Source: Aphrocallistes beatrix
Taxonomy: Eukaryota > Porifera > Hexactinellida > Sceptrulophora > Aphrocallistidae
Assembly: GCA_963281255.1 (NCBI GenBank)
Contig: OY725489.1
Coordinates: 1,984,001 to 2,048,000, forward strand
Direction: 5' to 3'
DNA length: 64,000 bases
Position numbers and translations under genes: made by a program
The notes under the pieces: model-generated
The model's input: the letters and a program-made list of their open reading frames with translations, nothing else
What the model was told of the DNA's origin: nothing
Database searches by the model: none
Part shown: positions 1 through 64,000 of the stretch, one piece after another
Layout: each line of letters starts with the position of its first letter
Numbering within the stretch: position 1 is the first letter of the stretch

Positions 1-111
1 CTTCCATTTTATAGTCGCCTCTTGTCTAATTTGAACTTCTCGTTTCAAAAACTGGATTTCTTTGTCTTTCACTGTTAACTGATTTTCTAGCATTTCGAGT
101 TTTAATTCCAT
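1..111 (-). CDS. N-terminal end of a coiled-coil ORF running off the window
   Basis: An open frame starts at an ATG (complement of 109-111) and continues without a stop off the left edge, giving 37 codons. The peptide is rich in E, K, L and Q with leucines at heptad-like spacing (for example LEMLENQL then FLKREV), so it looks like the start of a coiled coil. It was not recognised as any named family. It sits directly beside mobile elements and could itself be a transposon accessory protein. Only its first residues are visible, so no function is proposed. Confidence 0.4.
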   Translation of the reverse strand, partial: MELKLEMLENQLTVKDKEIQFLKREVQIRQEATIKWK

Positions 112-179
112 GTTTAGAGTTTAGAGACGAATATTGTCAATTTTAATGTTAGAGACGAATATTGTCAATTTTAAATTTT

Positions 180-347
180 TTTTGATGCGTAATGATGACG
201 TCATAACAGAGTGATGAGTCATCATATTTGGATAAGAGTTGTATCAGATGTGAGGCATATTAATATACATCCTTACTATTAAAACTCGATTAATGTTTGT
301 ATATATCTTTACTATTAAAACTCGATTAATGTATATTTATTTATTTA
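180..347 (-). repeat. Family A (Helitron-like) fragments
   Basis: Contains the reverse complement of the TGACGTCA-bearing core of family A, followed by two near-tandem copies (from about 269 and 303) of the 5' terminus TCCTTACTATTAAAACTCG, each preceded by A. See the finding on family A. Confidence 0.6.
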
Positions 348-513
348 GACTCCGCTTAATAGAGTCACTGTTTAATCGGGTCACTATTGGTAAGACCTGA
401 ATAGCTCTCACACATAGAAGCTAATACAATATATTTTCGGTTAATAGGGTTCTCCGCTTAATCGGGGCAAAATGTCTTCTGACCGATGTGACTCTATTAA
501 GCGGAGTCGACTG
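348..513 (+). mobile_element. Family B pogo-like MITE, 5'-truncated copy
   Basis: Runs from ACTCCGCTTAAT to the perfect terminal sequence GCGGAGTCGACTG followed by TA. It matches the four full-length 187-188 bp copies elsewhere in the window but lacks the first few bases. The termini are inverted repeats and the target is TA, as in the pogo/Tigger group. No coding capacity. Confidence 0.8.
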
Positions 514-529
514 TATATATGTCACGGTG

Positions 530-1015
530 AAACTCTGGGGGAATTTTAAATTCCCCCTAGTGGAAATTAAAATTGGAGTTTCCATTGGGGGGAATTTCAA
601 TTGGAGTTTCCACTGGAGGAATTTAAAATTCACCTGGAGAAAAATGAAATTCGAATTTACCCCGGGGGAATTTAAATTCCTCAAAATAAGAGAGCACATT
701 TATGAGAAATAAAATGAATATAATAAGACTGAGTGAAATGGAGGGAGTAATATTAAAATACATAAAGTAAACTTGAAAACTCCTGTAATATTAATGATAT
801 GGAGGAAGATAGATTTTTTAGTACAAAATATAGTTGGGTTAGCACTACTAGTGACATAAAAAATCTATCTTCCTCCATATCATTAATATTACAGGAGTTT
901 TCATTTTTCTCCAGGTGAATTTTAAATTCCTCCAGTGGAAACTCCAATTGAAATTTTTCCCAATGGGAACTCCAATTTTAAATTCCACTAGGGGAATTTA
1001 AAATTCCCCCAGATT
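530..1015. repeat. Nested foldback element
   Basis: An inner perfect inverted repeat of about 45 bp per arm (from about 774 and ending about 901, arms containing ATGATATGGAGGAAGATAG) sits inside outer arms built of degenerate direct repeats of the type GTGGAAACTCCAATTG and GGGGAATTTAAAATTCCCC (left about 536-650, right about 905-1012). The DNA could fold into a long hairpin. No protein-coding signal. Confidence 0.65.
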
Positions 1016-1042
1016 TTAAATTTCCCTGTAACATATATATAT

Positions 1043-1357
1043 CTCTGTAACGAATTGATTGAAGAAACTGCCAGGCACAGAAAGCTGATTTTTGGCATGT
1101 GGGAGTCTTTTGGCTATGGCTCCAGTAAGTTATGAGCTCAGCACTTTGTTATGACGTCATCATTACGCATCAAAATTTTAAAAATTGGCCAATTTGGTGA
1201 TTTTACCAGTGATATCGATTTTAACACTAAGGCAAACATATTTAGGGATGTTATCTCCCTTATAATTAACCAATGTGACCCCAGGCGACCGAAGGGAGCC
1301 TCTGGCGGTCACAAAGTGTCCGCCAGCCGCGCAGCGCAAGCGAGCGAAGCTCGCTTG
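1043..1357 (+). mobile_element. Family A element, internally deleted copy
   Basis: Begins TCTGTAACGAATTGATTG and ends CGAAGCTCGCTTG, with the GC-rich 3' end carrying the hairpin GCGG-TCAC/GTGTCCGC. Most of the middle seen in the full copies at 15,270 and 30,511 is missing. Confidence 0.65.
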
Positions 1358-1940
1358 TATTCTATAAAAATTTCAGCCTTCTATCACCTAAAATGACTGA
1401 GTTATAGTCGAAAAACTGAAATTTCTAATTATAAAAAGGTGACAATGACGTCATAATTCCATGATGTGTCGACATTTTCGTCTAAACTCAGTATATCTGT
1501 AACGATTTTTGACATGTGGGAGTCTTTTGGCTATGGCTCCAGTAAGTTCTGACCTCAGACGATAATGTCGACACATGGAATTATGACGTCATTGTCAGAT
1601 TTTATAATTTTTAATTTAGTTTTTCGACTATAACTCTGCCTGGTGATAGAAGGCTGAAATTTTAATAGACTATGTATATTAATATATCTCAAAATTGATG
1701 CAACTCTCAAAAATGATGACTCATCACTTTTATGACGTCATCATTACCCATCAAAAATTTGAAATTTTGACTCTTCTTTTGTGATTTTCGAGTGATTATA
1801 ACAGTAAGTCGGACGTGCAAGTATTTAAAGATGTTATCACCTTATTATTAATCAATGTGAGCCCAGGCGCCCAAAGTGCTCCTCAGCCGGACACTGTGTC
1901 CGCCAGCTGCTCAGCGCAAGCAAGCAATCCGCGCTTAAGC
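1358..1940. repeat. Family A fragments in both orientations, upstream of HAUS1
   Basis: About 1,361-1,494 is a reverse-oriented fragment and about 1,495-1,937 a forward copy ending in the GC-rich tail. The forward copy ends roughly 90 bases before the HAUS1 start codon, so the promoter or 5' untranslated region of HAUS1 lies in or against mobile DNA. Confidence 0.6.
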
Positions 1941-2027
1941 CTTAATAATTCGAGTTGTATTTTAATTTTTTTAAAAACTTATAAATTTTATTTTAGAAAT
2001 TTGAGTTTGATATTTGCAGTTAATGTC

Positions 2028-2846
2028 ATGGAGGAGTTCATTGTGTGTCATTGGCTGAAACAAATATATGGTGAAGACGTTCATCCTTTTGAAGTGAATA
2101 GCGACACTGTTAAAGTCCTAAAAGAATTATTCGATCAAAATAAGTGTAGTGAATCCGGGATGTCTATTATTCTGGCTAAGTTGGAGGAAATGAAGAGTGA
2201 ATTTGATACTGACGCATCCCAATTGTTACAAATACTCTCATCTCTTCACCTCACTCTTAATAAATTGCCCACTCATGTCAAGGAGCTATTGACCTACTTA
2301 GGCGAGCTATCTGTTACCCTGAAAGCAGGAAATCCGAATTTGTCTACTTCATATCTGTTGCTAAGTAAGCACATGATTCATATCAAGGATTCTGACATAG
2401 ATGTACCTATCCCGCTAGCTACCCTAAACGCAACAATAGATGCTAAGGTCTCGCAAATTGAGAGAGAGATACTTGTACTGAAGGATAAATCTGATCTCAT
2501 CAAGGAGAGCGTCGAGTTAGAGAAGGAAAATGTGCTTAAGAAGCAGTCAGATATCATTTTTCTACAGAAGAAGCGTAAGGAGTATGCGGAATCTAAGAAA
2601 GAAAGCGAAAAAAAGTTGCAGGAGTCCGAATTCAGAGAAGAAATATCTCATCCCAACATTTCTGTGTTCAGAGAGGAGATTAGCAGGCTGGAAGTTATTC
2701 GTTCAGAACTGCGCAAGAGGAAGCATTACTATAAGGCGCTTCCTCTTAATCATACCTTAGCTAAGGTCAAACTGGAAGAAGCTAAGTTGGAGCTGAAAAA
2801 GCTTAACCAAGAAATACTGATTAAACTGAATTTGAATGACCAGTAG
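2028..2846 (+). CDS. HAUS1: HAUS augmin-like complex subunit 1 homologue
   Basis: HAUS1 is a small coiled-coil subunit of the augmin complex, which recruits gamma-tubulin to existing spindle microtubules so that new ones branch from them. The frame encodes 272 residues, close to human HAUS1 (278). Recognition rests on the N-terminus (WLKQIYG followed by a segment with EVN and a T-x-x-x-L pattern), heptad-rich helices through the middle, and the C-terminus LAKVKLEEAKLELKKL, which resembles the conserved end of the family. The ATG at 2028 is preferred over one at 1815 because the residues before 2028 are a translation of the family A repeat. The sequence TTGCAG just before the ATG could be a splice acceptor for a 5' leader exon. 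The coding part has no intron. It is 540 bp upstream of the myosin gene on the same strand. Alternative: another augmin or centrosomal coiled-coil protein, less likely. Confidence 0.8.
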   Translation: MEEFIVCHWLKQIYGEDVHPFEVNSDTVKVLKELFDQNKCSESGMSIILAKLEEMKSEFDTDASQLLQILSSLHLTLNKLPTHVKELLTYLGELSVTLKAGNPNLSTSYLLLSKHMIHIKDSDIDVPIPLATLNATIDAKVSQIEREILVLKDKSDLIKESVELEKENVLKKQSDIIFLQKKRKEYAESKKESEKKLQESEFREEISHPNISVFREEISRLEVIRSELRKRKHYYKALPLNHTLAKVKLEEAKLELKKLNQEILIKLNLNDQ

Positions 2847-3385
2847 GAAATATAGTATGGCTATTTCCTTTGTTCTCTCCATTATTTTCATTAAATCATG
2901 CAATTGTTACAGAAAGTATACCTTATTTCATCTGATTTCCTTCACGATGATTATTCTGCGAGATAGAGTGATACAGAATTTGTTTGTCGCAATTTTATGC
3001 AACTTCGTGTAAACCTAACCACCCAATGCTATCGCTACAGGCTGGTTCATTTCCCACATACTTTTGCAACCTCATTGTAAAGTCTGCACGAGTTTTATGG
3101 TTGTAAGTAGTATTTCTACTAATTTGACTCTGTGATACATCTGTAGACTAACTAATTATCCTTGTAACTCGAAACTCATTGATTTATAGGCAATACATAC
3201 GTAGTTAGAAGTATTGAGTTGATTCATGTGAATTTTATGCTGAATAGATGCAAATTCATTCTGTAACATTGAAACTGACTCCATCTATTTGAACATATCT
3301 ACTTTGTATATAAACGGATTATTCCATCACACATTATATATTTGTTTTCGAAATTTGAATTGGAAATACCAATAGTTGTTAATTA
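2847..3385. other. Intergenic spacer between HAUS1 and the myosin
   Basis: AT-rich non-coding DNA with no repeat family recognised. It should hold the HAUS1 3' end and the promoter of the myosin gene. No clear TATA box or poly(A) signal could be assigned with confidence. Confidence 0.5.
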
Positions 3386-6300
3386 ATGTCCTCTGAAGAA
3401 GATCGTTACTCTCCTGAAGGCAGTGAAATAGACTCGCTACCTCATGATGAACGAATCAAGTCTATAAAACGTTTGAAGCATCAACAGATTACGCGATACC
3501 TGGAGTTGGAGCAAGAAGAGCTTAAGAAATCTACTCAGAACTTCAAATCTACCCAATCTAGACATCGCAACATAAAGTTGGACAGTTGCCATGTTCTTTT
3601 TGACGCTATAAACTCATTTGACGAAACTCTCGTAAAACGTCTCATTGTGGAGGAAGGGGTGGACGTGAATCTACAGAAGGCAGGTACGGGTACGACGTTA
3701 TTACACCAGTGCTGTATTGACGACAACATCTCATCGGCCAGACTACTCCTCGCACAGTTCGCTAGTCCTAATATCCAGGATAGCGACTTGTGGAGTCCCC
3801 TTCATGTTGCGAGTTTCTTAGGTAGACGCGAGCTGATCCAGCTCCTGATTCAATTCGACGCTGCTCCCGAGCTGTTGGATGTGGACGGCAACTTAGCAAT
3901 TGACTATGCGAATGGGGAAATCAAGCAATTGCTTCTAGCTTACATGCAGACCAAGGGGTACGATGAAAATAAAATGATTGCCATACGCACAGGTACGCGA
4001 AAGCAAATGCATACTGATGTACAGGCAATGATTGAACAATGTCAAGACTTGGACCGATATAATTCTCGTGGTGTTACTCTCCTACATGTAGCATCTGCTA
4101 ATGGGTACTATGAGAGTGCCAAACTACTAGTGAGGAACAACGCCAAAGTTAACATACAGGATGACAGAGGCAATACTCCTCTCCACTGTGCTTCGAAGTA
4201 CAATCATTCTAAGGTGACTAAGCTGCTCCTCAATAATAACGCCAACCCTCTTATGAAGAACTTCGACAGCGACCTAGCAACTGATCTGGCAGAGGAGGAC
4301 AGCCTTCGTGAGTTGCTTCAAGACTCTTGTCTCGCCTTCTCTGTCTCCTCCTCCGGCGTCGTCCATTCCAGTCTTCCTCTCTTCTCGTCTGAGCAGAGCG
4401 ACGCGGAGCTTCAAGGGGACAGTGAGCAGTTTGCCAACTCACTGCATGTAAGCAAGATGGTCATAGGAACCAGGATGAGCTACAGTAAACGAGAAGAACT
4501 ATTCGAGTACGAAACGATGTCAGACAAAGAGAGTTTCCTAACGAATGAGAATGAGAGCGAGAGGTCTCAGGCTGCCTGTGACAGAGTTGTTGCCAGGAAG
4601 TCTATGGCGCGCGCAGTGAAGCAGAAGCCTCAACTCCCTGAACAGTGTGGCTCGGACGACCTAGCCACACTTAGCAACATGTCTGAAAACATTGTGCTTG
4701 AGGAACTACGGCAGAGGTACGCTAAAGATCAGATATATACATATGTGGGAGATATCTTGATTGCGATCAACCCGTTCAAACTGCTACCCTACTACTCGCC
4801 TAAAGTAAGCAGGGAGTACTTCCAAATCCAGAGCCGGCAGTCAATCCCTCCTCACATATTCGCTGTAGCCGACCTCGTGTTCCAGGAGATGAAGGAGCAG
4901 AAGCACGCTCAGTGCTGTGTGATATCCGGCGAGTCCGGGGCTGGAAAAACAGAAACCAGCAAGTTCCTCGTGCAACATCTTCTCTCCAACACTCCCTGTC
5001 TCGAGTCCTCTCTCAATGTCAAAATCCAGCAGGCGTCTCCTCTCCTAGAAGCATTTGGAAACGCAGTCACAGTAATGAACGATAATAGCAGTCGGTTTGG
5101 AAAATATTTCGAAATAATTTTCAACGGAGAGGGAGCTGTGACCGGAGCGTTTTTCCGCGAGTACCTCCTCGAGAAGTCGAGAATAGTTTACCAGCCGAAG
5201 AGAGAGCGGAACTTCCACATATTCTACATGATGTATGCTGGCTTAACTGCGGAGGAGAAATCCCGGTTCAAACTATCCGATCCTTCACAGCACCGCAGTC
5301 TCACTGCGAATGGGATGAGACTGGATGGAGCTTTTGATGAAACTAGGAGGGCAGAATTTCAGGAGGTCAGAGACTGTCTGCAAGCTATTGGCTTCACAAA
5401 AGAAGATGAAAGCTCTCTACTCAACGCTTTGGCTGCGGTTCTGCACCTCTGCGATATCAGCTTCGAGCCTGAAGGAACTAACAAGGCAGCTAAGGTTACA
5501 AATACGTGTGTACTAGGGACAGCTTGCAGCCTGTTGGGAGTGGACAGCTCAGAGCTCGGAACTTCTCTAATAGAAGACACGCATGTAATCCACGGGGAGC
5601 AGACCATCAGGCAGAGAAATGTGCTTCAGGCCCAGGACTGTAGAGACGCGCTTGCTAAGGCACTCTATCAGCGAATGTTTGGATGGATAGTGAATAGCAT
5701 CAACCACTTGCTCTCTCCGCTCCAACAGCTGGAGAATAATCCAATAAAAATAGGAATTCTTGATATATTCGGATTCGAAAATTTCGAAAGAAATGGATTT
5801 GAACAAATGTGCATAAATCTCGCTAATGAGCAACTGCAGTATTATTTCAACGAGCACGTGTTCGAGTATGAAAAGAGTGAATGTCAGAAAGAAGGAGTGA
5901 ACACTGCTGCTATTAAATACACCAGTAACCGCCCCATACTGGACCTCTTCCTTGAGAAGCACAAAGGGATACTCGCCCAGATAGATGAGGAGTCCAAATT
6001 TAACACTTCAACTGATAAGTCCCTCGCACTTTCTCTACACCAAGGACATGAGAAAAATACTCGAGATATATATATTGCTCCTCGAGACCAGGGACCCACT
6101 TTCAGTGTTGTGCACTACGCTGGTATTGTGAAATACAATATCAATGGTTTCCTTGAGAAGAATAGAGATACTCTTGCGCAAGCCCTGCAGATGACAATGC
6201 GCACCAGTTCCAACCTCTTATTGAGGGATATGTTTGGGTCTAAACTGACACGTACTGGCTCTGTACAACCATCACTGAGACAGAAAAGTATGAGGAAGGG

Positions 6301-9300
6301 AGGGGAACAGTCTCCTTTTGCTTTCTTTAAAAAAAGACTCTCAAAGGAAATAAGAGCTAGTAAGCACCAGAAGAAACTGAAAGCTCCTGACACTAGGACC
6401 CGAGGACCTAATACAGTCGCTTTTCACTTTAGGAATTCTCTTCAGGAGCTCATGGACAAGATGTCTCAAGGAACTCCGCACTTTATTCGCTGTATCAAAC
6501 CAAACATACGGAAAGAACCGGATGCATTTAACCCCGACTTCATCCTCCAGCAGCTCCGCTACACAGGGGTGATGGAGACGACGAGGATACGCAGACAAGG
6601 CTACGCTACCCGCCTCACATTCAGCGAGTTCATTAAGCGCTATCCAGCTCTCAGAGCTACTTACTTGCCAGTTAAGAGCGGAGCTCCACACTCTGGAGAG
6701 GCAAGAACTATTCTGAATAAACTCCAGTTGAGAGACTGGGAGATCGGAAAGACTAAAATTTTTCTCAAGTACTACCATACGGAGCAGTTAGCTCAACAAG
6801 AGGAAAATGTTCTGAAGAAATATCTGATTTGTCAGAAAACGATCCGCGGCTTCATAGCTCGTTGTAAGTACGCTCGCCTCTGTGATCAGAAAGTGAGACA
6901 GATGGTAGTGGTGAGAGTTTTCTTAGAAACGATTCCTAACCAATTGCGTGATGTGAGTACTACGTTGGAATCCTTTTGTGCAGTTGATGTGGAGAAGGAA
7001 GTTTTGCGTCTAGAAGAAGAGAAGAGACTATGTGAAGAAGAAGAGAAGAGAATACGTGAAGAAGAAGAAGAGAAGAGACTATGTGAAGAAGAAAAGAAGA
7101 GAATACATGAAGAAGAAGAAGAGAAGAGATTACGTGAAGAAGAAGAAGAGAAGAGATTACGTGAGGAAGAAAAGGAAAAGAGATTACGTGAAGAAGAAGA
7201 AGAGAAGAGATTACGTGAGGAAGAAAAGGAAAAGAGATTACGTGAGGAGGAAAAAAAAGAAGAGAGAGAGAGATCTGCAAAAACAGAGAAAGAGACAAAG
7301 GGAGAGAAGTTAGAAACTATGGAAAATGAAGAGAAGAATCCATGTCAAAGTATATCTAGAACGCTATCTTATGCAGAAAAAGAAGTTATTCAGACCTTAC
7401 AACAAAAAATTTTCGCACAACAGAAGTTGCTACAGCAGTTGCTTAATCAAACTGCAGGAATTCCTAGTTCAATTGATACAGTGGCCATCAATGAATCTAC
7501 AGAAAACCAGTCGACTGCAGCTCAACTACAAGAAATTCAGGGTAAAATAGAAGAACTGCGACATGATAAAGTAGGAGAAAGTATGGACGATATCGAATTA
7601 AGCACAGAACCGCAGGAACCCGAGTTATCTGATACTGATAAGATGCTGTTAGAAATTGAAATAAAAATTAAAGAAATTGACAACTTCCCGCCGCACCCCG
7701 AACTTTCTCAACCAGAACCTGCATCTGTTCCTACGACAGAGCTAGTCCAACTTGATCAAGAGACATGCGAGCTAGCAGATCAACTGACAGAATTGGAGCG
7801 CCAAGAAGCGCTTGCTACAGGAAACTCTATCTCAACTCCCGAGACTTTTCACACTGATCCGCCCCTTCCCCCAGTCAGAACAACGCCTCTTCTTGACAAT
7901 TCAACTCTCTCTTTTGCTAGAGAAGATTCTAGGCTTCAGGCTTTAGATCAGAAATTGAATCTACTGCAAGAGAAAGAAGAACAGCTGAAGCAATTGGATT
8001 CAGCAGAATTTCTATTAGAGTTACCAGAATTAGGTAAAAACATGACTCAAGTGAAAATAAAACGAACACAGAGGAGCATTAAGATCAAGCGTGATCTCAA
8101 GGCTGTCAGGGATGAGCACCAGCGTTCTTTTTTAGAGAAACAGTATCAAGAAGTGAAAGCTGAACAAGCCATGAGGAGACAGCGGAATAGGGAGCAGCAA
8201 AGAAAAATACAGGAAAACCAGAACACTTTGCAGCAGAGAAGTAGGCAAGTTAATGATACCGAATTGGCTAAGGAAGCAAACTTTCTAAAAAAAAAAGGTG
8301 AGCTGATTGAGAAGAGACGCGAGATTAGCAAGAGACAGGAGGATGGGGAAGACATTGGCCATGTCCAGACCATCCTTAGTCAGAAAGACCACATCCTCAC
8401 ACAACTGCTCTCCCAATTGGAGCAAGAGAAGCGAAAGAGGTTGCAACAGGAACAGATAGAATTGAGTCAAATTAACAAGGAAAAGGAGCAACTCCATGAA
8501 GCTCTCAGGGAGGAGCAGGTGGTACGTCTTCAGGAAGAGAAATTACTCGAAAAGATAGAGAGATTGAAGGAATTGGAGGAAGAGGATAGGAAAGTGAGAC
8601 AAGCTGAAGAACACGAACTGATGAGGCAACTAACTACACCTCCTGGCTTGTTAGCTGCAATATCACCCGAACAGAATGAACCAACCGATCTGGAGAAACA
8701 ACTGCAAGTGCTGGAGCAGCAAGAGAAGATGTTAATAGAAACGGCTCCCTCTGTTCTGAATAAGAAGAAAGACCAAATGAAGTCAGTAGAGCAGCGCATA
8801 ATCCTGTTAGAACAGAAGGAGAAGGATCTGATACGACAGCTGGAAGGGAAAGCTGCGAGAGAGAATGAAGAGGCGAAACGAGTTCTTGAGAAGGAGAAGC
8901 TGCTACAACGACAAGAGCAGCTTCTGAAGAAGAAAGAGATGGAGGATGAAATGAAATCTCAGCAAGAAGAGCTAAAAAAGCAAGCTCGAGAGATGGAAGA
9001 GATGCAGCAGAGACTAGCAGTAATGGAAGAAGAAGCTAGTTCGAAGAAGAAGGAAATGATGGAGAGAGAAGTCCTTAGTAAACAGAAAGAAACAGAGGTC
9101 ATCCAGAGAGAAGAGGCTGTTCTAGTTAAGGAGGACGAGGTGAAGAAGTTGGAAGCGCAGTCTATTCAGAAAGAGCAGGCATTGAAAGAAAACGAGCAGT
9201 TAGTTAAGGAAATAACAGATAAACTCGAGGAAGAGAAAGAGACAAAGCAAGGAGAAGAAGAAAGAAGATATAAAGAACTTGAATCTAGAGAGATTAGTTT

Positions 9301-10579
9301 GAAGGAAATGCAAGAAAAATTGAGAGAACAAGAGGACTACCTCAAGACTAAGACATCAGAGCTCACCTCAACGCTCCCTCACATTGACTCCATCTCTCTA
9401 CCATACTACTCTCAGGCTCAGACTAGCACACTACCAGCTCGCTATATACAGGCTGCTTCCAACATCAGACCCCCTTCCTTGGAGCAGGTGATTCAACCTC
9501 CTCCTCCCTCTAGAAACTCACATCTGCCACCTGCTCCCGACTCTACCCCCATTTCTCCTTACCATTCAACTCCCCCTCCGGTAAATTCTGAGCCGATGGT
9601 CCCCCCTCCTGCAAGCTTAAATGTAACTCCTCCTCCTCCTTTATCCACTTTCCCGATCGCTCCACCCCCTTCTAACTCTCCTATGATGGTGTTCCCATTA
9701 TTTGAGGAGCACATACCACGCCCTCCCCCTGATATGTCCGAAGTAATATCGCAGTCACACGTTTTCCGTGCTAAGAGAGACTCGGCTGGTTATATTCCCC
9801 CATCTAATCACCCATTTAATCCTGTGGGAATCGTGATGGATGCTACAGGGACTACCATCGTATCAGATACCGCACCACTAGTGGACTCACGGATCCCGCC
9901 CCCTCCCCCTAACTTCCCTTCAGTTACAGGAGATCCTTCAGGACCTTCCCTCCCAAGGACAGCAGGAGGTATTACGAAGGAATTGCTGACAGCTCACAGT
10001 AAGCTGAGGAATGCCGAACAAAATTCTGCGACCTCTAGGAAACCAAAGAACAGCCCCCAAAGCGACCTTATGGCGGCTATAGCGCTTGGGATCAGACTCA
10101 AATCTAGTCCAGGTCCGCAAATACGAGGCGAAGAGACTCATCAGAAGTCATTCAGACATCACCGTGTGCTAGAGTCAGGCCGTGATTCAGTTGTGATTGA
10201 TAGTCACGCCTCTCTTGATCCTTCTAGCTTACCACGCAGTGGTAGCCTTTCCGATCTAATTTCTCCAAACACAAACAATAAGATGATTAAAGAATGCAAG
10301 TTAGTTAGTTTGTCCTCGAATGAGCAAACACCGAATAAGGCTAGAAAACCCAATCTCAGTAAGTCAATAGATGCTCTGAACGAAACTCATGTGAAAGATT
10401 CTACTCCTGACTGGATGAGGGAACTGAAAGAAAAGAAGAATAAAGAATTAGCTAAAGAACATTCTGCTGCCAATGCACAGAAACAAGCTGAACTAGCTGA
10501 GCAGGAAAAGATTGCTAACATGCCTCCCTGGAAGAGAGAGCTTATCCTGAAGAAGAGAGGAATTAATCCTCAGAATTAA
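3386..10579 (+). CDS. Myosin XVI-like unconventional myosin with ankyrin repeats and a long coiled-coil tail
   Basis: An uninterrupted 2,397-codon frame; an in-frame TAA lies two codons before the ATG. Residues about 67-290 are ankyrin repeats with the layout of MYPT/MYO16 (TLLHQCCIDDN, SPLHVAS, TLLHVAS, TPLHCAS). The motor spans about 421-1140 with P-loop GESGAGKT at 515-522, switch I NDNSSRFG near 565, switch II DIFGFE at 793 and RCIKPN near 1035. One IQ motif (CQKTIRGFIARCKYARL) follows at about 1149-1165. Next come an E/K/R-rich stretch (about 1208-1300) of repeated KRLREEEE units, likely a single alpha helix, coiled coil to about 2000, a proline-rich region (about 2031-2190), and two C-terminal W-x-R-E-L-x-x-K-K motifs (near 2343 and 2382). 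MYPT-type ankyrin repeats suggest targeting of protein phosphatase 1, as for MYO16; an actin-based motor is inferred from the intact nucleotide loops. The long coiled coil is unlike vertebrate MYO16, so orthology is likely but not certain. No introns in 7.2 kb is odd. Confidence 0.85.
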   Translation: MSSEEDRYSPEGSEIDSLPHDERIKSIKRLKHQQITRYLELEQEELKKSTQNFKSTQSRHRNIKLDSCHVLFDAINSFDETLVKRLIVEEGVDVNLQKAGTGTTLLHQCCIDDNISSARLLLAQFASPNIQDSDLWSPLHVASFLGRRELIQLLIQFDAAPELLDVDGNLAIDYANGEIKQLLLAYMQTKGYDENKMIAIRTGTRKQMHTDVQAMIEQCQDLDRYNSRGVTLLHVASANGYYESAKLLVRNNAKVNIQDDRGNTPLHCASKYNHSKVTKLLLNNNANPLMKNFDSDLATDLAEEDSLRELLQDSCLAFSVSSSGVVHSSLPLFSSEQSDAELQGDSEQFANSLHVSKMVIGTRMSYSKREELFEYETMSDKESFLTNENESERSQAACDRVVARKSMARAVKQKPQLPEQCGSDDLATLSNMSENIVLEELRQRYAKDQIYTYVGDILIAINPFKLLPYYSPKVSREYFQIQSRQSIPPHIFAVADLVFQEMKEQKHAQCCVISGESGAGKTETSKFLVQHLLSNTPCLESSLNVKIQQASPLLEAFGNAVTVMNDNSSRFGKYFEIIFNGEGAVTGAFFREYLLEKSRIVYQPKRERNFHIFYMMYAGLTAEEKSRFKLSDPSQHRSLTANGMRLDGAFDETRRAEFQEVRDCLQAIGFTKEDESSLLNALAAVLHLCDISFEPEGTNKAAKVTNTCVLGTACSLLGVDSSELGTSLIEDTHVIHGEQTIRQRNVLQAQDCRDALAKALYQRMFGWIVNSINHLLSPLQQLENNPIKIGILDIFGFENFERNGFEQMCINLANEQLQYYFNEHVFEYEKSECQKEGVNTAAIKYTSNRPILDLFLEKHKGILAQIDEESKFNTSTDKSLALSLHQGHEKNTRDIYIAPRDQGPTFSVVHYAGIVKYNINGFLEKNRDTLAQALQMTMRTSSNLLLRDMFGSKLTRTGSVQPSLRQKSMRKGGEQSPFAFFKKRLSKEIRASKHQKKLKAPDTRTRGPNTVAFHFRNSLQELMDKMSQGTPHFIRCIKPNIRKEPDAFNPDFILQQLRYTGVMETTRIRRQGYATRLTFSEFIKRYPALRATYLPVKSGAPHSGEARTILNKLQLRDWEIGKTKIFLKYYHTEQLAQQEENVLKKYLICQKTIRGFIARCKYARLCDQKVRQMVVVRVFLETIPNQLRDVSTTLESFCAVDVEKEVLRLEEEKRLCEEEEKRIREEEEEKRLCEEEKKRIHEEEEEKRLREEEEEKRLREEEKEKRLREEEEEKRLREEEKEKRLREEEKKEERERSAKTEKETKGEKLETMENEEKNPCQSISRTLSYAEKEVIQTLQQKIFAQQKLLQQLLNQTAGIPSSIDTVAINESTENQSTAAQLQEIQGKIEELRHDKVGESMDDIELSTEPQEPELSDTDKMLLEIEIKIKEIDNFPPHPELSQPEPASVPTTELVQLDQETCELADQLTELERQEALATGNSISTPETFHTDPPLPPVRTTPLLDNSTLSFAREDSRLQALDQKLNLLQEKEEQLKQLDSAEFLLELPELGKNMTQVKIKRTQRSIKIKRDLKAVRDEHQRSFLEKQYQEVKAEQAMRRQRNREQQRKIQENQNTLQQRSRQVNDTELAKEANFLKKKGELIEKRREISKRQEDGEDIGHVQTILSQKDHILTQLLSQLEQEKRKRLQQEQIELSQINKEKEQLHEALREEQVVRLQEEKLLEKIERLKELEEEDRKVRQAEEHELMRQLTTPPGLLAAISPEQNEPTDLEKQLQVLEQQEKMLIETAPSVLNKKKDQMKSVEQRIILLEQKEKDLIRQLEGKAARENEEAKRVLEKEKLLQRQEQLLKKKEMEDEMKSQQEELKKQAREMEEMQQRLAVMEEEASSKKKEMMEREVLSKQKETEVIQREEAVLVKEDEVKKLEAQSIQKEQALKENEQLVKEITDKLEEEKETKQGEEERRYKELESREISLKEMQEKLREQEDYLKTKTSELTSTLPHIDSISLPYYSQAQTSTLPARYIQAASNIRPPSLEQVIQPPPPSRNSHLPPAPDSTPISPYHSTPPPVNSEPMVPPPASLNVTPPPPLSTFPIAPPPSNSPMMVFPLFEEHIPRPPPDMSEVISQSHVFRAKRDSAGYIPPSNHPFNPVGIVMDATGTTIVSDTAPLVDSRIPPPPPNFPSVTGDPSGPSLPRTAGGITKELLTAHSKLRNAEQNSATSRKPKNSPQSDLMAAIALGIRLKSSPGPQIRGEETHQKSFRHHRVLESGRDSVVIDSHASLDPSSLPRSGSLSDLISPNTNNKMIKECKLVSLSSNEQTPNKARKPNLSKSIDALNETHVKDSTPDWMRELKEKKNKELAKEHSAANAQKQAELAEQEKIANMPPWKRELILKKRGINPQN

Positions 10580-10683
10580 TTGGGTGTAGATACTTCATAT
10601 CTAGCATAATTTATTTGTTTTTATATCATCTTAATATAATAGTTTGCTGAGATTGTGTCTTAATTATTTTCAATTATTAATTA

Positions 10684-11013
10684 CAGTGGAATCTCGGAAT
10701 TACGGTCAACGAGCATATTGAAACCAGTCCCACAAGCTATGTCTAGGACATTAGATTCGTTGGAATAACAATGCCGCTTCCTGTCTCCTCTCTGATTTTT
10801 CTCATAAGCTGTCAAATACTCTGTTTTTCGCTTAAGTATGGAGGACACCTGGATTCTTACGATATTAAATTTTTCTGCCAATTGACAGCGACCACTAATT
10901 GAACTAATATGAGCCGTCTCTTTATTCAATATCTGCACAATATATTAATTAATTCCGCTCTTCACCGAACGATGAGTTTGATGCTAAATTTTGCCAAGAA
11001 TCCGACTCGGGAT
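10684..11013 (-). pseudogene. Pogo/Tigger-like transposase fragment with one terminal repeat
   Basis: On the minus strand (10,938 down to about 10,760) the frame encodes a CENP-B/psq-type helix-turn-helix: QLAEKFNIVRIQVSSILKRK, then a Y-x-x-N-x-x-x-x-R-K-R segment. Coding then runs straight into a terminus, TA followed by CAGTGGAATCTCGGAATTACG at 10,684, so this is an internally deleted derivative: the start of the transposase joined to the far end of the element. It cannot encode a working enzyme, since the DDE catalytic domain is gone. A MITE has inserted at its other side. Confidence 0.65.
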
Positions 11014-11168
11014 CAGTGGCGTGGCCAAGTGAAAAAATTTGGGGGGGCCTCAAGATCAAGACGCCACATATATGCCCATTTGAAAAAGTGTAGTAGGTTA
11101 AATTAGTAAATTGTAAAAATTTTGGGGGGGCCTAGGCCCCCCCAGGCCCCCCCTTAACCACGCCACTG
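11014..11168. mobile_element. hAT-type MITE with 8-bp target duplication
   Basis: Termini CAGTGGCGTGGCC and GG..CCACGCCACTG are inverted repeats with G-run/C-run interiors. The same 8 bp, CTCGGGAT, flank both sides (11,006-11,013 and 11,169-11,176), which proves insertion. 155 bp, non-coding. Confidence 0.85.
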
Positions 11169-11251
11169 CTCGGGATCACTATTAATATCCCTCTCATACA
11201 TAGTCGCTAAGTATGAGTTTCTGGGGTTTTGAGATGTCCGATTCTAATCTA

Positions 11252-11929
11252 CAGGGTGACAAATAAGTTCTGTTACAAGCTTCTTTGGTATTAAGTTTCT
11301 TATACTCTAACGATCTTAGTTATTATGGTCTATAGAGATTGTTATTCGAATATTTTCAATGATTTTACAAGATTTTTCGACCTAGAACTATGTTTTATAT
11401 GATGAGTTTTAAGGGGAAAAAAATGTGTTCAAATTCTAGGAAAAATTAGCTCACGCATTTTCTTCGAAGCCTCTAAATTTGTAGAAATATAGGATGTTCA
11501 GATCAGTGCATTTTGAGAACCATTTGGATCAGGGTTTTTTTGTGATGTGTAAAAATGCCATTTTGGTTGTTTTGCAAAATGTACCTCATTTGAACTGCGA
11601 ATGAATAACTTTACTCATTTCTGATAATGAATTCAGTCAATTTGTGAAATATTTCCATGGTGATTGAAAGTAACTGATGCTAAATCGTCATGGAACATCG
11701 ATTATGAAGATATATTTTACAGAAGTAGTATACCTGATTCGCGATTTTCGCTGCGTGCCAGGACACATTTTTTCTACACAAAACACATTTCTAGGTTTTA
11801 GACTTGAAAAATATTCTAACAACATTGAAAATATTCGAATTACAATCTCTAAAGACCATAATAACTATGATTGTTTGAGTATATGAAATTTTATACTAAA
11901 TGAAGCTTGTAACAGAACTAATAGACCTG
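11252..11929. mobile_element. Non-autonomous inverted-repeat element of about 680 bp
   Basis: Left end CAGGGTGACAAATAAGTT then CTGTTACAAGCTTC; right end is the inverted partner GAAGCTTGTAACAG ... CCTG. The subterminal regions also pair over a longer distance (motifs such as CTATAGAGATTGTTATTCG and its complement). No transposase was recognised inside. The left target is TA, suggesting Tc1/mariner-type mobilisation. Confidence 0.65.
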
Positions 11930-12335
11930 TTTAAAGTTCCACTGTTGTAATAATGTTAATTTCGAGTCCAGCATTTTGGTAATGTAAAGAGTTGATTCGC
12001 CACAGGGCACTAGTGACACAAAGTAGCACTTGATGATTAGTTTTAACCTTGTAAGTGAGTAAGGGTGAGTTGAATTGTTCTAAAATGGGTAATTCAAATT
12101 CGTAAATTAATATATTAAAATAGAATGTCCAAAAAGTTATCATTCAGGTGATCCTACATTTTTGCATTATTTGAAGGGAGTTGACACAATGAAATAATTT
12201 TGACGGGTAGAGCATGATACAGGGATGAAATAAGTGAAATATGTACATTCCTGCATTGCTAGGAGCATGTGATTTGATCAGCTTAGTCTACTATATCTCG
12301 AAAATTACAAATCCTTGATACTAATACAAATCCTT

Positions 12336-12832
12336 GATACTAGATGCGACACAACATCGCGAGTGCATGGAATTGGAAAAGGAGTAGCTTTGAAGAAGTT
12401 ACAAGGCAAATACGTCTTCTGCCAACAAGCTGACGTTTTCTCGACTTTTTCATCGTGATCAGACAAGACATGATGTAATAAAGGCTTGGGATAGGGCACT
12501 CTTCTACATCTATGGAGGAGTTCCGGATGATAGACTGGATTCTTTGAGATACGCTTTTGCCAGAAAGTCTCTACTGGATCATCGCTTCCACAGCCGGAAA
12601 ATCTTTCCCCCACATCAGCAGCAGTCGAATACCACAGTCTCAGGGTTTATTACCAAGTTCAAGCAGCCTCTGGACTGAGGCTAGAATCTAACTGATGGGA
12701 AGTTGCTTCCATTAATAATTGATCTGCCAACAGTTCATGAATCTTGAATGTTCGCCTGCGTGTGGAGTGTGTAAAGGACAAAGCTGCATGAATTCGTCAA
12801 TCCCTAAACTGATTACTGAAGATGACTAGTAA
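12336..12832 (+). pseudogene. Relic of an uncharacterised repeat-encoded protein with a Cys-rich C-terminus
   Basis: Several frames on the plus strand together read like a transposon-associated protein that I recall as common and uncharacterised in marine invertebrates: YGGVPDDRLDSLRY, then PTSAAVEYHSLRVYYQVQ, then ECSPACGVCKGQSCMN, a CxxxCGxCxGxxC cysteine cluster. Frameshifts and stops separate the pieces, so it is dead. What the intact protein does is not known to me. Confidence 0.5.
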
Positions 12833-13036
12833 TTTGAATTCTTTCGGAATGTTCTACCAAACGGGATTTTTTTGGATTTTGCGATGTCACTTCGGTAGCT
12901 TCTCTCGTATAAATTTTCCAATAAATTCTGTGCAATTTATCCCAACTTAAGACTGATTGGACTAGCAGAACTAGGTAGGATAAATTAAAAATTATAACAT
13001 AATCCATGGCCTACTTAAATAATACAGGGCTGTATC

Positions 13037-13330
13037 TAGGGTTGCCAACTCGACTCATTTTGATTCCGGGGGATTTTTGTTTTCGTGGGGGGCAATCGTG
13101 GGAGCTGCTTAGAAACAGAGAACAACGATTTATAGGCCTAAATTTAATAATCCAGTATTAAAGCAAACTAACTAAAAAAGGTCTAGTGCTCCTTCTCTAT
13201 TTCTGCTGTTTGAATGTATACTTCTGCTGAGATTTACGATAAAACCTCCCGGATTAGATTTGCTAATTTCCGGGAGACTGGTTGAGATTCCGGGATACTC
13301 CCGGCCAATCCGGGAGGGTTGGCAACCCTA
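13037..13330. mobile_element. hAT-type MITE nested in the element at 13,025
   Basis: Perfect inverted termini TAGGGTTGCCAAC/GTTGGCAACCCTA and an 8-bp target duplication GCTGTATC (13,029-13,036 and 13,331-13,338), taken from the host element's own terminus. Non-coding. Confidence 0.85.
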
Positions 13331-13550
13331 GCTGTATCAACTCATTTTGAGTTGGTAAAAAACTCATTTTCTAGGCACCAACTCATTCATTTATATTGTA
13401 CCAACTCATTCATTTAGATGTAACCAACTCATTCAATTCATCCAGCTTTATGTATAACCAACTCATTCAACTCATTTCTACTCGTTCAATTCATTCAATT
13501 CGTTCAACTCATTCAACTCATTAATTAAACATTTTTAGCAACTTGAATAA

Positions 13551-13720
13551 CAGGGCCGGCGCCACCAGTCCGGTTGGTCCGGTTTTAACCGGACCACTTT
13601 TAGACAAGTTTAATACAATTACTATGTAAAATAGTCCAGTTCGTGTGGTTTAACCGGACCACTTTTCAATAGTTGTATCTTTTAACCGGACCACTCTAAA
13701 ATCCATGGCACCGGCTATGT
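13551..13720. mobile_element. Second MITE nested in the element at 13,025
   Basis: Starts CAGGGCCGGCGCC and ends GGCACCGGCTATG, with internal repeats of ACCGGACCACTTTT. A TGAATAA duplication flanks it, allowing for one changed base at the edge. Confidence 0.6.
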
Positions 13721-14165
13721 GAATAATGAAGGTGTAAGTCCGCAATATGTATATTATCCTGTTTCAACCTCAAATGGTTTTGAAACATAGGCAATGATTA
13801 TGTTTAATTAATAACGTAAAATGAGTTGACTCATTTCAACTCAATTCATTCAGAAAAATTAGTTGATTATGCCAACTCAAAATGAGTTGATACAGCCCTG
13901 ATATTATAATACACGGCCGTGTATGTCACCGAGAAGGCATGAAAAATAGAAGGCGGTTTTAACACATTTCAAAGTTTAATTTAGCAGATAAATCCAAAAC
14001 CGTATACAATATGCCTTAGAAATGTATTACCATATACAAACATTATATCAGGGTATGCAATTCAGCTATCAAAAATTTGACATGTCATCATGTGATTGCG
14101 CAATAGGCTCTTTTTAGAACGAAAATGCTGCTGTTCTAGCTCATTTTGAACATCGTTATCTGCAT

Positions 14166-15047
14166 TTCTAAAGCTAGATTTTATATGTGTGTCTTACTGT
14201 TATAATCGATATCACTCGAAAAATCATCAAATTTGTCAGTTTTCGAATTTTTGATCGTAATGATGACGTCATAACAGGGTGATGAGTCGTCATTTTTTTG
14301 ATGAGAGTTGTATCATTTGTGAGATTTTTTTTCAGCCTTCTATCACTTAACCCGCGCTTGGCGAGGTGTTTTGTAGCGTCATTTCCTGTTTAAGCCATTT
14401 TGGGCGGGGAAGCCATACAAGTACAACTTTATGGCTTCTTTCCCATTGAAAATGGATGGAGACATCTGCGATATCGCGACTTTTCGATAATCTAGGGTTT
14501 TAAAATGATGACTCATCACTGTCATTACGTCATCATTACACATCAAAAAATTTTCAAGTGATATCGATTATGACAGTAAGACATACGTATTTAGAGATGT
14601 TATCTCCATAATCAGGGTTACCAGATGTCCTATTTTATAAAGGACAGTCCTGTTTTTGTACAACCCATCCTCTTTTTTATTTTGTCCTTTTTTATCCTTT
14701 TTTGTCTTATTTGTCATTAGTCGGACCCTTCGCTTAACTTTCAACTTGAAATCGTTTTTTCTTACTACTATTTTCTGACTATCTTTTTGTAATCTTATTT
14801 TTCTTAAAAAAATATACTGTTACGACCTTGCCATTCAATGTTTAGATTTAAGGGATATATTTAAAACTATACTATCTTGAGAATATAACTTAGCATACAG
14901 AATTTGTCCTATATTTTGAGTGAAGACATCTGGTAACCCTGCTCCATAATACTTAATCAATGTGACCCCAGGCGCCCAAAGGGCGCCTCTGGCGGACATA
15001 AAGTGTCCGCCAGGCGCGCTGCACAAACAAGCGAAGCGCCCTAGTAT
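14166..15047. repeat. Family A DNA in two orientations inside the family I element
   Basis: Reverse fragment about 14,166-14,334 and forward 3' half about 14,500-15,047, which ends in CTAG followed by T. The stretch 14,340-14,410 (GCCATTTTGGGCGGGG...) recurs in reverse at about 38,110-38,165. Confidence 0.55.
14613..14941. mobile_element. hAT-type MITE nested in family A
   Basis: Termini CAGGGTTACCAGATGTCC and GACATCTGGTAACCCTG with flanking duplication CTCCATAAT (14,604-14,612 and 14,942-14,950; 8 bp expected for hAT, 9 shared). Non-coding. Confidence 0.85.
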
Positions 15048-15054
15048 ATATATA

Positions 15055-15242
15055 CAGTCGACTCCGCTTAATAGGGCCACTGTTTAATCGGGTCAGCCGC
15101 TTAATCGGGCCACTTTTGGCAGGACCGAAATAGCTCTCACACATAGAAGCTAATACAAAATATTTTCGGTTAATAGGATCCTCCGCTTAATCGGGGCAAA
15201 ATGTCCTCTGACCGATGTGGCCCTATTAAGCGGAGTCGACTA
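15055..15242 (+). mobile_element. Family B pogo-like MITE
   Basis: Full-length 188-bp copy inserted at TA, with CAGTCGACTCCGCTTAATA at the left end and its complement at the right. Confidence 0.85.
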
Positions 15243-15269
15243 TATATACCTATATATATACGTATATAT

Positions 15270-15755
15270 ATGTAACGAATTGATTGAAGAAACTGCCGGG
15301 CGCAGAAAGCTGATTTTTAGCATGTGGGAGTATTTTGGCTATGGCTCCAGTAAGTTCTGAGCTCAGAGCAAAATGTCGACTCATCATGGAATTATGACGT
15401 CATTGTCACATTTTTAAAAGTTAAGCAATACAAGCATAACTCATTCGAGCATAACTCAGCCATTATAGGAGATAGAAGGCTGAAATTTTAATAGAATCTG
15501 TATACTAACATACCTCACATATGATGCAACTATTAAAAAATGATGACTCATCATTTTGTTATGACGTCATCATTACTCATCAAAAATTTTAAAAATTGAT
15601 AAATTTGTGATTTTTCGTGCGATATCGATTATAATGGTAGGACATACGTATTTAGAGATGTTGATTCCTTATAATTAATCAATGTGACCCCAGGCGCCTC
15701 CGGCGGACACAAAGTGTCCGCCAGCCGCGCAGCGCAAGCAAGCGAAGCGGGCTTG
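15270..15755 (+). mobile_element. Family A element, near full-length copy
   Basis: Reads from TGTAACGAATTGATTGAAG through two ATGACGTCAT palindromes to the GC-rich tail GGACACAAAGTGTCC ... GCGGGCTTG. It contains no open reading frame of note. Preceded by a TATA-type microsatellite. This is a reference copy for the family. Confidence 0.75.
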
Positions 15756-16259
15756 TTATAATCATATAGGAAGTAATAACCTGCAGATTGAATAACATAA
15801 TTTCTTAATGTCTACGAGTTGTACTTTTTGAGGAATGCATAGACATTTCAATTAAGATTTTCAAATATTTGGGTGTTTGACCTTCTTATTGTTGCCCTAT
15901 AAAAAAATTAAACATTAGAAATGCGGATGACAATGTTAAAAATGAGCTAGAACAGCAGCATTTTTCGTTCTAAACAGAGCCTATTACGTAATCACATGAC
16001 GACATATCAAATTTTTGACAGCTGAATACCCTGATATGATATTTGTATATGGTAATACAGGTCATCAATAAGTCTTGCGGCTTGAGTTGTATTTAATTAC
16101 TATCGCTGTAAAGTTCTCAACCTTGATATATATTATAACCATATACTAGCTTGTGTTTAGATGTTTCAAATTATAGACTGATTAAATGAAAACTCTTCAT
16201 CTTTTCATCTTTTCATCTTTTCACTTCATGAAAATGGCTTCCAAGGGGACAATTTCAAT

Positions 16260-17310
16260 TTGAAATGGAGGGCATACATTGAATTTCTAGCAAAACTCAA
16301 ATTCCAGCCTGTACTCATTTACGAGTTACAAGAGATACTAGGTATGGATTGTCCTTCCAGATCCACCATTGAACGATGGGCTGCACTATTTAGGTTTGGA
16401 GATACTGCTGTGGCAGATTTATCTCGCTCAGAAAGACCCATATCCGTCAGCACTCCAGATAATGTTGCATTAATTGAGAGAATGGTCATGGAAGACAGGT
16501 TTTAACCGTCGATCAGTTAGCGCATAGTATGGAGATGTCATCGGGAGTAATTCATTCAATTCTGACCATTCGTCTTGGCTACCGATCGATTTATGGCAAA
16601 TGGGTCCCACATAATCTAAGTGAGAAACAAAGGCTCACCCGAGTGAATACAGCCAAGAAGTTCTTAGAAACACATGATAAGTGTGATTCTAGGAGATTAT
16701 AAAATATTATAACTGTTGATGAGACTTGGGTACCGTTTTCCACTCCATATAGTATGTATAGATTGCGATCGTGGGTGAAAGGAGATGAAAAACCGGCACA
16801 AGTTCCCAGGCCCGACTTAAGAAACCCGAAGGTAATGCACTCAATTTTCTTCAATAGTGACGGTATTGTTTCGCAATTACCTTCTGATAGTGGTAAATCT
16901 ATTAATACAACCTTTTTTTACCCATAAAATCCTACCAAACTTGATTAAAAATTTAAATCAGGCTCGTCCAAAGGCTGGAATGAGAGACATTAAAATATTG
17001 ATTGATAACGCTAGTTCCCACGTAGCCAAGTATACCAAGAGCTTTTTGGAATCCGTGGGGATAGAATTACTTTCTCACCCTCCATACTCACCAGACCTTG
17101 CTCCCTGTGATTTTTGGCTATTTCCAAAGTTAAAATATACCTTCAGAGTAAAGAATTTGACACAACAAGCACTTGAAACTGCTTTTTACCAGTACTTCAA
17201 ATCCATCCCGGAAGAAGAGTACAGAAAAATGTTTATCAGTGGGTTGAAAGATTGAGAAAGTGTGTGGCAGTAGGAGGGATTACTTCGAATAAAGAATCTA
17301 CGACAATAGT
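16260..17310 (+). pseudogene. Mariner transposase, degenerate
   Basis: The N-terminal helix-turn-helix region (STIERWAALFRFGDTAVADL) is open from 16,260 to about 16,505, the middle is broken by stops and frameshifts, and the C-terminus is recognisable at 16,973-17,252: LIDNASSHVAK, then HPPYSPDLAPCDFWLFPKLK, the mariner D34D signature. A one-base shift near 17,240 is needed to read the usual end (VERLRKCVAVGG). The enzyme would have cut and pasted mariner at TA sites; this copy cannot. Confidence 0.85.
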
Positions 17311-17320
17311 CTCTATAGTG

Positions 17321-18300
17321 TATATGTTATGGGCAATATGAGAAATTGGCCATTTTGCATAATGCTATTTTCTGAGTCAATATGCATAATGTCCAGACAA
17401 TATGCATAATGCTATTTTCTGAGTCAATATGCATAATGTCCAGACAATATGCATAATGCTTCTCTCATTGTACAATATGCATCATGTTCTGATACAATAT
17501 ACATAACGAACCCTTTGATTTCGGTCGCTTTTTTGATTGAATTTCTCTGCCGCTAGTTATATAACACCGGTCGACACAATTCCACTTGTTCAAACATTGG
17601 TCTTGCTACTAGCAAAAAATTATGAATGAATGGGTACGATTAGGCCATCATTAACTATTATTAGAAACTTATCTCTGCTCCACCGCCCGCATCAAGTTTA
17701 CTTACCGCTTAACTATAGTTATTATTTAAAACATTACAGTGAATTTCAACTACACAATATATTTAATAGTTAACGGCTAGTGATTTACCCTAACATGCTA
17801 AACATATTTAGAAATAGGGTCATTGAAATATTTCCATGTATCAGGCACTTCGCATGATGATAACGCAAACAATAATGAGAGAATGATAATGAAATGCTAC
17901 TCAATCATAGGCTATGACTCAATTCACAAAATTGTTACAAATCAATTAGTAGAAATAGGCTTTAATGTAAAAATAATGCTGACAACAAGAAAATTTGTAT
18001 AACGCGTATGGAAAATTGTATTTCGTATATTGTCCAATGAGAGAAGCATTATCCATATTGTCTGGACATTATGCATATTGACTCAGAAAATAGCATTATG
18101 CATATTGTCTGGACATTATGCATATTGACTCAGAAAATAGCATTATGCATATTGTCTGGACATTATGCATATTGACTCAGAAAATAGCATTATGCATATT
18201 GTCTGGACATTATGCATCTTGACTCTCAGAAAATAGCATTATGCATATTGCTTAGGCATTATGCAAAATGGCCAATTTCTCATATTGCCCATAACATATA
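17321..18300. mobile_element. Foldback element with tandemly repeated arms, inside mariner
   Basis: Ends TATATGTTATGGGC and GCCCATAACATATA. Both arms are built from direct repeats of about 50 bp (GCATAATGCTATTTTCTGAG + TCAATATGCATAATGTCCAG + ACAATAT): about two units at left, four at right, in opposite orientation. The unique centre (about 17,520-18,030) has no coding signal. Confidence 0.8.
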
Positions 18301-18464
18301 CATCTATCTTTATGATATGACCCGCAAGACTTTTTGAATGCCCTATAGCAATACATTTCTAAGGCCTATCGCACTGTTATTGATTTATCGGTCTAATTGA
18401 ACTTTGAACTGTGTTAAAACGCCTTCTATTTTTCATGCCTCTCGGTGACATACACGGCGGTGTA

Positions 18465-19325
18465 TTAAGTAGGCCATGCATAATCACATAGCATATTCGG
18501 ATACACTGAAGAATCATTAGGTATGTGATAAATAAATCTCTAAAATCGTCTTCAAAGACTGTTTAGACTTTAGAGGGTCGATATATGCATAACTAATAAC
18601 CAGCTAGCTGAGTATAATCGAACAAGGGGTCACTCGATAGGGTAAAGACATAATTTGAGAATGGAATGTTGTTTCATTCCTGACTGCTTATTTCTACGAA
18701 AAAGTATTTTGGTGTAGCTAGTTTGCAGATGCTTAATGTACAATCAACGTGTAACATCAGAAGTACGTCCGTCTGTCTGTCTGCTCGTCCCTAGAAATTC
18801 TATTTTTATTAAATTGCACTAAATTTGGAACATATTTATTTCTTTATGGTGGAGATTTGCAACCTGGCTGCACCTTTCCACACCTTTTTAGAAAAGCTGT
18901 CGAATTGTATTAGCCAATCCAGAATACAGAGGTTTTAACATTACTCCGGCTTGATATTATTGACCAATAGAGATTAGTCATGCATCTATAAACAAGTTAT
19001 TATGACATTCTTACTTGAAATCTGGTTGGCTGAACTTAAAATACCGAAAGATATCCAAGTTTGCCTCCACTTTCCAAATGCAATTACCATCCGGATATCC
19101 CACAGGGTGCCGCGCTGTCCAGTGAGTATATTCGAACATATAAGCAATAATTATATTCAACTATACTCACTTGGCGGTGCGTCACAATATGGGATGTCTG
19201 GATTAGTTTTTCAATCTCGGGATCCCGATGATGTTTTAATCCTGCTTATATATAGACACCTTAGTTGTAATGTCTATTGGTTTCTACTACAACTACTATA
19301 CAGGGTTTCCCATTATTGGATGAAA
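18465..19325. other. Unassigned repeat-poor stretch
   Basis: No gene seen. A CCGTCTGTCTGTCTG motif near 18,768 and the text after it are shared loosely with 27,640-27,900, pointing to an old diverged repeat. Long frames here lack any protein signature. Confidence 0.4.
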
Positions 19326-19532
19326 TACAGTTTGTCCCATAATTATTGCTACACTGAGGGATTTCATTTTTTTTCTGAACGTTACATTTCCGTGCTGAAT
19401 CTGAAGCTAGAAATTTAACAGAACTAGTGCAATACACTATTGATCAGTAATTCATACCATTTCCATTATTCTCGATTACTAATTCACACCTATGCTTCAT
19501 TGACTTATAATATGGTTGTAAGACCTCTGGCG

Positions 19533-19795
19533 TTATAGATTCCCATAGTTCAAGAAGCTCAGTCTTAAGTTCGTCCAAAATACGAAAACTTTCCTAGATA
19601 ACATTTGCTTCAACCAGTCAAACAAATTCTCAATAGGGTTGAGATCAGGGCTCTGGCTTGGCCAATCAAGGATGTTCATATTTTTGCTCATCCATGACGG
19701 CAACACGAGATGTGTGCTTAGGGTCATTGTCTTAAATGAGAAACCAGCTATCCTCGTGGAAAGCTCTAGCTTTATCGAGTAAAAGCTGTTTGAAG
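19533..19795 (-). pseudogene. Tc1 transposase C-terminal fragment
   Basis: Minus strand encodes NILDWPSQSPDLNPIENLF, the conserved DDE-domain end of Tc1 transposases, with W-L-K following. The N-terminal DNA-binding part and first catalytic aspartates are absent, so it is inactive. The reading frame is cut at its upstream side by the family C insertion. Confidence 0.8.
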
Positions 19796-19797
19796 TA

Positions 19798-19984
19798 CAG
19801 TTAGGGTCGCTTATTATGAACCCGCTTAATATGAACATTCGTTTATTATGAACTAACCTCCTGCTGGTCCCAATTTCATTTTTATATAGGATTTGTATTG
19901 AATCTAGTTCGCTTAATATGAAGTATCTCTATTATGAACAGATTTTTTGGTCCCCTGGTGGTTCACAATAAGCGACCCTGACTG
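19798..19984. mobile_element. Family C pogo-like MITE nested in Tc1
   Basis: Inserted at TA. Ends CAGTTAGGGTCGCTTATTATG and complement (ATAAGCGACCCTGACTG). A second, inverted copy is at about 42,603-42,785. Confidence 0.8.
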
Positions 19985-20546
19985 TATTTTCAAAAGCAAT
20001 TCAAGCGATAAAAATAGGCTCTGAAGGTTGAGTAATTGAAAACTTTGAATTAAGGTAGCAATTTAAATCGAGTGTTACAATAATTATGGGACAAACTGTA
20101 GTATTTCAATATCTACGATACACTTTGATTAATGTATACGTATAAAGAAGATGTGAACAAATGATATGCTAGAATTGAAATTACAAGGTTACCTTTCAGA
20201 CAATTAGTGTAAAAGTGATTTGTATGTATTACGTATCCAATTTACAAAGAGCAATTTGGAAATATTTCAAGCGTTCCCGATTTGGAAAATTAGTTGAGTG
20301 TAGTTCGTGTAGAAGTGGAAGGTGGATCGACCAAAGGATTACATATTTATTTAAGACCAATCGAAATTATCTGTTTAAACAGTGCTAGGCTGATCTGAAA
20401 ACAGTTTTTTCCCTTACATCCTTTATTATCGGTTGCCAAAAGTTTATGCTATGTTTATAAACAACGTTAGTATAAAATAAAACCTGATTGCTATCCAACT
20501 ACTGGTCGCGAATTTTAAAATTTTAATTGAAATACCAGAATTCGGA

Positions 20547-22113
20547 CGAAAAGTCCCTTTTTCTAAAATTGTTTCAAACAACTGTTGTGATTGATATTTA
20601 CTCATAGTTAACTTCACATCATTAAATTGAAGTGGTACAAATGGAAATTTACCTTTTACCAAATATCAATGGTAATATATTTTGACCAATTGACCATGTT
20701 TCTATATTATATTAGTGCAATATCAAAATTTCAAACAATGAATGGTTTTATTGATGAAATTTCTGAAGATGTATATGTTCAACTCAACAGCGATCAACAA
20801 TACCTTTATCAAATGGGCATGTCGATTCAGAAAGGAACATCTTACCTCGAGAACTGTGGTATTGTTAACAAATCGCCAGGTGAGCTTCATCATGCTAGAT
20901 GGCTAATCAAAGCGAATAGGATCCTTCGTTTATTCATCTATTTTTCATCAGGGACAAAAGTGTCAGTGAATTGTAAAAAAACATTATTCCCCCAGCTTAA
21001 AATTAGAAGAGTTCAAAGAAGTCAATCTCTATGTTATTTGATTTGCAGAATTCAATGGAGAGATTAGTTTTTAATCTAAGTTTGCTCAGAGCTGAAATAC
21101 ATCAAATATTAAGCTAAAACTCTCCATAAGTACAAGGACCGTAAACCGGGTGTATAAATCGTGTGTGCTAACCACAATAATTATCTTATCACAGCAAATC
21201 AAATTGCCAGTAGAAATGAATACAATACAAGTATTTAAAATACATTGTTTCAGTTGCTTTTCGAATTATAAAGTTGGGCCTGGAACATATTGAACGCCCT
21301 AAGTATATTCCAGGTTGGTTCTACATAAAACAACATTCGATATGCACTCAAGGTGCGAAAAACTTTTTCAAATTAATATCTCTCGCCCGTAATCTCTCCC
21401 TGAATGTAGAAACATTGTATATTCTGTTCTCCAGAATAACCGTTATTGGGCACATGTGGAAAACATATTGTTAGCGGCTATATTTGATGAAGATAAAATA
21501 AACAGAGGAATTACGGTCAGGAAGATTTTAGATTCAAAGAAGCTATCAAAGGAAAATATTTCCCTCAGAATCTTCAGAATTCAAATAATTAACTTTTCCG
21601 CAGACAACTATCTCTCGATGGTTGATTGGAATTCAGTTGATCTAACATCACCTCCTTTATTACAAAATTTGAGTGAGCAAGATATCCTAAATGCTATTGA
21701 ACTTCCTCTCAATAATATTTACCAGTACCCATGTCATACACAACCAGTGGAAAGGATTGTTCAATTAGTTTCGCAGGTTTCATAAACAGTTTGTGATCAT
21801 GAGTAACAGGATAGAATTCCTCACATCAATTCGAAAAGTGTATTTATTGATTGTTAAGCTATTATTTCTAAACTTATAATAAGCTCATATATTAACCGAC
21901 AATATATATTTTGAATAATATCTTGGGAACCAATATTGTAAAAATTACATAGCTCTAAACACTAATATAGAAACATGGTAATTACCATTGATATATTTAG
22001 TAAAAGGTAAATTTCCATTTGTACCACTCAAAATTTAATGATGTGAAGCCAACTCTGAGTAAATATCAATCACAACAGTTGTTTGAAACAATTTTGGGGA
22101 AAGGGACTTTTCG
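20547..22113 (+). mobile_element. DNA transposon of an unclassified transposase family, with inverted repeats of about 160 bp
   Basis: Left arm 20,547-20,710 and right arm 21,960-22,113 are inverted copies (for example GTTTCAAACAACTGTTGTG and complement; ACCTTTTACCAAATATCAATG and complement). Between them lies one broken gene. Left end abuts unrelated DNA, right end abuts a family A fragment. Confidence 0.75.
20739..21785 (+). pseudogene. Unclassified transposase-like protein (LHHARW / PCHTQxVER family)
   Basis: The plus strand reads, in pieces, SPGELHHARWLIKANRILRL (about 20,871-20,930), then PKYIPGWFYIKQHSICTQGA and FFKLISLARNLSLNVETLY (21,297-21,410), and from 21,456 a frame with ENILLAAIFDEDK ending in YPCHTQPVERIVQLVSQVS. 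Only about one frameshift separates the last two parts. I recall the same motifs in many uncharacterised multi-copy proteins of arthropods and cnidarians. Its position between long inverted repeats supports a transposase role. Catalytic residues cannot be assigned by eye. Confidence 0.6.
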
Positions 22114-22370
22114 GAGAGTTGTATCATATTTGAGATACAGTCAACTCCGCTTAATGGGGTCACTGTTTAATCGGGTCAACCGCTTAATCGGGCCACATTT
22201 GGCAGGACCGGAATAGCTCTCACACATAGAAGCTAATACAAAATATTTTCGGTTAATAGGGTTCTCCGCTTAATCGGGACAAAATGTCCTCTGACCGATG
22301 TGATCCTATTAAGCGGAGTCGACTGTATATTAATATACACATTCTATTAAAATTTCAGCCCTCTATTTTA
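22114..22370 (-). repeat. Family A fragment split by a family B MITE
   Basis: Reverse-oriented family A text (AGTTGTATCATATTTGAGATA ... TTAATATACACATTCTATT) is interrupted at a TA by the family B copy at 22,138-22,325. Confidence 0.7.
22138..22325 (+). mobile_element. Family B pogo-like MITE
   Basis: 188 bp, TA flanks, intact inverted termini. The host sequence reads through when it is removed. Confidence 0.85.
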
Positions 22371-22630
22371 GGACTCGGTTATTTTGGTTTGCTCCAGTGC
22401 GGTTAACCGGTTATCCGATGTCAATATTAATTTGTAGAAATACAGTATGTATTTTTGGACTAATCTTTAACCTGATAGCGAAAAATTTGATAATTTTCAG
22501 TGGTATCGAAATACACTATATGATTAGAAAGTAGAAATTATATCGACTTAACTGATCTAAGTATTCTCAATCGTTAACCGAGATTGACGGCCGTTAGCCG
22601 GTTAACCGGATAACCGAATCCAGCCTTGTT
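22370..22630. repeat. Possible MITE with GGTTAACCGG arms
   Basis: GCGGTTAACCGGTTATCCGA near the left and CCGGTTAACCGGATAACCGA near the right form an imperfect inverted pair about 150 bp apart. Exact ends not resolved. Confidence 0.4.
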
Positions 22631-23058
22631 GCCATATTACGAGTATATTAAGATCATACAATTGATTGTAATATCTATCAGTATCTATCCATTCTCCACA
22701 CTAATGCATTTATTAAAAACAGCAAAAATTGCACACATTGTAATCAGATTAAAAACAATAATATATGCAAAGATATCTACAGTAGCACTAGGTTAGTTAT
22801 TCTTAACATACAACTATCTCTTTGCTGTCGAAAGTTCCTTTTCTTTGCTGCGAGAGGCTAGCGAATACATTTTAAACCTAAAGTATATTAAAACCCAATT
22901 TAATTAAATTGGAGAGTGCATTGAGTGATAAAACTGGATATATCTGGTGGCATCGAGAGATAGGTCGCATTTTAGTAGAATCATTGAGAAATAGGAGGAA
23001 ATCTAGAAAAAATATATTCAAAATATCAAATCAAATAAAAGCATATAGGTAATTTGTA
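22631..23058. other. No feature recognised
   Basis: AT-rich sequence without coding signal or a repeat shared with the rest of the window. Confidence 0.4.
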
Positions 23059-23433
23059 TCAGAGTGGACCATGGGTTACTTACTTTGACCCATGATCTAT
23101 CCTGATCCATCCCATGCGTGACCCATGACCCATTGACCCATCACATGACCCAGTAACCCATCTTGTGAAGAACATACATAGGCCAACTCTATTGATTAAA
23201 TACTCAATCACATTAATTTGTTGTTGGCTATAAACAAGATCTAATTATAAAGAACAATGCTGTATTAAGCTTTCGAATTGTATTTCAGTTTAGAGCTTTT
23301 ATATTCACCATAATTTCAATAAGGCTATGTTCTCATGGGTCAAGAGGTCATGACCCATGACCCATCTGACCCATCGATTTATGTGATCCATGTGACCCAT
23401 GACCCATGATCCACTGCACATGGTCCACTCTGA
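23059..23433. mobile_element. MITE filled with GACCCAT repeats
   Basis: Ends TCAGAGTGGACCATG and CATGGTCCACTCTGA are inverted repeats. Each arm contains many degenerate copies of ATGACCCAT. The centre is unique and AT-rich. Confidence 0.7.
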
Positions 23434-24901
23434 TTTGAATATTAATTACATCAATGGTTCAGAGGCATAGCCAGTCTTTGGATTGTCGTTATCGTCAGGC
23501 AGTACTAAATGCTGGATGCCGAATATTAGTACCCCACACTACAGGTAATATGCAGCACTAATACACATAAACTTGACTACACCATGGCAAGGGAAGCAAA
23601 GGGAACATATTGGCGCTTTTGTGGGATCTCTGGCTGGCGACTCTGCTTGATATAGGTGGAGGCAAACTGGGGTATCTTTATGATATTTTTGTACATGATA
23701 GAATAATTGATGAGTCATATCTCCTGATCATGAAAGTTTTTGCCAAATAAGGTGTTGTGATCTTTAATGAACAAATTATCTCAGGAGTAACCTAGTCTAT
23801 CTCTTTTCGTTTTGAAGCTATTCCATTTTTAACATCTCTCGAGGTGTGAAAAAATCTGATATTTTGAGGAAATATTTTTGGGAAACATTGTATAGCATAA
23901 TAATGCAATTTCAACATTTTGGATGAGTCATCGTCATTTGACCACATACATATATTTATTAAAAGGTGTATAAGATATAAGATGAACATTTATTCGTTGA
24001 AAGTATTGTTTTATCACTATTCATCATCAAGTTATTTAGTTTAAAACATTTGTATAATATTATTCTTATATGGATATGATTAATCTAGCCAGTACTATTT
24101 GTGTAATATAATTGAGATCAATACAAATAGTTTCTAGTCTAAACTAGTTATTAATTAATAATTGTTGTGTATTCGAATCAATGAAAAATAATAGTTAGAT
24201 ATTAAAATTAAACATCTCACAATCTCATATCTCACACTAACGGGTGTTAAATCAAGAACAATATAAATTTATTTGCATTACATAGTGCGAAATGAATAAT
24301 TAACTTTCAAATCAAGATTGTAAAAAAATGGTACGTCATAGGAAAAATCTGCAAGGTGTTTAAATTGTCTTATGTGCCTTATGTGTAAAACAAATGATAG
24401 GGTTGCATTCATGGATTCAGAGTTATAGCTTGTCTGGTCTTTAAAGATCAAAAATTATATAATAACTTCGTCTGTGGATTAACATTTAACACCTTTTTGT
24501 CAGAATTTCATTTTTTTCACACTTTGGTATTCCAGAAAAATCAGTTATGGAGAAAAAATATAGAGAGGGAGGCACTCATTTCAGAAGTAGGCCACTCTAC
24601 ATAGTATAGTCGCCAAACTAAAAAGATAAAAATGCGGTAATATTTCAATGATTAGAATATTTCTGCTTAAATAATATGATTTTTAATCATTATATTGCGT
24701 AAGGATATGGTGACTTTTATCTTGAGCTGTACGTTGCTAATAAATTTTCGAATTAACCAAGGAATGTTGCTAAATCATTGAACTATAAATTCCGCGGTAT
24801 TATTAGAAATATAGAATATTCCTTTGCAAATTTGGTTTAAATTTATCAAATGACCCGAGTGGTAAAATTCATTGAGGAGTTTTTACTAAATATTAATTTT
24901 T
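23434..24901. other. No gene recognised, downstream of the homeobox gene
   Basis: AT-rich DNA lying beyond the last exon of the minus-strand homeobox gene; it should include that gene's 3' untranslated region. Nothing else could be assigned. Confidence 0.4.
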
Positions 24902-25210
24902 CTATAGCTGAAAATGGTAAACATCAATAATCGCTCCGGGTACTTTTGATTCGAGGTATATCGAATCGAATATACGTATTGTATTATCGAATTTGTTTGA
25001 AATTTGTTTAACTAACTGAAAGGAAGGATTGTACTCTTGATATATTTGATGTGAAGATAGAGGATGGTTGTATCCGTTTGATGCGCTAGGAGTAGTCACA
25101 GGAGGAGATACATCGACATACCTTGTAGGAATGAGTGGTGATCGATGAATTGAAATTGGTTCTCCACTTGTAGGTGTGAGTGTTGTACCAGTGGGGTAGC
25201 CCGAATAATC
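24902..25210 (-). CDS. Homeobox gene exon 4 (C-terminus), inferred
   Basis: Open from acceptor TTGTTCTAG/GATTATTCGG to a stop: 102 codons, starting [17 protein letters not shown] and rich in P, S, T and Y. It has balanced codon composition unlike the surrounding AT-rich DNA, phase 0, and the right strand. The join to exon 3 across 7.8 kb is inferred. Confidence 0.6.
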   Translation of the reverse strand, partial: DYSGYPTGTTLTPTSGEPISIHRSPLIPTRYVDVSPPVTTPSASNGYNHPLSSHQIYQEYNPSFQLVKQISNKFDNTIRIFDSIYLESKVPGAIIDVYHFQL

Positions 25211-28200
25211 CTAGAACAAATATATTAATATTACAGTCAAACCTCTCTATATTGAACACTTTCGGGACAAGAAATTTTGTTCAGTATATCGAGGTGTCCA
25301 TTAACCAGAGGTTCATGTTCATTTTAATTGAGTTATGTAGATAGTGCTCAAAATAAGCTGTTTACTAGTCATAGGTATTTACTATCGGAGGTTTGACTGT
25401 ATAATATTATGATAATACCGCGCTTCGCTTACTTGCGTTGCGGGGCTTGCAGACACTGCGTCTCCGCAGAGTCGCCCTGTTGCCGCTTGAAGTTACTCTA
25501 TCTAACCTATTTTGGGAGTTTTTTTACTTTTATATAAATATTGTAAACAAAATTTGACGAATAATTTCTCATATGCAGGGGCGCCGAACTTTTCCAAATC
25601 TAAGAACAATTTCGGGGTTCCAGGGGGGGCTCAGCCCTAAATATTGTATTGTGTTAATGGGCCATCTTCGAAGAAAAATTCGCTTAGATCTTAGAACTTA
25701 ATCGTAATCATATCAGGGGACGAAAATTCCAGGGACGAAAGTTCCGCGGGACAAAAATAAAATTCCCGAGACGAAAATTCCGCTACCCCATATTATCCAT
25801 AGTATTACATCGTTTGAATACATACATATACTTTTCGTTACTTATATATTGTATTCATAGCCGAGTAAAATGATTTGTAGGAACATTAATTCAATATTGT
25901 TAATGCTTTGAAAGTTCTGTTTTGAAATATGTCTAGTAAGAAAACTAAATAAAGATGTTTGCATAGTTTCCTAAATTTTTGCATTCATAGACGCATAAAA
26001 ATTTTCCCGGAAACACAAGTCTTCTTTTTAGTTTTTCGAATACATTATGGATTCTGGACCATAGATGACAAAAATTGTAAACTTTGAAAGGCCATAACTT
26101 GAGATATACGTTATTACTTGATATGGAGAATATATGACTAGAATAAAGAATCCTGGAAATTTGATTAATAATTCTAAACCTAAAATCAAAACCATACAGA
26201 ATCGAGCTCAAGATTGTATTACTACCCAATATAAACATGGCATCTAATTTCATAAATCCGTTGACAAATTTTTGATCAGTCATCATGTCATTATTCAATA
26301 GGCTATATTTGAGGTATTTGGGCGATAGGCTACTCCCTATTAGGTACCTAAATAGTACAATTTGGATGACTAAATTAAAAGTTTTAGTTATGGGACAATT
26401 TGTAAAATACAGTCGACTCCGCTTAATAGGGCCACATCGGTCAGAGGACATTTTGCCCCGATTAAGCGGAGGACCCTATTAACCGAAAATATTTTGTATT
26501 AGCTTCTATGTGTGAGAGCTATTCCAGTCTGCCAAAAGTGGGCCGATTAAGCGGCTGACCCAATTAAACAGTGGCCCTATTAAGCGGAGTCGACTGTATT
26601 GCCAAAAAATAATTTGTTTCAAAACTAAATTGTATTATATAATATAGGCTCATGGAGCTTAATTAATTAATCTCCGTAATATAGTATTGCTATAATTAAG
26701 TTGTAAAATCTTTTTTGCATCTCAGCCAATCAGATTTTAAATTTAGGTTGAAATAATTATTCATGTAGAATATGCATTAAGTTAGGTCAAACCCCTATTG
26801 GTCAATAAAATCAAAACCTGTAATATCACGAAACCTGCAATTTCATTGATCAGCAGAATTCTATTTTATAAACATTTTTTTCATTTCAGTCAATCGAATT
26901 TCATATTTAGAGAGTGATTCTAACGTGTTTATGTGTATTGAGTTAGGTCTATTTCATATTACAAGGTATATTAAATTAATCTGTTAAATTAAAACCCTAA
27001 AATTTCATTGGTCGGCAAATTTGTCATATTTTGAGTAGGTGTGAACATTTATTAATTTAGGCTAGAGAGCAGGGTTGGGTTCAATTATAATTGTAATTAA
27101 TTAATTACAATTAATTACGTTTTGTACATAATTGTAATTGTAATTGTAATTGAGCATTGAAAAATTTTGTAATTGTAATTGTAATTGTAATTCAAAAAAA
27201 TTGACATAATTGTAATTGTAATTGAAGTACATAATTGTAATTACGTCTAAATTATACCTTAAGGCTAAAGCCACGCTTACAATTCCTATACATGTGTTAA
27301 TTCTTTACATTATTGTTTTGATATCGTTGTGTTCGGTGTTTCTCGGGAATCGGTAAGTGTAAGTTGACAACTTTACGAGTAAGCATATGGATTCTCTCTT
27401 TTTCATGGTTCCTGTGCACTATAAATATGGTCACCGAAGATATACACGCATCATTTTTGTAATTGTAATTGTAATTGTGAATATCTTCTCAATTATAATT
27501 ATAATTGTAATTGTAATTATAATTAGAAATTAAAGTTGCTTGTAATTTTAACTATAATTATAATTGTAAATTCGAATTGGTTGTAATTGTAATTGTAATT
27601 GAATATAAAAATATAATTGAACCCAACCCTGCTAGAGAGTGATTCAAATTGTGCATGTTCATTGAGTTATGTTCTTATTAATCAATAAAATCAAAGCCAA
27701 ATGTAATGTTAACCCGGGATTCTGATTGCCTAATACAATTTCACACCTTTTGAGAAAAGTTGTAAACATTTTTCAGAATTTGGATCCAGGTTCAAATCTC
27801 TACCATATAACGAATATATGGTCCAAATTTGGTTCAAATTGGTCCAAGAGAATTTCCAAGAGCGAGCAGACGGACGCACGCCGATCATGACATAAGGCAT
27901 CTCCTATACTAGGAGCTGCACTAAAAACCTGTACCCATCTTTAGTCCTTTGCGGAAATCATAATTATATAATGCTACATCAAGAGTATATATATACTTTG
28001 TATAATGCACTGCCATGCCAAAATTATTCGTACACATCAATATTTTCCATCCAAATTGTTATTATCCTTACTATTAAAACTCGATTAATGTATAAGGTAG
28101 CAAATGCTGAAAATACTTGACTTGGTATGCCAGGATCTCAGTTCAGTTTAGTCAAAATTGTAACATACATATCAATAATCACTTATAATCCCGACCCCGG

Positions 28201-31200
28201 TCGATCCTAGTAAAAATGGCGTACAAGGCTATACCTAATTTCATGACCCAAAATGCAATACATTGTATATGCAGTAAGTTAATAGAATCGAAAAAAATCA
28301 TTCTGATTAGTGAATTTGTTCCGATTAGTGAAATAACAATAATTTAATGGAGAATTAACTATATTAAATTTATGTTAAAAGTCAGAAAATAAAGACTTTT
28401 ATTTCTTTATGATTGCTTATAACAATGTTTCTCAATCTGAGAGATAGAATAATAATAATACACGTTTATTAAAACGTAGATCCTAGTAAAATTATATTTT
28501 TGGTGTTCGGATCCTGAAAATGGAATGTTCAGATTAGCGAGGGTTAATTATGATTAGTGAGGGTGTACTGTATTACCATTACAAATACCTACTTTAATCT
28601 AAAGGCCAAACGTATGACGGCCATATGTGCGTGATACCTTAAAGCAGGTAAGTGAATTTAGACATGTATCGTAATGTAGCAGTAAAACTTATTAATAGTA
28701 GTGATGTGCCCTAGGAAGCAAATAAAAGCGGTCCGGAAAAAGTGGCTTAAAGCTAATGATGGTGAAGGGTGTCTGAAATTTATACAACCTAATATTTATT
28801 TTAGAAATATCAATGATAACCCAAATAAAAGAATTGTCAATTAAATTCTATAAAATATTATAATTGATCAGATCTGTGTTAAGTAGGATTAATTACGACT
28901 AAGATTGAGTAGCATTGGTATTAATCTATGTTGAATAATTATCCTTAAATGTTGCATACGAAGATTAAGTAGAACTTAATAGATATACATCATTATTTCT
29001 AGTATTATTAAACGCATTATATTAATTAGAATAACAACATATCAATTAATTTCTAATTAAAATTTATTCTTAGTATGGCAACAAATATATATCTATATAT
29101 CATCCAAAATGAGTTAAAGTAACGATTATTCCTCATTCACGCAAGATCATTTGGTTTAATAATACTTCACAGTTGGGTATAAATTAAATTTTTATACTAA
29201 TTTGTGACAAAGAGTCTTCTTTTGCTTGTATCGATTATACAACCTACTACATTCACTTATTAGTAATTAATTTAATTTAAAATTTATCCGAAAATTTAGT
29301 TTATAATTAGTTTAATAATTCAATTACTTGTATTAATAATGAAAATTACAACCATTCGAAATAAATACAATATACCGATATTGGGTCGGCAATCGAACAC
29401 CAAATATTGATATCCAGTTAACATAGCTATATCAACATTTCTATTTGGTATTTTTGGGGGATTTAGAATAATAGATCGAATAAACCTTTTTTTAAATTTA
29501 TTAAATGGCTATCTTATTTATCCTTACTATTAACATTTGAAATGTATTATTACCATATACAAACATTATATCAGAGTATCCAATTCCGATATCAAAAATT
29601 TGATATGTCATCATGTGATTGCGGAATAGGCTCTTTTTAGAACGGAAAATGTTGCTGTTCCAGCTAATATTAAACATCGTTATCTGCATTTCTAATGCTT
29701 GATTTTTTGATAGAGCAACAATAGGAATACCTCAAGCCAAAAAATCTGAAAATTTTAGTTGGAATGTCTATGCATTCCTCAGTTGCTATGGAAACAAAAA
29801 ATTACATTTTAAAGACATAACTCGAAAAGTATAGATCATAGACACTAAGAAATTGTACCATTTAATCCGTGTAATCTATTACTTCCTATATGAGAATAAT
29901 GATATTCACGTGTCTATTTTCAATATTTTATGAGTTATCTAAGATTTTGTCACATCTCATTACTTCTCTATAGATCGTGATAAAATCCTAGATAATTCAG
30001 AACTTATTGAAAATAAACATGTGAATAGTATTATTCTCATATAAGAAGTAATATATTGCGGATTAAATGGTATAATTTCTTAGTGTCTACGATCTATACT
30101 TTTCGAGTTATGGCTTAAGCATGTAATTTTTTGTTTCAATAGCAACTGAGGAATGCATAGACATTCCAACTAAATTTTCAGATTTTTGGCTTGAGGTTTT
30201 CCTATTGTTGCTCTATCAAAAAATCAAGCATTAGAAATGCAGATAACGATGTTTAATATGAGCTGGAACAGCAACATTTTCCGTTCTAAAAAGAGCCTAT
30301 TGCGCAATCACATAATGACAAATTTTTGACAGCGGAATTGGATACTCTGATATAATGTTTGTATATGGTAATAATACATCTCAAATGTCTATCGGAAGCG
30401 GTTTTTGATTTATCGGTCTAATTAAATTTTGACTTCGTTAGAAACTGGACTCTTATTTTTTACTATGATTCGGCAGCATGTATAGCCGTGTTATAGTCTG
30501 CCATGATATATCTCTCTTTAACGAATTGATTGAAGAAGCTGCCAAGCACAGAGAGCTGATTTTTGGCATGTGGGAGTCTTTTGGCTATGGCTCCACTAAG
30601 TTCTGTGCTCAGACGAAAATGTCGGCTCATCATGGAATTATGACGTCATTGTCACCTTTTTATAATCAAAATTTCAGTTTTTCGACTATAACTCCATTTT
30701 AGGTGATAGAAGGCTGAAATTTTAATAGAATGTGTATATTACGTAGTATATCTCACATATAATACGACTCTCATTAAAAAATGATGACTCATCACTCTGT
30801 TAAGACGTCATTATTACACATCAAAAATTTGAAAATTGACAAATTAGATGATTTTCGAGTGATATCGATTATAACAATAAGACACACATGTTTAGAAATG
30901 TTATCTCCCTTAAAATTATCATTGTGAGCCCAGGCACCCGAAGGGTGCCTCCGGCGGATACAAATTGTCCGCCAGCCGCGCAGCCCAAGCAAGCGAAGTG
31001 CGCTTGTATTAACGAAATATCAATTGTTATATGTGTGTCTGTTTGTCCAGACGTCTGAAATAACTGCCTTTTGAGTATTATCCGGGTGTAGTGGAGGGTA
31101 TTCTTATGTGCTGAGTGACAATTTATAGGTTTTCAAGCGATATTCCGACATTTTCACCCCAAAATGGCACATTTCCACGATGGATTTGAAATAATGACGT

Positions 31201-34200
31201 CACTACAAAGTGATGAGCCATCATTTTTTGATGATAGTTGCATCATATGTGAGGTATATTAGTATACACATTCTATTAAAATTTCAGCCTTCTATCGCCT
31301 AAAATGGCTGNNNNNNNNNNNNNNNNNNNNNNNNNNNNNNNNNNNNNNNNNNNNNNNNNNNNNNNNNNNNNNNNNNNNNNNNNNNNNNNNNNNNNNNNNN
31401 NNNNNNNNNNNNNNNNNNNNNNNNNNNNNNNNNNNNNNNNNNNNNNNNNNNNNNNNNNNNNNNNNNNNNNNNNNNNNNNNNNNNNNNNNNNNNNNNNNNN
31501 NNNNNNNNNNAGCCGTTGACAGCTCGCATTTAGCTCAGAATAAGATTTTTTTCAAAAGGTGTGAAAATATGTATATATACATAAGTTAGAAACTCATAAA
31601 ATATTTATATTAATACTTTCAAAGTGCGAAAATCGGATCCGACGTGGTGAAATACCCTAAATTAGTCGTTGAGATCTTACTTATATCTTTAAACAAAGCT
31701 TTGCAGTGGAGGTGTTAAAATATGAATATATAATCATAAAAACCGGAAGTGATGAGATTTTGCGAAAAAATGTTGACGGTGCACATCTACACCATAAAGA
31801 GATTCTACATGCAAAATTTGGTAAAATTCGGACTGTTAGATTTAGCAGTAGCGCGCGTACGGACATACATACATACATACATACATACATACGGACGGAC
31901 GAGATACTCCGTCCATGCCATAAGGGCAGAGATTTAACATCAATGATGTAGCCATGATCTGCATATGCTTTGGGAATTAATGACAAGCTAGAGGCATTAT
32001 CAGTTCTAGATAGAGCACCACTCCAAAAACTAATACTCAAGCTGTGCTAGAGGTTGATGGTCTTTTTTACTTTTATATACGTTTTTATGTCACTATTTAA
32101 GAATATACGTATGTGTAGTAGTTATCAGATATTATACATTTATTTTAAATTTGTGTAGTGTATTCATTCTATAAGCGTAAATCTCATAAACCATGAAATA
32201 GAGAATTTTGTAACTTATGCTAGATTAACTGATAAAAAACTGTAGAAACATGCAAAAGTCTTTTTTTTTTGTGATAAAATTCACACAGGAATATTTACAT
32301 AGTCAACTCGTTTATTATGTAGAAGTCATTAAAAGTCGTAATTGAGGTTGGTAGATAAAATAGACACAACCAGCCGTATTATTTCTCTAGCATCAACTCC
32401 TGTAGTATATTAATTTGTAACCAGATCTAGCTATGATGAATTGCATCAGCATAATGAAACTAAATCTAGTTGTTAGTAATTAATTAATTAATTTTTCACA
32501 GCTATTTTCATAAGGGTACTCAATAACACAACAAATTTTGTCTAGCTTCTAGATGCAAGGTTAACGTAACCCCAATTCATTAGCGAGATAAAGAAAGTTT
32601 AGAATTATGATAAAAAATGGTTGAATAATCAATGTATATGCAATCAATCACTATCCAATATAGGTCAGAATATTGATTTTATTTTAACTCTTTAGATCAG
32701 AGCTCATACTTTATTACTTTATTACCTTAAGTTTAAAACTTGAACCCTTTAATAATCATAAGATTTAGACCTCTAAATTTTAAAATGAGAAGATACTTTT
32801 CAAACAATTATTTTACCAAGTCTTATTAAAATTATAATACAAGTTAAATTCAAAAAGTACAAAAATGTTGAATTTAATTTGTATAAGAATTTTAATTTAT
32901 ATCTATCTATATATCTATATCTATTTTGTTTGGAAATTTTATCTGGAATGTTTCTAATACGTAATATAAATGTATAACTAAGTTACTATTTATATACTCC
33001 CTAACATTTACTTAATTTTGTACATTCATAAATGGCATCATTAGCTCACTTGATTTGGTGATGTGTGCACATATCCCTTGTAGTTTGATACATTGTTTGG
33101 AATTTCTGTTTCTTGATGTTTTTCCTCTTTTGTGGGCATTACCAGACGAGATTTGTGAATATCCAAATTAAGAACAGAATTCGGACTCTTAGGCGTAACA
33201 ACACCTGGTGAATTTATTGATCCAATTGATTTTTGTTCATTCGGATTTTGATGTGCAGGTTCTTTTTTCTCTGTTTTGCGCCATTTTGCTCTTCTGTTCT
33301 GAAACCACACCTGTGAAATTACACATGTCATTATTATCATTTTTTTTGAGTTAATCAATGAACAAGTCAGTGAACTTTTCTCATCTGCACTTGTGGTAAA
33401 TTAGATTAAATAGATAGATAATTAAATTATGTGTTAAAAATATAGATCCAAAATTAACATAACAATTATTTCTCATATCTAGTGTCAAAGCGATACTATG
33501 GTTAAATACCTGAACTCTAGCTTCTGTAAGACCGATGCGCATTGCTAGCTCTTCTCTCATAAACACATCTGGATAGCGTGTTTTCTCAAAAGCACGCTCT
33601 AATTCTTCTAATTGCTGTGCAGTAAAGTTTGTCCGATGCCTTCTCTGCTTACCACGAGGGTAGGGAATGCGGAGTGCCTGCATTGGATCAAATCCTGTAT
33701 TTGAATAAATTCCTGATGGATTTGAACCTGTAATATAAATATGACTGTCAAAAATAATTAATTTAAGAATCTTTTTAAAAAGTTTTCCTGATGCTTATTT
33801 ATTAGAAATGTATTTTCGTATATGATGATTCCAATGAGATAAAATACAAGATTTTATATGTTGTGTATACAATCGTGCCTACTTTTAATATAATATATGT
33901 TACTAGAAAATCCAGCATTACAATATAAACAGCTGCAAGCCCAAACCACTTCATTACGTTTTAATATAAAAGTATTTGTTTAATATCATATCAATTAATT
34001 AAATACTCGTTATTATTATATTTGATACTCGTAAAGTTTACTCCCCTCTCATCAATTTTTTTATAATTTATGTGAGCCTATGCGACCAAAGCCTATGCGC
34101 CCAAGTCTCTGGCGGACATAAAGTGTCCACCAGCCGCGCATCGCAAGCATGGGAAGCGCGCTTGTAATATTTAATAGCAACTGATTAGTGGTATTATGCC

Positions 34201-36711
34201 ATTTACTAGATAGCATCTAAACAATTGTTTACTTATAATATATTTTTGGCTTTCGTATATGAGAAGACTTAGTTGGATTCCTGCTAGACTAATGAATATG
34301 ATGTCAATAGATTCAATTAACTGAATGCTCATTTTAACACGAAGAATACAGAGTGATTAAATAATTCCTTTTAACTAATTAAAAACATTATTCACGCCCA
34401 AGTCCTGAATTGGAATTATATACACAATAGCTGTCTTCTACTAATCTCATTTTTATAAGTAAATATGAATAAATGGGTTAAATCAATTCTGAGTGGCACT
34501 AACAATTCTTTTTTAGTGTTAAAATTCGGTAAAATGGGTAGATTTTACCAAATGTTAAACTTAACAGGATATTTAATGTTTAGAAGAAAGGTAGTGTGCA
34601 ATTCCTTTTGTTTTAAATTCAAAGTTTGATTGTTCCTAGGTAAATCCATACAAAACTGATGAAGTTAATTAGAAGCTTTGAAGATTATTCCTAGATATTT
34701 TGATTACTTTGAAGATATATTGAATCATCCTTTAAACTTTATTACTTTAAAATGCAGATATGGGATGAGAACTTTATGAATGCCCAAATATTTACACAAT
34801 TCATTTTATTTTATTTTCACGAATTTCTTCACAAATCGTTAGTTCACTTTGTTTGCCACCTGAACAATCAAGTAGTAGCTTTTATTCTAATAAGAGCCTA
34901 TCTAGCAATTCTCATTTAGGAATGTTAATAGTTAGTGAAAAATATTTGAGGCACGGAGTACTAGTAACCCTAATAATTTTTTCTTCCCATTCGTCGGAGA
35001 AATAACTGAAGAGTGTAAATTTAATTATATTATTGAACTGATATTTGGACCAAGAATGTTGCAAACTTATTTCCGGTTGAGTAATTTTGGATGGGGAAGT
35101 CGCCAGGGGAGGGGGGTCCAAACTATTAAATAGAATGTACCAGAGATTTTAGTCGCTATGTAAACACGATTACTTTAATTTTCTAACCTAAAACCTCCTT
35201 TTAACCCAGGTTAGGCTCCATTCCTCACACAAAACGCCGATATTCCCCCTCACCATGTTGGGTAGAAAATCATTATTATCATGGACATATTCCGATTTTA
35301 TGTAGGACAAATTTTCCATTCCCTAATTAAGGAATAGATGTATATTGGTTGTTAATTTATAGTTATTGCATTTATCTACAGGGCTTCATTTAGGTCTATA
35401 AAGTGAGTATATAGGTGTGTGAATTTAGGTGAATTTATATCTAGGAGGCCTTCTGGTACTAAATCCCAGTTCATTATGTTAAATGTATAATTTAAGCGCA
35501 TTGATAAATCTGAGGGATATCATAGCGTTTTCTACTAAAAACTAAGATGAAGCATTGATTAAGTTGACAATCTATCATATTAGGTGTGAATCGTTTAAAA
35601 CACCAACATACAAGAGAACGTCAGTTATCCGAACGTGATGGGACCAAAGGAGGTTCGGATAAGTGAAACGGATAACTGAAGTTCGAAAAACTGGAGTTCA
35701 GTTAAGCGACTTTCTCCCAAAGTAAGTATCATTTATGCTGAACTGAAAATAATTTAATAATGTGGTCGAGTACCACTATTTTAAAAGTGAAGAAACGAAC
35801 CAGGAATGTGATGTTCTACATATTTCGATGGAAATCTTTCTTAATTGGGTTCGATTTACAGCATATTATGATATGTCTTATCGGGAGTGGTTAGAAATTT
35901 GACGTTTTAATGCTTTCAATTCTCTTAGCTCAAGTAGATCATTTCCAAATATTTGTAGTACTAGTTTGGTTAACCGAGGGGTTCAGATAACTGAAGTGTT
36001 CAAATAATTGAAGTTCGGATAACTGACGTTCTACTACTGTATTACTAATCTTGATCATCTCAACTATATTTGGAATCTAATGAACTGACAATAGTAGTAG
36101 CAACTGACTGTAAAATGAAGATAGGAAGATATTATTTAACTGAAAGGAGAAATATGATATGATACTTTTCATTAGAGTTCTTAAAGTATAAATTTCTTGA
36201 ACTCTATTTTAAAGAAATACAATATAGTATGAAGTCTCTGCTCTCTTATTTACATATATCTTATTGAATATATTAATTGTAGTACAATTAATTTTTTGAT
36301 TTTTAAAAGTAATAAAATAACTCTATGAATAGCATCTCCAAATTTATTTCGAACTTTTACTATCATTTGGTATGATAGATTTAAATTATATTTAAAAATA
36401 ATCTATTCAATATATGCAGAATTATTTATAGATTTATTGAGATAAAAATGACCGAACTCACCAAAAATTACAGTTGGCTGAGGCTGTGCATGTGCTACAA
36501 GGTGGGTTGGCGCGCTTACAATGTAGTGTGAAGGGTTATGAACAGGATATCCAGGAAGGGAAGAAGAAGATTGGAAGGGAAGAGAAGATAAAGAACCTGG
36601 AGTTGAGGCAGACATTGGGAGTTGTTGAGGTGAATGATGGAGGTTTATATTCAATTTATTTGTGCTTCCTGGGTATACACGTGAATCAGTGTGTCTTAAT
36701 TCTTGGGACAT
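24902..36711 (-). CDS. Paired-class (ARX/aristaless-like) homeobox transcription factor, four exons
   Basis: Exons, in transcription order: 36,711-36,462; 33,727-33,510; 33,310-33,050; 25,210-24,902. All junctions have GT/AG ends and compatible phases (1, 0, 0), giving 345 residues plus a stop. The homeodomain is residues 111-170: helix 1 [10 protein letters not shown], helix 3 [16 protein letters not shown], with glutamine at position 50 typical of the paired-like class. By memory it differs from human ARX at about 10 of 62 positions, fewer than from OTP or UNCX. The intron between positions 46 and 47 is a hallmark of paired-like homeoboxes. The N-terminus is rich in S, P, Q and H; the C-terminus is P/S/T-rich. 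No paired box or OAR motif seen. Expected to act in the nucleus as a DNA-binding regulator. The start (ATG at 36,711) follows a pyrimidine-AG, so 5' leader exons may exist. Confidence 0.75.
25234..25399. mobile_element. Family E pogo-like MITE next to a splice acceptor
   Basis: TA flanks; ends CAGTCAAACCTCTCTATATTG and CGGAGGTTTGACTG. It ends about 22 bases from the acceptor of homeobox exon 4. Confidence 0.8.
25421..25500 (-). repeat. Family A 3'-end fragment
   Basis: GC-rich tail of family A in reverse (CGCGCTTCGCTTACTTGCG ... CAGACACTGCG). Confidence 0.55.
25574..25800. repeat. Short GC-rich repeats
   Basis: GGCGCCGAAC ... GGGGGGGCTCAGCCC (25,576-25,640) resembles the hairpin element at 53,443-53,526. 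25,715-25,792 has repeats of GGGACGAAAATTCC. Ends not resolved. Confidence 0.4.
26410..26596 (-). mobile_element. Family B pogo-like MITE, reverse orientation
   Basis: 187 bp with TA flanks and intact ends, in the last intron of the homeobox gene. Confidence 0.85.
26640..27930. repeat. Three diverged tandem copies of an old repeat, one interrupted
   Basis: Segments near 26,700, 26,880 and 27,640 share text such as TTTAGAGAGTGATTC, ATTGAGTTAGGTC and CAATAAAATCAAA. The copy at 27,060/27,640 is split by the MITE at 27,070-27,631. Confidence 0.5.
27070..27631. mobile_element. hAT-type MITE composed of TAATTG repeats
   Basis: Inverted ends CAGGGTTGGGTTCAATTA and complement, with 8-bp duplication CTAGAGAG (27,062-27,069 and 27,632-27,639). 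Most of the body is (TAATTG)n or its complement, apart from a unique centre at about 27,250-27,450. Confidence 0.85.
28066..28095 (+). repeat. Solo family A 5' terminus
   Basis: TCCTTACTATTAAAACTCG preceded by A, identical to the ends at 269 and near-identical to those at 303 and 46,920, with no body following. Confidence 0.5.
28096..29518. other. Intronic AT-rich DNA
   Basis: No coding signal. About 28,290-28,575 has scattered GATTAGTGA repeats ending TGTACTGTATT, possibly a decayed pogo-like MITE. Confidence 0.35.
29519..30470. mobile_element. Family I foldback element, uninterrupted copy
   Basis: Two arms of about 400 bp (29,540-29,950 and 29,985-30,393) are inverted copies, for example GCGGAATAGGCTCTTTTTAG against CTAAAAAGAGCCTATTGCGC. 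No reading frame. The same arms form the element at 13,911-18,464. Confidence 0.75.
30511..31006 (+). mobile_element. Family A element, near full-length
   Basis: Starts TCTCTCTTTAACGAATTG, has both ATGACGTCAT-type motifs and ends GAAGTGCGCTTG/T. It lies in the homeobox gene's last intron, antisense to it. Confidence 0.75.
31185..31310 (-). repeat. Family A fragment running into the gap
   Basis: Reverse family A core (TAATGACGTCACTACAAAGTG ... CAGCCTTCTATCGCC) that stops at the assembly gap. The repeat probably caused the gap. Confidence 0.65.
31311..31510. other. Assembly gap of 200 N
   Basis: Exactly 200 undetermined bases, which is likely a fixed-size placeholder. True size unknown. Confidence 0.99.
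31862..31893. repeat. (ACAT)n microsatellite
   Basis: About seven to eight ACAT units, followed by ACGGACGGACG. Confidence 0.85.
31920..33040. other. Intronic DNA, nothing recognised
   Basis: AT-rich sequence in the inferred last intron of the homeobox gene. If the transcript instead ended after exon 3, the 3' untranslated region would be here. Confidence 0.4.
33050..33310 (-). CDS. Homeobox gene exon 3 (recognition helix)
   Basis: Acceptor TTTCACAG/GTGTGGTTTC. Begins [15 protein letters not shown]. Reading on past 33,050 gives only two more residues and a stop, but a GTGAGC donor lies exactly there, in phase 0 with exon 4. Confidence 0.85.
33510..33727 (-). CDS. Homeobox gene exon 2 (homeodomain residues 1-46)
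   Basis: Acceptor TTACAG/GTTCAAATCC and donor GTTCAG/GTATTTAAC. Encodes the lead-in PYPRG and homeodomain helices 1, 2 and the start of helix 3, ending at VQ. Confidence 0.9.
34068..34167 (+). repeat. Family A 3'-end fragment in the first intron
   Basis: GTGAGCCTATGCGACC ... GCGGACATAAAGTGTCCACC ... GAAGCGCGCTTG/T. A 5'-truncated copy. Confidence 0.65.
35611..36039. mobile_element. Family F pogo-like MITE
   Basis: TA flanks; arms GAACGTCAGTTATCCGAAC and complement GTTCGGATAACTGACGTTC, with further GTTCGGATAA-type motifs inside. 429 bp. Confidence 0.8.
36462..36711 (-). CDS. Homeobox gene exon 1
   Basis: 83 codons plus one base. Starts [15 protein letters not shown] and ends QPTVIF at donor TTTTG/GTGAGTTCGG. 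An upstream in-frame ATG at 36,822 is less likely because the extra residues are hydrophobic, AT-driven text. Confidence 0.7.
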
Positions 36712-39371
36712 AGAATAACTATTGGAAAATAAGTTTAAAACTCTAGAAATTCTACTATACCAAAATGAGAAATATTTATATATTTCAAATCCAAAATTCA
36801 GTATCTGATTGAGTAAACGCAATTACTAAGAAATTCCAAAATTTTATGCTTTTATACGTATACAATTAATGGGTAGTCGAGATCAAACACGCAATCAAAA
36901 TTTGCAAAGTAATTAATTTAATGACACTACAAATTCATAGTGAATAACTCTCTGAATAAATGATCTTTTCACGATTAAAATTCAACATCATTTACCATGA
37001 TGATGGGTAGTGAGAAAATTGCATTTCTTCAGCTGTGCCTCGGAATATCTTCGAAAGTCTTCGTAATTGAAAGATTGATTAACTATCAACAGTATTAATA
37101 TAATTAATATTGCTATAACTGTAGAATATTTAGTTCTGAATCTCAATTTATACTGATTTGTCGTCCGTCAAATGTTTAATAAGTGAGTATGGCTTGAATT
37201 AACATTTATCTAGCTAGAAATAGCCTATCAATCTTGATATATGAAGCAGTTCTCAGTAGATATAAGTTACTGTATCATTGCATCAATATTTGATATTATT
37301 GAATCAGTTGTTTTTAAATGATATACTTTTAGTTTTCTCAGTGTTTAGAAATGTAATCAGTTCACATTTATATTCATATATAATATCGACTTTTCCCTGA
37401 CAATTGATGTCAATGGCGTATAATGGGATAGGTCTGGTATCAATGGATGATGAATAGACATTCGAAGGACACCAACCATTACAATTTTACTCAAATATAC
37501 ATGTACTTTACAATATTCTTCTCATTCCTTTTATAGGATCTAATAATTTTCTTAGTTTATCCCAAAGTATTTTTGGTCGCCCGATATGCTCGTCCTTATA
37601 TTGAGAAAAATAGTTTTATCGTGTTGTTGATACATATCAAGTATGCAATATATTCATTTTGTCAGAGGTTGACTTTTCAAAATTATCTGATCTAGTTCTT
37701 GATGTGTAGTTGAAAAATAATGCAAGGTGCATTTTAAAGGCATTTCAAATATCTCTAATAGAATGTGATATTATCCTGGCAATTAATTTTTTTTTTTTCT
37801 ACCATTATTTTCGCAAATACTTTGTATTGTGAATCCTATCTTGTGTGCCAAAATAATCGAATTTATTTGCCAAAATAATGGTACATCCATTTCTAATACT
37901 ATCCATGAACCGACTATGAGAGAGTATTGACATCAAATCGTGTCAATCTAAATGTTATAAAGAGATTACAAGCTTCACAATAGCCCAAATCCAAAATTTA
38001 AACAAAAAAGTTTTCACACAAAGTACAGCTTGTGAAAATTTTTATTTATAATAAAGTCAATTTTTTTAATTAAAACAAATTAAGAGACATATTTATCAAC
38101 TCTCGATGCCCTTATTTATGGCTTCCCCACCCAAAATGGCTTAAACCGGAAATGACGCGAGACATTTCAGGGGCAACGGAGAGTTTTAAATTCTGTTAGC
38201 TGTTATTTATATGTTTGGTTCTAACACGAATTTACAGTGTTTAAATCACTATTAAAATCAAAACAATGCAATTTAAACATTTAATTTCATTAATGGAAAA
38301 ATCTTTAAAGAATTATAAAATTCACAATATTTTTATTTAATTAAAATTTTCAAAAATTGAAAACTGATTGTAATATTGGTCCTATAACGACTATTTTATA
38401 CAATTAACTTTCACTTGCAAAATTCTTAAAATAAATGTGTTCAGTATTTTAGATCTGATGTCTCTAATGAATGATCTAAAAAGAGACAGATCAAAGACAG
38501 GGAATAAATAGAAATGAACATTTAGTCAGATCCAGGGAATTATTACAAGAAGCCAATAATGAAGTTAATTAAATATTAGTCAATCCACCAGACATACGGA
38601 AGGAATATTTAGTGGCTTTCAGTAATTTGTAGCACAATTGAGTTAATCAGACTGTACACATTAAACATGTATTAAAATGCTATTAGAATGAATTATCACA
38701 TACCCTCTTAATGATGATCTATTAGATAAAATGTAAAATCATTGAAGCTCTCTTCTCACCACTCTGAATTGAGATATATCAAAGCAAAAAAATCTAGATA
38801 CATTCACATTTATATGCATAAGAGCGATAAAAGGATGAGTGGCAACTTGTAAACAGTATTAATTGTGACTAGCCAATTCATTTAAAAATTTAATTAAACC
38901 AATTAGCACACTTCCTTCAAAGCATGCACAGGCTACAACAGTTACTTAAGGCTTTAAGTATCAATAGCAAAAGCTTGTTAATTACAATATATGTACGTAT
39001 ATGCTAGTTCTTTAGTGGACGATTCAAATATACTCTCTTTGTTGCTGACTAAACAGAGTCTTGGGTATTGCATTATGTATATTAAGCAAATTTGGAATTT
39101 GACAATATTAATGATCTATGCTATAAAACTCGATTTATATTAATTAAGATCCAGATGATTGATTGTCTCAAATGCTCGGATACCGACATTTCGCTACTAA
39201 TTTGATTGGCTAATTATATTGGAAATAATATAATGATATGTTTAATTTAATAATAGCATTAAATTGAAAATTTAAAAAAAAGCCCCAAAACTGTTCGAAT
39301 AGTTTGCATAATCATGACAAATGAGCTATCACATAAAATGATAATAAAAGTAAACTAATTACATTTCTAAC
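36712..39371. other. Upstream region of the homeobox gene, nothing recognised
   Basis: Long AT-rich non-coding stretch, the candidate promoter and enhancer region. Only a short shared repeat at about 38,110-38,165 (complement of 14,345-14,410) was noticed. Confidence 0.45.
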
Positions 39372-40282
39372 CAGCAGACAGCGAAGGAAGAGCAATTCCT
39401 GCTCTACGACTCTGGTCCGGAGCCGCAGAGAATTCTCATCTTTGGTACACAGCGTAACCAGGATATTCCCAGTGCTGGCTTGCTGATGGTACCTTTAAGA
39501 CAGCTCCAAACCTCTTTGCCCAAGTGTATGTGCTGCTGGACTCCGAGGAGGACCGGATCTCCTAAAGGATGTCCATCTGTTACCTAGCCTGTTTATTCTC
39601 TTATCTAATAAAACCCAAGCTACCTACACACGGATGTGGCAACAGATCCAGTTACTTTGTCCTAATGCTCAACCATCTCTGATACTTATGGACTTTGAGA
39701 AGACTGCCATTAACAATTTCCAGCAGGTGTGGCCTGCTACACAGGTGAAGTGCTGCTTCTCTCGCCTCACACATAATATCTGGCGCAAAGTACAAGCTGA
39801 AGGAGTGTAAGCTGCTTACAACCAAGATGAAGAACTAGCCCTACGCATACGCCTGTTGCCAGCACTCGCCTTTGCTTCACCCTTTGATGTACTCGAGGTG
39901 TTTGGTGATGTAGTACAGGAACTTCCAATGCCCCAAGCCACTGGTCTAGTTCTATACTTTGAGAAAACCTATGTCGGGCGCAAATTCCCTGGTGGTGGCT
40001 ACGAGGATCCCTTGTTCCCAATTGAGATGTGGAACTATCACTATGACACGGAGTTTGGGTTACTCATACAACTAAACGCTCTTTCAATGCTACTGTTGGC
40101 TGTCAACATTCAAATAGTTTATCACTGCCTAGAAGCGTGAACAGGAACTTGAGAAGATACGACAAGCTAAGTTTATTGTTGGTACTAATCCTCCTAAACG
40201 TAGGAAACACCAGGCTACCGATGAAGCCTTGAAGCAACTGGTTACCAGCTATGTGTGGCGCCCAACCATGGAATTCTTATGA
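39372..40282 (+). pseudogene. MULE (Mutator-like) transposase relic
   Basis: Read across at least three frame changes: FLLYDSGPEPQRILIFGTQR, DGTFKTAPNLFAQVYVLLD (the first catalytic aspartate region), ILMDFEKTAINNFQQ (second aspartate), HNIWRKVQAEG, YNQDEELALRIRLLPALAFA, then YFEKTYVG and PLFPIEMWNYHYDT, and a basic tail NPPKRRKHQA. This order matches MULE transposases. A stop codon after VQAEGV and several shifts make it inactive. Terminal repeats were not found. Confidence 0.8.
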
Positions 40283-40419
40283 GGTGTATAGTACACCATT
40301 TTAATTTAGAGGCAGATTAAGTAATAATACAGAATACATAGTTTCTCAACTATGTACAATAATATTTTATTTAATCTGCCTCGCTATATTTTTGCTAACT
40401 CATTTCCGATTAAGTCATT

Positions 40420-40530
40420 TTGAGCGGGGAAAACTTCAGCTTTTTCGACAATAATTCAGCCATTTTAGGCGATAGAAAGCTGACATTTTCATAGACTGTG
40501 TATATTACTATTCTTCATATATGATAGAAC
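40420..40530 (+). repeat. Family A fragment
   Basis: Contains GCCATTTTAGGCGATAGAAAG and TGTGTATATTACTATTC-type family A text, cut off by the P-type element. Confidence 0.5.
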
Positions 40531-40751
40531 CACAGACTACGTTACTATAGACTATTCACTGAGTAATTTCTCCATTACCATGGATTACTTCAAGTCTATT
40601 TTCTAAACCACCCATAAAGTTTGAATACAAATTTACTACTATTCAGTCTAGGTCAATTTTTTATTACATTCTAATTATCACACCATTCACCCCTCCTTTT
40701 TTGCTTATACTCTCTATTTACCATTTTCTTCCTTTTTTATTTGCTAGAAAC

Positions 40752-41162
40752 ATGCCCAATAGGTGTAATGTTGCTAATTGCACTTCAAATTATGATGGTA
40801 CTGAATATACTCCTGTATTTGAGATGTTGGATCACTGGCCAAAGGAAGTACAAGATGAATGGAGAAAGTTTTTACACCGAGATGATGCCTGGCAATTGAC
40901 CAGAGTTTTTATCTGTGCTAAGCATTTTAGTGAGAAGGACCTGTTACTTGCTGTTGAAATACCTCAGAGCGATGGTTCTATCAATAAGTTTCCCCGCAAG
41001 CCTGGTCTTCACAAAGGTGCAAAGCCTACCCTTCTACCAAATTGTCCATCTTACTTACAAGGTCAAAATGAACCTGCGGAACGTCTTGACCGTGATGAAA
41101 TAGATATCCGACACTTCCATCGTGCGCTTGAGTTGAGTATTGCTGAGCACCAAACAGAATGA
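40752..41162 (+). CDS. THAP-domain protein of the P-type transposon
   Basis: 136 residues beginning MPNRCNVANCTSNYDG. The THAP zinc site is C5 and C10 near the start with FICAKHF (C and H of the C2CH set) at about residue 56-62, plus basic PRKPGLHKG later. THAP domains give P-type transposases their specific DNA binding. The ATG at 40,752 is chosen because it places THAP at the very N-terminus; TTTGCTAG just before it could be a splice acceptor. It stops at 41,162, and the rest of the transposase continues in another frame from about 41,163, so this may be an exon or a truncated protein. Confidence 0.75.
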   Translation: MPNRCNVANCTSNYDGTEYTPVFEMLDHWPKEVQDEWRKFLHRDDAWQLTRVFICAKHFSEKDLLLAVEIPQSDGSINKFPRKPGLHKGAKPTLLPNCPSYLQGQNEPAERLDRDEIDIRHFHRALELSIAEHQTE

Positions 41163-42414
41163 AAAGTACTCAGTAATTACCATTGATGAAGTCCAACAGA
41201 AATATTCAATATTAAACTTGAATGAAGAATGGTTTTATATTCGCTCTAGTCAATCTAGCCTGCACATCTTTAAAAAAATCTTATCTGGACACTTACTCAT
41301 CATGTCTCACCAAATAATATTAAATGAAGAATTGAATGTCGAATGTTTTCTTAATGAGGTACCAATTCGAACTCAGATTTCTAAGATTACTGATATACGT
41401 CAAATTTCTGAATTACTGCAAGATCTCGACACGTATCAAAAACCAGATGAAATTGAGATAGGAATCACCAAAGCTATCAAGAGTGTTGAGTACATAATAG
41501 GAAAGTTAACAGATAACGAAGATACCACGATGCATAATTCTCAAACTTTACTTAGCCGTTTACAATTTATTATATGTCAGCTCGAAAACTTGGATGCTTC
41601 TAAAACAAGACGTCGCTACAACATATTAACATTAGTCCTCTCCCTCAAAGCTCAATTGATATCTTCTGGATGTTACCGATATTTACAATCATTGGATTGT
41701 CTTTGATGGCAAGTATGAGTCTTCACTGAAGGAATTTGTTAGAAGCTTTTCAGTTCAGCCGAATACCCCAGTTCACCAATCAGACTTGAGCATTTATTCT
41801 CCTCTTCTACATGAAAATTTTGATTTCTCACCTACTGTGGAAATTCGCCAGATTGACTTTTATTGGTGGATATGCTGTTCACAACATTTATAAGAATATG
41901 CTCTATTCAAAAAGTCTAAGCCCACTTCTTATTGTAAACATTGTGTATCTCTACTCACTGAAGTTGAATGTTTTTCTCTGTCGTGTGAAGAGTCTGATCT
42001 TACTCTCATCCACTTAGCTGACCGGGTGGTCTTAAATATCCATCCAGCGATGTAATAAGTGCAGTTACTATTCAATGGCAAATACTTGTTATTCTTGAGC
42101 AGAACCCAGCTTTGTTCAGTCATTTTATTTCTGAATCAGATAAAAGTATTATAATTCAATTAGCGATGTCAAGAATTGAATTCATTGGTTTTGAATTCTG
42201 GAGAGATAAATGCCCTGATTGTCAAAGACCTTTCGTAAGCTACCTGGCTCAAATCCTCTCTGCTACAACTAACTGTTTACTGAAGAATAAGATAAGGAAT
42301 TTGAACTCTAAACGAAAACTGGATAATCATCCTAAAGGATCAAAGAAAAAACTACAAAAGTTGCAGTCAAAGTGTTTTCTAACAGTGTGTATTATTACTT
42401 GTAATATTAGTTAA
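41163..42414 (+). pseudogene. Transposase remainder of the P/THAP-type element
   Basis: A helical segment is open to 41,706 (IDEVQQKYSILNLNEEWFY ... SRLQFIICQLENLDASKTRR ... LSLKAQLISSGCYRYLQSL). Next come frameshifted C-terminal parts: FIGGYAVHNIYK (41,860-41,895), a CKHCVSLLTEVECF Cys pair, DRGGLKYPS and a C-x2-C segment, KCPDCQRPF. The RNase H-like catalytic core expected between the helical part and the C-terminus is not visible, which suggests internal deletion. Confidence 0.6.
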
Positions 42415-42599
42415 TTTGTGTAAGCAGGGATGCGTAGTGTGATAAAATGCTATAAATCTATTTGTTTTTCAATTTATCGAACGATTCAAAGCATGTTATT
42501 AAATATTAGAGAGTATATTATAGATTTGATTTTTCTAAGCACTAGACTTGAAGTAATCCATGGTAAATTCAGTGAATAGTCTGCATCGGTTTATTCGGG

Positions 42600-42785
42600 T
42601 ATGTATGGGTCGCTTATAGTGAATCACCAGGGGACCAAAAAATCTGTTCTTAATAGAGATACTTCATATTAAGTGAACTTGATTCAATACAAATCCTATC
42701 TAAAAAATGAAATTGGGACCAGGAGGTTAGTTCATCATAAACAAATGTTCATATTAAGCGGGTTCATAATAAGCGACCATGACTG
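42600..42785. mobile_element. Family C pogo-like MITE, second copy
   Basis: Inverted relative to the copy at 19,798. Right end ATAAGCGACCATGACTG then TA is intact; the left end (GGGTCGCTTATAGTGAA) has lost its first bases. Confidence 0.75.
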
Positions 42786-42874
42786 TACATAGTAAATCAA
42801 GAATCATATACTAATCAAATTTATTCGACACATATGGTAGGAAGAAGATTTCCAAGTCATACTGTTGTTTAATA

Positions 42875-43345
42875 CAGTAGAACCTCTATAAGTGGAGTCT
42901 TTATATTTGGGGAACCCTTTATGTGGGACAAATTTAGGCTTTATTCATTCCCATACAAATGAACTTCTATAAGTGGGGAAGATAAAAATTTATTTTGCCA
43001 TTAGGATTAATCTTTTTAATTGGGGGGGTAAAGCGGTGAAAGAGCGGTTATCTGGACACAATTTGCAGTTCGTAATAAGTTGTCTTAACTTTACTTGACT
43101 TTAGCAAGAAATTAATTTTCAGATCATCTGTTCTGACAATAGTTTGATCCAAAAGTCAGAAAATGAACGAAATAGATGGATGACCCAAAATTACAAAAAA
43201 TGATTTAAATTTACTATAAATGGATTTTTAAAACATTTTGGCAAATATATATTGTGATTATTGTACACAATTAGTATAAGTGCAGAATGGGGGAGTGGGC
43301 ACATTTTAGCCGTCCCGAGCTCTCCCACTTATGGAGGTTCTACTG
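42875..43345. mobile_element. Family D pogo-like MITE
   Basis: TA flanks; ends CAGTAGAACCTCTATAAGTGG and CCACTTATGGAGGTTCTACTG. 471 bp, non-coding. Confidence 0.85.
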
Positions 43346-43976
43346 TATATAGAGGAGGAATCTCCGTTTAAATTTAATATTAAATACAATTATGCATGAA
43401 TATCAAATTTAATTTGTGAGTGTCTAATCAGTGACAATTAGAAGCCAAAAGTAGAATGAAACCGAAAACTAATTCAATAGGACTTTATTTCAGATATGAA
43501 TATTAATTTTGACCATTGTAATATTTCATAATATCACTCCAACGGAATTGTTAATATGGTATTATACATTATAGAAAATATGAATTGACAATCAGAGAAG
43601 ACCTTACTAAGAAACCGATTAAATCATTCTTTCAAAATCAAATTTTCAAATTAACTTAATACATCATTTGGCATAAAATAAAATTAGTTATGGTGCAACA
43701 CTAACAATTTTGTTGATTAATGCGCCACCTTCATAAACAGACATTATTGTATGATTAAAGAACAATCAAGTTTACTTGATTGAAGCTAAGACCACTTTTA
43801 TTTTATTTTTTTAATCTGGAAATTTCTACAAACATTTGTATCATTACAAGTCAATGTTCAAGTCGCACCACACGTACCGCCACTATAAAGCTCTAGAGCT
43901 CTCTAAATAATAGATTATATATTTAACTAACGTACATAGTATGTTGTACTAAAAAATGGGTATATTTGGTACTGAA
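43346..43976. other. No feature recognised
   Basis: AT-rich spacer between two MITEs. Confidence 0.4.
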
Positions 43977-44563
43977 CAGTGAAGGCGGACGGAGGGGGGG
44001 GCGAACTTGCAGTCTCTCTCTCACATAAAATATCCCAAAGTTTCATTGTACAATTATTAAATGGGTGGAAACTGGTTCTCAAAGACCCGAACAAATTCCC
44101 TGGTTAAAAATATCGATTACTATTCGATACCTGGGTTCATGAAGCCCTCTATCCGGGAATTGTAAACATAATAGTATACAGTGAATAAATTAACAATGTA
44201 CTATTAATTTACATGTTTTCTTTAAAGACTTCTAATAATCATTGATAATAAAAATCAACTTACTTGGCCCGGCCCTAGATTATGAATAAATGCATAGTTT
44301 GTTCAACGTTATCAAAAGTTAACATCGAAATGTATTAACTTAGGGGGCCCATCTAGCATTTTCCCGAATGGCAGATATTCCAAAAGGCATCCTCTCATCC
44401 CAAAATGTGGGGGATGATTTTATTTAACAAAACCCTCTACTCTAAATAATAGGGGTATTTCGGTTTATTCTAGATACTATGTGTTATTTAGTAAACAATT
44501 CTATCCCTGTGCACTGGAAGCCACTCTGGCCGCCCCCTAGAAGAAATTTCTAGCGATGCCACT
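43977..44563. mobile_element. Probable hAT-type non-autonomous element
   Basis: Left end CAGTGAAGGCGG, right end GATGCCACT, flanked on both sides by GTACTGAA (8 bp). Terminal repeats are short and imperfect, so the call rests mainly on the duplication. Confidence 0.55.
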
Positions 44564-44593
44564 GTACTGAATTCGCATTTTGAATTTGTATCT

Positions 44594-44642
44594 TTACAAT
44601 TGTACAATTGTTTACAATTGTTTACAATTGTTTACAATTGTT
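44594..44642. repeat. Tandem TTTACAATTG repeat
   Basis: About four units of an 11-bp repeat. Confidence 0.75.
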
Positions 44643-44801
44643 CCTTCAATGCAGCAATGGATACTCGACATCGATGTGTTACTATCTGGAAGGAAAGGCG
44701 GAGATTCGTATCATGTTAGACTACGCAATTGTTCATTTACCCTCTAGTACTATTCTTGACTTGGTATGCTAATAACCACAATTAGGAGGTATTAAAATTC
44801 C

Positions 44802-44823
44802 TTATTCGACAGTCGCTTAACTC
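44802..44823 (-). repeat. KDZ left subterminal repeat, one 22-bp unit
   Basis: One copy, inverted relative to the four copies at the right end. Possible transposase binding site. Confidence 0.75.
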
Positions 44824-44966
44824 TTCGTTGGTGGTAAAATTACATCAGAATTATCAACAATTTTGTCTATCTGAAAATATAAATAGGACCTAAGTATATG
44901 GACATAATGTTTTCAAAATATTCTTTTGTTTCTTGTTGTCTTTTCATTCAAAATCTTTGGTCCAAC

Positions 44967-47900
44967 ATGAACAAGGTCAACGCTCGCAATATTCTTTCAC
45001 GTACCTGTGACCAGTTTTACAAAACTACTTGCGAGGTGATATCATTGACTTTTACCTGGAATGGTACTCTAACTGTATACGGCCCAGATGCCTTTAAGCA
45101 GTTAGTAACAGACAAGAAAGATGATATTTTTGAAAGTTTATCCCAGCCCTCGTGTAATAGACAAGGTCGATCATCAAGAGATAAACATAAATCGAAGCCC
45201 TTGATTGATGAGCACATGCGAGAGTTGCTGGATGGAGATATCAAAAAATATTCTCGTAGTACACTGAGAAAACTCGTATCGTGGGCTGTTCAAGTTTCAA
45301 TTGGTGAGTTGTACTCCAAATGTTATCTAATGTTACTCGAAACACAATTATTCTCGCAAATAAATCTTAATTAATATGATGAAGCAATATACATGCATGT
45401 ATTTGCATATACAGTCGACTCCGCTTAATAGAGCCACTGTTTAATCGGGTCAGCCGCTTAATCGGGCCACTTTTGGCAGGACCGGAATAGCTCTCACACA
45501 TAGAAGCTAATACAAAATATTTTCGGTTAATAGGGTCCTCCGCTTAATCGGGGCAAAATGTCCTCTGACAGATGTGGCCCTATTAAGCGGAGTCGACTGT
45601 ATTTTTGTAGGTTGTGGACGGAACTTTTGGGGTGTGGAGGAGCTAAAGCCGGTCTGGTGGCCAAACAGAATAAAATTCCAAAATATATCCAAGACAAATG
45701 TGACCAAGAATGCCATAATTGATATACTAATTTTGTATATGGAATACAGTAATATTCCATTAGTAGCCACGAATGAGCACACATCTAAAAAGGTTGTTAA
45801 CAACTCAATAAAATCTAACAACATTACGAGCACACCCAAAAGAGCATGCACACACTCACTCGTTGTTGCACCTACAGAAATAAAACAACGACTAACAGAG
45901 AATTACATTGATGAGATCATTCCAACCTCTGAGAACTCATTTTTTGAAGGTTTACCATTTGTACCACAAGTTAATCAAGAGAAACTGCCACTTAGTCCTG
46001 ATGTCATTGATATCACAGATGTGGGAGCATCTGAATAACGTTATGCAGACGGATGGCAGTACTATCAGCGATACTTCTATTATACTGAATGCTGCTAAAA
46101 TTTTGAGACAATCCAACATAGATACATGTCTGCGTGAACTTTCGCAGCCTGACGAGTGGCTCTCAGATGTTACAATAAACTCTTTCTGCGTGAGCATACT
46201 AGAAATAAATTTAAATAAACTACGCATCTCATTTACACATTAAAACTTTTGCTTATTTTTCAAGATCAATTCATTCCTTCTTATTTCATTAAATATATGA
46301 CTTAGACTTCGCTGAAATACAGCTATCCTGATGTCAACGGATTACAAGACACGATCTTTTCACAGGTAATCTAAGTATTAATTTTATATTTATATATATG
46401 CCATGGACCAAAGTGTAAATTGGCCAAGATTCACAAATCTTGGCCAGTTTACACTTTGGTCCATAACATATATAGTAGGACCTTTATATTTATTGATTAT
46501 GCGAAACTCTAAAACGAAGATATTCTATCTCGTAACACGGACTTCTTAAATACACGGACTTTCAACTTCATTTTACGGTAAAATTAGCGTAGGCTGAAAA
46601 TTAATATCGATGAGTTACGTTTGGTACATTTGGCATCACATTTTTGGTGATATATGTATTATTGTTGAATAGGAAGTAGCATATGCTGATTTCATTGGCC
46701 ATATTGGAATACTTGAAATATTTGTGGTTTTTGAGTTTCTGCGGTTTCAACACCTTCCCTTATATGGTAATCCCGTTAATAATTCGTAATTGGTTAGAGT
46801 TAGACATGTCAAATGTACTATTGTTGGATAGGAAGTCATACATAAAGTGTCATTTGAGCGTATCGACTGATCTTAGTTATGTCTGACCTTTTTGATTCCG
46901 TGGTTTTCACACCTTCATATATCTCTACTATTAAAACTCGATTAATCTATATAATATATATAAATATCTGTAACGAATTGATTGAAGAAACTGTCAAGCC
47001 CAGAAGGCTGATTTTTGGTATGTGGAAGTATTTTGGCTATGGCAATGATGCACAAAAATCACCGAATTAGTCAATTTTTAAAATTCTTAAGCGTAATAAT
47101 GACGTCATAACGGAGTGATGTGTCATAATTTTTATATGATAGTTGCATCATATGTGAGGTATGTTAATATACACATTCTCTTAAAATTTCAGCCTTCTAT
47201 GCCCTAAAATGGCTGAGTTATGGTCAAAAAACTGAAATTTCTAATTATAAAAAATGTGACAATGACGTCATAATTCCATGATGAGCCGATATTTTCGTCT
47301 GAGCTCAGAATTTACTGGAGCCATAGCCAAAATACTTCCACATACCAAAAATCAGCCTTCTGGGCTTGACAGTTTCTTCAATCAATTCGTTACAGATATA
47401 TATATATTATATAGATTAATCGAGTTTTAATAGTAGAGATATATGGAGGTGTGAAAACCGCGGAATCAAAAAGGTCAGACATAACTAAGATCAGTCGATA
47501 CGCTCAAATGACACTTTATGTATGACTTCCTATCCAACAATAGTACATTTGACATGTCTAACTCTAACCAATTACGAATTATTAACGGGATTACCATATA
47601 AGGGAAGGTGTTGAAACCGCAGAAACTCAAAAACCACAAATATTTCAAGTATTCCAATATGGCCAATGAAATCAGCATATGCTACTTCCTATTCAACAAT
47701 AATACATATATCACCAAAAATGTGATGCCAAATGTACCAAACTCATCGATATTAATTTTCAGCCTACGCTAATTTTACCGTAAAATGAAGTTGAAAGTCC
47801 GTGCATTTAAGAAGTCCGTGCTCGTAAGGAAGAAAATACAAAACGAATTTCGGATAATACGAAAAAAATTCTACTGCCCCCTTGTGTTCATATTAACAAA

Positions 47901-48417
47901 TTTCTACTCTATGTATATACGTATATGAATGACTAATGCATTGTCCGAAAGGACTAGACAGTATAATTTACTCGAAATGAATTCAGACTACGTAGATTCA
48001 GACCATAATTAATTTTTTATCATATTCTAATTAACATTGTAGAAACTTCGATTTCAGAAAGCCTTACGCAATCGCCTTAGTATACAGATACATTCCTGTG
48101 GCAAACACTGGGTATGTTCTAAGTACGATGGTAAAGGTGGAGTATATCTATACGGCTCTTTGTACAAGAGGAAAACAAGTGGAGACTTAGATACACAACT
48201 GGCATTATTGTATGCCGACAAAAAATCGCGTCAGCTTTTAGTAACAGTTCCCAATATACAGCAGCAGAAGGGTAGTTCTGATTGTGGCTTGTTCTCATTA
48301 GCTGTGGCTATAGCCATTGCTGCTGGTATTAATCCTGAAACACAATCATGGAATCAGGATCAAATGCGGTATCATTGTATCAGATGTATAGTAGAAGAAC
48401 GAGTAACTCCATTCTAA
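44967..48417 (+). CDS. Transposon-borne NRF1/EWG-like DNA-binding domain joined to a Ulp1-type (C48) protease
   Basis: Proposed exons: 44,967-45,303; 45,611-about 46,020; about 46,040-46,189; 46,306-46,365; 48,058-48,417. The first two splice in phase (GTGAGT donor, TTTTGTAG acceptor) to give TLTVYGPDAFKQLV, then LRKLVSWAVQVSIG, then CGRNFWGVEELKPVWWP. This mirrors the NRF1/EWG domain, where a VFGxxPLxxVV motif is followed by an LRxFIPxML helix and GWGxExxKPxWWP. The protease part reads DEWLSDVTINS, SYPDVNGLQDTIFSQ, IHSCGKHWV (catalytic His) and QQKGSSDCGLFSLA (catalytic Gln and Cys). The Asp expected before the SL of the YDSL-type motif is Gly (YLYGSLY). A frame change near 46,030 is unexplained: either a tiny intron or a mutation. 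Role inferred: element-specific DNA binding plus SUMO/ubiquitin-like protein cleavage. Gene unity is an inference. Confidence 0.55.
45412..45599 (+). mobile_element. Family B pogo-like MITE inside intron 1 of the KDZ plus-strand gene
   Basis: 188 bp, TA flanks, intact ends. Its right end lies 11 bases before the exon 2 start, directly against the acceptor TTTTTGTAG. Confidence 0.85.
46403..46465. repeat. 63-bp near-perfect hairpin
   Basis: ATGGACCAAAGTGTAAATTG and its complement flank a loop of about 8 bases (TTCACAAA); stem about 27 bp with one mismatch. Could be a tiny MITE or a structured RNA in the intron. Confidence 0.8.
46530..47830. repeat. 1.3-kb palindrome in an intron of the KDZ gene
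   Basis: Arms of about 510 bp (46,530-47,043 and 47,318-47,830) are almost identical inverted copies: both encode the same 67-residue frame on opposite strands (46,683-46,886 and 47,475-47,678). Each arm contains the 5' end of a family A element (TCTCTACTATTAAAACTCG), and the spacer is the remaining family A body in reverse. Few differences were seen (one 5-bp indel, a handful of substitutions). Confidence 0.85.
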
Positions 48418-48419
48418 TA

Positions 48420-48635
48420 AGCAGTACACGTGGAGTACGCACAGGGAAACTACCAGAACCACATCAATTTATCATCAATCTAATTTGCAAGTGTAACCTA
48501 CCAATCTACGCTTATGTGGGAAAAAGTGCAAGTTCAGTGAAACACACGATTGAATGTGATACATGTGGAGACTGGTTCCATAATGAATGTGTTGGTTTTT
48601 CTGACCGCTCTACTATTGATGTTTTAGTTGTCTAG
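48420..48635 (+). pseudogene. PHD-like zinc finger ORF after the Ulp1 domain
   Basis: Frame containing ICKCNLPIY, then TIECDTCGDWFHNECVGFSD: C-x-C, C-x2-C, W-F-H-x2-C, the first ligands of a PHD finger. It ends in a stop before the last C-x2-C pair; a duplicated 14-bp block (GTTTTAGTTGTCTA twice) sits there and a SCLTC reading exists in another frame. It overlaps the protease frame by a few codons and may be a further exon of that gene. Confidence 0.5.
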
Positions 48636-48753
48636 TTTTAGTTGTCTAACCTGTGTTAAATTGCCATTATTCACATATTAACACATAATTACTCTACATA
48701 TGATATCAATTTTTAGGCTGAGAACTAATCAAATACATAATTATCTTCCTATT

Positions 48754-51700
48754 CTAGGTCTTTATAATAACATTTTTATTCCAACTCGCTAAAAAATAAC
48801 GAGTTGTGAAGAAGACATTCTCAACACGCATGTACGCAATCTGCGTAGCAATTCTTCGTAGGGTTGAAAATAATTGCTCACAAATTTCTGAATTTATTTT
48901 TTTCATTTCATCTGTAGTCCAGGTTTTCATCGAAAAGATTGGTTCACAACGATGATTTTTGCTATGAAACCTGTCAACTAAAAATGTTGTGTCACGAAAT
49001 AAAGCAGGATCCCAACAATAGGAGAACATCTAAAAATACCTAGGTTGAGACAAATGCCCATTAATATTAAAAATATTACCTCATATTTGTAGTCGTGCTT
49101 AGGTTATAGGCATTGTCATAGATGATCACAGCTGGGGAGTTCTAAATTTTCTTAGGAGCATATTATAAATAACAATGGTTGACTCTCTTGAAGTTAAAAT
49201 TTCAAACCCATAGCAGATCTTGTGCTAACAAGCCATTACAATTAATCCAGGAGAGAATCTCTGATGCTTAGGGTAAAGTTTTGTACAAGTTGACATTGTA
49301 TCACCAGTTATTTTTCCATACTGTGGAATCCTATAACAAAATTCATATTCCTTACAATTTTTAATACAGTGATAACAAATATAATTACTTATATGATATA
49401 ACTTACTTGTAGTTACCTTGTAATCCCGGGAAATACTGGTAGATGTCTTGTTCATTGAGACTATGTTCTACCAATTTTCGAGATGGCTTCTTGAATAAGG
49501 TTCTAATTTTAGTCATAATCGCCGCTAATAACATGGCGAGTTTCGATGCAAAACGATGGTGTTTAATTTAGTGTTGAGGGAAGGCGGGATGGAAGAAAGG
49601 CGGGATGGAAGAAATACATTTTGGTGTATACATCTGTCAATTCTTTTAGCTTTACTGATTCACCATTCGCTAACGAAACTAATAATTTCCGCTCGTAGCT
49701 AGATAATGTTGAAAATCTAAATATCGCGCATATAGATTATGTGCGTGTAAATAATTTAATGACTTGTTCAGCTAGGGGATATATTGGAGCGATCGAGACA
49801 TGTGAACTATCACATTCTGCAGTGAAATTTAGATAATCAGCAAATTCTGGCATCTTGATGGTTTCTATGAGTATTTTAAATGATGAGTTGTTAAGTCCTC
49901 TCACTATGTATTCTTGTAGTGCTTTTCGAGCCTCAATATTAGAAATCAGAATGCGCTCCTCAATAGGGACAAGGGGCAGTAACTGGGTAGTATCGATGTG
50001 TGAAGGTGTTTCCGGGATCGTTCTTGTTGTGCCCATTGCTATGCCATCTAAAACGATAATTGGTGGCTTATCTTGGCATGTCGAGCATTTGAAATTTGTA
50101 GTATAATCAATATCGACTTCTCTTAGATAAGCATTCCAAGCCTGTTAAACGATATGATATTTGTACTTAAGCTCTCTCCCCATCTTGAAAGTTTGTTGTT
50201 CTTCGCTCTTTTAAGAGAATACGAGACAATCAATTATTATAATAATAATATTATCATTGTAAACAATTAAATCCTATCCAGTTTATATATGGATTATATC
50301 TACGATAGTAACATTTCACTAAAGCGAGTTTACTCTTTAAATCTTGAAAATATTCCCCTAAAAATTATAAGAAGTTTTCAGTTAATCATCTATTTTAAGT
50401 CCACACCCCACGGATGATCATAAAGCACCAGATACTGGCTTTTCAATAAAATGTATGCAACATTAAATTAACCGATATTATGCAGAATAGGAGAGAAAGA
50501 GTATAACTTGCAGTCCCTAAATTTTTAAATATTAAACTTACCTTAAGTAACTAAACAAAGGGTTTCTAGAGACAGTCATCATCTCACTATATTCATACAA
50601 CAAATTGTAATGAATATAATAGTGGTTGTTAAGATTCAGAAGTAGGAAATCATGACCATTAAACACGCTGTGACACTTGCAGGGTCCACTACAGAAAGTA
50701 CTGTACACTAGAAATAGAGAAATATTAGGTCAAAATTCTAAGAATAATTCATTAATTTGTGAATTAGTCAACTTAGGGTCAAATACCTGAACCACACATC
50801 TAATTATTATACATACCGTATATATTTACTATATTAACTAGTAACTTGATTATTTCTTAAACAAACAAAACTCCTTTTAAAATACCTTGATGGTCACGGA
50901 GTTCACGTACTTCATTTTTCAGATATAAGATAACGCCTTTCTTTTCTAACTTCAAGTTAGAAGCATCAAATCCATATCCATTTATGCATATCCTTCTATC
51001 TGGCATTAGTTGTTGGGGTAAGTGTATTCATAAATTTCGGCTTGATGGTGATTTAGAGAAAATGGAATAGGTGTTGATGAACTATTAATAGTAGCGAATC
51101 TTACTTCAGTTTGCTTTCGGGTGACAATTTCGGGATTATCGAATATTTTCTCTGCAATAACATTAATTTTGCAGATTGTTGTGCAAGTATCGCAATACCA
51201 TCTATTCTGCCGTAACCTATACATATGGATTGTGTATGGATCCATTATAATGATAGTGACATTGTCTATAATGAAGTAAGTTGTATCCTGACACGTCTTT
51301 GGTTGTATTGTATTGAACGAATTGTTGTAGCTGAAAAAACATTTTTCAAATGCTTAGACACGACAAGTGTAGACACGACAGTGACATACAATCGTTGCAA
51401 AAGGGTTCATTGATGTCTATTCTAATATATCTGTCTTTAAGAGATAGTGTACCTATAATGAATGAGATGATAGGTAACTTCATTTCAATATTATACGTAT
51501 ACATCTTCCTGAAATTGTCTAATTTAACAAAATTGTAGCGATCGTAGAGCAGAATGCTACAAGGAGGGATGAGTTATTTTAAGCGTATTAGATAATCGAA
51601 TATTATAATACCAGTGCAAAAATATTTAATTAAATATCTACATATTCACCATTAATTAGTCTAGTGATAATTGCATATAGAAAGTATCCAAAAGGGAGAT

Positions 51701-52029
51701 AGACTGGATACACTGCACATTATATCTTACTATACTAACCAACCTTCAGAAATAGAGTAGTCTTGAATCAGTGCTATATTGGTATCGAGAAGTTGCCATA
51801 AAACCTCGTTTCGCGAAAGAAGCTGAATATATTGTAGGCCATGTGAAATTTCTAACTGTGCTGCCTCATAACAAAAATCGAGCGATTCATTATAATTTGT
51901 CAATTGTGTACGTTGCTCTTTATTAGAAATACCAACACTTTCGAATAATGAGAAAGTCTCTTCCATCTCCATAGATTTTCTCCTTTTTTTAGTTGGTTTT
52001 AAAATCAGAAAATTTTTGTTGTCAGCCAT
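48754..52029 (-). pseudogene. KDZ transposase, multi-exon, with damage
   Basis: Minus-strand pieces in order: 52,029-about 51,742 (start MADNKNFLILKPTKKRRK, basic, possibly nuclear targeting); about 51,265-50,886 (WYCDTCTTIC and RICINGYGFDASN, with a frame change near 51,005); 50,707-50,542 (SGPCKCHSVFNGHDFLLLNL); 50,141-about 49,540 (FKCSTCQDKPPIIVLDGIAMG, first catalytic Asp, then about 120 further residues and a frame change); about 49,530-49,435; 49,330-49,080 (TKLYPKHQRFSPGLIVMAC, TAG stop at 49,225, VIIYDNAYNLS with the second Asp); 49,029-48,754 (FLVDRFHSKNHRCEP, KINSEICEQLFSTLRRIATQ with the Glu). This order is that of KDZ transposases. The stop and at least two frame changes suggest it is dead, though only recently. 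Confidence 0.75.
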
Positions 52030-52091
52030 GTAGTTACTAATATTTTTAGAAACCTAATACAGTAGTTCGATAGGAGTTCAATTGCGAATAC

Positions 52092-52179
52092 GAGTTAAGC
52101 GACTGTCGATTAAGAGTTATGCGACTGTCGATTAAGAGTTAAGCGACTGTCGAATAAGAGTTAAGCGACTGTCGATTAA
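52092..52179 (+). repeat. KDZ right subterminal repeats, four 22-bp units
   Basis: Unit GAGTTAAGCGACTGTCGATT + AA, four head-to-tail copies with two single-base variants. Confidence 0.85.
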
Positions 52180-52191
52180 GAGTATTTAATA

Positions 52192-52568
52192 CCGTATTGC
52201 TTCGAATAAGCGCCCGGGCGCTTATTTATTTCGTGCACCCTTTAGACCCGGCGCTTATTCAAACCGGCGCTTATTCAAGCCCCGGTGCTTATTTTTTTCA
52301 TTCGCTATTTTGACCCGGCGCTCTTTTTTTTGTTTACTACATTGACTGGCACTTTTATTTTTGCCACAACTGAGAATGTTAGTTCTATTAAAAAAGGATA
52401 ATGTAATGTTTCAAAAAGCACTTCTATCTATGCCACTACTGAGAATACTAGTTTGATATGATGTTCAGAGAACTAAAATGCCCCGGCGTCCGACGCTTAT
52501 TCGAGCCCCGGTGCTTATTCGAGCCCCGGCGCTTATTCAAGCCCCGGCGCTTATTCAGGGAAATACGG
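52192..52568. mobile_element. Family H MITE with GCGCTTATTC repeats
   Basis: TA flanks; ends CCGTATTGCTTCGAATAAGC and CAGGGAAATACGG. Arms carry repeated CCCCGGCGCTTATTC units. Inserted at the right edge of the KDZ element. Confidence 0.75.
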
Positions 52569-52639
52569 TATATGCAATTAGTGTTGATTATTGATTATTT
52601 GTACTAAAAGCCATATATTGAAAATTACTTTTCGCATGC

Positions 52640-52840
52640 GAATAAGTAACAATTACGGATCAGATTCAAGGAACTGCCAAACTAAAAATTTGGACCCCCC
52701 TAGGATGGTTCCCCGGTTCTTATATTTCGAAATATTTGGACACCCCCTCGAACTAATATTCAGTATCATACAAAATATAGGGACCACCATTATGCAGAGT
52801 CAATTGCAAGAGAAAAGTCGACCAGAGGACTAGTTTTCAG
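52640..52840. repeat. Family K fragment
   Basis: Shares GATTCAAGGAACTG and the TATTTCGAAATATTTGGAC region with 58,360-58,510, in inverted orientation. Confidence 0.5.
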
Positions 52841-52969
52841 CGGCTGTTATGTACAGGTGATCGCTATATTGAAGGCCACTATAGCACGTTCTACTGTATT
52901 CCTCTTTGGCTTTGGTCATCTAATTATTAACCAATTAAAATTTCCCTGTTTTGAATCAACAGTTGGCGT

Positions 52970-53285
52970 CTTATCATAATTCAAATCGGACAATCCATTC
53001 AAAAGTTATTACGACAAATGATCAAGAAGTACAGACAAGATTTCCAGATTTAGCGGTCTGTTGAAATCCCATAACTTTAAAACTATAAGTGTTAGAGCTT
53101 ATAGTATTATCAAGGAATAGGAAACTGCTATTTCTTCAGTTTTTAATCGCTAAAGCTAAGCTCTAACACTTGTAGTTTTAAAGTTATGGTATTTCAACGG
53201 CCCGCTAAATCGGGAAATTTTGTCCGTACTTCTTGATCATTTGGTAATGACTTTTGAATGGATTATCTAATTTGAAAATCTTCTC
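52970..53285. repeat. Foldback repeat
   Basis: Arms ATGATCAAGAAGTAC ... TCTAACACTTGTAGTTTTAAAG and complements around a centre near 53,130. Confidence 0.7.
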
Positions 53286-53442
53286 TTCTATGCATACAGT
53301 ATAGCGAGTCTTACTTGACATTTTAATAGCTTATAATATCTATAATTAGCTGATATCACGAATCCGATTAATTAAATACTCATTAAATTAAGTTCAGTGC
53401 ATATAGTACATACCTTACAAGCATACATACACATGCACATAG

Positions 53443-53526
53443 GACGCCGAACCCGGGGGGGCTGGGGGGGCTTGAGCCCCCCCTAGAACTACAAATTTGG
53501 CCATAAATTTCGAAGTTCGGCGCCTC
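53443..53526. repeat. Short GC-rich hairpin element
   Basis: GACGCCGAAC ... GTTCGGCGCC ends and GGGGGGGCT/AGCCCCCCC inside. Related to 25,576. Confidence 0.6.
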
Positions 53527-53883
53527 AGCACATACATACACATAAATATGTACATGCATAACATACACTTACTTTTATTGAATTGTACAGCGCACTTGAA
53601 CATATTAATATGGAATCTGCGCAATATAAATGTATATTATTATTATTATTATTCCAAAGAGAATTGCATTAAGAATCGGTTTTTCGGACTTTGGGGGCCA
53701 AAAGATTGCCTCCCGAAACTTGGATGCCTTTGACTAGCTTCACTGATATTTTGACCTTGTTCAGATTTTTTTTGGTTTTCGTCGATTATTCCTTGGCTAC
53801 ATTATTACTTGTATTTATTAAATCAAATGTATTTATAGTGTTGGATATGTGTATTCATCTATATAAAACGGCACTTGTCATTT

Positions 53884-54217
53884 TTAGAATTAGATATTTC
53901 AGTTTTTCGACCATAACTCAGCCATTTTAGATGATAGAAGAGTCAAATTTTAATACAATGTGTATATTAATATGCCTCACATAGAATGCAACTATTATCA
54001 AAAAATGATGACTCATCACTCTGTTATGACGTCATCATTACGCATCAATATTTAAAAAAATGACAAATTTGGTGGTTTTTCGTGCGATATCGATTATAAC
54101 AGTCAGACAGACGTATTTAGAGATATTTTCTCCCTTATAATTAATCAATATGACCCCAGGCCCCCGAAAGGTGCCTCCGACGGAGACAAAGTGTCCGCCA
54201 GCCTCGAAGCGCGCTTG
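53884..54217 (+). mobile_element. Family A element, 5'-truncated
   Basis: From TTAGATATTTCAG through ATGACGTCATCATTACGC to GAAGCGCGCTTG/T. Confidence 0.65.
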
Positions 54218-54224
54218 TTATTGT

Positions 54225-54990
54225 TGTTTTTAAGCACATTTTAAAGCGTAATTAATGTATGATTTTCGAAGATAATCAAGGTAACTTTTCTAATGAAATG
54301 TTGCTATATTCCAGCGTTGCAATGGAAACGTATTTATATCATTTGAGTCGATATCTTGAAAACCGTTACAGTTAGACATTCAAATTTGACTATATTTGAT
54401 AGATAATAGGCTACTTTCTATTAGCTTCTGATACATTTTATATCACTAAATCTTAAGGTTTCGATCTAGTGCAATTTACCAAATATGATTCATAAAATAT
54501 ATTGCACTATCTCAAAAAATAATGCTATAAAATGTATTAGGAGCTAATAGAAAGTATCCTATTATCTACAAATATAGTCAAATTTGAATGTCTAACTTTA
54601 ACGGTTTTCAAGATATCAGCTCAAATGGTATTAATAAGTTTCCATAGCAACGCAGGAATGTAGCAACATTCCATTAGAAAATTTTTCGAATTAACCCGTT
54701 CCTACCTTGATTATTTTCGAAAATCAGACATTAATAACGCTTTAAAATTAAAACAGGTCAGAATATTACTAAAATTTATCTTAAATCTGTGAAAAATAGG
54801 TGTGCAAAACTACATAACTCGCATTCCACACATAGTGGAGGTAAGCCAACATGATCATGGGACTCCAAAAATACGACTTCCTATTCAACAATATACATCT
54901 CCCATGTCTAACTTGAGCTGATTACGAGACATCAATAATACACAATGGACCCGAGATTGAACATACAGTCCTTACTTAAAGGAGTCTATG
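54225..54990. mobile_element. Family J foldback element, left end missing
   Basis: A palindromic core (54,235-54,760, centre near 54,500) and right end CTTAAAGGAGTCTATG match the complete copy at 59,844-60,522. The left terminus is replaced by the family A copy. Confidence 0.7.
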
Positions 54991-55280
54991 GTCCAAACAA
55001 ACAGTAAGCACATGGTGCCTCTAATCCATACCCTACTCCCCGATTGATTTTTTCTTCCCTCACTTCAGCAAAACCTATATTAACTTCTCTTCTGACTAAT
55101 TTAAACTTTTTTTAAACTGTTATGCTAATAAGTTAAAGTCTTTACTATATAATTTATTGTTATATGGGGGCAACCACCGAAGGTCCGATACAAGTACTGC
55201 TCCCAAAAGTGTCCCATTTCAGAGGTTTACCTGTATAATTAATACCTCTTTTTTGTCTTCAATTGACGTTCTAATTAAGG
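54991..55280. other. No feature recognised
   Basis: Spacer without gene or repeat signal. Confidence 0.35.
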
Positions 55281-55284
55281 TGGG

Positions 55285-55560
55285 GCCAGGTATTGCAGCC
55301 CAGATTAACCCCCATCCAGTTTAACCCCGAGTATAATCTAGGCTAGCCCAGTTTAACTCCCAGGGTATAATCTTGACTAGCCTAGTTTATACCACAGAAG
55401 TTAAACTGGGCTAGCCCAGATTATACCCCAGAGCCTATTTTAACCCCCAGGGGTTAAAATAGACTAGCCCATGATATCCCGCAAAGGTTAAACTGGGCTA
55501 GCCTAGATTAACCCCCTGGGTATAAACTAGCCTAGCCTAGTTTTCACCCTTTGTAAATAA
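55285..55560. repeat. Degenerate minisatellite of palindromic units
   Basis: About seven diverged units of roughly 40 bp containing AACTGGGCTAGCCCAGATTA and CCCCAGGGGTTAA-type palindromes. Confidence 0.7.
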
Positions 55561-55619
55561 TTACTAATGAAATTATAGTGAATAATAATTCTTCTAAATC
55601 TGCTGCTAATACAATAATG

Positions 55620-57205
55620 AATCTAAGAGACTAATGAACAGATAGGAAAAAAATTGTCTATGCTTCTAGTATCATTGTATATTGATGACTCTACGTTGAA
55701 GTGTTTAGCTAAATTTTCCAGATGCAATGCAGTTTCTGTTGTTTTTGTCAATGTTAAAAATGCAGGATACGTATGTAAGCAATTCCATAGAATTCCCACT
55801 ATTTGCATACACAACGGTACCTTGTTGAATAAGATTAGCTGTGGCCAGTATTTCTGCTTCGGTTGGCCGAACACCACTGGAATCAATGGCACTTTCGCTG
55901 ACATAATTGGAAACCGTTTGAGAAAGATACTTTCTGTTTCACTCTACCACTCAACTACCACTCATGTGATAGACGACTTTATTACGAATTATAATATGGC
56001 TACCTTCTGATCCTGTTAGGATGTAACTAGGGTTTTTAATCCCGGTCAGAAATTCCAATCCCGGGATTTCGGGATTGACAAATTCTGAATCCCGGGATCC
56101 CGGGATTAGTAATTTTCAAGAATTGGTATGCTAGTATTTGTATATAGTTTAATATAACGTGACTATTTATGAATTACGGAAATAATATGAGTAATGAATA
56201 ATGAATATAGAATTAACATCTCTATTTCTTGTCTTTTTTCAGGTTGTTCCTAATAAATACAAGTGTGTCTAAAGTGCTATCATTCAGCCTTGTTCTTAAC
56301 TTGTTGCATAGATATCCTGAGGATCAGTATCCCGGGATTGAAAAATGAATCCCGGGCAAAAACAAGCCGGGATCCCGGGATCGGGAATCCCGGGATTAAA
56401 AACCCTAGATGTAACTTATTGATCGGAAATAGCAAATACCATCACCTTTAGTTCTGTATATCCGCGCTGGTTTAGATAGGTAGCCAGGTTTTCCAAAGTT
56501 TTGGGTCTTGCATAAATTCAAATAGAAAACTTTGGCAACATCTTTTCTAGATTCAGCGGAAATTGGAGAAAACAGTCTGTTTGGGTTGAATGGTTTGACT
56601 CCTTGTTTAACTCCAATTAAAGCTACATAGCTCATCTGTACACTCGAGTTTCTAAATCTTAGAATGTGATATTGAAATTATTCTCATTTCTTTGATTTAC
56701 CATCTTCAGCTTTATTATTTGAATCACAAACCTTCAAATTTGCAATATTATATATATTTTTTAGTTTCTTTCCAGTATTAATATTCTCTAGGATTGCACG
56801 ACCTTTGTCTAGCAACTCAGTGAATTTTGTAAGGGCCTATCCAGCGTGGTTCCATTTTCGATCCCATCCGATGTATTCGCTTGCTGTTTTCTATGTACAC
56901 AGTCGCGCCAGGTGATCACTCTACTATTAGAATGACGGTAATCAAAGTTGCGTTTTTGGTGTTTCTGTGCGTTTGTGATATTAAATTTTGGCGTTGATAG
57001 ATTCATGCATCACGCCAAGCGCCTGTAAAACTTCTGAGTTCGCCTGCTCAATTGATTTTGGAGGTTTAATGGACGAATCAATTGGTAGCTTCGCACTACG
57101 ACAATACATCGTTGAAATGGAGTACATTTCGTAGAAGCATGAATGCTTGTGTGATAATCAAATACTTTAGTATTCCTGGGAAAATATATATATCCCAATC
57201 ATCCC
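55620..57205 (-). pseudogene. Ginger1 DNA transposon relic: integrase C-terminus plus OTU protease
   Basis: Reading the minus strand from 57,198: KVFDYHTSIHASTKCTPFQ (end of the integrase core), NAQKHQKRNFDYRHS, then in a shifted frame RIHRMGSKMEPRWIGPYKIH, which holds the GPY motif, followed by LENINTGKKLKNIYNIANLK. From 56,635 the OTU part follows: RIYRTKGDGICYFRSIS with the catalytic DGxC, and beyond an inserted MITE ILTGSEGSHIIIRNKVVYHM and RPTEAEILATANLI. Gypsy-type integrase with GPY motif followed by an OTU domain is the published architecture of Ginger1 transposases. The N-terminal and catalytic integrase parts are missing and many frames are broken. Confidence 0.7.
56028..56407. mobile_element. 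hAT-type MITE splitting the OTU domain
   Basis: Ends TAGGGTTTTTAATCCCGG and complement; 8-bp duplication GATGTAAC at 56,020-56,027 and 56,408-56,415. Interior full of CCCGGGAT motifs. Confidence 0.9.
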
Positions 57206-58190
57206 CTCTTTCATAAGCCAATTAATTAGATGAAGCCAATTAACCAGATGTTTTTTTTTACACGATGAATACTGTTAAAATATAGCAAGTTTGTGAATGT
57301 AACAAGACGTAAAACTACCTGAGTAAGCATACAATGCAACGGTAGTTATACGTATATACTAGTACTACATTGGATAGATATTTTTTTTCAAATTTCACTA
57401 TTGATAATCACATCGACTAATAAATAAGATTAAGCTATCGCTTTATTAGTCAAGGGAATTTTGGTAACTTCGTAGATCCAAATCTATGGTTTGGAAAATC
57501 ATTTTGAAAGAATGGTGAAAATTCCCAATGTGAAAATCCTCACCTGTTGTGGAGGCAGCACAAATGTTTTTGGAAAATAAAAAATTACGATCGAGTTTGA
57601 GTGACTCTTGACTTGATACTTTATAATTCTAGAAGGTCACTTCAAAAGGATTGAAAATTGGGAAACCTGAATACTACTGTAGTAGACAACTAGCTATGAA
57701 AATTATCCATTCATTGTTAGCAACAATATGTGTTACTCAAATTTCATTCTAAACCGGAAAATTTGGGATAGATCTGGGAAATCATTACAATCACAATGTC
57801 TGCATTGTGTAGTTATAATACCCGGGTATTGTGTCACTAGAGAACCGAGAACCTGATCTTAGAATTTGAGGAATCATCGACAGCACTAGTTCTAGTGTTT
57901 TTATTGCAAATTTTAATAATTCGAATATTCATTAATTCGAACATTTTTCCCGGCGACATTTCGAATTACGATTGTCAACTGGGAATGCATATTTGGATCA
58001 ACTTGGAATGACATATCGGATATAGTGACCTTTCTAACCTGACAAAAAAGTGAAGATCCAAAGTCTACTGATACCTTTGTTTCACAATGGATACAATTAC
58101 TGTAATTGCGTACTATTGTTGGGTTATCTTAAAATCCGAGATAGGATGGGACAGCTGCGGGATAATATATATTTCGGATTTTGAATAAAA
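57206..58190. other. No gene recognised
   Basis: AT-rich with no coding signal or clear repeat, apart from TAATTCGAA-type motifs near 57,915-57,965. Confidence 0.4.
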
Positions 58191-58191
58191 C

Positions 58192-58326
58192 AAGCCCGCT
58201 TCGCTTGCTTGCGCTGCGCGGCTGGCAGACACTTTTTGTTCGCCGGAGGCGCCCGGGGTCACATTGATTAATTAGGAGGGAGATAACATCTCTAAATACG
58301 TCTGTCCTACTGTTATAATCGATAAA
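58192..58326 (-). repeat. Family A 3'-end fragment
   Basis: Reverse GC-rich tail (CAAGCCCGCTTCGCTTGCTT ... GGGGTCACATTGATTAA). Confidence 0.65.
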
Positions 58327-58359
58327 AAATAATCAACAATCATTATCTACGTACTTTCG

Positions 58360-58672
58360 ATGATCATGATCTTCGTACTACCTTAGGATCATGATCTTCT
58401 CTGAAATATTGGTTCCGGTTGGTCCAAATATTTCGAATTGTAGGGCCGGGAGATACCATCCTATAAGGATCCAATTTTTTTTGTGACAGTTCCTTGAATT
58501 TGATTCTTAATTGTTCGCATGCGAATAGTGGCTTATTCGCAAGCAAATAGTAGCTTATTCGCATGCGAATAGTGAGGTATTGAAAAGTACTGCGAGCATG
58601 CTCACTAGTACTGAGAGCATCCTCATTAGGTACTGAGAGCATGCTCATTTTACGAATACTTGTAAGCTTTAA
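58360..58672. repeat. Family K element arm
   Basis: Repeated TTATTCGCATGCGAATAG and ACTGAGAGCATGCTCA blocks ending ACTTGTAAGCTTTAAT. The inverted partner is at about 61,400-61,535. Confidence 0.6.
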
Positions 58673-58925
58673 TTTTTAAAGGTAGTTGTTTTCAATCTGT
58701 TCCATTGAGCGGTTTTAACCCTTTTCTTCTTACCCTTAAATGGCACTGGCAATGTTATGACAAGCTGAATGCATGGTTCCTTTGGGAGCCGGACACTTCC
58801 CCCCCGGACATTTCCCCCCTGGACACTTTTCACCCGTTAATGTATGACATTTTCACGCGGACAATTCCCCCCAAACGGTTTACATTGATCACCTCTATGT
58901 TGATTATTTACACTAAATAGAATCC

Positions 58926-59820
58926 ACCCAAATTTGTGGTGTTAACAAAAAACTATCGATGGATGTTTTTTCACTTTTCTCAGAATATTTATCGAAAAAT
59001 CCATTCAGGAAGATGCGATACCAATATATGGCTGATGAAACTTTCTCAATCGATGCTAGCAGCATTAGCATTTGTTTCTTTAAATGACATAATAAATGCA
59101 TTCGATATGGTTGTAGCCCGGATGCCAGAATAACTTGATCCAATAATAGATTATTTCGAAAAAAATTATATTGGAGTGATGCATCGTCGAGGAAAACGTC
59201 CGCCAAAATTCCCGCTAGAATTAGGGAATATAAATAATCGGTTTGAAGAAGAAGTTCCGGAAACAAATAACCACGTAAAGTAAAAGTAAAGTTTATAGAT
59301 TTACATATATACCCCCCGAATCCATGCTAATATGTTCTCAGGGGGTTCACAATCTGGGTGAGGTGCTAAACCTACTGATTGTTGCTGACTGAGGTGTATG
59401 CAGCATGTGTGTATGTATATGATAGCATGTTTACAGAGAAAAACTCGGCTATCAGTAGACAAGAAATATAGCACCTAACTTTACCTTTAGCAAGATGACA
59501 TCCCTTAGTGCTTTCAGCTCACTAAGGTTCTGCAAGAGTGTAGGCTCAGATTACATTTCCGAAGCAAAGTAATTGAGAACAAAATGCAAATGACTAGGAC
59601 GAGGTTAGAACCCGTGACCTAAGTCTTGGTGTTCAAACGCCATAACCACTGCACCACCCAAGCAGAATTGGAGATGATTCAAATGGAAGCTGGCGAAGCA
59701 CCTTCTCCTCAGAAAATACCTTGAATCTAATAACAGAATACAAGCTATTGTTAAGGATATGCCAATATAAGTACTCTTACCATTCTTAGAGGAATAGCCC
59801 ATAATTTATCTTTCTAAAAT
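58926..59820 (+). pseudogene. MULE transposase relic, split by a SINE
   Basis: Before the SINE: GCFFHFSQ-like FFHFSQNIYRK (58,965-58,997), MLAALAFVSLNDIINAFDM, YFEKNYIGVMHRRGKRPPKF and ETNNHVK. After it: EMIQMEAGEAPSPQKIP and LTILRGIAHNLSF to 59,818. This is the C-terminal half of a MULE transposase of a different subtype from that at 39,372. About 30 residues expected at the insertion are missing. Inactive. Confidence 0.65.
59283..59660 (-). mobile_element. tRNA-derived SINE
   Basis: On the minus strand the head reads GGGTGGTGCAGTGGTTA (matches the RNA polymerase III A box TRGYNNANNGG) and, 40 bases on, GGGTTCTAACCTCG (B box). It ends in a tail of ACTTTT-type repeats at 59,283-59,300. About 380 bp. 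This is the only retroelement recognised in the window. Confidence 0.75.
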
Positions 59821-59843
59821 TATTATATTATATTCCTTTTAGC

Positions 59844-60522
59844 CATAGACTCCTTTAAGTAAGGACTGTAGGCGTTCAATCTCGGGTCCTGGATCTTGGG
59901 TCCATTGTGTATTATTGATAGCCCGTAATCCGCTCAAGTTAGACATGTTAGACATTAAATCTTAAGGTTTTCGAGATATGGTGCAATATATTTTATGAAT
60001 CATATTTGTTAAATTGCACCATATCTCGAAAACCTTAAGATTTAATGTTATTAAATGTATTAGGAGCTAATAGAAAGTAACCTATTATCTATCAAATATA
60101 GTCAAATTTGACTGTCTAACTGTAACGGTTTTCAAGATATATGGTATACTTACGTTTCCATAGCAACGCTGGAATGTAGCAACATTCCATTTGAAATGTC
60201 CAAATATTTCGAATTAACCCGTTCCTACCTTGATTATCTTCGAAAATCATACATTAATAACGCTTTAAAATGTGCTTAAAACAGATCAGAAAATTGCCAA
60301 AATGTATCTTAAATCTGTGAAAAACCACATAACTCACATTCCACACATAGTTGAGGTAGGCCATCATGACCAATGGACTCTAAAAATACGACTTCCTATT
60401 CAACAATAATACATCTCCCATGTCTAACTTGAGCGGATTACGGGCTATCACTAATACACAATGGACCCAAGTCCCAGGACCCGAGATTGAACGCCTACAG
60501 TCCTTACTTAAAGGAGTCTATG
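59844..60522. mobile_element. Family J foldback element, complete
   Basis: Ends CATAGACTCCTTTAAGTAAG and complement, 8-bp duplication CTTTTAGC (59,836-59,843 and 60,523-60,530). Arms fold around a centre near 59,990-60,010. No gene. Confidence 0.85.
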
Positions 60523-60671
60523 CTTTTAGCCTAAATTGTATGGTATTCGTTTAATTATTATTAATTTTCAAATAATTTAACCAAATAATTATTACATTAT
60601 ATATTAAAGACATCTTAATATATAAACAATCAATGGGGGGAAAAATCACTCATTAACGGGGGGAAGTGTCC

Positions 60672-61395
60672 TAGACCCAGCTCTTTTAGATCTGCGAAGT
60701 TTGTTGTGTGTGGTATTTCCATTTTTTGTCAGGAAATACATGCATCGTAGGGCATCCCGAAAAGCAACTTCATCAAGTGTAAGAATGCTAGCATCTTCAA
60801 TTCCTTGTCTGTTTTGTTGCAGCCCGTCCTATTTCCTCATTGTAGGTAATTGCACTTGCTTCATGGGCAACACAGCCTTCGTGTTGTAGAAGATGGTCGG
60901 GTTGGTTCTCCGTGAACGCCTCACTTACAAATACTTTGTTTTGATGCCCCCATCTTCTTTTAACACCAGCCAGGGATGCTTATCCCATCACTTTGTGTCA
61001 GCAAAAGATCGCCAGGAAAACCTTTTTCCCGGCGTGTTGTCGAACTCGAGTACACTATGAGTACACTATGATTCATCCAGGGATTTTGTAGAGTCAGTTG
61101 TGGAATGTGGCCAGTGAGATCTGTTCTAGACTGAAGGTAATATGCCTTTACTGACCAACTTTCGCCTTCTTCTTGGTGGCAAATAGCTAGCAAACGACAT
61201 CGCAATGAGTGAAAGGCATATGGAGACGAACCGAAGTGCCATGCAATTTATCGAAATAACTGGGTGATTAGATGCTGGTACGATCTAAACAAAATTGAAT
61301 GTATGTAGTAGTATGTATATTTGTTATATTACAAGTCTCATTCACGCACATATATTTGGCTAATTTATAAACTTTGGACCAGATATATATCGATC
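60672..61395. other. Unassigned; possible decayed coding DNA on the minus strand
   Basis: A frame at 60,960-61,205 has ordinary-looking composition (WSVKAYYLQSRTDLTG, then NPWMNHSVLIVYSS) but I do not recognise it, and flanking frames are broken. Confidence 0.3.
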
Positions 61396-61535
61396 CATTA
61401 AAGATTAAAGCTTACAAGTATTAGTTAATAAGCTCTCAGCACAACTGAGCATGTTCTCAGTACGTAATGAGCATGCTCTCAGTACTTTTTTTTAATAAGC
61501 GAATAGTAGCTTATTCGCATGCGAATAGTCGTTTT
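61396..61535. repeat. Family K arm, inverted partner of 58,360
   Basis: AAAGCTTACAAGTATT, TGAGCATGCTCTCAGTAC and TTATTCGCATGCGAATAG in mirrored order. The pair brackets 58.7-61.4 kb. Confidence 0.6.
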
Positions 61536-61834
61536 TATTACCTCCTAAAAGCACACCTTTCGAGATTCGGTTTAATTTTAAAACATATGTACCTGACAGG
61601 CTTGGACCGGGTCAAGATTTTTTGACCCGGTGACCCGACAGACCCGGTTTGGTATGACCCGCCATGACCCATTATTCTAGGAAATCCTTGTTTTATGGTT
61701 ACACATTATTAAATATTGATGTTGATAAATTAATTACGTATATATATATTAGAAATTGACTACTACTAGATTGAATGATCATTATAATAGAGAAAGCTTA
61801 AAATAATTTAAGTAAAGTAAAGTATTGAAGTTCG

Positions 61835-63786
61835 TCATATTATATTCTTTTTTAATGCGTCATTAAGTAGAACTAATCCCTCCACTGTATCCGGATTAAA
61901 TTTTCCCCGATCCTTCCTCGTAACGCGACCGGCTGAACTAAAGTGGTGTTCCAATTCAGCCGAACTTGCTTTAATTGCTAAAAACGACCGTGATAGGTAA
62001 CAGAGAATTGGGAATTTGTAAATCTGTTTTCCTCACCACTTTATAGGATCAATGATCTCTTCCATATTGAATAGAGTGATATTTTCATATCTTGTTAATT
62101 CCGTTCTTAAATTTCTTTCATCCCAATTCGTGCAATTATTAGTAGAAAATGTAGTCCTACCGCTCCTAGAGCATAAAAGTGGATCTACTTTTACACATTT
62201 AGGAGGTGGTGGCAGAAGAGGTTCATCTATCTGATTTTCCTCAATTTGGAATTGTGGGGGAGGAATTAGTTTATCTTTAAATGCAAACATAATACCTTCT
62301 CTTGCACTTTGAAGGAAATTGACGCGATCTCGTTTACTCTTCACGAATAGAAATGATTTTAGTGTAGGATCGAGGTATGTTGCAATAAAATGGATTGTAG
62401 TTAGAGATGTTCACACCTTTTGGATAAGTTCTTCAGTAATTATGTGTTTTAGAATCCGTGTTATTGTATCATCATCTGTTTCTATTTCCCAAGCATTTTG
62501 AAGAGCATAATAGGAAGGTGCCACATTCTGAATGCTAGCGATAGAGTCAAATTCAAGAATATCGAATATACGATTAAGTTTTTCAAAAAACTTCGTAACG
62601 GTTGTCAACAAAGCCAAGTCTATTTCTGCAATAATATAACTCTTATTCTTCTGTATCAAAATTTCTGAAAACTTTGCGTGTGACTGCAACATCGAGTTAA
62701 ACATTGAGTGAAGACTTCTCCATGGCCTAGTCTTACCACCTTATTTTAGCGCTATAGGTAGCTCCGATTGGATTCCAGATGATTTTTTTGCAAAGGTAAC
62801 TGCCCTATTAACGTTATCATAAAACTGGTCGAGTTCATCAATTTCCATCATAGCGCGTTCCCATCCAGTTTTAATTGCTGTATTAATTCTGTGACAGGTG
62901 CAATCTAGCCTAATCTTTTGTGCAGTAGCAGCTACTTTATTTGCTCCCTTGTCAGTTGTAACAGGAGTATTAGCTGGGTCACAATATACTTGTTAATATT
63001 TGATCTGGTTCAAACTCAATATTTTCGGATGTTTTTGCTTTTTGAAAAACTTTGCAAGCATACATAGCGCGTTTGAGGGACCATAGTTCTTTACCAATAC
63101 CGTTGTCATGGTCCATTTCCTGTGAAATCCAGAAAAAAGAAGCATCCAGGTAACTTCTTTGCATTACGTTATCAGTCCAAATGTCTGTTGTGAAAGCAAC
63201 TGCATCCCTCTGAATTGGATCTTGGAGTCTAGAGCTAATATCTTGTTTTATAATAATGATCTGTTCAACAGTAGACTTTGATATACTAGCTTTCGTCCTG
63301 GAATTATTTCAGAAGCAGTCACATTACCATATTTTGCACCAATTCTGATCATTTCTTGTGAAAAATGGATGAATTGTGGATTTTCAATAGTATTAAAAGA
63401 CAAAAATGACCCAGCACGAAATTTCTACCCACTTCTAGAATTGTTTTATTCTCCTCCTTAGTTAGAACTTGAGTTTTTCTTTTGAGAACGGAAGTAATTT
63501 TAACTTGTGAAGATGATGCTACATCTGGAGAACAATTTCGTGGATGATCTTTCAGATTCTTTGTTCCATAATCAATAACCTTCGCACTATCTGTTTTATT
63601 TTTATAAATAATGCATTTGTAACAATGGTTGCAACACGCTACTCCAAAAACAATGTATCCATTATCATCCAATACCTCTGAGAAATATTTCCAACAAGTA
63701 CTTAAGTATGGACGTGTGGAAGATTTTACTTTCAAGGAATAAACTTCATTTTGGACCTTCTTGATAATGTCAGTACAATCCATCAT
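61835..63786 (-). pseudogene. hAT transposase relic with BED zinc finger
   Basis: Starts at 63,786. N-terminal BED finger: WKYFSEVL, CCNHCYKC, GTKNLKDHPRNC. After frameshifts, a segment around 63,164 (RSYLDASFFWIS) corresponds to the early catalytic region, 62,704-62,411 to the helical middle (LLTTVTKFFEKLNRIFDIL), 62,344-62,033 to a linker, and 62,040-61,835 to the C-terminal dimerisation domain (LSRSFLAIKASSAELEHHFS then RAGRVTRKDRGKF). Order and content match hAT transposases. At least four frame breaks. Confidence 0.8.
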
Positions 63787-64000
63787 TTAATAACAACAAC
63801 AAAGGCATACTATAGTATTATACTTGATATACAGTATAAGTACAGTATGTCCGATAATTATTTAGAATTTTCATTTTTATGAATTCCTGGTCATTCTGGA
63901 ATATTTATAGTGTTTGCATTATTATCATTATTCTATTCGAAAGTAAGTACTAAGTGAGCAAAAACCCATATTATTCAATTTTTAAAAATATTTGTTAAAA
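63787..64000. other. 5' flank of the hAT relic
   Basis: AT-rich, presumably the upstream part of the hAT element; its terminus is not seen within the window. Confidence 0.35.

Follow-up and report, generated by a model that had tools for sequence, protein, structure and literature searches.

The window, as the whole 64,000-nucleotide stretch of Aphrocallistes beatrix DNA analysed here is called, encodes a domain of the type found in NRF1, EWG and P3A2 inside a transposon of the KDZ (Kyakuja-Dileera-Zisupton) type, which raises the question of how a regulator domain of this family came to be part of a mobile element and what it may do there. The element (44788..52193, no strand assigned) is bounded by inverted terminal repeats of 38 nt (44788-44825 and 52156-52193, 87% identical) and has the same gene order as its relatives. 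Comparison of repeats and units places one unit of the 22-bp type (CTTATTCGACAGTCGCTTAACTC) with the left repeat (44788..44825, plus strand) and an array of four 22-bp units containing CGAC-N-GTCG palindromes with the right repeat (52092..52193, minus strand). The transposase gene (48754..52053, minus strand) has several exons and is interrupted by stops in the window copy, including four in-frame TAA codons in the stretch 49551-50222 that matches the transposase of the relative L032. Its match to the KDZ profile PF18758 (48754-49029, minus strand, 9.8e-6) reaches 25.9 bits and narrowly misses the cut-off of 26.6; of four relatives scanned as a pair of joined transposase exons, L037 and L039 exceed this cut-off (42.2 and 45.9 bits) and L038 and L032 fall below it (24.2 and 23.0 bits). 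Like KDZ transposons generally, the elements combine a KDZ transposase domain and terminal inverted repeats with the expected target duplications of 7-8 bp, found at three insertions of group A (ACAGTAC, AAATATG and ATAGCTT) and at L038 (GATGATTT), L037 (CAAAAAAA), L032 (CAATTTG), L056 (CATTTCAC) and L057 (CATAGGC); none was seen at L058 or at the window element.

Opposite the transposase, on the plus strand, exon 1 (44967..45303; PF10491 on the spliced product, alignments) encodes the NRF1-type dimerisation domain and a helix with the R206 equivalent (TLRKL), and exon 2 (45611..46038; frames, PF10491, alignment) encodes the remainder of the NRF1-type DNA-binding domain, with the W224 and N242 equivalents, and a linker. 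A reading made from the sequence only had proposed that these exons splice in phase, that three quoted motifs follow in order, that the domain is of NRF1/EWG type and that it lies between KDZ ends opposite a transposase, and all of this is borne out. The exons join (donor CAATTG/GTGAGT, acceptor TTTTGTAG/GTTGTGGA) to give 254 amino acids, across a phase-1 intron (45304..45610, GTGAGT...TTTTGTAG, plus strand) that occupies the identical place in 17 copies of the gene and in which a repeat search found a small inverted-repeat insert (45409-45602, plus strand). The spliced product matches Pfam PF10491 (Nrf1_DNA-bind) at 1.1e-10, its 42 bits exceeding the cut-off of 23.5, with residues 32-143 on profile positions 67-178; seven of eight other families also pass this cut-off, the eighth, L024, scoring 19.7 bits. 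By sequence, the window product finds solved NRF1 in the PDB (8k3d, 1e-5; 8k4l, 1.1e-5), the sole further row to E 10 standing at 1.6, and a profile built from nine element copies only, compared with all PDB chains, finds NRF1 more strongly (8k4l, 6.4e-11; 8k3d, 5.9e-9; next row 0.44). That the exons merely mimic NRF1 by chance is extremely improbable: single exons of some copies do score weakly (in L037, exon 2 has 16.7 bits against PF10491 and exon 1 no match), but the window match, the seven families above the curated cut-off and the element-only profile led to rejection of a chance likeness. The predicted structure of exon 1 alone was uninformative (mean pLDDT 39.8).

In the part of the NRF1-DNA structure report cited here, R206, N242 and R244 contact bases and W224 contacts the backbone (PMC10810270). 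Alignment of the elements with NRF1, with the numbering checked, shows that the R206 equivalent is kept in all 11 element rows, W224 in 10 (Cys in L024) and N242 in 8 (Cys in L024 and L008, Asp in L016). Unlike in NRF1, the R244 position is Arg in only 2 of the 11 rows, being otherwise S, T, K or Y, and the C-terminal part of the element protein is shorter.

A further difference from NRF1, EWG and P3A2 is that the element protein, in a multicopy transposon, extends into a Ulp1-like protease, to which a PHD finger is added. The sequence-only reading had drawn the join to the protease in the window itself; it is visible in the complete relatives L032, L037 and L038, where exon 2 continues in one open frame into the Ulp1-like start and the PHD finger comes after the Ulp1-like part, but not in the window copy, because exon 2 ends at a stop codon (46036-46038, plus strand, by frame reading) and the frame changes before 46106. 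On the plus strand there follow the motif at 46106..46186 (RQSNIDTCLRELSQPDEWLSDVTINSF), presumably the likeness of a Ulp1 domain start; a small exon (46306..46365, TSLKYSYPDVNGLQDTIFSQ) predicted from letters and frames only; and the Ulp1/C48-like catalytic exon (48058..48417; 48043-48417 for the Ulp1-like exon with the PF02902 score given below). A near-perfect inverted repeat of 1.28 kb (46536..47820, no strand assigned), found by repeat search, lies within an intron. The assignment to the Ulp1 type holds for a profile of six copies, which matches Ulp1/SENP structures in the PDB (6dg4, 4.5e-4; 7fiu, 0.0074; SENP1, 0.058), but not for single copies, since all five sequences scanned, drawn from four copies (the window, L037 twice, L038 and the joined L037 pieces), remain under the PF02902 cut-off of 20.7 bits, the window exon having 18.6. 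Across the alignment of the window copy with five others, H, Q and C are invariant and the Asp position holds Gly in the window, Asp in four others and Asn in L032; H, Asp, Gln and Cys are taken here to be the catalytic positions of Ulp1/SENP (C48). Because of this Gly and the four TAA codons in the transposase, the window copy is a decayed one. Its PHD-finger remnant (48537..48611, plus strand) is in a different frame from the protease exon and passes the PF00628 cut-off (1.8e-6). Fish Zisupton elements likewise have an extra Ulp1-like gene beside the KDZ transposase; we know of no NRF1 domain in them.

The NRF1-type gene forms 61 clusters in this genome by our own count, and these are distinct from the NRF1 gene of the host. 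The element protein is therefore a relative of NRF1 and not NRF1 itself, and the single-copy habit of that family does not extend to it. Recurrence beside KDZ transposases, which the sequence-only reading had suggested looking for, is pronounced: the gene lies convergently within 12 kb of 26 of the 33 strong KDZ-transposase matches (E<1e-20), against a mean of 0.12 and a maximum of 2 in 2000 trials of random placement over 19 of 28 contigs, one of them (C10) at a guessed size. The co-location count used 73 of 188 NRF1-type, 66 of 97 Ulp1/PHD and 50 of 86 KDZ rows, once weak rows, duplicates and any second piece of an already counted place had been removed. KDZ copies without the gene, which the same reading had named as contrary evidence, amount to 7 of the 33, and 3 of these 7 still have a Ulp1/PHD match. 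Two copies counted as gene-less have matches to known families, L070 at 86% and L071 at 59%, and are thus kin of gene-bearing families. Neither Ulp1/PHD nor KDZ is in place at 21 of the 61 clusters. A one-off passenger or capture was rejected on the 61 clusters and the 26 KDZ matches with the gene.

Element copies were seen in this one genome, apart from P0003 in another record, which is 53% identical to L037 (the best among the loci compared) and is perhaps from the same species, because its source has this host's NRF1 letter for letter. Two protein searches returned the window's own pieces and P0003. A search with human and host NRF1 rows in the query gave 378 matches, the best 120 of which all have PF10491; such a query fills with NRF1 and is poor at finding elements elsewhere. 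No relative was found in the viral contigs searched. A Pfam KDZ search of the sponge's own genome gave no match, yet gave none in any control genome either, and so is uninformative.

Palindromes with CATG at their centre, mostly 22 bp apart, occur at the ends of the elements; these terminal arrays are absent from the sequence-only reading and were first seen in this analysis. Five family groups have at their ends exactly GCGCATGCGC, the published NRF1 site, and other families have variant sites. Within the terminal 200 bp, palindromic 10-mers centred on CATG number 4+3 in L037, 2+2 in L038 and 2+2 in L032, all exactly GCGCATGCGC, compared with 0, 1 and 1 in their interiors, none of them GCGCATGCGC, and with shuffled-sequence means below 0.1 (maximum 2). 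One group A copy, its middle covered in part, has 7+6 copies of GAGCATGCTC at its ends. Genome-wide, TGCGCATGCGCA occurs 125 times and the same pattern read backwards twice; one terminal 15-mer has 123 copies and none backwards, with GCATGC within 4-14 bp after 94 of the 123. At least one clean CATG palindrome lies near an end in 12 of 18 groups, grouped by eye and with the upstream sequence of a small number of copies falling outside one of the compared sets; among these twelve, L029 and L030 have one palindrome each, L024, L027 and L049 have one or none, and the member copies L040, L046 and L052 have no clean one. No clean CATG palindrome was found in the other six groups (window/L004/L014, L012/L039, L045/L051/L054 with imperfect ones, L010, L013 and L053), the last kinds of which were counted without the element end itself being located. 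The window family has no CATG-centred palindrome at its ends and has the CGAC-N-GTCG units instead, a departure from the NRF1 site.

The residue at position 242 covaries with the third base of the site, Asn accompanying G (L032, L037, L038, L029, group A, group D and L015/L050), Asp accompanying A (L016) and Cys accompanying C or T (L024 and L008), whereas L030, where Cys accompanies G, and the window family, where Asn occurs without G, are exceptions; this is suggestive only, because the families are related. The subterminal repeats of many transposons are bound by their transposase, and the terminal palindromes might likewise be bound by the KDZ transposase, leaving the NRF1-type protein only to regulate host genes or to some other task. 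This is unlikely: the window family does keep R206 though it lacks the CATG palindrome, but several families have sites that agree with the published target of the NRF1-type domain, and most families with other sites retain the CATG centre, read by R206. Since the ends of several branches carry the exact DNA target of NRF1, the comparison suggests instead that the NRF1-type protein grips the ends of its own element and that NRF1 and the elements have a common origin.

Across 12 families the NRF1-type gene and the transposase have diverged together (Mantel r 0.53, p 1e-4); their trees contain the identical deep split (92 and 98% bootstrap). Three rows of the test are composite: L008 combines pieces of L008 and L022, L015 has exon 1 of L015 and exon 2 of L050, and L041 takes its NRF1-type part from one group D copy and its transposase from another. 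By a codon test, constraint on exon 1 is supported between families, where pS is mostly 0.66-0.90 (near saturation) and pN mostly 0.31-0.50, and weakly supported within them, where dN/dS is mixed: 0.17-0.22 in the two pairs with at least 5 changes among the stop-free group D copies (L041, L042 and L043), 0.26-0.38 in pairs with L047 (one stop) and 0.47-0.76 in pairs with L048 or L055, with several pairs from one and the same family lying at 0.5-0.85 (0.84 for the window against L005), and counter-cases in L028/L044 (1.28, 5 changes), L009/L024 (1.16, 13 changes) and L030/L053 (0.99, 40 codons).

As to origin, the sequence-only reading had offered capture of a host NRF1 domain or descent of NRF1/EWG from such an element. 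That the element took up this host's gene recently is unlikely, both in view of the co-divergence and because, with the element profile, human NRF1 reaches 50 bits and this host's NRF1 only 31 bits. An older capture, in which NRF1 was the first to arise, in animals, before an ancestral KDZ element took its dimerisation and DNA-binding domains and later gained NRF1 sites at its ends, is possible but doubtful. In its favour, NRF1 belongs to the host and has a long branch to itself, and KDZ elements are known as carriers of foreign genes, for example TET/JBP, acquired repeatedly according to the part of that account cited here (PMC12730594); the ten open reading frames of L037 and L038 that were scanned gave no TET/JBP match (E up to 0.1). 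Against it, the capture would have to be both old and single, given the co-divergence and common intron place; the host NRF1 frame covers both domains without an intron; and host NRF1 falls below human NRF1 with the element profile.

Most probably, the window holds a decayed member of a diverse KDZ lineage with a convergently placed accessory protein, NRF1-type, Ulp1/SENP-like and PHD in its parts, that acts at the element's own ends. The computed basis for this is the NRF1 homology, the recurrence and gene order, the run-on of exon 2 into the protease, the intron, the co-divergence and the end palindromes. The palindrome-less window family and the five further groups like it, the mostly unkept R244, the replacements at N242, L024 and the protease below their cut-offs, the 21 bare clusters and the sighting of element copies in a single genome were counted against it. 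What sets these elements apart from other KDZ transposons is their accessory gene of NRF1 type, together with arrays of palindromes spaced at 22 bp. The accessory protein would dimerise on the arrays and either pair the ends or regulate element genes, the attached protease may remove SUMO from silencing factors or transposase there, and the PHD finger may read histones. TnpA of En/Spm binds subterminal repeats and would be an analogous second element protein, its DNA-binding domain being, to our knowledge, unrelated to the NRF1 type.

NRF1/EWG and the element protein would go back to one common ancestor, and the direction of descent may be the reverse of capture. In the tree, NRF1 attaches inside the elements, beside L020/L041 (83.9/69) and within a split of 94.4/94; on the other side, NRF1 sits at the end of a very long branch (2.17), which makes attraction possible, the tree has only three NRF1 sequences and no outgroup, and the distant KDZ copies L067-L072 (L069, too short, left out) gave no usable root. 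Among 12 families the element domains have radiated broadly, with identities of 29-60%, and some families have the exact NRF1 site. It is a serious, if tentative, possibility that NRF1/EWG was domesticated from the accessory protein of such a KDZ element and retained its target site, in which case the site that NRF1 uses genome-wide, GCGCATGCGC, would be the terminal repeat of an ancestral transposon.

The window contains a decayed KDZ-type transposon (44788..52193) that encodes a relative of NRF1 opposite its transposase. The two NRF1-type exons proposed in the sequence-only reading (44967-45303 and 45611-46038) are present and join in phase, and their assignment was borne out by the 254-amino-acid spliced product, which matches Pfam Nrf1_DNA-bind (PF10491, E = 1.1e-10, 42 bits, cut-off 23.5) and, by sequence comparison, NRF1 chains 8k3d and 8k4l. 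Of the Ulp1-type protease said to be fused to them, a Ulp1-like exon was found on the same strand, with a profile score below the cut-off (PF02902, 18.6 bits). A PHD finger downstream on this strand scores above its cut-off (PF00628, 1.8e-6), the KDZ transposase on the opposite strand scores slightly below (25.9 bits), and 38-nt terminal inverted repeats flank all of these together. Decay of the window copy is evident throughout: exon 2 reaches a stop ahead of the Ulp1 start motif and the motif is in a different frame, the protease and PHD finger do not share a frame, the protease has Gly at the position aligned with Asp of other copies (Asn in locus L032), and the transposase has four in-frame TAA codons across its matched stretch. 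An intron of the element contains a near-perfect 1.28-kb inverted repeat (46536-47820; arms of 347, 94 and 81 nt matching at 97-99%). Elsewhere in the window, an open reading frame (40563-41162) begins with CNVANCTSNYDGTEYTPVFEM, a putatively THAP-like start.

The mechanism was read from better-preserved relatives rather than from the window copy. In three of these (L032, L037 and L038), exon 2, which encodes the latter portion of the DNA-binding domain, continues in a single open frame into a presumed Ulp1-type start motif (LLSDITINAF, FLSGICINSF and FLTDTTLNAF, respectively), followed by the Ulp1 catalytic part and PHD finger in one open reading frame (L032 and L038) or two overlapping ones (L037). 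The intron between the NRF1-type exons has an identical place and phase in 17 copies, with exon joins predicted so as to preserve frame; donors are GT in 15 and GC in two (L020, L044), the acceptor is always AG, and an AG 6 nt upstream is equally usable in L032 and L025.

The protein encoded by this KDZ-type element is related to NRF1. Seven of eight further element families pass the PF10491 cut-off, and a profile of nine element copies alone, compared with the whole PDB, retrieved NRF1 (8k4l, 6.4e-11; 8k3d, 5.9e-9; next row 0.44), with matches extending from the middle of the dimerisation domain through most of the DNA-binding domain. According to PMC10810270, the NRF1 crystal structure has base contacts from R206, N242 and R244 and a backbone contact from W224, and the dimer prefers GCGCATGCGC. 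The 11 element rows all retain R206, while 10 have W224, eight have N242 and two have R244 (residue numbers verified on P0037); in an alignment of eight elements with human and host NRF1, R206 and W224 are invariant and N242 nearly so.

Six-frame searches of the genome (100.5 Mb, 28 contigs) gave 89 matches to the spliced window protein (E up to 1), 99 to its L032 version (E up to 0.01), 97 to Ulp1 plus PHD and 86 to the L032 transposase. In the rows selected, the NRF1-type gene forms 61 clusters: Ulp1/PHD downstream and a convergent KDZ transposase accompany it in 31, Ulp1/PHD only in eight, KDZ only in one and neither in 21. Conversely, 26 of 33 KDZ matches (E<1e-20) have a convergent NRF1-type gene no more than 12 kb away (no more than 6 kb in 25 of them), versus a mean of 0.12 and a maximum of 2 under random placement; 28 of the 33 have Ulp1/PHD, and four have neither. 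The host's own NRF1 gene is separate from the elements, a single open frame of 485 amino acids. At L033, an NRF1-Ulp1-PHD gene with arrays of palindromes at both ends (4279-7663) has no transposase among the open reading frames between the arrays; nearby, a long one (3-1331), perhaps another mobile element, includes VGDGNCYFRALS, a presumably OTU-like stretch.

Many copies have, upstream of exon 1, a block at the terminus that resembles CATATATTRAAAAGT or GAGGTATTRAAAAGT, and then palindromes; in copies covered at both ends, the palindromes occur at both. Exact GCGCATGCGC occurs at the two ends of L037 (4+3), L038 (2+2) and L032 (2+2), and once each in L029 and L030 (single end seen); a group A copy has 7+6 GAGCATGCTC and L033 has 5+4 AAGCATGCTT. 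Palindromic 10-mers centred on CATG number 0, 1 and 1 in the interiors of L037, L038 and L032, and average <0.1 in shuffled ends. Other families have CCGCATGCGG, TCGCATGCGA, GCACATGTGC or GATCATGATC, all with CATG at the centre. Neighbouring palindromes usually lie 22 bp apart, in other cases 21, 24 or 44 bp. The window family differs: its 22-bp units carry CGAC-N-GTCG, and a CATG palindrome was sought at its ends and not found. Genome-wide, TGCGCATGCGCA occurs 125 times versus 2 for the backwards-read pattern, and 31 of the 50 places listed have a neighbour no more than 70 bp away. For the terminal 15-mer GAGGTATTGAAAAGT the count is 123 (63+60; backwards-read, 0), with GCATGC 4-14 bp past it in 94 (46+48), nearly all at 7 bp; the half-site in these is mostly AGAGCATGC or TGCGCATGC within one scaffold.

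Other ends occur elsewhere in the window and at L057. A nested pair of relatives in the window (58515-61540) has outer ends with TCGCATGCGA (58515, 58559, 61515) and inner ends with GAGCATGCTC, from GAGGTATTGAAAAGTACTG at 58574 (sites 58594, 58637, 61469). Two GATCATGATC sites 25 bp apart (58362, 58387) resemble a group D element end, and an end remnant of another family, CATATATTGAAAATTACTTTTCGCATGCGAATAAG, as in L008/L022, lies just beyond the window element (52612-52646). L057 (1-200) has a GAGCATGCTC array and then a GCGCATGCGC array, side-by-side ends of two families that probably reflect nested insertion.

Group A copies L018, L019, L020 and L031 are 99.4-99.8% identical across 2.5 kb, and three group A insertions have 7-bp direct repeats (ACAGTAC, AAATATG and ATAGCTT; two could be 8 bp). 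Direct repeats also flank L038 (GATGATTT), L037 (CAAAAAAA), L032 (CAATTTG), L056 (CATTTCAC) and L057 (CATAGGC); none was seen at L058 or the window element. L056 and L058, with 2.5 kb and about 0.9 kb between arrays, look like short derivatives, judged from their ends alone. Target duplications are reported to be 7 bp in Kyakuja and 8 bp in Zisupton (PMC12730594).

Across 12 families, three of them represented by composites of different copies, distances between NRF1-type domains correlate with those between transposases (Mantel r 0.53, p 1e-4). The two trees agree in separating {window, L024, L008, L030} from the rest (92 and 98%). This pattern fits a single old association better than several captures. 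The joint tree places NRF1 next to L020/L041 (83.9/69), inside a split supported at 94.4/94, with a branch length of 2.17; because this tree has no outgroup, the position is not read as a direction.

KDZ elements and gene-carrying KDZ are already known (PMC12730594), and a literature search found nothing linking NRF1 with KDZ; a KDZ element that pairs an NRF1-type accessory gene with NRF1 sites at its ends is, to our knowledge, new. From the observed domains, sites and co-location we infer the binding and enzymatic steps: the protein most likely dimerises on the arrays at its element's own ends and, once bound, would help to pair those ends, direct the transposase or regulate genes of the element. 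The Ulp1-like part would remove SUMO in the vicinity, and the PHD finger would read histone tails. The NRF1-type protein would then work like an accessory end-binding protein of the element that encodes it.
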